Origin: Shewanella sp. SG41-4
GTDB lineage: Bacteria; Pseudomonadota; Gammaproteobacteria; Enterobacterales; Shewanellaceae
Length of the DNA stretch: 35,497 nucleotides
Reading direction: 5' to 3'
Assembly: GCF_014164505.1 (NCBI RefSeq)
Contig: NZ_JACJFI010000013.1
Location: 1 to 35,497, forward strand
The translations under genes were made by a program, and so were the position numbers. Position 1 is the stretch's first letter, and each line of letters starts with the position of its first letter. This document shows positions 1 through 35,497 of this stretch, in pieces. Under the pieces are notes generated by a model that made no database searches, had not been told where the DNA came from, and saw only the letters and a program-made list of their open reading frames with translations.

Positions 1-1298
1 CTGAGCAATCGCACATCTTGTAATTGTAAGGCAGACAAATTGACCGATATGGTCAGCTCTTCGTCTAAGAGGTTATATTGCAGCTGCCATCGCTTTAATT
101 GATTACAAGCCGTTTGTAATACCCACTGACCGATCTCACTAATTAAATTTAATTCTTCAGCCATATCAAGAAATACACCTGGCGCTAAAACACCTCGGGT
201 AGGATGATCCCAACGGATCAGAGCCTCAACCCCTTGAACTTTTTTCGTTTTTGTACAAATTTGAGGTTGGTAATAAACTACGAACTGCTGCAATTGCAGC
301 GCATAAGACATTTCTTCTTCAAGAATGGCGTTGCTCTGTGTTTCTTGATGAAGAATATCGGTATACAAACAGAAGTGATTTCGACCGTTCTGCTTAGCTT
401 TATACATGGCAATATCAGCAGACTTCATCATTGCTTCAGGTGAAGAGGCAAACTCACCTAACATAGAAATACCAATACTAGCTGTTATCGAAAAAGCCGT
501 ATTTCCGACTTGTAAAGGAGGGGTCAATGCATCAATAACTTGAGTGGCAATGGCGAATGTTTGTTGCTCTGAATCAATATTATTCGCCAAAATAACGAAT
601 TCGTCACCGCCAAGACGCGCTAAACAATCACCGTCTTTAATTACTGAAGCTAATCTAGTGGCTACGTTTTGTAACAGCTTATCCCCAGTAAAATGGCCTA
701 ATGTGTCATTCACTTTTTTAAAATTGTCTAAATCGATAAACAGAAGCGCGATGTTATCACCGGTGAATAACACTCTAGTACAAGCATCTTTAAGTGTTTT
801 CTCAAAAGTATAACGATTGATTAATTGTGTTAATGAATCTCTATTTGCTAGCCATTCTAATGCGTTATTTTTCTCACGCACTACGCCTTCAAGAAACTGA
901 CGATGTTGCGCCTGACGGATAGTTCTCATTAAACGTTCGGAATTGACCTCGGTTTTTAACAGGAAGTCGTGCGCGCCAACATTGAGTGCATTTAATGATA
1001 AAATTTCATCTTCATGCTGACTCACCATAATAATCGTTGCGTCTGTTTTTTTTCGCGCTAATAGAACTTTAATTAATGCTAAACCGTCAATATCTGGCAA
1101 CCGGTAATCAATCAAGAGCACATCAACAATGTTGTTTTCGAACTGAGCGATCCCTTCTTCGCCTGTTTTGGCCTCTATTATAATAATAGGCCGATGACTG
1201 GACATTAAAGCACGCCTAATTGATTTCCTATCCACAAGGTCGTCATCGATAATTAACAGCGTGATAGGTAACTCTTGGTTAGCAGCGACGTTATTCAT
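1..1298 (-). CDS. REC-GGDEF-EAL response regulator (partial, 3' end outside window)
   Basis: This gene runs off the left edge; 432 residues are visible from the ATG at 1298. An N-terminal receiver domain has the acidic pocket IIDDD (residues 16-20) and a probable phosphoacceptor D64 in LLIDYRLPD. A GGDEF domain with intact GGDEF (residues 230-234) follows, then the start of an EAL domain (EALIRW, E358). The family makes and/or degrades cyclic di-GMP under phosphorelay control, in the cytoplasm. The inhibitory I-site position before GGDEF reads KDGD rather than RxxD, so product inhibition may be weak. The start overlaps the end of the upstream response regulator by 8 bases (ATGAATAA), which suggests translational coupling. 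No histidine kinase is visible beside the pair. Whether both catalytic domains are active cannot be judged, because most of EAL is missing. Confidence 0.9.
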   Translation of the reverse strand, partial: MNNVAANQELPITLLIIDDDLVDRKSIRRALMSSHRPIIIIEAKTGEEGIAQFENNIVDVLLIDYRLPDIDGLALIKVLLARKKTDATIIMVSQHEDEILSLNALNVGAHDFLLKTEVNSERLMRTIRQAQHRQFLEGVVREKNNALEWLANRDSLTQLINRYTFEKTLKDACTRVLFTGDNIALLFIDLDNFKKVNDTLGHFTGDKLLQNVATRLASVIKDGDCLARLGGDEFVILANNIDSEQQTFAIATQVIDALTPPLQVGNTAFSITASIGISMLGEFASSPEAMMKSADIAMYKAKQNGRNHFCLYTDILHQETQSNAILEEEMSYALQLQQFVVYYQPQICTKTKKVQGVEALIRWDHPTRGVLAPGVFLDMAEELNLISEIGQWVLQTACNQLKRWQLQYNLLDEELTISVNLSALQLQDVRLL

Positions 1299-1728
1299 TG
1301 TACGGCAACTCCACTACACGCCAATAATGCCCCAACATATCAACAATGTTCAAAAAGGATTCGCCAACTTGTTTTTTGACTATGTATCCAGCAACATTTT
1401 TTTTGTAGGCTAACATTTTATCTTGATCGTCACTTGAAGTCGTCAATATAAAGACAACACTTCCGCATAGGTCATCGTCAGCACGGAGTTCTTTCAAAAA
1501 GTCGATTCCGCCCATTCGAGGCATATTGATATCAAGTAAAATAATATAAGGTTTGGCAATGGCTTTTTTACGAAGCAGTTCTAGCGCTTCGATACCATCT
1601 TTGGCGCGTATGGTGGGATTAGCGATTCTAAGTTTCTTGAGGGCTCTTTCAATACCAAGGACATCTACATCGTCGTCATCAACAATAAATATTGTCACTT
1701 GCTTGTGTAGCAGAATGTTCTCGCGCAT
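1291..1728 (-). CDS. Single-domain response regulator (Rcp1/CheY-like)
   Basis: A 145-residue stand-alone receiver domain. The acidic pocket is D17-D20, the phosphoacceptor is D66 in LLDINMPRMGG, the switch Thr is in ILTTS (96-97) and the conserved Lys is K118 in GYIVKK. There is no output domain. The long, charged shape resembles receivers of the Rcp1 type, which work with bacteriophytochrome or hybrid kinases. It probably passes phosphate to, or competes with, the REC-GGDEF-EAL protein encoded directly downstream with an 8-base overlap. It is the first gene of the visible operon. The partner kinase must lie elsewhere, since acuI occupies the upstream side. Confidence 0.88.
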   Translation of the reverse strand: MRENILLHKQVTIFIVDDDDVDVLGIERALKKLRIANPTIRAKDGIEALELLRKKAIAKPYIILLDINMPRMGGIDFLKELRADDDLCGSVVFILTTSSDDQDKMLAYKKNVAGYIVKKQVGESFLNIVDMLGHYWRVVELPYNE

Positions 1729-2059
1729 AAATATTTCATCATCCTTGACATGTTAACCATACTGATTAAGAACTATTACGGTTCAGTCATCGTAAAAATA
1801 ATCGTAAAATAAAAAAGAGTTAAGATTATAATATTTAAAGTATTTAATGGCCTTTTTACGCTGATATCAACACTAAAAATATCTTAATACCAGCGTTTAC
1901 TTACTGATTGCTTGATACTATCTCACAAACATAATAGTTCAAAAATAAACCACAAATCAATATTAGCTCATCTTAAACAAAATAACCCTACTTAGTAGCA
2001 TTTTTAATATTTAGCGAGCAATTGATCATCAACTTAGGCTAACTGATTAAACATGCATG
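1729..2059. other. AT-rich intergenic region, no gene seen
   Basis: This stretch lies between the end of acuI (minus) and the start of the response regulator (minus). It is strongly AT-rich, and I found no convincing open frame, RNA gene or hairpin with a U-tract. It should hold the promoter of the two-gene regulator operon, but no hexamer pair stands out. Confidence 0.5.
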
Positions 2060-3043
2060 TTAACGATTTACGTCAACAACAACACGGCCGCGAACCTTAC
2101 CTGCCAATAAGTCACTGGCGACATCAATCGCATCAATCAAACTGATTTCATGAACTATGTCATCAAAAATGGCAGGATCAAGGATTTCACCAAGACGTTG
2201 CCATGCTTCAATACGATCGGCTAACGGTCGCATCACACTGTCAACACCCGCTAACGTCACACAGCGTAAAATGAAAGGCGCGACACTCGCTGGAAAATCC
2301 ATCCCCTGTGCTAAACCACATGCAGCCACAGTCCCACCATATTTTGTACTGGCACACACATTGGCTAATGTATGACTGCCAACAGAATCTACCGCCCCAG
2401 CCCAACGCTCCTTAGCCAAAGGTCGACCAGCTTCTGATAAGCTCGCACGATCAATAATGTCTTTAGCGCCTAACTTTTTCAAATAATCACTTTGATCAAC
2501 CCGCCCGGTAGATGCCACTACCTGATATCCAAGCTTGGCCAAAATTGCGATAGCAAAACTGCCGACACCGCCATTAGCACCGGTCACTAACACTTCACCC
2601 TTATCGGGTGTGACACCATTTTTCTCAAGTGCCATTACACATAACATTGCCGTATAACCAGCAGTGCCTATTGCCATAGCTTGTTGTGGCGAAAATGCTT
2701 TTGGTAATGGAATAAGCCAATCACTTTTTAAACGAGCTTTTGTTGCCAAACCACCACAATGGGTTTCGCCAACGCCAAAACCATTCAATAATACCGTATC
2801 ACCTGTAGCAAACTTATCGCTATCGCTGTGCTCGACAATGCCAACTAAATCAATACCTGGCACCATAGGGAAAGTTCTGACTACAGGCGCTTTTCCAGTA
2901 ATCGCGAGAGCATCTTTGTAATTTAGGGTGCTATAAAGAACTTTTACAGTGACATCACCTTCTGGTAAAACGCTTTCATCAATGCTTTTCACTGTGGTGC
3001 GATAACCTTGGTCATCTTTTTCGATCAACATGCCATTAAACAT
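2060..3043 (-). CDS. acuI: Acrylyl-CoA reductase AcuI (YhdH/YhfP-type MDR oxidoreductase)
   Basis: A 327-residue, zinc-free medium-chain dehydrogenase/reductase. The YhdH/AcuI signature is seen in STLNYKDALAITGK (38-51) and VPGIDLVG (61-68), and the Rossmann nucleotide motif is GANGGVG (155-161). The family reduces acryloyl-CoA to propionyl-CoA with NADPH, which detoxifies acrylate made during DMSP breakdown and other acryloyl-CoA routes. The length matches the family (about 325-330). A TetR regulator lies directly upstream on the same strand. An inverted repeat shared with that regulator's own promoter region sits in the 48-bp gap, 16-30 bases before this start, so acuI probably has its own repressed promoter. 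The family call is secure; the physiological substrate here is inferred. Confidence 0.88.
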   Translation of the reverse strand: MFNGMLIEKDDQGYRTTVKSIDESVLPEGDVTVKVLYSTLNYKDALAITGKAPVVRTFPMVPGIDLVGIVEHSDSDKFATGDTVLLNGFGVGETHCGGLATKARLKSDWLIPLPKAFSPQQAMAIGTAGYTAMLCVMALEKNGVTPDKGEVLVTGANGGVGSFAIAILAKLGYQVVASTGRVDQSDYLKKLGAKDIIDRASLSEAGRPLAKERWAGAVDSVGSHTLANVCASTKYGGTVAACGLAQGMDFPASVAPFILRCVTLAGVDSVMRPLADRIEAWQRLGEILDPAIFDDIVHEISLIDAIDVASDLLAGKVRGRVVVDVNR

Positions 3044-3058
3044 TCTGTTCTCCTAATT

Positions 3059-3073
3059 TAGACTGATCGTCTA
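3059..3073. promoter_or_regulatory. Candidate TetR operator upstream of acuI
   Basis: The sequence TAGAC-TGATC-GTCTA is an inverted repeat with perfect 5-bp arms and a 5-bp centre. It sits between tetR and acuI, 16-30 bases before the acuI start. The same arms and spacing recur at 3771-3785 before tetR. Confidence 0.75.
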
Positions 3074-3091
3074 TTAATGATTAAAAAATTT

Positions 3092-3760
3092 TTATTTTGG
3101 TAACGCCGCCATAAAGTGATCATAGTAGTTATCAAGTGGGCGCTCATCTTGAACCAACTTTGCACGACTTACCGCCCCTTCCCAGCCAACCCAAAAACTT
3201 TCAGCTAAGGCATCACAATTTGCCGTTGTTGATATTTGTCCGAGTGATTGCGCGGCTTGAAGGCAGCGGGCTAAACAAGCTTGCCAACTCAAAAAAATCT
3301 CGATGATTTGCGGCCTAAAACTGTCTGGCAAAACGCCCACTTCTTGACCCAAATTACCCACCAAGCAACCACGTTTAAATTGATACCGAATCATTCCGGC
3401 TTTAGCATCATCAACGAAGTGTCTAATTCGAGTTAATGGTAAATAAGATTCATTAAGTAAATGGATTTCAAGTTTATGTAAAAAGTATTCAGCATAGTTC
3501 TGCAAAACCGCTTGGCCAAACGCTTCTTTACTCGCAAAGTAATGATAAAAAGAGCCTTTTGGTACGCCAACCTTTTTCAAAATAGGTTCTATACCCGATG
3601 AGGCAAAACCTTGCTCTGTCAATTGTTCAAGACCACTACGAATAAGCTCAGCCCGAGTATCAGGATTATCTCGCGAGACTTTAGGTGGCCGACCTCTGCG
3701 CGGTTTAGGGTTTGAACTAGTATGTGGACTCGTCATTATATCTAAGCTTAAATTGTTCAT
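3092..3760 (-). CDS. TetR/AcrR family transcriptional regulator (probable acuI regulator)
   Basis: A 222-residue TetR-family repressor. After a short basic leader containing PRRGRPPK, the HTH spans roughly residues 34-80, including GFASSGIEPILKKVGVPKGSFYHYFASKEAF, with the usual G-S-F-Y-x-Y-F-x-S-K-E signature. The C-terminal ligand-binding part is all helical. A later ATG (residue 9, MTSPHTS) is an alternative start. It is followed after 48 bp by acuI, and identical-arm inverted repeats lie before both genes. It therefore probably represses itself and acuI and releases DNA on binding an electrophile or acyl-CoA-related ligand; the ligand is unknown. Confidence 0.88.
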   Translation of the reverse strand: MNNLSLDIMTSPHTSSNPKPRRGRPPKVSRDNPDTRAELIRSGLEQLTEQGFASSGIEPILKKVGVPKGSFYHYFASKEAFGQAVLQNYAEYFLHKLEIHLLNESYLPLTRIRHFVDDAKAGMIRYQFKRGCLVGNLGQEVGVLPDSFRPQIIEIFLSWQACLARCLQAAQSLGQISTTANCDALAESFWVGWEGAVSRAKLVQDERPLDNYYDHFMAALPK

Positions 3761-3770
3761 AGGCCAATAT

Positions 3771-3785
3771 TAGACCGAACGTCTA
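3771..3785. promoter_or_regulatory. Candidate TetR operator upstream of tetR
   Basis: The sequence TAGAC-CGAAC-GTCTA lies 11-25 bases before the tetR start codon. It has the same arms and 5-bp spacer length as the site at 3059-3073, so the two probably bind the same repressor. Confidence 0.75.
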
Positions 3786-4473
3786 CTTAAATGCAATAAC
3801 ATTGTATTAAATCGCTACTTGAAGCCTAGTTACCCACAAATATTAGGGTAACGACAACATTAGCATAAGCCATTAAGGTCCCACATCACAGAAATGTTAA
3901 CCAGAATTAGCACCATCACTTAATCCACATCAGCGACTAAAATTGCCAATAGATATCCCACCACAGCCATGGCTTCATATGAGAAATTTGAAATAATCAG
4001 CTCGGTAATGTCTAAACTTTAAGTGATCATTCAACATATGCCATATTGTAAAACCCAATCATTTTAATATCGTTACTTGAGCAAAACCATTTGAACCGAA
4101 ATAATTTGAGCTGTAATTACTTGTGTAAAAACACCTTATTGAGTCGCGCCAAAATGGGTCTTATCCTCTTGTGAATAACATAATTTTGGCAACATTTTCA
4201 CTGCATAATAAACAATCTATAGTGTCTACATTAAGCAGACATCAAGCTAAAAATATGGAGAACACACAAAACCAAAAAAACATATCCCATCCAATACAGC
4301 ACCTTACCAATAACTTATTCAAAAATTGAAATATGAACTGCACATAGCAAAATAGTATCCACAACCTAACTGACCAGTGTTACGTCATCATAATTCGTGT
4401 CGCTGACAACATACCAATATTAAGTTAAATAGTTGTTAAAAAAACATTTAATACCATTTTCGCTGAGATTGGA
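3786..4473. other. Long AT-rich intergenic region between divergent units
   Basis: About 690 bases between tetR (minus) and the proline block (plus). Short open frames exist (for example 24 codons from about 4255), but none has a ribosome binding site or composition that argues for a gene. No tRNA-like fold or repeat array was seen. It is unusually long for this window and could hold extended regulatory DNA for the proline genes. Confidence 0.5.
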
Positions 4474-4504
4474 TTGGAAATTTCACCTCAAATGATGCTA
4501 TTAT
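4474..4504 (+). promoter_or_regulatory. Candidate sigma-70 promoter of the proline block
   Basis: There is an extended -10 (TGcTATTAT, hexamer 4499-4504) with TTGGAA at 4474-4479, 19 bp upstream. The predicted start of transcription is near 4511, exactly at the first base of the hairpin described next. The long spacer is partly compensated by the TG extension. Confidence 0.5.
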
Positions 4505-4510
4505 AGTTAG

Positions 4511-4536
4511 ACCACTAACTAGTTTGGTGGTTTTTT
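4511..4536 (+). promoter_or_regulatory. 5'-end hairpin with T-tract before the small ORF/putP
   Basis: ACCACTAA (4511-4518) pairs with TTTGGTGGT (4524-4531 plus one wobble) around a 5-nt loop, and T6 follows. The shape is that of a small intrinsic terminator. The predicted start of transcription lies at its first base, so in the mRNA it would be a 5'-terminal stem-loop. It could stabilise the message or act as an early attenuator. It could also end an unseen upstream transcript. Confidence 0.5.
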
Positions 4537-4594
4537 ATTGTTGATTGAAAATAAATTAACAATAAACCGATTAGCCCGCACCCAGGAGGACATT

Positions 4595-4771
4595 ATGTCA
4601 ACGGACACGTCAAACGAAGAAAATCTCATTACCACTATGTTGAATACCGCTACACTAAAGCTGAAAGAGGCTTCACAATTATTTTGTTTATGTGCCCTTC
4701 TAAGCACCTATCTCTTTGTTATGTTGAAACCTAGCGGGATTCAAAATCACAAAGCGTTAGGAGGAAAATAA
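4595..4771 (+). CDS. Small putative membrane protein upstream of putP (58 aa)
   Basis: This 58-residue frame starts at an ATG with a very strong ribosome binding site (AGGAGG, 4584-4589, 5 bases upstream) and stops three bases before putP. It has an acidic, polar N-terminus (STDTSNEENL), then an amphipathic stretch and one hydrophobic segment (LFCLCALLSTYLFVMLKP, about residues 29-46), ending in a basic tail. That reads as a single-pass membrane protein with the N-terminus probably inside or amphipathic. Its last codons also carry the GGAGG ribosome binding site of putP, so the two are probably translated together. I do not recognise a family, and it is shorter than the DUF4212 small subunits of some sodium/solute symporters. 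It may be an accessory or regulatory peptide of PutP, or a leader ORF. Confidence 0.5.
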   Translation: MSTDTSNEENLITTMLNTATLKLKEASQLFCLCALLSTYLFVMLKPSGIQNHKALGGK

Positions 4772-4774
4772 TTC

Positions 4775-6271
4775 ATGCATTACTTAACCTATGTCTCATT
4801 AGCAATATATTTCCTGGTAATGCTAGGCATTGGATTGTTCGCGTATAAACAATCAACAAGCGATGTATCGGGTTACATTTTGGGTGGCCGTAAAGTCAGC
4901 CCACAAGTTACCGCGCTGTCAGCAGGTGCCTCCGATATGAGTGGCTGGATGCTAATGGGCTTACCTGGGGCTATGTTCTTGGTTGGCTTTGAAACCATCT
5001 ACATTGCATTAGGTCTATTAATTGGTGCATTGGTTAATTACCTTGTTGTAGCACCTAAATTAAGGGTCTATACCGAAGTTGCAGATAACTCCCTGACCAT
5101 TCCTGAGTTTTTTGCTAAGCGCTTCCATGCACCTAACGGTCATGTGCGTATTATCGCAGCAGTTATCATCGTTATCTTCTTTACCTTATATACATCAGCT
5201 GGGCTTGTCGCTGGTGGAAAGTTATTTGTATCAGCATTTGATTTAAGTTATGAACTAGGGTTAATCGTCACCCTTGCTGTAGTAGTGTCTTATACCCTAC
5301 TCGGTGGCTTCTTAGCCGTAAGTCTGACGGACTTTGTACAAGGCTGTATTATGTTTATTGCCTTAGTTTTAGTACCCGTGGTTGCGTATCAAGAGTTTAG
5401 TAGCGCAGACAAAATGATGGGCTTTGCTTATGAGTCTATTCCGCATTTTTCTGATGCGATGCAAAATGTCACTATGCTCGGGTTAATTTCCAGTCTTTCT
5501 TGGGGATTAGGTTATTTTGGCCAACCACATATTATTGTACGATTTATGGCTATCCGCTCAGTCTCGGATATCAAAACCGCACGAAGAATTGGCATGAGCT
5601 GGATGACAGTCACTATCGTTGGTGCGCTGGCTACAGGTCTAGTCGGTATTGCCTATGCCAACAAATTTGACATGAAAGTCAGTGATCCTGAAACCATCTT
5701 TATTATATTTTCAGAATTACTGTTTAATCCTTTAATCAGTGGTTTCTTGCTTGCAGCTATTTTAGCCGCGATTATGAGCACCATATCTTCACAGTTATTA
5801 GTATCGTCAAGCTCGCTAACTGAAGATATCTATCGGGTGATTTCAAAGAAAGAATCAACGGATAAAGAAATGGTTAAAATGGGCCGTTATGGTGTTGCTG
5901 GAGTTGCCATTGTGGCAAGTTTACTAGCACTGGATCGCTCTAACAGTATTTTATCGTTAGTGAGTAATGCTTGGGCAGGATTTGGCGCGGCCTTTGGTCC
6001 ACTGGTATTGTTTAGTTTATACAAACAAAATCTCACTCATAAAGCCGCTGTAGCTGGTATTGTTTCAGGTGCTGCTACCGTCCTCTTTTGGATATATGCT
6101 CCTGTGCTTGCCGACGGAAAAGCATTAACCAGCGTGGTTTATGAAATGATCCCAGGCTTTATTGTTAGTAGTGTAGTGATTTGGATTGCCAGTGCTCTTG
6201 ACTCGGATCCTTGTAATAAAACAGTTGATACCTTCCATGAAGCGAATCGTGTTTTAACCGAGCAACAGTAA
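4775..6271 (+). CDS. putP: Sodium/proline symporter PutP
   Basis: A 498-residue sodium:solute symporter (SSS family) with about 13 membrane spans, matching PutP in length. The N-terminal Na+-site motif is ALSAGASDMSGWMLMGLPGA, with D54 equivalent to the essential Asp55 of E. coli PutP. The second signature, ISSQLLVSSSSLTEDIY, contributes to the same Na+ site. It imports proline with sodium across the inner membrane for nutrition or osmoprotection. It is preceded by AGGAGG with a 10-base spacing. Its stop codon is followed directly by proB, so uptake and biosynthesis appear to be co-transcribed. No putA (catabolic) gene lies nearby, which favours an osmoprotective rather than a catabolic role. 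Confidence 0.93.
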   Translation: MHYLTYVSLAIYFLVMLGIGLFAYKQSTSDVSGYILGGRKVSPQVTALSAGASDMSGWMLMGLPGAMFLVGFETIYIALGLLIGALVNYLVVAPKLRVYTEVADNSLTIPEFFAKRFHAPNGHVRIIAAVIIVIFFTLYTSAGLVAGGKLFVSAFDLSYELGLIVTLAVVVSYTLLGGFLAVSLTDFVQGCIMFIALVLVPVVAYQEFSSADKMMGFAYESIPHFSDAMQNVTMLGLISSLSWGLGYFGQPHIIVRFMAIRSVSDIKTARRIGMSWMTVTIVGALATGLVGIAYANKFDMKVSDPETIFIIFSELLFNPLISGFLLAAILAAIMSTISSQLLVSSSSLTEDIYRVISKKESTDKEMVKMGRYGVAGVAIVASLLALDRSNSILSLVSNAWAGFGAAFGPLVLFSLYKQNLTHKAAVAGIVSGAATVLFWIYAPVLADGKALTSVVYEMIPGFIVSSVVIWIASALDSDPCNKTVDTFHEANRVLTEQQ

Positions 6272-6285
6272 TGGAGAACAATACT

Positions 6286-7392
6286 ATGTCAACTTCACAT
6301 TGGAAACGGATTGTCGTTAAAGTGGGAAGCGCATTAATTGCGCCCCATCAACAAGGTTGTAGCAGCCATTATTTATTAGGTATTGCACAGTTTATTGCTA
6401 CCTGTCGCGCTCAAGGATGCCAAGTTGTATTGGTATCTTCAGGTTCAGTTGCCGCTGGTAGACATCGATTCCCTGATACGGCAGAACCAAGCATTTCGCT
6501 TAAAAAAGCCATGGCAGCAGCAGGCCAGGCCGATATGATGGCCACTTGGGATAAGTTATTTGATTTCCCTTCGGCGCAGTTATTACTTACCCATGGTGAT
6601 TTACGCGATCGCGACCGTTATATCAGCATTAAAAATACTATTTTTACCCTGTTAGACAATGGCTTACTTCCCATTATCAACGAAAACGATGCTGTTACCG
6701 CAGCCAAGTTACGTGTGGGTGATAATGACAATTTATCAGCTATGGTCGCCGCAGCAGCGGATGCAGATGCGTTAATTATCTGCTCTGACGTAAAAGGGCT
6801 TTATACTAAAAACCCTAATTTACATGAAGATGCCACGCTAATTAAGCAAGTCAGTGAAATCAATGCTGAGATTTATGCTATGGCTGGCGGTGCTACGAGC
6901 AGCGTAGGTACTGGTGGCATGTTAACCAAGATTGAAGCCGCTGAGAAAGCGATTTCACACGGAATTGAAACCATGATTGTGGATGGTTTTGACGCGGACA
7001 CATTCAATCAACTTTTAAAGGGCCAAAATCCAGGCACTTTATTCACCCCGTATGATGTACCGATGCAAGAACACTTGCATTGGATGATGCATACCTCACA
7101 AATTCAAGGTGAGTTAATTGTCGAAAATGACTTTAGCGCTGACCTTGAAGAACATGATACTCAACTAACCACAGACGATGTAGTGGCCGTAAGAGGCAAC
7201 TTTTCCGTCGGTGATACTGTTCTAGTGCGCAAAGGCGATGGTACTAAATTGGCTAAAGCCAAATCAAACTACAGTAGTTGTTTATTACATTTTATTGCAG
7301 ACCAGGAAGATCGTGAATTTGCCAACAATGCCCAGCAAAAAACGGGCCCACTGATCTCTGACAAAAACATCGCCATTTTGGAGCAACTATGA
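6286..7392 (+). CDS. proB: Glutamate 5-kinase ProB
   Basis: A 368-residue glutamate 5-kinase, the first enzyme of proline synthesis. The amino-acid-kinase domain shows KVGSALIAP at the N-terminus, NENDAV, VGDNDNLSAMVA and GTGGMLTKIEAA. A C-terminal PUA domain is likely from about residue 270, around VAVRGNFSVGDTV. The Asp of the THGDLRDRDRY segment, equivalent to the region of E. coli Asp107 involved in feedback control, is kept, so there is no obvious sign of a proline-insensitive enzyme. I chose the ATG at 6286 because GGAGA (6273-6277) is 8 bases upstream and the length then matches E. coli ProB (367). A further in-frame ATG at 6271 overlaps the putP stop. It overlaps proA by ATGA. Confidence 0.93.
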   Translation: MSTSHWKRIVVKVGSALIAPHQQGCSSHYLLGIAQFIATCRAQGCQVVLVSSGSVAAGRHRFPDTAEPSISLKKAMAAAGQADMMATWDKLFDFPSAQLLLTHGDLRDRDRYISIKNTIFTLLDNGLLPIINENDAVTAAKLRVGDNDNLSAMVAAAADADALIICSDVKGLYTKNPNLHEDATLIKQVSEINAEIYAMAGGATSSVGTGGMLTKIEAAEKAISHGIETMIVDGFDADTFNQLLKGQNPGTLFTPYDVPMQEHLHWMMHTSQIQGELIVENDFSADLEEHDTQLTTDDVVAVRGNFSVGDTVLVRKGDGTKLAKAKSNYSSCLLHFIADQEDREFANNAQQKTGPLISDKNIAILEQL

Positions 7393-8636
7393 GTTTAATT
7401 AAAGATTTATCGCAAGCAGCAGCCACAGCGGCACAAACTCTAGCCCTATTAGATGAAAAAGTTAAAAATACCATTTTAGTTGATATGGCCCGTGCACTTA
7501 GAGCACACAGCGACGATATTATTAAAGCGAATTTATTGGATCTTGACCATGCCGAAAAAGCGGATTTAGGCGCGGCAATGATAGACCGACTAACACTGAC
7601 ACCTGAACGTATTGAATCAATGGCCGCGGGTATCGAAACCGTTGCATCATTACCCGATCCGGTCGGCATGGTACGTGAAATATGTGAGCGACCAAATGGT
7701 CTAAACATTCAAAAAATGCGCGTACCTTTAGGCGTTGTTTGTATGATTTATGAAGCACGCCCTAATGTTACCGCTGATGCGGGTGCATTGTGCTTTAAAT
7801 CAGGTAATGCAGTGATATTGCGTGGCGGTAAAGAAGCACTACATTCAAGTAAAATCATTGCTTCTATTTTACAAAATGTATTGCAAGCATATCAGTTACC
7901 ACCAGCACTGATCACTGTGATACCCGATCCAGATCGCGCCTTACTACTAGAGCTTATGCAGCAACGTGACTTTATTGATGTCATTATTCCACGTGGTGGC
8001 GAAGGCTTAATCAATTTTGTTACGGATAATAGTAAAATTCCTGTTATTCAACACTTTAAAGGTGTTTGTCATTTGTATGTTGATAAAGATGCCGATCTCG
8101 ATATTGCGATGTCTTTATTGCTCAATGGCAAGACCCAACGCACTGGAGTATGTAATGCTCTAGAGGGATTACTGGTACATCAAGATGTAGCAGCAGAATT
8201 TTTACCTAAAGTGGCAGCCCAACTTGCTGCACATAAAGTGCGTATTAATGTCAGCAAAAATGCCCAGCAATACTTTGAGCATGCTAACGTTATTAGCGAT
8301 GATGATTTCGGCCAAGAATATTTGGATTTAGAAATAGCCATTCGCCAAGTCACTGATTTTGACCATGCGATCAATCATATTCGCCGCTTTGGTAGCCATC
8401 ATACTGAAGTGATTTGTACCCAAAATGAATTAACGGCTACGCGTTTTCAACGTACCGTGGATGCCTCGGTAGTAATGGTTAATGCATCGTCTCGTTTTTC
8501 TGATGGTAGCGAGCTCGGTTTAGGTGCTGAAATTGGTATTGCCACGAGCAAATTACATGCCTACGGACCTATGGGCCTTGAGTCACTTACCACTGAGAAA
8601 TACTTAGTCAGCGGTGTAGGTCAAGTTCGCGCATAA
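7389..8636 (+). CDS. proA: Gamma-glutamyl phosphate reductase ProA
   Basis: A 415-residue aldehyde-dehydrogenase-fold enzyme that reduces gamma-glutamyl phosphate to glutamate semialdehyde with NADPH, the second step of proline synthesis. The catalytic Cys is C255 in KTQRTGVCNALEG. Other family blocks include YEARPNVTADAGALCFKSGNAVILRGGKEA, quoted in part, and SSRFSDGSELGLGAEIGIATSK near the end. The length matches E. coli ProA (417). The start codon overlaps the proB stop (ATGA), and the two enzymes are known to channel the labile phosphate intermediate. A strong terminator follows 20 bases after the stop. Confidence 0.95.
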   Translation: MSLIKDLSQAAATAAQTLALLDEKVKNTILVDMARALRAHSDDIIKANLLDLDHAEKADLGAAMIDRLTLTPERIESMAAGIETVASLPDPVGMVREICERPNGLNIQKMRVPLGVVCMIYEARPNVTADAGALCFKSGNAVILRGGKEALHSSKIIASILQNVLQAYQLPPALITVIPDPDRALLLELMQQRDFIDVIIPRGGEGLINFVTDNSKIPVIQHFKGVCHLYVDKDADLDIAMSLLLNGKTQRTGVCNALEGLLVHQDVAAEFLPKVAAQLAAHKVRINVSKNAQQYFEHANVISDDDFGQEYLDLEIAIRQVTDFDHAINHIRRFGSHHTEVICTQNELTATRFQRTVDASVVMVNASSRFSDGSELGLGAEIGIATSKLHAYGPMGLESLTTEKYLVSGVGQVRA

Positions 8637-8656
8637 TTAAACAGGTACCACAATTC

Positions 8657-8690
8657 AAAGGCCAAGCGAAAGCGTGGCCTTTTCTTTTTT
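8657..8690 (+). terminator. Intrinsic terminator after proA
   Basis: AAAGGCCA (8657-8664) pairs with TGGCCTTT (8675-8682). An A/G mismatch, a GC pair pair and a GAAA tetraloop complete the stem. The T-rich run at 8680-8690 follows. It separates proA from proC even though they are only about 70 bases apart. Confidence 0.85.
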
Positions 8691-9552
8691 AGCGACATTT
8701 TCGGAGGTTGTCATCTCTCAACATGAATCATTAGATCCCAATACCTGTATCGCCTTTATCGGTGGTGGCAACATGGCAAGAGCCATAATCAGCGGCCTAC
8801 TTAAACAAGGTCATAACAGTGCCAATATTCTAGTGTGCGCCCCCAGCCAAACCACCCGACACGACTTGATCGATAAATTCAATGTTAAAGTACATCAAGA
8901 CAACACCGCTGCCGTTGCGTTTGCTGATGTCATCATTGTTGCCGTTAAGCCTTTTGTAGTACCTGTAGTGTGTGAGCAGCTGAGTGAAGTAATGCAGTAC
9001 GATAACCGTAAACTCGTTATCTCGATTGCCGCGGGTGTCAAACATGCAACACTCCGCCAAAAACTGCATTTTTCACCTAAAGTCATTTGCGCTATGCCAA
9101 ACTTACCAACCGCCATTGGTGAAGGATTAACAGGTTTATATGCAGGCCCAGACACTCACGCTAATGACATTGCGCTAGCAGAAAGACTCATGCGCGCTGT
9201 AGGTGAAACCGTATGGTTAAAAGAAGAAAGCCAAATGTCGACCATCGTGGCGGCTGCGGGTAGCTCACCGGCGTATTTATTTTTATTTTTAGAAGCCATG
9301 GAAAAAGCCGCAATTGAACAAGGATTGCCGCCAGAAATAGCCGCTAAAGCTGTGCTGCAGAGTGCCATGGGAGCTATATCAATGGCGATGAACAGTCAGC
9401 ATAATTTGGCAAGTTTACGTCACCAGGTGACCTCACCTAAAGGCACGACGGAACAGGCAATATTGGCATTTCAGGATGGGGATCTTGATGAGCTAGTTGC
9501 CAGCGCAATGGCGTGCGCAACGACAAGAGCCAAAGAATTGTCTATAGGCTAA
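8674..9552 (+). CDS. proC: Pyrroline-5-carboxylate reductase ProC
   Basis: The NADPH-binding motif FIGGGNMARAIISGLL, the central AMPNLPTAIGEG and the C-terminal AAGSSPAYLFLFLEAM and VTSPKGTTEQAI blocks identify P5C reductase, which makes proline from pyrroline-5-carboxylate in the cytosol. The start is odd. The only usual start codon upstream of the conserved part is GTG 8674, inside the terminator stem and without a ribosome binding site. A clear GGAGG (8703-8707) instead points to an in-frame ATC at 8713, giving a 279-residue protein beginning (M)SQHESLDPN, close to the family length (about 270). I give the longest frame and prefer 8713. The clustering with putP-proBA suggests a dedicated proline-production block. 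Whether a second proC exists elsewhere cannot be seen. Confidence 0.9.
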   Translation: MAFSFLATFSEVVISQHESLDPNTCIAFIGGGNMARAIISGLLKQGHNSANILVCAPSQTTRHDLIDKFNVKVHQDNTAAVAFADVIIVAVKPFVVPVVCEQLSEVMQYDNRKLVISIAAGVKHATLRQKLHFSPKVICAMPNLPTAIGEGLTGLYAGPDTHANDIALAERLMRAVGETVWLKEESQMSTIVAAAGSSPAYLFLFLEAMEKAAIEQGLPPEIAAKAVLQSAMGAISMAMNSQHNLASLRHQVTSPKGTTEQAILAFQDGDLDELVASAMACATTRAKELSIG

Positions 9553-9643
9553 CGGAGCTGTGAGCCTGAGTTGATGCTAATAACATCAGCCTGACAATGC
9601 AACATAGCCATATGCTACTTTGCTAAGCCACAATGGCTTAAGG

Positions 9644-10192
9644 CTAGCTCAGTAACTCTTGTTTAATCAATTTCAGCAGAAAGGTTTCTCGTTCAATCGA
9701 TAAGCCTTTTTTGCTGCTGTTGGCGATAGTGTCAAGGTTATGCCCAATAGCCTCATCGATATCAATCCATACTGGTATCATGCCGTTATTAATTTCGTGA
9801 GCTTCAAACTGGGTTTCCCCCAGCTGGCTGTCAATATCACAAGTGAAACAATAAGACAGCATATTAACCGATGTATAACCATCTCGTTGCCAAGGGCGAT
9901 ATTCTTCATATAAGCCGAATGGATTAATATTGCGAATTTGTTGAGCGCCAGTTTCTTCTTGTAACTCACGGATCAGCCCTTGCTCTATCTCCTCACCTAC
10001 ATCAACGCCACCACCAGGCAATGAATAGTCATGATAACGCTGGGTGTAAAGCATTAATATTTGATTATTACGCATCACAATGGCACGAGCAGCAAGCCGC
10101 GTTAGCATCGTTTGGTGATTCGCGGCAACAAAATCTGCTGGGGTGTCGGAATGATAACGAGTGGTTAAGTGGCGCATTATAGAAGGGCTCAT
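9644..10192 (-). CDS. Nudix hydrolase
   Basis: A 182-residue Nudix-fold hydrolase. The Nudix box is complete at residues 61-83: G-GVDVG-E-EIEQGLI-REL-Q-EE-T-G, the GX5EX7REUXEEXGU pattern, including the metal-binding Glu residues. It is preceded by the usual strand LMLYTQRYHDYSLPGGG. Such enzymes cleave nucleoside diphosphates linked to another moiety, using Mg2+. The acidic face and the WIDIDEAIGHNLDTI tail do not let me name the substrate. The gene stands alone, with its 3' end towards proC (convergent). Confidence 0.85.
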   Translation of the reverse strand: MSPSIMRHLTTRYHSDTPADFVAANHQTMLTRLAARAIVMRNNQILMLYTQRYHDYSLPGGGVDVGEEIEQGLIRELQEETGAQQIRNINPFGLYEEYRPWQRDGYTSVNMLSYCFTCDIDSQLGETQFEAHEINNGMIPVWIDIDEAIGHNLDTIANSSKKGLSIERETFLLKLIKQELLS

Positions 10193-10501
10193 CGCAATAA
10201 AAAGCGCATGATACGTTGCCTAACTATATGCTTCAAGTTTGGCGTATAAGTTAAAATCACTTGTAGGGCGGCATATCAGTGCTTATAATGGCAACTTGAG
10301 TCCAAATAATAACAATCAATTATGAAGCTGATTATTCACAACAAGCGACTTTGGTACTCTTACCTCAATACTTATAGCGCAAAACGTCTAATTCAATACT
10401 GCTAGCTCAATGCTTCCAGTCAAATACTCTTCGCTAGGTACTTTCAGTTAAATAACCAAAGTTTGAAAACCACAGTTTAAAAGCCACTGTTAAATACCCA
10501 T
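10193..10501. other. Intergenic region upstream of the Nudix gene
   Basis: About 310 bases of AT-rich sequence between the Nudix start and a consensus-like -35. A 27-codon frame from about 10323 is present, but without support. Several imperfect short repeats of the type CAATACT/AAATACT occur; I attach no meaning to them. Confidence 0.4.
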
Positions 10502-10530
10502 TTGACAAAATTTGGCATTGCACGTAGCAA
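10502..10530 (+). promoter_or_regulatory. Possible promoter for the 38-codon ORF transcript
   Basis: A perfect -35 (TTGACA, 10502-10507) is followed after 17 bp by TAGCAA (10525-10530), a weak -10 matching at three of six positions. Transcription would start near 10537 and end at the strong terminator at 10714-10745, giving an RNA of about 205 nt. Confidence 0.35.
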
Positions 10531-10566
10531 CACTTGGTCGCTCATCGATCCGGTGCAGGGTTTAGC

Positions 10567-10683
10567 ATGTTAACTCAAGACAACCAAAAGATAGATAACC
10601 TAAAAAGTCCATTCGGCAACACTGATTATCATACCATGGGCGCCTGTTTTGACATTCTGAAGCTAATTGAAACAAAACTATAA
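10567..10683 (+). CDS. Possible small protein (38 aa) before a strong terminator
   Basis: This is a 38-codon frame, too short for routine gene calling. The ATG at 10567 is preceded by AGGG with a 6-base gap, and the TAA at 10681 lies 30 bases before a perfect terminator. The peptide is soluble and mixed in charge: MLTQDNQKIDNLKSPFGNTD at the start, with a single Cys in MGACFDILKLIE and a basic end. I recognise no family. The promoter-like sequence, frame and terminator together look like an independent small transcription unit, coding or not. It could equally be a non-coding small RNA with a chance frame. Confidence 0.35.
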   Translation: MLTQDNQKIDNLKSPFGNTDYHTMGACFDILKLIETKL

Positions 10684-10713
10684 ATAATAATCGCCCTGTC
10701 ATACCTATACCTT

Positions 10714-10745
10714 AAAATAACCGTCTAAATAGACGGTTATTTTTT
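10714..10745. terminator. Strong, probably bidirectional intrinsic terminator
   Basis: The arms AAAATAACCGTCTA (10714-10727) and TAGACGGTTATTTT (10730-10743) are perfect complements around two bases, with T-runs on both strands. It lies just upstream of the diguanylate cyclase frame. Confidence 0.88.
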
Positions 10746-10757
10746 AATATTTTACCT

Positions 10758-12041
10758 ATGCTGAAGTATCACTTTTCAAGGATTGAAAGATACGGTGATC
10801 AAGTTACAAAGATTAACGTTCACTTAATGTCACTTCGGAAAATGCTTATGATTAAATATTGGTACAAACAATTCTCTCAGTATCCGCCTGATCACCCTGA
10901 TTATTGGCGTATCCGTTTAATCGAGCATTCGTTACTCATTACCACGAGTTACTTTCTCATTCTGACTCTGATCAACTTGTTCTATTTTGAAGGTTATCAA
11001 TATGCCTTACTCGACGGTTCAGGCTTAGTTATTTCATTGTGCATTTACTATCGATTTCGCAGTACGGGACATGTAAAGATAACCGCATGGGCTGTTACTC
11101 TCATGGTAGCCAGTTTGATTATGTTATTTGTGATATCGACCAAGGGATATTCTCATTCACTGTTTTGGGCGACTTTGATTCCGCCTTTTTCATTTTTTCT
11201 TATCGGACGAACCTGGGGCACATTTATTTCATGTATCTGCTTTAGTGTGTGTGCTTTTCTCGTTTACCTGCAAACGCAGAATCCTCAACCTGTGACGTTT
11301 AGCAAAGGTTCATTATTCAACGTTATTGAAGTGTGTGTTGCGCAAATTTTACTGTTTAGGTTTTACGAAAAAACCCGCTTTTCCGCTTATAAAAAACTGG
11401 CATTACGTAATTTAGAAATTCAAAAAATGGCTGAAACCGATAAACTCACCGGACTATATAACCGTGAAAAACTCGATTTCGCGCTTGATACACTGCTGAC
11501 CACACCAGCAGCTAATACCTCTATGACAACAGAGACTACTAACGCGATAAAACAAACAGACGAAGCACCGATTATTTTCCAGCCTTATGCCGATGACCAC
11601 CCACTGACAAACAATCAAACCACTCAAGATTTACTCAGTAAACAAGCTGTCACTCAATACCCTATTTCGGTGGCGATTATCGACATCGATCATTTTAAGC
11701 AAATTAATGATAATCACGGCCATTTAATCGGAGACAAAGTGCTATGCCAACTCGCGCAATTATTGCAAAACCAAATGCGCAACGACGACTTATTAGCACG
11801 CTGGGGCGGCGAAGAATTTGTGGTGGTGTTACCCAACACGACATTAGCTGATGCGATTGAGTTAACCGAAAGGTTAAGGCTATATATTGCCATGCAAAAT
11901 ATTAAAGGAATGGAGCTAACAATCAGCTTAGGTGTAGCTCAGTACAGGCTAGAAGATTCAGCCCACAGCTTACTTGACCGCGCAGACAAAGCCTTATATT
12001 CGGCAAAGTCTGGCGGGCGAAACTGTGTAGCAGCAGCTTGA
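10758..12041 (+). CDS. Membrane-bound diguanylate cyclase (GGDEF)
   Basis: A 427-residue protein with about five to six hydrophobic spans between residues 55 and 205, then a GGDEF domain starting at TDKLTGLYNRE (227-237). The catalytic site is GGEEF (350-354), and the I-site RNDD (341-344) lies five residues before it. It therefore probably makes cyclic di-GMP and is product-inhibited. Unusually, about 50 Thr/Asn/Gln-rich residues (248-299) separate the first helix from the metal-binding strand IDIDHFKQIND; other family members have a short link here. The longest start (10758) lies 13 bases after a terminator. Internal ATGs at 10827, 10842 or 10848 (MIKYWYKQF) would leave room for a leader and are more likely. 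It is convergent with the DAACS gene. Confidence 0.88.
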   Translation: MLKYHFSRIERYGDQVTKINVHLMSLRKMLMIKYWYKQFSQYPPDHPDYWRIRLIEHSLLITTSYFLILTLINLFYFEGYQYALLDGSGLVISLCIYYRFRSTGHVKITAWAVTLMVASLIMLFVISTKGYSHSLFWATLIPPFSFFLIGRTWGTFISCICFSVCAFLVYLQTQNPQPVTFSKGSLFNVIEVCVAQILLFRFYEKTRFSAYKKLALRNLEIQKMAETDKLTGLYNREKLDFALDTLLTTPAANTSMTTETTNAIKQTDEAPIIFQPYADDHPLTNNQTTQDLLSKQAVTQYPISVAIIDIDHFKQINDNHGHLIGDKVLCQLAQLLQNQMRNDDLLARWGGEEFVVVLPNTTLADAIELTERLRLYIAMQNIKGMELTISLGVAQYRLEDSAHSLLDRADKALYSAKSGGRNCVAAA

Positions 12042-12074
12042 TCGGATAAATATTAATTAACAGAATATTAAAGC

Positions 12075-13304
12075 TTACTCTTGTAAGCGACTCGTTGGCG
12101 TAGCCACAATATAATTTTTACCATTGATGCGTTCAATAATTTGCGTTGCCGTTAAATCATGTACCACATTAACCACCGTTGAAGCTGCATCGGTAATGGC
12201 CCCAATGACGACTAAAATAGGGATCACTTCCATCGGTAAACCTAATGTAGTCACAATAAAGATTTCACCTAAAAATGCTCCGCCCGGTACTCCGCCAATC
12301 ACAAACGCAGATAATACCGAAATCAAAATCGTCAGCATAAATACATCGGTCGTAAAATCTAGCCCTAATAACGAATAAATAAACACGATTTTTAGCGCGG
12401 TAATAGCGGCTGCACCACCTTTATTGAGATTGACTAGCAACGGCAAGCTAATCTCTGCAATTTGCTCATTTAGGCCCATTTTAGCAGCACTACGAATAGT
12501 CACAGGCAATGTCGCTAACGACGAGCTAGTGCCTAATGCCGTCACAGCTGGTTCGAGCATATGTTGCCAAAAACGTTTCACACCTTGTGCACCACCGCCA
12601 ATCCACGCATATAAGGTCGAACCTAACGTTAGGTAAATAGCCATCGCCACAAAAAACAGCCCTACAGCTCGCGCAAACGTCCCCATTAATTCAGTATCTT
12701 GACTAGCCATAGTCGCGGCAAAATAAGCACCAAGTCCAATTGGAGCCACATACATTAATATCGAAATCACTTTCATGATCACAGTATTTAAACTGTCTAG
12801 CATGCGCCCCACTCTCTGGCCATCTTCACCAGATTGACCAATGGCCACACCGCCGATCACCGACATAATAATCAACGCTAATATGTTTGATTTAGAGAGT
12901 AGCCCGACAAAATCGTTAGTTGTGAGTAAGCTGACAAAGTCCATGCTGCCAGAGGCTGCATCTACGGTATTGGCTAAGTCTAATGTCACCCCTTGCGCGG
13001 GATCATATGCTAACGCCAACAACACCACGCCCACTGACGGAATAATCGCCATGACAATCGACACTGCCATAATAGACACAAGTATCGCGCCTAATTTCTT
13101 TAAATCGGTCATGTGAGCAATAGATGACATCACACTCACAGCAACCAAAGGCACGATGATCATAAATAATAGATTGAGGAAAATTTGCCCAATAGGTTTA
13201 AGCTTGATAGCCCACTCAGGAAATAACCCGCCAAACAATCCGCCCAGCAGTAAGGCACTCAGTAAAATAATGGACGAACGATAAGCACGTAAGCTACTCA
13301 GCAT
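12075..13304 (-). CDS. Dicarboxylate/amino acid:cation symporter (DAACS family)
   Basis: A 409-residue transporter of the GltP/DctA/SstT superfamily. The serine-rich re-entrant loop appears as ALGTSSSLATLPVT, and the transport-core motif near the end is GAITDAASTVVNVVHDLTA. Eight membrane helices plus hairpins are expected from the hydrophobic pattern. It imports a dicarboxylate or amino acid with Na+ or H+ at the inner membrane; the substrate cannot be fixed from sequence. I chose the ATG at 13304 because AGGA stands 6 bases upstream; a longer frame from TTG at 13322 translates through that site. It stands alone, with its 3' end 33 bp from the diguanylate cyclase stop. Confidence 0.88.
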   Translation of the reverse strand: MLSSLRAYRSSIILLSALLLGGLFGGLFPEWAIKLKPIGQIFLNLLFMIIVPLVAVSVMSSIAHMTDLKKLGAILVSIMAVSIVMAIIPSVGVVLLALAYDPAQGVTLDLANTVDAASGSMDFVSLLTTNDFVGLLSKSNILALIIMSVIGGVAIGQSGEDGQRVGRMLDSLNTVIMKVISILMYVAPIGLGAYFAATMASQDTELMGTFARAVGLFFVAMAIYLTLGSTLYAWIGGGAQGVKRFWQHMLEPAVTALGTSSSLATLPVTIRSAAKMGLNEQIAEISLPLLVNLNKGGAAAITALKIVFIYSLLGLDFTTDVFMLTILISVLSAFVIGGVPGGAFLGEIFIVTTLGLPMEVIPILVVIGAITDAASTVVNVVHDLTATQIIERINGKNYIVATPTSRLQE

Positions 13305-13542
13305 ATTGGATCCTAGGAGCAATTAAACAAAAGGTGGAATAGGCAGCAGACTTGGCCCAAAGAACGATTAGCGCGTTAACAACTAACAGAAAAGCAGATG
13401 TAAAATAAACTCCATCAATTAGTTAGCCAATATCATTATCAACAATTACTGTCGACCATCACTCTCTCAACGACGTAAAAACGACTTAACTTAATGGTAA
13501 AATATGACACAAAACCAATACCATACACAACTACAAACCATA

Positions 13543-13935
13543 TTAGTCATTCGGCAACGCTTGGATCTCAATAATGAGGCCTTCAGGGCCACGAACAAAA
13601 ATTTGTTTAATCAATGAGCCTGGCACTTCATTAATAGAATAGCGCAGGCCCAGTTTGGCAATTCTTGCCATTACATCTTGATAGTCATCACTGAAAAAAC
13701 TCACATGATGAACAATATTTTGCGGCTGCTCATTTTGCGACAGTTGATTGCTCACATCTGGCTGCTGATTAGCAAAAATATGTATCACATCTTTGTCACC
13801 GGCAAATAAAAAATAACCAGAAAACTCAAGATTAGGTCGAGTACCAACGGTTAAATCTAATAACGCCACGAGAAAATCGCTCATTTTTTGCGGATTTCTA
13901 GCACTTAATGACAAGTGATCAAAGCGAATATTCAT
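13543..13935 (-). CDS. VOC-superfamily (glyoxalase/dioxygenase-like) protein
   Basis: A 130-residue protein with the paired beta-alpha-beta-beta-beta fold signature of the vicinal oxygen chelate family. The first strand is MNIRFDHLSLSARN with a candidate metal His at residue 7. The second half opens with NIVHHVSFF, and the last strand is GLIIEIQ with a candidate metal Glu. Metal-dependent enzymes such as glyoxalase I and extradiol dioxygenases use this fold, as do binding proteins, so no reaction is assigned. The ATG at 13935 is preceded by AAAGGG; a longer frame from 13983 would translate this ribosome binding site. It is a single gene with no functional context. Confidence 0.75.
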   Translation of the reverse strand: MNIRFDHLSLSARNPQKMSDFLVALLDLTVGTRPNLEFSGYFLFAGDKDVIHIFANQQPDVSNQLSQNEQPQNIVHHVSFFSDDYQDVMARIAKLGLRYSINEVPGSLIKQIFVRGPEGLIIEIQALPND

Positions 13936-13983
13936 ACAACACCCTTTTAGAATATAGTCGACTTTAACGATTTTTATCAGCAA

Positions 13984-14429
13984 AGCCTTATATTACTGGG
14001 ATTATGACTACCAATGAACCACCACAAAAGCTAAACATTATCAAAAATTATTTGATAATCAATTAGCGAGACAATTATTCAATAAACATTAATACCATTG
14101 ACACCACACTATCCACACCTCTGTATCGATCGGATAGCAGAAGATGCAACTTACATATATTGTGCTATATGAATAAGTTAACCATTAAGTCAGTGTTGAA
14201 TAGGGAAACAACAGTATTTGCAATAAGTGCAATTTGAAAAAAAAGCGTTGCAACAAAAAACCTCTAAGTAAGCATTTTAAAAACAGTGATTTAGAATAAT
14301 TTATTGATAAGATTAAAACGTTGTTAACTCAATGCTGAGTATAAATGATGTACAACATAATGGTAATGAAAGGTTTTATAGTGATGCGCAATCCGGAAGT
14401 AAATAATAGCAGACATAATCAGTGAATGT
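13984..14429. other. AT-rich intergenic region, no gene seen
   Basis: About 450 bases between the VOC gene and the end of the J-domain operon. It is very AT-rich. I found no open frame with a ribosome binding site, no tRNA-like fold and no repeat array. Confidence 0.5.
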
Positions 14430-14457
14430 AGGAAGCTTGCTCACTTGCAAGCTTCCT
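14430..14457 (-). terminator. Stem-loop at the end of the J-domain operon
   Basis: An 11-bp perfect stem, AGGAAGCTTGC (14430-14440) with GCAAGCTTCCT (14447-14457), and a 6-base loop. It lies 10 bases after the last stop codon of the operon. No T-run follows on either strand, so it is a weak terminator or a 3'-end stabiliser. Confidence 0.5.
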
Positions 14458-14466
14458 AAAGCTAAA

Positions 14467-15360
14467 CTACAAGTCGATATAAATTGGCCAACCAAGTAGA
14501 CCAATTAAGCCTTCTTTGTATTCCAGACGCTCCAATCGTTCAGGAGAGGCATTTTGAATGGCCAACTCTTGATAGCTACGAGAGAAATGCAGCGTCCGTA
14601 ACAATGCAGCATTAAAATGTTTACCTAAATCTAAACGAATTGCATCAGCAAGCTCGTTAGGTAACTCAGCTAAAGCTGCCTTAGTTTGTTGCTCGATAAA
14701 CTCAAGGTTAAACCATTCATCTTTAAGTTCTATACGAGCCATGCGTCGTTTAAGATCTTGACGGACTTTTTTACCGTCAAAAAATATCCGATATAACACG
14801 GCTTCTGCCAGAGTACTTTCTAGATTAATATAATCCATTGGATCAAAAGTGCCGACAATGTAGAACTGTGCCAATAAGGCATTAATTGATTGCTGGCGAT
14901 TATGCTCAGCTAATGCTTCTTGGTAGTAAGCCCAGCCTTGCCATTCGTCACAATCAGGTGGACTCGAGACTTGATCAAGCAATACTTTATCCACGTCACC
15001 ATAAACTGATTTACCATGAAGCCTGTGTTGACTAACTTTAGTTAACATCCCCCAGCCCTTCTGGAACGACTTAACTACGCCGTCATCAGTCAGTAGCAAC
15101 CGTATAGCATTAGCCTGACTTAGGTCCGATAATGCCATTAAGCCAATGCTAACAATGCCAATGACATCTTGCGCGGCTTCTTCAAGCAAATGCATTTTAT
15201 ACTTGTTATAAAACTTATCAGCGAACTTAAGGCTCATCAAAATGGCTTTCGCTTTGATCTGTCCCAATTGCTCATTACTGAGCAATTCTTCGGTTCGGCC
15301 ATAAGCCAACACCCGACTCAGATAGGGACCCTGATTTTCGTCACGTAATACCAATTGCAT
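14467..15360 (-). CDS. Unknown protein, fourth gene of the J-domain operon (297 aa)
   Basis: I do not recognise this 297-residue protein. It looks soluble and mostly helical, with no signal peptide or clear membrane span, although IVSIGLMALSDLSQANAIRL (about 69-88) is quite hydrophobic. Tryptophans cluster in DEWQGWAYY and a basic stretch KKVRQDLKRRMARIE lies near residue 200. It ends in GLLGWPIYIDL. The gene starts 11 bases after the 251-residue neighbour and is last in a four-gene operon led by a J-domain protein. It is the least acidic of the three unknown partners. Tight spacing suggests it acts with them, perhaps as a client or scaffold of the DnaK/J system. That role is inference from position only. 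Confidence 0.8.
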   Translation of the reverse strand: MQLVLRDENQGPYLSRVLAYGRTEELLSNEQLGQIKAKAILMSLKFADKFYNKYKMHLLEEAAQDVIGIVSIGLMALSDLSQANAIRLLLTDDGVVKSFQKGWGMLTKVSQHRLHGKSVYGDVDKVLLDQVSSPPDCDEWQGWAYYQEALAEHNRQQSINALLAQFYIVGTFDPMDYINLESTLAEAVLYRIFFDGKKVRQDLKRRMARIELKDEWFNLEFIEQQTKAALAELPNELADAIRLDLGKHFNAALLRTLHFSRSYQELAIQNASPERLERLEYKEGLIGLLGWPIYIDL

Positions 15361-15371
15361 TTGCAGAACCC

Positions 15372-16127
15372 TTAATCAAGAAAGCTAAACATATCATCAA
15401 CTTCAGCATATTCGTCGGTGACCTGGTTCTTTTCTTTCGCCTGTATCACTAACTCGCTGGCAAACTGGCTGATAATTAGCTGCCAGTCAGAGCCGGTGTT
15501 ACGCAGCATGTTCTTAATCGCCTTTTCAACATTAGGCGCTCGATCGCGGATCAATGCTAATAAACTGCGCGGGTCATCGATGCTAAGACTGTGTGCCTCT
15601 TCATCGGCTTGCCAATCTGAGTAACCCACGGTTTCTTCATCCGCTTCATCATCAAAAGTGTCGTTGATCTCATCGTCATCACCGCTGCTACCGCCTAAAA
15701 TAAGCTCGATAAACGGAATCGATAGATAAAACAGCGCAGCAGGATCTTCAGCCAAACACTCTAAAATTGCGGTTTGTTTCTCTTCATTGTCTTGGATTCG
15801 AATAAGATAAGTCATAAAATCAAAAGTATGCTGCATTAACTCTTCGGCATTACTTTTGATTTTTTCTTCCCAATAAAGTGGCTGCTGGCAGACAATGTCG
15901 CGGATCTGTTCTGGAGTCATTAACTCAGACATAATAGATGGGCACGAAATATCATGCTGACTATTAATTTGTGTCAGCGTGACGATATCCATTTTCTCGA
16001 TAACTTCAACCAACTGATCATCTGACATCGACGATGCAATCAATTCAAATCTCTTGCTGGCCTGTTTAGGCTCAACATTAGCCAGCTCTTGTATTTCAGC
16101 GGCTGTTATTTCAATGAGACTGTTCAT
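15372..16127 (-). CDS. Unknown acidic protein, third gene of the J-domain operon (251 aa)
   Basis: I do not recognise this 251-residue cytosolic protein. The N-terminal 130 residues look like helical repeats, with hydrophobic heptads in QASKRFELIASSMSDDQLVE and LMTPEQIRDIVCQQPLYWEE. A central acidic linker (GDDDEINDTFDDEADEETVG, about 150-169) and a second helical part ending in VDDMFSFLD follow. Its start overlaps the previous stop (ATGA), and the next gene starts 11 bases after its stop, so it is translated as part of one operon with the J-domain gene. The acidic linker recalls chaperone or nucleic-acid-mimic proteins, but no function can be assigned. Confidence 0.8.
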   Translation of the reverse strand: MNSLIEITAAEIQELANVEPKQASKRFELIASSMSDDQLVEVIEKMDIVTLTQINSQHDISCPSIMSELMTPEQIRDIVCQQPLYWEEKIKSNAEELMQHTFDFMTYLIRIQDNEEKQTAILECLAEDPAALFYLSIPFIELILGGSSGDDDEINDTFDDEADEETVGYSDWQADEEAHSLSIDDPRSLLALIRDRAPNVEKAIKNMLRNTGSDWQLIISQFASELVIQAKEKNQVTDEYAEVDDMFSFLD

Positions 16128-16651
16128 TCGATATCCTCATCATATTGGTCATAATAACCTTCTTCATCGCTATCATAGTCCGTGTCGTCATCATCGTTTT
16201 CATCACGTTCATGCTCATGAAGACCATCAGAATCATCTTCCTCAGGCTTGGGCGCTGTATCTCCCTGAGTCTCTAATAAATACACCACGGCACAACTTTC
16301 GATAAGCAAATCTTCGTTATATTTACGTACCGCAAGCGCCAGAGGAAGATCGGTATTGTTAAACGCAATCGTCGTTTTAAATTCATCCCAGCTTGGGTGA
16401 ATATTCAAGCTAATCCAATGCGCCCATTGGCGCTTTGACTCAGGCGAGAACTTAACTCTTTCATAAAGCGCGACAGGTAAATATTCAGGGACTGAATCTA
16501 GCATCCCAGGATCGGCCAACAATATCTCTCTGATTTGGCTAGTAAACTTTGCCAGTGCATTTGGCGTATCAGGGTCGTTGTAAGATTCTATATTGTCATT
16601 GGCATTATTTTTTAGCTCATTAATGCGTGAGATATTAAGATGTTTAGCCAT
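16124..16651 (-). CDS. Unknown protein with long acidic tail, second gene of the J-domain operon (175 aa)
   Basis: I do not recognise this 175-residue protein. A helical N-terminal body of about 135 residues (with PEYLPVALYERVKFSPESKR and WAHWISLNIHPSWDEFKTTI) leads into a C-terminal tail of about 39 residues. By my count 23 of these are Asp or Glu, mixed with Tyr and Ser (DDDDTDYDSDEEGYYDQYDE). Such tails occur in chaperones and DNA- or histone-mimicking proteins. I start it at the ATG at 16651, 7 bases after the J-domain stop; a longer frame from 16714 would overlap the J gene by 56 bases. It overlaps the next gene by ATGA. Confidence 0.75.
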   Translation of the reverse strand: MAKHLNISRINELKNNANDNIESYNDPDTPNALAKFTSQIREILLADPGMLDSVPEYLPVALYERVKFSPESKRQWAHWISLNIHPSWDEFKTTIAFNNTDLPLALAVRKYNEDLLIESCAVVYLLETQGDTAPKPEEDDSDGLHEHERDENDDDDTDYDSDEEGYYDQYDEDIE

Positions 16652-16658
16652 GGGATAC

Positions 16659-16943
16659 TCAGGAATAATATTCGTCCCACAACTCGCGCATAGCGGCTGT
16701 GGGATCGGTAACAATTACGTTGTTAAAATCATTGATAAAAGCATTTCTCTGCTTTTTATCTGACAACACTTCGTAAGCTTTTTTGACTCGTTGGAGCTGG
16801 ACAGATGCTTGTTGCTTTTCATCATCAGACGCCCCAAGTAATTTGTCAGGATGGTACTTATTCGATAAACGTTTATAGGCTTTTTTTATGTCATCTTCTT
16901 TGGCATTGGCTCTGACGCCCAGTACGCTAAAGTGGTTAATCAT
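16659..16943 (-). CDS. Stand-alone J-domain protein (DnaJ-like co-chaperone)
   Basis: A 94-residue protein that is almost entirely J domain: helix I FSVLGVRANAKEDD, helix II IKKAYKRLSNKY, the HPD motif at residues 31-33 (YHPDK), then helix III RVKKAYEVLSDKKQRNAF. It has no G/F region, zinc finger or membrane anchor, so it is a class C J protein. The HPD motif is what stimulates the ATPase of an Hsp70 such as DnaK. A short tail, AAMRELWDEYYS, may be the partner-binding part. It heads a four-gene operon whose other three products are unknown. A sigma-70-type promoter lies about 75-105 bases upstream. It probably recruits DnaK to the co-encoded proteins or to their shared target (inference). Confidence 0.9.
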   Translation of the reverse strand: MINHFSVLGVRANAKEDDIKKAYKRLSNKYHPDKLLGASDDEKQQASVQLQRVKKAYEVLSDKKQRNAFINDFNNVIVTDPTAAMRELWDEYYS

Positions 16944-17018
16944 AGTTATTCCTGCAGGCGATGTGGCAGTGATTGCGAGATAAAAAAGTCTGTAAATAGA
17001 TAAATTTTTTAGCCTGCT

Positions 17019-17048
17019 ATTATATCAACAATCACAGGCTTGCAGCAA
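17019..17048 (-). promoter_or_regulatory. Sigma-70 promoter of the J-domain operon
   Basis: Read on the minus strand: TTGCTG (17043-17048), an 18-bp spacer, then an extended consensus -10, TGaTATAAT (hexamer at 17019-17024). Transcription should start near 17012, leaving a leader of about 70 nt before the J gene. The rest of the 324-bp gap (16944-17267) holds no gene; it contains a 14-bp tandem repeat at 17087-17113. Confidence 0.65.
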
Positions 17049-17267
17049 ACATAAACCCAAGTTAAGTTGCAATCATTTAAGACATCAATTTTAGGACAGT
17101 AATTTTAGGACAGCTATGACACCCAAAAAGCAGCGTTGTCATTAACAGGTGTTATCTTTGCTGCCGTTAAGATGCCACCAGCCAAGTTAAATGATGCGAT
17201 ATTAACAACATCCACGCCTATCTGAGTTTGCTAGCATGATGCTTTAACGGCAAAACACCTGCAAAAA

Positions 17268-18167
17268 TTACCCCATTTCAATCAGACTCACAAATTCGCG
17301 CATCGCAGGTGAAACACTGTATTTGCGGGTAATAAACACCGTATTACCCGATTCAATACCTTGCAGTTGTCGGTAATGCAGATTGAATAACTGCTGAGCT
17401 GATTTTGCAATACCGCTGCTGACAATCGCGTAGCCAATATTGTGTTTTACCGCGCTGACTAGATGAAATAACGAATCGGTTTCTAACACCACATTAAAGT
17501 GCAAATCCGTTTTTGCCATCGCATTATCAATGTATTGCCTAAACTGCATATTTTGGCTTAACAACACCAATGGTAAACGTTGCAAATTATTAAGGGTTAA
17601 TCGGTTATCTCTTAGTGTAGTACTATCGAGTTGATTAACGAGGGCTTGGGTTGATAATACCGCCATATCATTATCAATCTGCGGATAAAAATGAAACGTG
17701 CGACGATTCGCCTCAGTAAGGTTTTCATCAAACCCTAGACCGATATCAATTTGATGCAAAGTCAGTTGCTCAATTAGCTTTTCATTGGTGGTCACTAAAA
17801 GCGTCACGGCAATATTAGGGTGCAGCTCATTGAATGCTTTAATTATCGGCATAATATCGACACTCGACTGCGGCACAATGCCAATCCTCAAAGAGCCGAT
17901 TAATGGCCCACTAAACACACTCAACTCTTGTTTTAGCGCAGCTTGATCTAACAGCATTTTTTCTGCATAGCGCAATACAATCTGTCCAGCATCGGTTAAC
18001 GCAACAAACTGACTGCCGCGCACCACTAGCTCGGTACCAAAACTTTTTTCTAACGCGGTTATACTGGCAGACAAAGTCGGCTGGGTAATATGGCAAGCTT
18101 TGGCTGCTTTAGCAAAATGCTTAAACTGCGCTAATTCATAAAAATAATGTAACTGCCTCAGGTTCAT
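17268..18167 (-). CDS. LysR-family transcriptional regulator (divergent from fdhD)
   Basis: A 299-residue LysR-type regulator. The winged HTH occupies residues 1-60: LRQLHYFYELAQFKHFAKAA, then ACHITQPTLSASITALEKSFGTELVVR. A coiled linker helix and a substrate-binding domain from about residue 90 (GSLRIGIVPQSSVDIMPIIK) follow. The length is typical. It is transcribed away from fdhD with a 128-bp shared upstream region that contains an ATAG-N7-CTAT palindrome, the usual LysR geometry. It therefore probably controls fdhD and the oxidoreductase, and itself. The inducer is unknown; formate- or molybdenum-enzyme-related signals are only a guess from context. Confidence 0.9.
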   Translation of the reverse strand: MNLRQLHYFYELAQFKHFAKAAKACHITQPTLSASITALEKSFGTELVVRGSQFVALTDAGQIVLRYAEKMLLDQAALKQELSVFSGPLIGSLRIGIVPQSSVDIMPIIKAFNELHPNIAVTLLVTTNEKLIEQLTLHQIDIGLGFDENLTEANRRTFHFYPQIDNDMAVLSTQALVNQLDSTTLRDNRLTLNNLQRLPLVLLSQNMQFRQYIDNAMAKTDLHFNVVLETDSLFHLVSAVKHNIGYAIVSSGIAKSAQQLFNLHYRQLQGIESGNTVFITRKYSVSPAMREFVSLIEMG

Positions 18168-18205
18168 ACACCCTTCAAAGTCTGCCTATCAATTCCATCA
18201 TATTA

Positions 18206-18220
18206 ATAGATAAAAACTAT
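18206..18220. promoter_or_regulatory. Candidate LysR box between lysR and fdhD
   Basis: ATAG-N7-CTAT is a 15-bp interrupted palindrome of the T-N11-A class used by LysR-type regulators. It lies 39-53 bases before the LysR start and 76-90 before the fdhD start. Two more half-site-like elements (CTATC at 18186-18190, CTATC at 18217-18221) are nearby. Confidence 0.55.
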
Positions 18221-18295
18221 CACCGCATAAATTTGTTTGATTGGCTTTGTGTATTAGCGCCCCCTAAACTGTGATCCACGTCAGGTTTTGAGTCT

Positions 18296-19117
18296 ATGCA
18301 CATGAATGCTTCATACAAATGGTTGCCACCCATTGAACATCTGGTAGAGGAAGTAGCTGCCGCCATAAATATTAACGGGATTAACTATGCTGTGATGATG
18401 GTCACTCCTGATGATATTGAAGACTTTGCGATTGGTTTTTTATTTTCCGAAGCCATTATCCAATACGATCATGACGTACATGACATTCAAATAACGCCAT
18501 CAGATAGCGGCTTTATGGTTGAAGTGACTATCGCCAATCGTTGTCTGTCGGCCTTAAACAGTAAAAAACGTCGGCTCGTGGGTGCTACAGGTTGCGGCAT
18601 CTGCGGTGTTGAAGCAATAGAGCATGCACTGCCTCAATTACCTATTCTTCCGGTCACTCGCCCCATTGACATTAATAACCTTGAAACCTTAAAACAACGC
18701 ATTGCCGACAGCCAAATAAAAGCTCAACAAAGTGGTGCGATACATGCGGCTTTAGCGTTAACAGCCCAAGGCGACATTATCGCCTGTCGTGAAGACATCG
18801 GCCGTCATAATGCACTCGATAAACTTATCGGCATGTTAATAAGGCAAACAACCGCGACTCAAAAAACATCATGTAATACCTTATTAATCACCAGTCGTTG
18901 TAGCAGTGAATTGATCCATAAAGCGGTGCTGTTTGGCGCTAACAATCTTATTAGTCTAGCTTCGCCAAGCCAACTCGCGGTCAAGCTGGCACTAAAATAC
19001 AACCTCAACATTATTCACATACCCAAGTTTTCAGCGCCTATTTATTATTCCAGTTACGACTCTCACTTCAATGTTAATCGTCTATCGCTGAGCCCTATCG
19101 GAGAAATTCATGTCTAG
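18296..19117 (+). CDS. fdhD: Formate dehydrogenase accessory sulfurtransferase FdhD
   Basis: A 273-residue FdhD. The family passes sulfur from the IscS cysteine desulfurase to the molybdenum (bis-MGD) cofactor of formate dehydrogenases and relatives. The swivelling-loop Cys pair is in TGCGICG (C100 and C103). Other family blocks are PDDIEDFAIGFLFSEAII, SGAIHAALAL, the invariant REDIGRHNALDKLIG, and LITSRCSSELIHKA. There are two possible starts (18296 and 18302). Its stop overlaps the start of the downstream molybdopterin oxidoreductase by 8 bases (ATGTCTAG), so the pair is co-translated; this suggests that FdhD serves that enzyme. Confidence 0.93.
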   Translation: MHMNASYKWLPPIEHLVEEVAAAININGINYAVMMVTPDDIEDFAIGFLFSEAIIQYDHDVHDIQITPSDSGFMVEVTIANRCLSALNSKKRRLVGATGCGICGVEAIEHALPQLPILPVTRPIDINNLETLKQRIADSQIKAQQSGAIHAALALTAQGDIIACREDIGRHNALDKLIGMLIRQTTATQKTSCNTLLITSRCSSELIHKAVLFGANNLISLASPSQLAVKLALKYNLNIIHIPKFSAPIYYSSYDSHFNVNRLSLSPIGEIHV

Positions 19118-21455
19118 TCATCACCAAAAACCAACCAAAGCCGGCGGATTCCCTTCACTGCAAGCCACATTTACTCATGTACTTCGCAGCCAACACACTA
19201 AGCAAAACCTTAAAAACTTACTCCGTGTTAATCAAACTGATGGCTTCGATTGCCCCGGTTGTGCATGGGGCGATAACAAACAAGGTGCATTTCAGTTTTG
19301 CGAAAATGGTGCTAAAGCCGTGGCATGGGAATCAACAGGTAAAGGCGTTGGTCGCGATTTTTTTGCTCAGCATTCGGTACGCCAACTAACAAAACAGACC
19401 GACTACTGGTTAGAGTATCAGGGGCGTTTAACCGAACCAATGCGCTTTAATGCGATAACAGATCACTATGAACCAGTAAGCTGGTCTGAGGCATTTTCGA
19501 TTATCGCCACCAAGCTCAACAGTTTAAGTAGCCCTGACCAAGTTGAATTTTACACTTCTGGACGCGCCAGGAACGAAGCATCCTACCTCTACCAACTGTT
19601 TGGCCGGCTTTATGGCACCAATAACTTTCCCGATTGCTCTAACATGTGCCACGAAGCTAGTGGTGTCGCATTAATTAACGCCATTGGAATAGGTAAAGGC
19701 ACGGTAGTATTAGAAGATTTTGATGCCGCCGAAGCCATTTTTGTGTTTGGCCAAAACCCTGGCACCAACCACCCAAGAATGATGAATACTCTGCGCAAGG
19801 CCGCCAAAAAAGGGGGTAAAATTGTCACTTTCAATAATCTTAAAGAAGTTGCCTTAGAAAAGTTCGCCAGTCCACAAAGTCCTATAGAATTGCTCACACC
19901 AGCAGCCACTACCATCAGCCATTTGTATTTAACCCCTAAATTAGGCGGCGATATGGCTGCTGCGCGAGGCATGGCTAAATATATTATTGAACAACGTCCA
20001 GATAAAATCGACCATGAGTTTATACAGCAGCACAGTGCATTTTTTGAAGATTATCAACACAGTGTTACACACACTAGCTGGGATAAAATAGAACAACAAT
20101 CTGGACTGACAAAAGCAGAGATTATTCAAGCTGCGACCGTGTTCAGTGACAGTAAAACCGTGATCAGTTGCTGGGCAATGGGCTTAACTCAACATAAGCA
20201 TTCGGTCGACATTATTCGTGAAGTCGTTAACCTGCATCTGCTATGTGGTCAAATAGGCAAAAAAGGCGCCGGATTATGCCCTGTTCGCGGCCACAGTAAT
20301 GTGCAAGGCAACCGCACTATGGGCATTAATGAAAAGCCGTCTGCCGCTTTTATTACCCGCTTAGAACAGCATTTGTCTACCCGCTTACCGCGGCAAGCGG
20401 GCCACAATGTGGTCGAAGCCCTTAAAGCCCTACACAGTAAACAGAGTAAGGTGCTAATTTGTTTAGGTGGAAATCTTGCGGCTGCGGCGCCCGATACTGA
20501 TTTTACATACCAAGCGATGCGCAATGCTGAACTGAATGTTCAAATCAGCACTAAGCTTAATCGCAGCCACTTACAAGTAACACACGACGCCTTAATTTTA
20601 CCTTGTTTAGGCCGTACCGAATTAGACAAGCAGCAAAGCGGCATTCAAAAAATCACCGTTGAAGATACCTTTAGCATGGTTCATGCTTCAACAGGTATGA
20701 CCGAACCCGCCTCAGAACAATGTTTATCTGAAATTGATATTGTCGCTCAAATGGCTCATGCAACATTTAACCATTCCGGCTCGACTCAGCTCAACTCAAC
20801 AAACCATGCCGCAAATAAACTAGATTGGCTGGCATTACGTGATGACTATGCACTAATTCGTCAGCTTATCGAAAATACCATCGACGGCTTTAATGACTTT
20901 AATCAACGTATCGAGCAACCTGCCGGGTTTTATCTGGGGAATAGTGCTGCTCAGCTTATTTGGAATACCACTAACCAGTTAGCTCAATTTAATCCTAGTC
21001 AGTTGCCAAATTCAGTTATTGCAGATTGCTCAAGCAACGCACAAACAACTGCGTCATCCGCCGAACAACAAGCTATTTTTTTACTGCAAAGTTTGCGATC
21101 TCACGACCAATACAACACCACTATTTATGGCATGGACGACCGGTATCGCGGTATTAAAGGCAAGCGGAATGTATTGTTTATGAACCAACAAGATGCTGTT
21201 CAACTTAATCTTCTTGAAGACCAGCTTGTTGATATACAGTCTATTGCCAACGATAATATCGTCCGCAAAGTCTGTGGCTTTAGCGTGGTTTATTACGATA
21301 TTCCACGCGGTAACATTGCCGCATATTACCCCGAGACGAATCCACTGGTGTCAATCAACAGCGTCGGAATTGGCTCTTACACCCCAACCTCAAAATCAAT
21401 CCCAGTGGTTATTACTGCATCAACCAAACAGGTGATTAGCGTGGCTCAGGTATAA
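19110..21455 (+). CDS. FdhF/YdeP-family molybdopterin oxidoreductase
   Basis: A 781-residue bis-MGD oxidoreductase of the YdeP type. The N-terminus has the family signature GFDCPGCAWGD (C48, C51), then FCENGAKAVAWEST (C64), in place of the standard four-Cys ferredoxin motif. The cofactor region shows YTSGRARNEASYLYQLF and SNMCHEASG; C180 lies where formate dehydrogenases carry their (seleno)cysteine ligand. MGLTQHKHSV and LCGQIGKKGAGLCPVRGHSNVQG, quoted in part, follow. The C-terminal cofactor-closing domain has YGMDDRYRGIKGKRNVLFMN. No Tat signal is seen, so it is cytoplasmic. The physiological substrate is unknown; E. coli YdeP has been linked to acid resistance. Immediate coupling to fdhD suggests its cofactor needs sulfuration. 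Confidence 0.88.
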   Translation: MSSHHQKPTKAGGFPSLQATFTHVLRSQHTKQNLKNLLRVNQTDGFDCPGCAWGDNKQGAFQFCENGAKAVAWESTGKGVGRDFFAQHSVRQLTKQTDYWLEYQGRLTEPMRFNAITDHYEPVSWSEAFSIIATKLNSLSSPDQVEFYTSGRARNEASYLYQLFGRLYGTNNFPDCSNMCHEASGVALINAIGIGKGTVVLEDFDAAEAIFVFGQNPGTNHPRMMNTLRKAAKKGGKIVTFNNLKEVALEKFASPQSPIELLTPAATTISHLYLTPKLGGDMAAARGMAKYIIEQRPDKIDHEFIQQHSAFFEDYQHSVTHTSWDKIEQQSGLTKAEIIQAATVFSDSKTVISCWAMGLTQHKHSVDIIREVVNLHLLCGQIGKKGAGLCPVRGHSNVQGNRTMGINEKPSAAFITRLEQHLSTRLPRQAGHNVVEALKALHSKQSKVLICLGGNLAAAAPDTDFTYQAMRNAELNVQISTKLNRSHLQVTHDALILPCLGRTELDKQQSGIQKITVEDTFSMVHASTGMTEPASEQCLSEIDIVAQMAHATFNHSGSTQLNSTNHAANKLDWLALRDDYALIRQLIENTIDGFNDFNQRIEQPAGFYLGNSAAQLIWNTTNQLAQFNPSQLPNSVIADCSSNAQTTASSAEQQAIFLLQSLRSHDQYNTTIYGMDDRYRGIKGKRNVLFMNQQDAVQLNLLEDQLVDIQSIANDNIVRKVCGFSVVYYDIPRGNIAAYYPETNPLVSINSVGIGSYTPTSKSIPVVITASTKQVISVAQV

Positions 21456-21504
21456 GTAACCTAAACTCGGAATAACAATACTCAAACGATGTTGCCCTAG
21501 CGCA

Positions 21505-22152
21505 TTAGCGCTGGGCGACTAAATCAGCCAAAACTTGTTTATACGCTTCAACTGGATGCGCGCCAGTTAATGCACTCGATTGGTTAAAAATGACCGTGGG
21601 CACACCCGAAATACCAAGTTGCTGCCAATGGGCTTCTTTGGCGCGAACCTGTTCAGCCACTGCTGCGTTATCAAGTAAACTTATGGCTTCAGCGGCATTA
21701 ATACCCACCGCAATGAGTTCAGCGCTCAGCACTTCACGGTTTGAAATATCTTTATGTTCGGTAAAAAAGGCACTGAATAAACGCAGTTTAAGCTCAGTTT
21801 GCTTACCCACTTCTTTAGCGTATTCCAACAGCACATGAGCGTCTAAAGTGTTAACCATTTTCATCTGTTCAAAATAGTCAAAAATAAAGCCATTTTCAGC
21901 CCCCTGCTGGGCAATGTTAGCCCGTGCACGAACGCTACCTTCTGGGGTTGTGCCGTATTTTCTGGCTGAATGCTCACGCAGGTTTTCACCTTCAGCAGGC
22001 ATGTTAGGGTTAAGTTCAAATGGTTGCCACTCAATCTCAACTTGATCTTGTAGCCCAAGTTCATTTATCGCCGCTTCTAAGTGTTTATAACCAACGATGC
22101 ACCAAGGGCACACAACATCTGAAATAATATCGAGTTTAATCTTTGCTGTCAT
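21505..22152 (-). CDS. DsbA-family oxidoreductase, FrnE-like
   Basis: A 215-residue thioredoxin-fold protein of the FrnE / 2-hydroxychromene-2-carboxylate isomerase branch of the DsbA family. The N-terminal strand IKLDIISDVVCPWCIVGYKHLE carries a CPWC active site (C15, C18). The cis-Pro loop GISGVPTVIFN lies near residue 183, and the helical insert includes WQPFELNPNMPAEGEN, typical of FrnE. No signal peptide is present, so it works in the cytoplasm as a thiol oxidoreductase or chaperone-like protein. It lies 180 bp downstream of the AhpD-like gene, but a terminator separates them. Confidence 0.88.
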   Translation of the reverse strand: MTAKIKLDIISDVVCPWCIVGYKHLEAAINELGLQDQVEIEWQPFELNPNMPAEGENLREHSARKYGTTPEGSVRARANIAQQGAENGFIFDYFEQMKMVNTLDAHVLLEYAKEVGKQTELKLRLFSAFFTEHKDISNREVLSAELIAVGINAAEAISLLDNAAVAEQVRAKEAHWQQLGISGVPTVIFNQSSALTGAHPVEAYKQVLADLVAQR

Positions 22153-22200
22153 TTGGTGGTCCTCATCTGTTCAAGTGCGTTTTGTTCACTAAAACCTGAT

Positions 22201-22244
22201 AAAAAAATACCAATGCCATTTGCGATAACGCGGGCATTGGTATT
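22201..22244 (-). terminator. Intrinsic terminator after the AhpD-like gene
   Basis: A 12-bp perfect stem, AATACCAATGCC (22206-22217) with GGCATTGGTATT (22233-22244), has a nested GCG/CGC pairing in the loop. On the minus strand it is followed by T7 (plus-strand A-run 22201-22207). Confidence 0.88.
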
Positions 22245-22332
22245 ATGAAGTCATACATTCATCGACTTATCGTGGATGATAATCTTTAATAAAAATGTCG
22301 ATAAAAATGTCGGTAACAATGTTGGTAAAGAA

Positions 22333-22875
22333 TTACCAAGCAAACTTTTTGAATACATCGTCAACCGGTGTTTTTGCTACATGGTTGGTGTAATTACTGA
22401 TCACTTTTTGTGACAAGCCTAAAATGATTTCTAACACCTGCTGTTGGCCATAACCTGCGGCATAAAATGCTGCTAGTTCTGCTTCAGAAATGTTACCGCG
22501 GTTACGTACGATACTTAATGTCGCATCTTGTAACGCTTGTAATTTTGCAGTTGGCATCGCCGCTTTATTACGTAATGCTTCAGTTAACGCTGGGTCTACT
22601 TTCATTGAATGTGCAATACCTGTATGTGCTGGTACACAATAGCCACATTCGTGTTCAACGTTAATGGTTTGCCATACAACCGTTAGCTCTTCAGGGTTAA
22701 ATGATGTGTCTAAAAAAGCCTGATGTAACTGTTGGTAAGCTTGCAACGTGCTTGGAGATTCTGCCAACACACCAAATAAATTAGGTACCATACCCATTTG
22801 CTTTTTAGCGCCTTCTAACATTGCTTTGCTGTCTTCTGGTGCTGTGTCTACAGTGTGAATAGTAAATGCAGTCAT
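22333..22875 (-). CDS. AhpD-like carboxymuconolactone decarboxylase-family protein
   Basis: A 180-residue AhpD-like protein. The redox site is EHECGYCVPAHTGIAHS, with C77, C80 and H84 in the CxxC-x3-H pattern, as in AhpD-type peroxidase components. The N-terminal half contains MVPNLFGVLAESPSTLQAY, typical of the peroxidase-related subgroup. It is probably a cytoplasmic thiol peroxidase or disulfide reductase. Tandem TetR-type operators overlap its promoter, so it is likely induced by a small molecule or oxidant through a repressor encoded elsewhere. It has its own terminator, so it is a single-gene unit. Confidence 0.87.
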   Translation of the reverse strand: MTAFTIHTVDTAPEDSKAMLEGAKKQMGMVPNLFGVLAESPSTLQAYQQLHQAFLDTSFNPEELTVVWQTINVEHECGYCVPAHTGIAHSMKVDPALTEALRNKAAMPTAKLQALQDATLSIVRNRGNISEAELAAFYAAGYGQQQVLEIILGLSQKVISNYTNHVAKTPVDDVFKKFAW

Positions 22876-22931
22876 AATATTCTCTCTTCTAGATAAATAA
22901 ATTTAGGAGTGTTGCGTTTCGAATTGAGACC

Positions 22932-22960
22932 ACTATAAAATAACTTGAACGCTCGCTCAA
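22932..22960 (-). promoter_or_regulatory. Promoter of the AhpD-like gene
   Basis: On the minus strand: TTGAGC (22955-22960), a 17-bp spacer and TATAGT (22932-22937). The -35 and most of the spacer lie inside the first TetR-type operator, so a bound repressor would block polymerase. Confidence 0.65.
22945..22960. promoter_or_regulatory. TetR-type operator 1, AhpD-like gene
   Basis: TTGAACGCTCGCTCAA is the core of a longer dyad, TAACTTGA-N8-TCAAGTTA (22941-22964). It resembles the TTGAACG-NN-CGTTCAA class of TetR operators and overlaps the -35. Confidence 0.7.
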
Positions 22961-22966
22961 GTTATT

Positions 22967-22982
22967 TTGAATGATTGTTCAA
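22967..22982. promoter_or_regulatory. TetR-type operator 2, AhpD-like gene
   Basis: TTGAATGATTGTTCAA shares the outer arms and centre spacing of operator 1. The two centres are 22 bp apart, about two helical turns, so two dimers could bind the same face of the DNA. Confidence 0.65.
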
Positions 22983-23284
22983 ATTGATTGTTGTTATTCA
23001 AATATACATTAGAGAATATTGTTTATTATCAAAATAGTATGAGTTTTAAAAAATATAAAATAATCACTAAACTCAGCCGTTAATGCTAATTCAACTAGCC
23101 ACTTGAACATTTAGATTGTCAATTATTGAGGCATCTAGAAATGCGTAGCGACAGCTCTAATAGGGTGAAGTACGATCTAATTAATAACAATCCCAGAATA
23201 AAGCACTTACGCCAAAACGATATTTAGACGATAAAATGGGTTTATCCCCCCCCATCTTTACACTTCTTTAATTGAACAAATAAT

Positions 23285-23299
23285 TGAGATTAATTATCA
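23285..23299. promoter_or_regulatory. Fur-box-like site upstream of the PepSY gene
   Basis: TGAGATTAATTATCA matches the 7-1-7 Fur consensus TGATAATNATTATCA at 12 of 14 fixed positions. It lies about 105-120 bases before the PepSY start. The wider gap (22876-23404) also has a run of eight C at 23246-23253 and no visible gene. Confidence 0.6.
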
Positions 23300-23404
23300 T
23301 TACCGCAAGTTTGTGGATTTGTATTAACGTTTATAAAAAATAATAAAATCAGCAGGTTTAACACTCTATTGCAATACTGCATGGCATAATTTGAGCAAAC
23401 AAAA

Positions 23405-24490
23405 ATGAACATGGTTTCGACATTAAAATGGTTTCACAACTGGGTAGGTTTTTTTATTAGCATCACCATGTTAATAGTACTTACCACTGGGGTATATCTC
23501 GGTAGCGTTGATTTACTCAAACGCCTAGACAGTAAAGATCAAACATACTCTCCAATCACACTTGAACAAAAAGCCGATACTGTTGCGAGTGTATTTGAGC
23601 GCTATCCCGACATGAGTACTGTTCGCTTTCCAACAGAACATACGCCATATATTCAAGCTAGCACTCGTGGTAAATCAATTGCATTGGACAAAGAGTTAAA
23701 TGAACTGTCGAGTAGCTCCTCTTTCGATTTACCTGGATATAGCACGGTATTTTGGTTGCATCGAAATTTTCTCATAGACAATGGTGGTAAATACATTAAT
23801 GCATGGGCATCGCTTGCGGGGGGCATCGTAACCTTAATTGGCATTTACCTGTGGTGGCGAGTGCGTAATGGATTTAGATTAAAACAAAGTATCCCTAAAA
23901 ATACCCGCTCAAGCAGTTTACTTAAAAGCCACATTCAACTGGGATTATTTATTTCAGTACCATTGTTTATATTGTGTATCAGCGGATTTTTAATCACTTA
24001 CAACAGCTTATGGACAGGTGTTCTTAAGCAAGATGCCACCAGCGAACAGACACTACCTTATTCTGTCAGCCAACCAAGTCATTGGTTAAGCCAGCTAAGC
24101 AACGCACAACAAATTTGGCCAGACGCAGAGCTTGTATCAGTGAGTAAACCACGCTCTAAGCCCAATAAAGACCAGCAAGCAGAAACAGATAAACCACAAG
24201 ACCTTGTGTACAGTATTCAATTCGATGAACATCTGGGCGTGTGGTTAAGAGAAGCTGATCGCATCAGCATGAATTATCAACAAGGAACGATTGAGTCAGT
24301 AATCAAACACAGTGACCGACCTTTATCAGCTAAAATTGCCAGTTTTGTTCGACCTCTACACGATGGACTGTACATGCCAGCAAGCTATGTAATGTTGATT
24401 ACCTTGGTGTCACTCATTGGCACATTGATTTTATCATTCAGTGTGGTGACCTTTTACCGACGTACTTTTAGTCGCAAAAAAGCCAGTTAA
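23405..24490 (+). CDS. PepSY-associated membrane protein (PepSY_TM family), iron-related
   Basis: A 361-residue inner-membrane protein of the PepSY-TM / iron-regulated membrane protein family. Helix 1 follows LKWFHNWVGFFISITMLIVL (8-27). A periplasmic PepSY-like part follows; helix 2 lies near WASLAGGIVTLIGIYLWWRV, helix 3 in LGLFISVPLFILCISGFLIT and helix 4 at VMLITLVSLIGTLILSFSVV. Histidines near the membrane faces (WLHRNF, RPLHDG) match the haem-binding or electron-transfer ideas proposed for the family. Members often occur with TonB-dependent siderophore receptors and may reduce ferric complexes; no receptor lies here. A Fur-box-like site upstream supports iron control. Start choice: first ATG, MNMVSTLKW; the second ATG at codon 3 is equally possible. 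Confidence 0.82.
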   Translation: MNMVSTLKWFHNWVGFFISITMLIVLTTGVYLGSVDLLKRLDSKDQTYSPITLEQKADTVASVFERYPDMSTVRFPTEHTPYIQASTRGKSIALDKELNELSSSSSFDLPGYSTVFWLHRNFLIDNGGKYINAWASLAGGIVTLIGIYLWWRVRNGFRLKQSIPKNTRSSSLLKSHIQLGLFISVPLFILCISGFLITYNSLWTGVLKQDATSEQTLPYSVSQPSHWLSQLSNAQQIWPDAELVSVSKPRSKPNKDQQAETDKPQDLVYSIQFDEHLGVWLREADRISMNYQQGTIESVIKHSDRPLSAKIASFVRPLHDGLYMPASYVMLITLVSLIGTLILSFSVVTFYRRTFSRKKAS

Positions 24491-24503
24491 CGAACAGCCC
24501 ACC

Positions 24504-24552
24504 ATGTTGCGCTACATTTCCTTCATACATCAACGGCAATGTAGCGCAGCAT
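24504..24552. terminator. Hairpin between convergent PepSY and thiolase genes
   Basis: ATGTTGCGCTACATT (24504-24518) pairs with AATGTAGCGCAGCAT (24538-24552), 15 bp with one G-T wobble and a 19-base loop. There is no long T-run on either strand. Its location between two convergent stops suggests a shared terminator, of a weak or Rho-assisted kind. Confidence 0.5.
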
Positions 24553-24568
24553 GAAATCAAACCGTTAG

Positions 24569-25738
24569 TTAAACGCCATATAACGTTACCACCACCGCGC
24601 CACCTAAACCTACATTATGTTGCAGCGCTAATGTGGCATTATCGACTTGTCGGTTGCCAGCTTGACCACGTAAGTGCCATGTCAGCTCTGTACATTGTGC
24701 CAACCCAGTAGCACCAATTGGGTGCCCTTTCGACATTAATCCACCCGATGGCCCAATGACAAATTTACCGCCATAAGTGTTGTCACCATTAGCAATCAAT
24801 TCAGCAGCGCCGCCTTCAGGACATAAGCCTAATGCCTCGTAAGTGATCACCTCATTTGGAGTAAAGCAATCGTGTAGCTCTATCACATCAATATCATTGG
24901 GGTCGATACCAGCATCATCATAAACCCGCTGCGCCGCTTGTTGGCTCATACCCTTACCGACGGCAAAAATTGGGTCTTGCCACGACTGCTCTGTATCAGT
25001 TGCCATTGCCTGCGCAATAATTTTTACCTTGGATGTTATGCCGTTTTGACGGGCAAACTGTTCACTGCAAACAATGGTCGCAGCTGCACCACAGGTGGGA
25101 GGACAAGCCATAAGCCGTGTTAAGTAGTTATCGTAAATTAACTTATCATCAAGCACTTGCTGATACGTTAATGGCGTTGAAAACATCGAGTATGGATTTT
25201 GTAACGCATGACGACGTGACTTTTCGGCCACCTTGGCAAAAATATCGGCACCGACATGATACTTATCCATATAATGTCGGCCAGCTGCACCAAAAGCGCG
25301 TAATGCAATTGGGCCTTGCGGGGCATTAAACTGCTTTAACACTGGCTCAATCCGCTCAAAAGGGCTTTCTCTGTCAGTCCAATGCGATCCCAATGCACCT
25401 GGTTGCATTTCTTCAAATCCAAACGCTAACGCACAATCCACTTGTCCAGACAACACCGCTTGGCGCGCAAGAAATAACGCTGTCGAGCCACTAGAACAAT
25501 TATTGTTAACATTGATAATTGGAATACCGCTTTGGATTACATCGTAGAATGCATGCTGCGCGCAGGTGCTGTCGCCATAAATATAGGCTCCATATGCTTG
25601 GCCAATTGACTTGGCGTCAAGACCAGCATCGGTTAATGCTAACTTAATCGCTTTAGCCGCCATCGCACGGTAGGGCTCATGTTTACCTGGTTTGCAAAAA
25701 GGGATCATTCCAACCCCTGCCACTCTTACTGTTGTCAT
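24569..25738 (-). CDS. Thiolase-family protein, SCP2/lipid-transfer type
   Basis: A 389-residue thiolase-fold protein of the SCP2-thiolase (lipid-transfer protein-like) branch. The nucleophile is C81 in NVNNNCSSGSTALFLARQAV. The second active-site region is VIELHDCFTPNEVITYEALGL, and the C-terminal motif is GGLMSKGHPIGATGLAQ. The HDCF arrangement, rather than the C-terminal CxG of biosynthetic or degradative thiolases, defines this branch, so cleavage of 3-ketoacyl-CoA versus another acyl-CoA reaction cannot be decided. It has no fatty-acid oxidation partners here, and its 5' region faces amt. No membrane segments or signal. Confidence 0.87.
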   Translation of the reverse strand: MTTVRVAGVGMIPFCKPGKHEPYRAMAAKAIKLALTDAGLDAKSIGQAYGAYIYGDSTCAQHAFYDVIQSGIPIINVNNNCSSGSTALFLARQAVLSGQVDCALAFGFEEMQPGALGSHWTDRESPFERIEPVLKQFNAPQGPIALRAFGAAGRHYMDKYHVGADIFAKVAEKSRRHALQNPYSMFSTPLTYQQVLDDKLIYDNYLTRLMACPPTCGAAATIVCSEQFARQNGITSKVKIIAQAMATDTEQSWQDPIFAVGKGMSQQAAQRVYDDAGIDPNDIDVIELHDCFTPNEVITYEALGLCPEGGAAELIANGDNTYGGKFVIGPSGGLMSKGHPIGATGLAQCTELTWHLRGQAGNRQVDNATLALQHNVGLGGAVVVTLYGV

Positions 25739-25920
25739 ATTGCTCCCGTAATGCTGTTTCTAGTGAGATGTTATTGGGGATCAGTTATTAATAATCTGGA
25801 GTCGGGATTTTTACACCTAGTGTATTTTTCATCCTTGTTATTGGACAATATTATCTTAATGACGACTGTTAACATAAAGTTAATTTACTTGCAGCGCAAC
25901 GCACCAAAGGCAAGCATTGG

Positions 25921-25937
25921 CGCACCAATATGGAACA
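25921..25937. promoter_or_regulatory. NtrC-like site 1 upstream of amt (weakest)
   Basis: CGCACC-AATAT-GGAACA matches the NtrC pattern TGCACC-N5-GGTGCA at 9 of 12 positions. It is the farthest of three such sites from the sigma-54 promoter. Confidence 0.4.
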
Positions 25938-25995
25938 TTCCTAGTCCAAGCATCAATCATTACAGACACTATTGAGTACTGAGTTGACATCAAAA

Positions 25996-26012
25996 TGCAC
26001 CGAAGTAGTACA
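25996..26012. promoter_or_regulatory. NtrC-like site 2 upstream of amt
   Basis: TGCACC-GAAGT-AGTACA matches TGCACC-N5-GGTGCA at 10 of 12 positions. Its centre is about 113 bases before the predicted transcription start. Confidence 0.5.
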
Positions 26013-26047
26013 TTTAATGGATCATTTCAGCAACATTTTCAGACATT

Positions 26048-26064
26048 TGCACCATATAGGTTCA
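26048..26064. promoter_or_regulatory. NtrC-like site 3 upstream of amt (best)
   Basis: TGCACC-ATATA-GGTTCA matches TGCACC-N5-GGTGCA at 11 of 12 positions. It lies about 53-69 bases before the predicted transcription start. Confidence 0.65.
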
Positions 26065-26090
26065 GAAAAATGCCAGCCATGTATCGGTTT

Positions 26091-26106
26091 AGGAATGACT
26101 TTTGCT
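26091..26106 (+). promoter_or_regulatory. Sigma-54 promoter of amt
   Basis: A -24 GG (26092-26093) and a -12 TTGCT (26102-26106) are separated by exactly 8 bases, as in TGGCACGN4TTGCW. The CACG part of the -24 box is replaced by AATG. Transcription should start near 26117, leaving a leader of about 37 nt. Confidence 0.65.
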
Positions 26107-26153
26107 TTATAAAAGTATGAATTTCAACAGAGAATCGTTTTGTGGGAACTGAA

Positions 26154-27356
26154 ATGAATAATATTAGTGATGCTATTGGCGTCATTGCACAAAGTGCAGA
26201 CACCTTGTTCATCTTACTTGGTGCAATTATGGTGTTAGCCATGCACGCAGGCTTTGCATTTTTAGAAATGGGCACCGTGAGGCATAAAAACCAAGTTAAC
26301 GCCTTGGTTAAAATTCTAACTGACTTTGCCTTTTCCGCTATCGCCTACTTTGTCATTGGTTATCAAATAGCTTATGGCAATCACTTTTTTGTCAGCGCAG
26401 AAAGCTTAACCACTGATAATGGCTACCAACTGGTTAAGTTTTTCTTCTTACTCACATTTGCAGCAGCCATTCCAGCAATTGTATCTGGCGGTATTGCTGA
26501 ACGCGGCAGCTTCAGACCTTTCTTATTGGCATCAGCTTTAATTGTTGCCTTCGTATATCCGCTATTTGAAGGGATTATGTGGAACGGTAATTATGGATTT
26601 CAAGCTTGGTTAGAAAGCCAATTCGGCGCCCAATTTCATGACTTTGCCGGTTCCGTTGTAGTGCATGCCATGGGCGGTTGGTTAGCCTTAGTCGCCATTT
26701 ACTTATTAGGAGCTCGCCGTGGTCGTAAACCGGGAATCGCATTTGCGCCATCAAATATTCCCTTTCTAGCGCTAGGCTCTTGGGTGTTAATTGTCGGTTG
26801 GTTTGGCTTTAACGTTATGTCAGCGCAAACCCTCGACGGTATTAGTGGTTTAGTGGCGGTAAACAGTTTAATGGCTATGGTTGGCGGTACGATTGTGGCA
26901 CTTGTGGTGGGTAAGAATGACCCAGGCTTTATTCATAACGGACCACTAGCAGGCTTAGTTGCTGTGTGTGCAGGTTCTGACTTAATGCATCCTGTCGGCG
27001 CGTTTGTCGTCGGTGGTGTGGCAGGCGGTTTATTTGTTTGGGTGTACACTAAATTACAACGCAGCAACAAGATAGATGACGTACTAGGAGTATGGCCTCT
27101 TCACGGTTTATGTGGAGTATGGGGCGGTATTGCTGCCGGTATTTTTGGCCAGCAAGCTTTCGGAGGATTAGGTGGTGTGAGTTTTATGTCGCAACTCATT
27201 GGCAGTATTGCTGGCGTTGTGGTGGCAATTGTTGGCGGTATGATTGTGTATGGCGCAGTTAATAAAGTATCGAGTTTACGCTTAAGCCAAGAAGATGAAT
27301 TTATTGGGGCGGATTTAGCGATACATAAGATTGGCTCAACCAATTCAGATAAGTGA
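26154..27356 (+). CDS. amt: Ammonium transporter (Amt family)
   Basis: A 400-residue ammonium channel of the Amt/MEP/Rh family with about 11 membrane spans and no cleavable signal. The pore-lining twin histidines are in the segments VVVHAMGGWLALVAIYLLGA and WPLHGLCGVWGGIAAGIFG. The substrate-vestibule region includes AFLEMGTVRHKNQVNALVKI and FEGIMWNGNYGF. It moves ammonium into the cell under nitrogen limitation. The ATG at 26154 has GGGA upstream; a GTG at 26142 would translate through that site. A sigma-54 promoter and three NtrC-like sites lie upstream, which fits classical nitrogen control. No glnK gene adjoins it, unlike the usual glnK-amtB arrangement, so its PII partner must be elsewhere. 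A strong terminator follows. Confidence 0.93.
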   Translation: MNNISDAIGVIAQSADTLFILLGAIMVLAMHAGFAFLEMGTVRHKNQVNALVKILTDFAFSAIAYFVIGYQIAYGNHFFVSAESLTTDNGYQLVKFFFLLTFAAAIPAIVSGGIAERGSFRPFLLASALIVAFVYPLFEGIMWNGNYGFQAWLESQFGAQFHDFAGSVVVHAMGGWLALVAIYLLGARRGRKPGIAFAPSNIPFLALGSWVLIVGWFGFNVMSAQTLDGISGLVAVNSLMAMVGGTIVALVVGKNDPGFIHNGPLAGLVAVCAGSDLMHPVGAFVVGGVAGGLFVWVYTKLQRSNKIDDVLGVWPLHGLCGVWGGIAAGIFGQQAFGGLGGVSFMSQLIGSIAGVVVAIVGGMIVYGAVNKVSSLRLSQEDEFIGADLAIHKIGSTNSDK

Positions 27357-27377
27357 TGATGCTAAGTCACTTATAGT

Positions 27378-27411
27378 AAAAAGGGGCGGAAATGAATTTC
27401 TGCCCCTTTTT
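27378..27411. terminator. Bidirectional intrinsic terminator after amt
   Basis: AAAAAGGGGC (27378-27387) pairs with GCCCCTTTTT (27402-27411), and the stem continues inward through GAAAT/ATTTC with one G-T wobble. A- and T-runs on the two sides let it serve amt (plus) and the convergent small gene (minus). Confidence 0.9.
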
Positions 27412-27431
27412 ACACGAAACAGAGTCTACAA

Positions 27432-27680
27432 TCAGTGCTTCGATTTAACCCCATTCTTAACCATCTCTTGACCGTTTTCGAAGATTTCAGCGGTAATCCA
27501 GCGGCCAAGTAATAGCTTGTGGTTATCACCAAATACCGCAACAAAATGACGACCATCAGCATTACTAGTTGCCATACCCACACCCGCAACACCTTCCAAA
27601 CCTAAACCGCCCTTCTCCACCGACAGTAAAAAGCGTTCTAATTCGGCTAAATTATCAATCACATCATTTTCAATATTCAT
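27432..27680 (-). CDS. Small unknown protein (82 aa)
   Basis: I do not recognise this 82-residue protein. An acidic helical N-terminus (ENDVIDNLAELERFLLSVE) precedes a Gly/Ala-rich middle (GGLGLEGVAGVGMATS). A strand-rich part, RHFVAVFGDNHKLLLGRWIT, follows and the tail ends in basic residues. It is soluble, with no signal peptide. GGGAAG lies a few bases before the ATG, and its 3' end shares a terminator with amt. Codon use and the clean ribosome binding site support a real gene. No functional link to amt can be claimed, because the two are convergent. Confidence 0.65.
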   Translation of the reverse strand: MNIENDVIDNLAELERFLLSVEKGGLGLEGVAGVGMATSNADGRHFVAVFGDNHKLLLGRWITAEIFENGQEMVKNGVKSKH

Positions 27681-27816
27681 TTAACTTCCCAACAACTTTA
27701 GATCAAAACTTGGGTGCTACTTTAACCCATTGAACCTCAATAAGGTATATTGTATGCCATCTGAGCCTATAGCGCTGGTTACTGTACCACTCACTCAGGT
27801 CTAGCCGCTAAGATGA

Positions 27817-29220
27817 TTAAAAACGTAACGTAAGATCAATCAGCTGCGCATCGTCATCGTATGAATCAAAATTAATCGACAACATCACAGTCCCTTTTGT
27901 CAGCATAATGTTATCAAAATTATCTTCTGCGTTTGGGTATCGCTCCAACAATTGCGATTTGATAGTAGGCAAATGATAACTAGCAAGCACAGCATTAAAT
28001 TCACTCATCGTTTGCGTGCCAAACATCGACTCGGTAATTTTAATTGAATTAACGACTCCTTGGCGATCAAAACCCAATAATACATTGCTATTCACCAGCA
28101 CTTTTGGACCGTTGTCTGTCAATTGGATTTGGTTGATGAGCTGTTGTGGTTGCAAGGTATAAGCTTGCTTAAATGCTAATGTCAACAATGTTGCGATGTC
28201 GATATTATCAAAGTTACCGAACTTAACGTGATGATCATCAGTGACTGTTAATGGCATAATGGCAAAGCTGTTAAGTCGAGAAACAGCAGCATTATCTAGA
28301 CTTTCATTATAGTCTTCAAAGGTTAATATCAATCGGCTATTTTTACCTGCCACACTGTAAACATCACCTTGCTTTTTAAGCGCTAAATGCGCTTTCACGC
28401 TAGCAAGCCCATCACCTTGACGCACTTGGTTAGCAATCACCCAATTATCGCCATCATAGTTTTCACTTAAGGCAATTTGGTTTTGACCATGGCCATTTAA
28501 CAATCCTAAATCCTGGGTAATCATCTCGATACGATTGTCTTTAACAACAAACCATAGACTGCGCCCATAACCATAAACGGTTGCACCATTGTCGAGTTGC
28601 AACTGAATACTGTGAGGACCTAATGCTTGTTGTAAAACATCAACCGAGTCACCAATGTGTATGCCATAGGCGCTGTCGGTTGTAATAAGCGCATCAGGTG
28701 CTTGGTGTTTTTGCGCTTGCTTTAATACATTCCCCTCGTTTGGCATCGTCAATTGAACTGTGGTTTGGGTATACGAAACCGATTTACCTTCGCTGTTATA
28801 AGGTGTTGGATCTTTGCTCAGTTGTGTATCGTCACAAAAGGTAACGTATTGCGCAGTGGTAATCACATGGATTTGCTTGGTGTTCGATTTAACTCGGCTA
28901 CTGTCATCTTGCAAGTCAATACTTCGCTCAATTCCACCAACACTTAATCTATCAATAATAATCGCATCCGCTCCTGCTGCTGCAGCTTTTCGCTGTATTT
29001 CCACAAAGGCTTGTTGTATATAAGCATCACGATGGGACAACACGCCATCACTAGACGATTCCAGCAAGTCTGGGTCAATATCGTAGACGATTTTATCATT
29101 GGCTGTATTAATAGTGTGTGGACTACAAAGTGGGTAAAAATCTAAAATTGGCGGTAAATCATTGGCGTTTATAGCAGGGCTTAACATTGCACAACCAATC
29201 AAAAAAAGTGAAGATTTCAT
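27817..29220 (-). CDS. Unknown secreted (periplasmic) protein (467 aa)
   Basis: I do not recognise this 467-residue protein. The N-terminus is a Sec signal peptide (MKSSLFLIGCAMLSPAINA, cleavage after ANA/N). The mature part begins with a segment including AAAAGADAIIIDRL, a pattern seen in several small periplasmic domains of envelope proteins. It continues as a mainly beta-rich body with repeated hydrophobic strands (ITTDSAYGIHIGDSVDVLQQ, TVYGYGRSLWFVVKDNRIEM) and ends in LSINFDSYDDDAQLIDLTLRF; the terminal Phe is like that of outer-membrane proteins, though a barrel is not evident. Two Cys (PLCSP, TFCDD) could form a disulfide. It is transcribed divergently from the CotH-like lipoprotein gene, about 290 bp away. 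Confidence 0.75.
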   Translation of the reverse strand: MKSSLFLIGCAMLSPAINANDLPPILDFYPLCSPHTINTANDKIVYDIDPDLLESSSDGVLSHRDAYIQQAFVEIQRKAAAAGADAIIIDRLSVGGIERSIDLQDDSSRVKSNTKQIHVITTAQYVTFCDDTQLSKDPTPYNSEGKSVSYTQTTVQLTMPNEGNVLKQAQKHQAPDALITTDSAYGIHIGDSVDVLQQALGPHSIQLQLDNGATVYGYGRSLWFVVKDNRIEMITQDLGLLNGHGQNQIALSENYDGDNWVIANQVRQGDGLASVKAHLALKKQGDVYSVAGKNSRLILTFEDYNESLDNAAVSRLNSFAIMPLTVTDDHHVKFGNFDNIDIATLLTLAFKQAYTLQPQQLINQIQLTDNGPKVLVNSNVLLGFDRQGVVNSIKITESMFGTQTMSEFNAVLASYHLPTIKSQLLERYPNAEDNFDNIMLTKGTVMLSINFDSYDDDAQLIDLTLRF

Positions 29221-29508
29221 TTATCGTCCTTGAATATTAATTATTAAGAATATGTTTTTTTACAAGACGTTAACATTATTATTGTTCACTAACCTAAAGA
29301 TAAACCTCTTCACTGTAAACTCATTTATCTTATCGAATACCGGTGGCGACGGCTATTAGCACGCAAATATATCACAGTGAACAAGATCGCACTTTTATCG
29401 ACTTGCTATTTTGTTCCACACTCACTGTGCAGTTTCTGCACTTTTACTCTCTAACATGCTGGTAATGACTTTATGTTAACAATCTTACCCAAGTACTAGG
29501 AGAGCCCG

Positions 29509-30996
29509 ATGTTTTCCCTTAATAACTTACACCTCAAAAAGCGGTTAATTAACCAGCCAATGACACTATTACTTATCATGACACTCAGTTGTGCTTTCAT
29601 ACTCACAGGTTGTGGTAGCGACAGTGATAGCAACAGCGAAATAGCCGAAACGGTCATTAGCTCTGATACTGACACAAGCACTGATACCGAAACAGAGGTC
29701 ACTGACGCAGATTTTGTAGCGACCGATTGGACAGACGAAACCCACAGCAAAAATGTCGACCCTAACTTTGATGAAGTGTTTAGTGATACCGAAGTTAAAC
29801 GGCTTGATATCGTTGTCACACAAGCGCGCTGGCAAAGCATGTTAGATGACATGACGGCACTCTATGGTGAATTTGGTAGAAGCTCATCAAATAGCTTAAG
29901 TGATACCGATGAAGATCCTATTTTTGTTCCAGCTGAAGTATTTTATAACGGCACGCAATGGTATCGCGTCGGCATCCGCTTTAAAGGTAATTCATCACTG
30001 CAAACTAGCTGGCAACAAGGCATTCTTAAACTGGCACTTAAACTTGATTTCGACGAGTATGAAGACGATTACCCGCAAATTAAAAACCAACGCTTTTATG
30101 GCTTTAAAAAGTTTAGTTTAAAAAACAACTTTGATGACGAGTCAATGTTACGTGAAAAAGTTGCTGCGGATGTGTTTAAAGATGCAGGGCTTGCTGTATC
30201 TCACACTGGGTTTTATACCTTATACGTTGACCATGGCGACGGCCCTGAATATTTTGGTTTATATACTCTTGTAGAAGAAATTGATGACACTGTAATCGAC
30301 ACGCAATTTTCTAGCGACAAAGGTAACTTGTACAAACCCGAAGATGATGGCGCAATGTTTGTTGATGGGTCATTTAATCAAGAAGACTTTGAGAAAAAAA
30401 CTAACGAAGACGACGAAGATTGGTCTGACATACAAGCCCTGTTTACCGCCCTACACGCCGACACTCGCAGCACAGATCCTGAAACATGGCGAGCCAATCT
30501 AGAAACGGTATTTGATGTTGATGTATTTTTAAAATACTTAGCCGTTAATGGCATCATTCAAAACTGGGACACTTACGGCTTAATGCCACACAATTACTAT
30601 TTATATAACAATCCAGACAATTCAAAACTGACCTGGATACCTTGGGACAACAACGAAGCATTGCAAGACGGGAAACAAGGTGGCGCATTGTCGTTAGACT
30701 TCTCAGACCTCAACTCAAGCAGCTGGCCACTCATATCAAAACTGTACGCAGATGATGTATACCGTGACCGCTACAACCAGTTTTTACTTGAGGTTATCAG
30801 CGATGCATTCGAAACCAATAAAATACAAGCAAGCTACAATGCTTACTCTGCACTTGTTGCCCCTTATGCGACCACTGAAGTATCTGGGTATAGCTTTTTA
30901 GAAAGTAGCAGCGATTTTTACCGTGCTATCGATGAGCTAATAGAGCATGCAGAAGATAGAGCCACTGCTGTAGAAAGCTATTTAGACAAACAATAA
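29509..30996 (+). CDS. CotH-kinase-family lipoprotein
   Basis: A 495-residue lipoprotein. The signal peptide ends in a lipobox, LTGC (C35), followed by an acidic Ser/Asp/Thr-rich linker to about residue 85. The body matches the CotH protein-kinase-like fold: FKGNSS near residue 164, FKKFSLKNNFDDESMLREK, YFGLYTLVEEIDD with the conserved Glu/Asp, KGNLYKPED, and the metal-binding segment TWIPWDNNEALQDG. B. subtilis CotH phosphorylates spore-coat proteins. In Gram-negative marine bacteria the family is found in secreted or outer-membrane proteins of unknown target. The start has AGGAGA upstream. A strong terminator follows. Being a lipoprotein, any kinase activity would be outside the cytoplasm, where ATP is scarce, so the donor is an open question. 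Confidence 0.85.
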   Translation: MFSLNNLHLKKRLINQPMTLLLIMTLSCAFILTGCGSDSDSNSEIAETVISSDTDTSTDTETEVTDADFVATDWTDETHSKNVDPNFDEVFSDTEVKRLDIVVTQARWQSMLDDMTALYGEFGRSSSNSLSDTDEDPIFVPAEVFYNGTQWYRVGIRFKGNSSLQTSWQQGILKLALKLDFDEYEDDYPQIKNQRFYGFKKFSLKNNFDDESMLREKVAADVFKDAGLAVSHTGFYTLYVDHGDGPEYFGLYTLVEEIDDTVIDTQFSSDKGNLYKPEDDGAMFVDGSFNQEDFEKKTNEDDEDWSDIQALFTALHADTRSTDPETWRANLETVFDVDVFLKYLAVNGIIQNWDTYGLMPHNYYLYNNPDNSKLTWIPWDNNEALQDGKQGGALSLDFSDLNSSSWPLISKLYADDVYRDRYNQFLLEVISDAFETNKIQASYNAYSALVAPYATTEVSGYSFLESSSDFYRAIDELIEHAEDRATAVESYLDKQ

Positions 30997-31020
30997 ATGC
31001 ATTTCTAACCCGCAGAAATT

Positions 31021-31052
31021 AAAAAGCCCATCACTTCGGTGATGGGCTTTTT
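31021..31052. terminator. Bidirectional terminator between cotH-like and ycaO genes
   Basis: A perfect 14-bp stem, AAAAAGCCCATCAC (31021-31034) with GTGATGGGCTTTTT (31039-31052), is closed by the very stable TTCG loop. A- and T-runs make it work for both convergent genes. Confidence 0.95.
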
Positions 31053-31071
31053 ATATCAATAAAATCGATGA

Positions 31072-33258
31072 TTACATGCTGGCTTTTACTTTACGCGCTT
31101 GATGTAGTTTTTTGTAGCTTTCGATCAAACGTAAATGCGGTTCAATGCCTTCAAGGTTCATACTGGTTTTGCTCAGGCCATAAAAACGGACTGTGCCATT
31201 AACCGAACCGACGACATTTTCCATCACTTCTTTACCAAACATGCGGTTGAAGTTAGCCATAAAGTGTTCAAGTTCTAAGTCTTCATCTAAGGTTACTTCA
31301 AGCACTGCACTCACTGCTTGGTAAAACAAGCCACGCTGTACAGTATTGTCGTTAAACTGTAAGAACTCACCTACCAATTCAATAGCGTCTTCGTGCGAGC
31401 CCAATGCAAGATAAATCAAAATCTTCAATTCGATAATGGTTAACTGGCCCCAAACCGTATTTTCATCGAACACAATACCAATTACGGTACGAATATCGGT
31501 ATGGTTATCTAGCTGACTTTCTTCTAGACGATTAACTAACTTACCTAACGCTTTAGTGCTTAATGAATGCAGATTTAAGATATCTTCACGGTAGTTTAAA
31601 GACTTATTGGTGTTGTCCCAAATCAAGTCATCTACTGGATATACTTCTGAATATTCCGGGACTAAAATACGACACGCAGATGCGCCTAAATCTGTAAACT
31701 CGGCAATATACACTTCTTTGCCCATGGCCTCTAAAATACCGAATAAACCGCTGGCTTCTTCTTCACTAGTACCAGTAAAGTCCCATTCACTAAATTCGTA
31801 ATCAAACTTACTACTAAAGAAACGCCAAGAAATAACCCCTGTTGAATCAATAAAGTGTTCAACAAAGTTTTCTGGCTCTGTCACTGCCATGCTGTTAAAC
31901 GTTGGCTTTGGCACATCATTTAAGCCTTCAAAGCTGCGACCTTGTAATAACTCGGTTAAGCTGCGCTCTAATGCCACTTCAAAGCTAGGGTGTGCACCAA
32001 ATGAGGCAAATACACCGCCAGTACGTGGGTTCATCAACGTCACGCACATTACCGGGAATTGGCCGCCTAAAGAAGCATCTTTCACTACAATAGGGAAGCC
32101 TTGCTCTTCAAGCCCTTTAATACCCGCTAAAATACTTGGGTATTTCTCAAGCACTGCCATTGGCACATCGGGTAGTACAATTTCTTGTTCAATGATTTGG
32201 CGTTTTACTGCGCGTTCAAAAATCTCAGATAAGCACTGAACATGGGCTTCTTGCAAGTTATTACCTGCACTCATGCCATTACTTAAAAATAGATTCTCGA
32301 TTAAGTTAGACGGGAAATAAACCGTTTCCCCATCTGACTGACGCGTGTATGGAATAGCACAAATACCACGATCTTTATTGCCTGAGTTAGTATCAATTAA
32401 ATGCGAACCACATAACTCTTCATCGGGGTTATAAATATCTAGGCAGTACTCATCCAAGATGCCTACTGGCAGTGCATCATCGTCTTCTAGTGCAAACCAT
32501 TTTTCATTTGGGTAATGCACAAAATCGCTATTGGCGATTTCAGTACCAAAAAATTGATCGTTATAGAAAAAGTTATTATTAAGACGCTCTATAAACTCGC
32601 CTAAAGCAGAACATAACGCGCTCTCTTTAGTGGCACCTTTACCGTTGGTGAAACACATAGGTGATGCTGCATCACGAATATGCAAAGACCACACGTTTGG
32701 CACAATATTACGCCATGAAGAAATTTCGATCTTCATGCCAAGGTCGGCTAACAAGCCAGTCATGTTTTTAATAGTTTGCTCAAGCGGTAAGTCTTTACCT
32801 AAGATAAAAGTACTCGCATCAGCTTCAGCTTGACCCATCAACATCGCATTGGCGTCAGCATCTAAGTTTTCAACCGTTTCGATTTTAAATTCAGGTCCAG
32901 TTTGCACTACTTTTTTAACAGTACAGCGATCAACTGAACGTAAAATACCTTGGCGATCTTTATCCGAGATATCATCCGGTAACTCAACCTGAATTTGGAA
33001 TATTTGGTTATAGCGATCTTCCGGGTCGACAATATTATTTTGCGACAATTTGATATTTTCAGTCGAAATATCACGGGCTTTACAATACACCTTGATGAAG
33101 TAAGCGGCACAAAGCGCTGAAGATGCTAAGAAATAATCAAAAGGACTAGGAGCTGAACCATCACCTTTGTAACGGATCGGCTGATCGGCGGTGACGGTAA
33201 AGTCGTCAAACTTAGCTTCGAGTCTCAAATTATCGAGAAAATTTACTTTGATTTCCAT
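31072..33258 (-). CDS. ycaO: OsmC-YcaO fusion protein
   Basis: A 728-residue fusion. Residues 1-135 form an OsmC-like domain (SPFDYFLASSALCAAYFIKV and VDRCTVKKVV, each with one Cys near the expected OsmC positions). Residues from about 195 to 560 form a YcaO domain with its ATP/Mg signatures: KGATKESALCSALGEFIERL, GNNLQEAHVQCLSEIFERAV and SFGAHPSFEVALERSLTELLQG. The last 150 residues are helical (TPR-like), as in E. coli YcaO, and lack the Pro-rich C-terminus of azoline-forming YcaO enzymes. YcaO proteins activate amide bonds with ATP; the E. coli protein is linked to RimO-dependent methylthiolation of ribosomal protein S12. No precursor peptide gene is nearby, so a housekeeping role is likelier than peptide biosynthesis. 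The OsmC part may bind or relay a thiol. Confidence 0.88.
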   Translation of the reverse strand: MEIKVNFLDNLRLEAKFDDFTVTADQPIRYKGDGSAPSPFDYFLASSALCAAYFIKVYCKARDISTENIKLSQNNIVDPEDRYNQIFQIQVELPDDISDKDRQGILRSVDRCTVKKVVQTGPEFKIETVENLDADANAMLMGQAEADASTFILGKDLPLEQTIKNMTGLLADLGMKIEISSWRNIVPNVWSLHIRDAASPMCFTNGKGATKESALCSALGEFIERLNNNFFYNDQFFGTEIANSDFVHYPNEKWFALEDDDALPVGILDEYCLDIYNPDEELCGSHLIDTNSGNKDRGICAIPYTRQSDGETVYFPSNLIENLFLSNGMSAGNNLQEAHVQCLSEIFERAVKRQIIEQEIVLPDVPMAVLEKYPSILAGIKGLEEQGFPIVVKDASLGGQFPVMCVTLMNPRTGGVFASFGAHPSFEVALERSLTELLQGRSFEGLNDVPKPTFNSMAVTEPENFVEHFIDSTGVISWRFFSSKFDYEFSEWDFTGTSEEEASGLFGILEAMGKEVYIAEFTDLGASACRILVPEYSEVYPVDDLIWDNTNKSLNYREDILNLHSLSTKALGKLVNRLEESQLDNHTDIRTVIGIVFDENTVWGQLTIIELKILIYLALGSHEDAIELVGEFLQFNDNTVQRGLFYQAVSAVLEVTLDEDLELEHFMANFNRMFGKEVMENVVGSVNGTVRFYGLSKTSMNLEGIEPHLRLIESYKKLHQARKVKASM

Positions 33259-33554
33259 TGAATATATCCACAGTCTTGCGCAACCAAACGGCCAGCTTGT
33301 CTAAATTAGGGTGAATTATCGGTGTTTTTGACCCAATAGTCTTGGGTTAATTGCCAAAATGTTCGTAATAAGCTTATTTGTAACGATCGATGCTGCAATC
33401 GAATTTAAAAGGGAGTTTGGTTATACGGGATTAAAACAGAGAATAGAGGCTACATAGAAAGTGTTAATTTGAAAGTAATGCTGATGCTTATATGATTTAT
33501 ACGCAGGAAAACGGGGGACCCGAAACAGACCCCTGCTTGATATTTGACTTGTAT

Positions 33555-34469
33555 TTATGACTCTTCAGGAAGTCCTACATGCATATGGCCTGATTTGTAA
33601 TCTATGGTCAACACAAAATGCTTGAGGATATCGTAACCTACAAGACATTTAATATTTTTACCTTTAATTCGCGACAAACCGCTTCTATCTTGGCCTGTAA
33701 TTGATTCATTTTGACCTTCTGCCGGAACGCTAGCTTGGACATTTTCAATGGTAAAAGGCCCAAACTTGACCTCAGGCAGGCGGAAATTATCGATTGTAGC
33801 AACATTATTCACTCCAAATCCTGTGCCTGATTGAGCACCATATTGACTAAGCCAATTTGAATCGGTAGCCAAGGTGCGTTTTAAAAATAAACCACCATTA
33901 TTACCAGTATCTAGGATCAGCCAAGCGTTCTTTTCACCATTTAGTTCGACTTTCACAATCGGTTGACCTGTACCGCGATCCATCTGCATTTCGATATTTT
34001 CAAGCTTGGCCAAATCAAGTGAATCTCGCTCAAATAATCTTAAACGGTTATTAGGATAATCTATCTGAAAAATAAACTTTTCTAACAATCCTGCACCCAG
34101 TAATAGCTGTACCTCGTGATGCCCTAAACGTAAACCGACCAACTCATCTAACTCAATATCAGCACCGAATAAGTTTGCCTGCACATTATTGTAAAGCTGT
34201 TGAATTTCGGTGCCATAAACACCTTTAACATTGATCTTACTACCCTTTGAAAACTCAAAGCCGTTTTTATTAATAAAGCTAATATTAATCGCATTAAGTT
34301 GTGAGCCACTGTCTAAAATAGCACGCCCCTCAATACCTTTGATGGTCACTGGTAGATTAATATGGCCATTAATGACTTCAAAGTTAACCCAATTAGTCAC
34401 TGCGAAAGAATGGAATGAAAACAGAACTGCAGAAACGAGAGTCAGCAGTCTAAGTATTGTTGTAGGCAT
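33555..34469 (-). CDS. Secreted aspartic protease-like protein with two retropepsin-type domains
   Basis: A 304-residue protein with a signal peptide (LLTLVSAVLFSFHSFA, cleavage near 23). Two successive retropepsin-like units follow. The first has AILDSGSQ (D53-S54-G55) and ends with LLLGAGLLEKFIFQIDY. The second has LILDTGNNG (D187-T188-G189) and ends with KCLVGYDILKHFVLTIDY. Both carry the catalytic Asp triad, so a single chain could form the two-lobed active site of pepsins, which in retropepsins needs a homodimer. It is shorter than the pepsin-like shewasins (about 450). It probably acts in the periplasm; the substrate is unknown. It is a single gene flanked by AT-rich gaps, without accessory genes. 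Confidence 0.85.
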   Translation of the reverse strand: MPTTILRLLTLVSAVLFSFHSFAVTNWVNFEVINGHINLPVTIKGIEGRAILDSGSQLNAINISFINKNGFEFSKGSKINVKGVYGTEIQQLYNNVQANLFGADIELDELVGLRLGHHEVQLLLGAGLLEKFIFQIDYPNNRLRLFERDSLDLAKLENIEMQMDRGTGQPIVKVELNGEKNAWLILDTGNNGGLFLKRTLATDSNWLSQYGAQSGTGFGVNNVATIDNFRLPEVKFGPFTIENVQASVPAEGQNESITGQDRSGLSRIKGKNIKCLVGYDILKHFVLTIDYKSGHMHVGLPEES

Positions 34470-34645
34470 CTATTGTCCTTAATATTGCATGCAATAAAAA
34501 ACAACAATCTATTAACAAAGCTATTTAATGTCAACCTTTCGTGGGTTTAGCTCGATAACGAATATATTTTAGGTCATTCCGATGGATAGATAACGTAATT
34601 ATACTAAGCGGCATATAAGGTTAAAATGAACAAAGCAGAACAATA

Positions 34646-34661
34646 AGGGGCTTGAGCCCCT
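34646..34661 (-). terminator. Hairpin downstream of the right-edge gene
   Basis: AGGGGC (34646-34651) pairs with GCCCCT (34656-34661) around TTGA. On the minus strand a T-rich stretch (TTATTGTTCT) follows, so it is a plausible terminator about 63 bases after the stop at 34725. Confidence 0.6.
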
Positions 34662-34724
34662 CATTAATCTAACACTAACGCATGTGCATATATGCAAAAG
34701 CAGATTCAGCGTTAACCGACGCTA

Positions 34725-35497
34725 CTAGCGAATCGTTACGTTTCGTCCAAAGTATTCTTCAGACTCATACTTAGCGATTACTTTTTCAAGTGTTTCGCCG
34801 TGATTATCCATAACCAATTTATGTGAAATAGCACTAAGTGAAATCAAAATATCTTTACACTCAATTCTGGCTTTCATCACCGAGCCTGAAGCCGTTCTTA
34901 ACACTTGAGAAATTAACTCATGATTTTTGCCAATTAAGGCTAAAATAAAATGAACCATCACTTCAGAACAAAGCTCTTTATCTTCAATTTTACTTGGTCT
35001 AACGACCTTTTCTAAATAATCTTCTTCTCTTCCTGAAGGAACAAAACGCTGTACCCAATAGAAATAATCTTCATCATAAATGATTGATTGTATTGGTTTC
35101 ATAAAGGTTTCGTCTGTCGATATTTTTTGAAAAAGCTCTTTTTTGACTTCATCAGATACGTCTATCAGCTCATCACCAAATTCTTTATTGAGCAATGAAA
35201 TGACCGCTTCCAATTCTTTTAACAGAGATACATTTCCTGATGTCACTTGGTTATAAGCATCACCGACTTCGTCGATGTTTTGTTGGAATACACCAATATA
35301 CTTATCACCTTCTTCAATGGCATCAAGTAAAGGTATCAAGCTATAACGTCTAACCTGTATCAACTCATAAAACTGACCTAATTCTTCACGAATCGCTTGG
35401 AGACGATCAATCGCTTTAATAAGAAATTTATCATCTCTTTTTATCGCTAGGTTCAATCGTGAAAAATCGAGTTGATCGTTTATTTTACGTACTCGGT
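34725..35497 (-). CDS. Unknown helical protein (partial, 5' end outside window)
   Basis: The frame is open to the right edge; at least 257 residues are visible. The only start-like codon near the edge (TTG at 35456) has coding sequence upstream of it (RVRKINDQLDFSRL), so the true start lies outside. I do not recognise the family. It is soluble and nearly all helical, rich in Glu/Lys/Ile, with probable coiled-coil stretches (LQAIREELGQFYELIQVRRY and VSLLKELEAVISLLNKEFGD). A short tryptophan/tyrosine-rich region (YDEDYFYWVQRFVPSGREED) lies in the middle. No signal peptide or membrane segment is visible in this part. A hairpin follows the stop. Confidence 0.7.
   Translation of the reverse strand, partial: RVRKINDQLDFSRLNLAIKRDDKFLIKAIDRLQAIREELGQFYELIQVRRYSLIPLLDAIEEGDKYIGVFQQNIDEVGDAYNQVTSGNVSLLKELEAVISLLNKEFGDELIDVSDEVKKELFQKISTDETFMKPIQSIIYDEDYFYWVQRFVPSGREEDYLEKVVRPSKIEDKELCSEVMVHFILALIGKNHELISQVLRTASGSVMKARIECKDILISLSAISHKLVMDNHGETLEKVIAKYESEEYFGRNVTIR

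Follow-up and report, generated by a model that had tools for sequence, protein, structure and literature searches.

What does a minimal J-domain protein do at the head of an operon whose three other products look unfamiliar? The question is raised by four minus-strand open reading frames at positions 14467-16943 of a contig from Shewanella sp. SG41-4, with products of 94, 175, 251 and 297 amino acids; the whole stretch of 35,497 nucleotides that was analysed is referred to here as the window. A first-pass annotation of this DNA described a four-gene arrangement in which a J-domain protein with an HPD motif at residues 31-33 is followed by three unrecognised partners, spaced by 7 bases, an ATGA overlap and 11 bases, and it ranked the cluster as the most likely undescribed system in the window. 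The description of the genes is accurate: they are co-directional and closely spaced in the order J-A-B-C, with 7 bases between atcJ and atcA, a 4-base ATGA overlap between atcA and atcB (a gap of -4) and 11 bases between atcB and atcC. The supposed undescribed system, on the other hand, turns out to be a published operon. Its genes are as follows.

16659-16943, minus strand: atcJ, a 94-aa J-domain protein (HPD at residues 31-33) whose C-terminal extension contains P-x7-W (NF050028, PF00226).
16124-16651, minus strand: atcA, 175 aa from its ATG, with a strongly acidic C-terminal tail (NF047888).
15372-16127, minus strand: atcB, 251 aa, a predicted array of short helices with an acidic insert and a DDMF tail (NF047889).
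14467-15360, minus strand: atcC, 297 aa, predicted to be mostly helical (NF047890).

The three partners look unknown because Pfam recognises the J domain only. The first protein matches PF00226 at 68.1 bits (cut-off 27.8), and its sequence has both the HPD motif and a C-terminal extension some 21 residues long; AtcA, AtcB and AtcC match no Pfam family above its cut-off. NCBIfam, in contrast, names all four proteins, each above the curated equivalog cut-off of its model. AtcJ scores 179.9 bits against NF050028 (cut-off 150; E 9.5e-54), with residues 1-93 aligned to profile positions 1-93, in a model that spells the name as ActJ. AtcA reaches 270.5 bits against NF047888 (cut-off 200), AtcB 497.6 bits against NF047889 (cut-off 440) and AtcC 507.3 bits against NF047890 (cut-off 370). 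The nearest named relative of AtcC, from S. frigidimarina, is 99% identical. The description of the partners as unrecognised is thus not borne out. The annotation had also allowed that each partner might fall into a known family with an unrelated role; the families are instead named for one shared cold-adaptation role. We put the probability at roughly 0.94 that the locus is orthologous to atcJABC, the cold-adaptation operon of Shewanella oneidensis, and works as a dedicated DnaK co-chaperone set.

Elsewhere in the window, a 728-residue protein (31072-33258) carries an OsmC domain before YcaO and YcaO_C, and a CotH kinase family protein (29509-30996) has a start that reads lipoprotein-like from its sequence. 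Three further frames, at 34725-35456 (243 residues), 27817-29220 (467) and 13543-13983 (146), have no Pfam match at E <= 1e-5.

The atcJABC genes of S. oneidensis (SO_1850, SO_1849, SO_1848 and SO_1846) were characterised in 2019 (PMC6715715), and the four-gene system itself is therefore not new. According to that study, the genes are co-transcribed, AtcJ stimulates the DnaK ATPase, and an H31Q change in the HPD motif nearly abolishes the stimulation. The last 21 residues of AtcJ bind AtcC, with an affinity of 7 nM for full-length AtcJ and 80 nM for the tail peptide, and AtcC binds AtcB. Growth at 7 C is reported as strongly reduced without AtcJ, AtcB or AtcC, but not without AtcA (PMC6715715). 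The locus in the window resembles the S. oneidensis operon in its four families, assigned by curated cut-off, in gene order and in its tight spacing; S. oneidensis AtcJ likewise has 94 aa, HPD at residues 31-33 and a C-terminal extension. The two differ in the atcJ-atcA gap, which is 120 bp there versus 7 bases here; a short gap of 8-24 bp was seen in 74 of the 80 genomes considered by the same authors (PMC6715715). We found no experiments on the Shewanella sp. SG41-4 operon in the open-licence literature. What survives of the first-pass proposal is the dedicated DnaK chaperone set, in view of genes that are inherited together (below) and co-transcribed in S. oneidensis; its status as undescribed ended with the 2019 study.

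Whether the genes belong together at all can be judged from their distribution, since the three partners might be unrelated genes that happen to lie behind a J-domain protein. We scored 104 loci, comprising 68 AtcC-relative loci from a scan of genome contigs, 35 further loci and the window; this set includes some places twice, and the end of a locus or contig truncates some of the genes. The 68 loci come from Shewanella, Parashewanella, Alishewanella, Rheinheimera, Arsukibacterium and unassigned gammaproteobacteria. At 101 of the 104 loci, the full set was detected as J-A-B-C on a single strand, and the remaining three (L035, L086 and L097) sit at contig or locus ends. A survey of gene neighbourhoods had been suggested by the first-pass annotation as a way to see whether the four genes travel together, and they do.

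Presence across genomes gives the same picture. In the genus of the window, AtcB and AtcC were detected in an identical 40 of 117 genomes, and neither was found in the other 77. AtcJ scored above its cut-off in 39 of the 40 and in none of the 77; matches to the AtcJ model below the cut-off occurred in all 117 genomes, as expected for a J domain that is common to other J proteins. In the larger sample of the order, AtcB and AtcC again shared an identical set of genomes (35/247). The genes occur in the same genomes and keep their order, and the set is therefore inherited as a unit; this co-occurrence in both samples, together with the order and strand kept at 101 loci, refutes a chance cluster, to which we give a negligible probability. 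A class-wide survey of 369 genomes returned AtcC from the window's own genome alone, and AtcB from that genome plus a stop-containing fragment at 19 bits that we took as a chance match. The single record from the plasmid collection, of Aeromonas caviae, has the size of a chromosome.

Two irregular copies were seen along the way. In the fortieth AtcB/AtcC-bearing genome of the genus (G697, C1:3410225-3410502), stops interrupt the AtcJ match, and the AtcB and AtcC frames are both intact; its atcJ is either a pseudogene or affected by a sequencing error. At L108:10220-10426, about 4 kb after an intact atcC, lies an open frame of 69 residues similar to residues ~233-271 of AtcC, perhaps the remnant of a second atcC copy.

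Roughly two in three genomes sampled from the genus manage without the atc set. Because AtcB and AtcC were not found in 77 of the 117, members of the genus cannot generally require the set. Such patchiness is also typical of defence genes, and the first-pass annotation had raised the idea of a defence or regulatory assembly under DnaK control. The searches lend that idea no support: none of the four proteins matched a PADLOC model at E <= 1, and in PHROGs at E <= 1e-3 only the J protein matched, to families without a named function (AtcA reached 0.22 at best; AtcB and AtcC had no match). Given in addition the known cold phenotype in S. oneidensis (PMC6715715), we regard a role in anti-phage defence, or another regulatory role of this kind, as highly improbable.

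The co-inherited proteins carry conserved short motifs. P-x7-W is present in the tail of the window's AtcJ and in 103 of the 104 J proteins scored (two of the 103 are the window's own gene again); the single exception, at L001 in the window's own genome, is a DnaJ-sized protein of 376 aa. Weber et al. (Environ Microbiol, 2023) have reportedly described the conservation of AtcJ, its P-x7-W motif and its presence in beta- and gamma-proteobacteria. In all 105 AtcB tails compared, two of which are repeats of the window, D[DE]MF is followed by three or four final residues. In the window, this element reads as follows.

15375-15404, minus strand: DDMF tail of AtcB, with the invariant D[DE]MF, acidic and hydrophobic.

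Its conservation makes the D[DE]MF tail a possible docking peptide. AtcA is marked instead by its charge: D+E make up 57% of the last 40 residues in the window's protein, and 47% on average in 103 sequences (range 27.5 to 60%). In a comparison of seven pairs, 25 of the 28 dN/dS values could be computed and all lay between 0.01 and 0.15, AtcA included; synonymous sites were saturated for the other three values and close to saturation for several more. AtcA is therefore under selection, despite having no reported cold phenotype.

A far-diverged version of the operon extends these observations. Four genomes of the same order, from two genera in two families, keep the J-A-B-C order with gaps of 54 to 120 bases.

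L104, 6244-8809: diverged J-A-B-C cassette.
L105, 5810-8322: diverged J-A-B-C cassette.
L106, 1473-3959: diverged J-A-B-C cassette.
L107, 598-3037: diverged J-A-B-C cassette.

In pairwise comparisons over aligned residues, identity between the L104 and L105 proteins and those of the window is 36-40% for J, 23% for A, 30-31% for B and 22-25% for C; in multiple alignments, it is 28-29% for B and 17% for C. All eight proteins of these two loci fall below the NCBIfam Atc cut-offs (AtcB scores 80.7 and 80.4 versus 440), and general DnaJ models outscore the AtcJ model on their J proteins. P-x7-W and DDMF are nevertheless retained in all four cassettes, which fits one machine with two branches.

The first-pass annotation had also pointed to a good extended -10 promoter upstream, and one is there as an exact match.

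17019-17027, minus strand: extended -10 element TGATATAAT, beginning 84 bases before the atcJ start codon.
14429-14458, minus strand: 12-pair hairpin without a T run after it, just past atcC.

A single exact extended -10 in the window, versus 2.91 expected, is not beyond chance by itself. The comparison across loci is more informative: 53 of 72 loci have TGnTATnAT within 160 bases upstream of atcJ, whereas 100 dinucleotide-shuffling rounds gave a mean of 1.03 and at most 4; the 72 loci are related and hence not independent. Even a looser extended -10 form is absent upstream of atcJ at the three diverged loci examined (L104-L106) and at L108 and L109. A scan for two-hexamer promoters listed none at the extended -10 site and gave nothing usable at the operon ends. 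At the other end, the 81-base stretch containing the hairpin has a folding z-score of -3.63, with none of 200 shuffles equally stable, and a scan for intrinsic terminators found no canonical site. The hairpin may mark a 3' end or serve as a processing signal.

Structural models of the partners, also proposed by the first-pass annotation, gave helical predictions for AtcC and AtcB; a convincing solved relative did not emerge for either. AtcC is modelled as mostly helical (pLDDT 85.8, pTM 0.77). Foldseek returned nothing for this model at E <= 0.001, and the top VIA match reached Z 3.5 (4.5 A over 100 residues). The AtcC sequence alone matched no solved structure at E <= 1, and its profile gave one weak match, to Crov588 (6nyr; E 0.0022), in which no stretch passed alone. 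The AtcB model is weaker (pLDDT 70.2, pTM 0.64) and shows consecutive helices as in helical-repeat scaffolds, with a low-confidence acidic insert at residues 146-180 and pLDDT under 50 at residues 234-251, which include the tail. It too had no Foldseek match at E <= 0.001. Its best VIA match is a TOG domain (Z 7.7, 4.5 A over 153 residues), and the others include many helical-repeat proteins, among them MgtE cytosolic domains at Z 6.9 and 6.2. Because a Z under ~13 between helical-repeat proteins may reflect a mere common arrangement, we call AtcB a helical array only. Against solved structures, the AtcB sequence gave 12 matches (best E 0.14) and its profile four (best E 0.65). The missing fold match does not show that AtcB or AtcC has a new fold; the two models fit adaptor proteins, and neither in itself shows a function.

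How, then, might the set work? AtcJ is a minimal class C J-domain protein whose J domain would trigger the DnaK ATPase, as was shown for the S. oneidensis orthologue. Its 21-residue tail, with P-x7-W, would dock on AtcC, and AtcC would in turn hold AtcB; both contacts have been demonstrated in S. oneidensis. The set would thereby direct DnaK to a single dedicated client or location, a function that S. oneidensis needs at ~5-10 C. By analogy, we infer that the SG41-4 operon acts in the same way.

The partners themselves could be the clients: AtcJ would hand AtcC to DnaK, and the AtcB-AtcC pair, once folded or remodelled in the cold, would work without DnaK. It would suit this arrangement that AtcJ or its tail raises the melting temperature of AtcC from 31 C to 44 C (PMC6715715). 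HscB-IscU-HscA, an example given in the same paper, is a precedent for encoding a class C J protein together with its client, and resembles the Atc set in having a dedicated J protein of that class whose gene adjoins its partner's. The likeness stops there, as four HscB models, with cut-offs of 46.75 to 198, give AtcJ 23 to 28 bits, and the Pfam and NCBIfam matches of the Atc partners include no Fe-S family. The 7 nM affinity between AtcJ and AtcC, moreover, better fits a lasting complex than a passing client according to the authors (PMC6715715), and we consider it rather unlikely that AtcC, AtcB or both are the clients.

For the dedicated co-chaperone set that we favour, the published candidate for the end target is RNA polymerase, which AtcB contacts according to a meeting report (PMC7871303). 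That meeting report is the one place in which this target is stated, and we give even odds to RNA polymerase being the target, reached through AtcB; a later workshop report describes the Atc mechanism as still to be elucidated (PMC10939069). A fuller scheme, in which an AtcJ-AtcC-AtcB tether would put DnaK on RNA polymerase in the cold, D[DE]MF of AtcB would be the docking element, the L104-L107 version would be a second branch and AtcA would serve another condition, seems to us unlikely as a whole. Two observations sit uneasily with the favoured reading. The published model gives AtcA no role, yet the protein is conserved and under purifying selection, and the S. oneidensis operon is expressed constitutively, which its authors say may indicate a further role besides cold (PMC6715715).

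Our additions to the published system are modest: a promoter element at most of the loci examined, an invariant AtcB tail, selection on AtcA, patchy presence in the genus and a diverged version. The short conserved motifs, the co-inheritance of the four genes and their patchy presence in the genus are simple handles on the molecular target of the Atc proteins.
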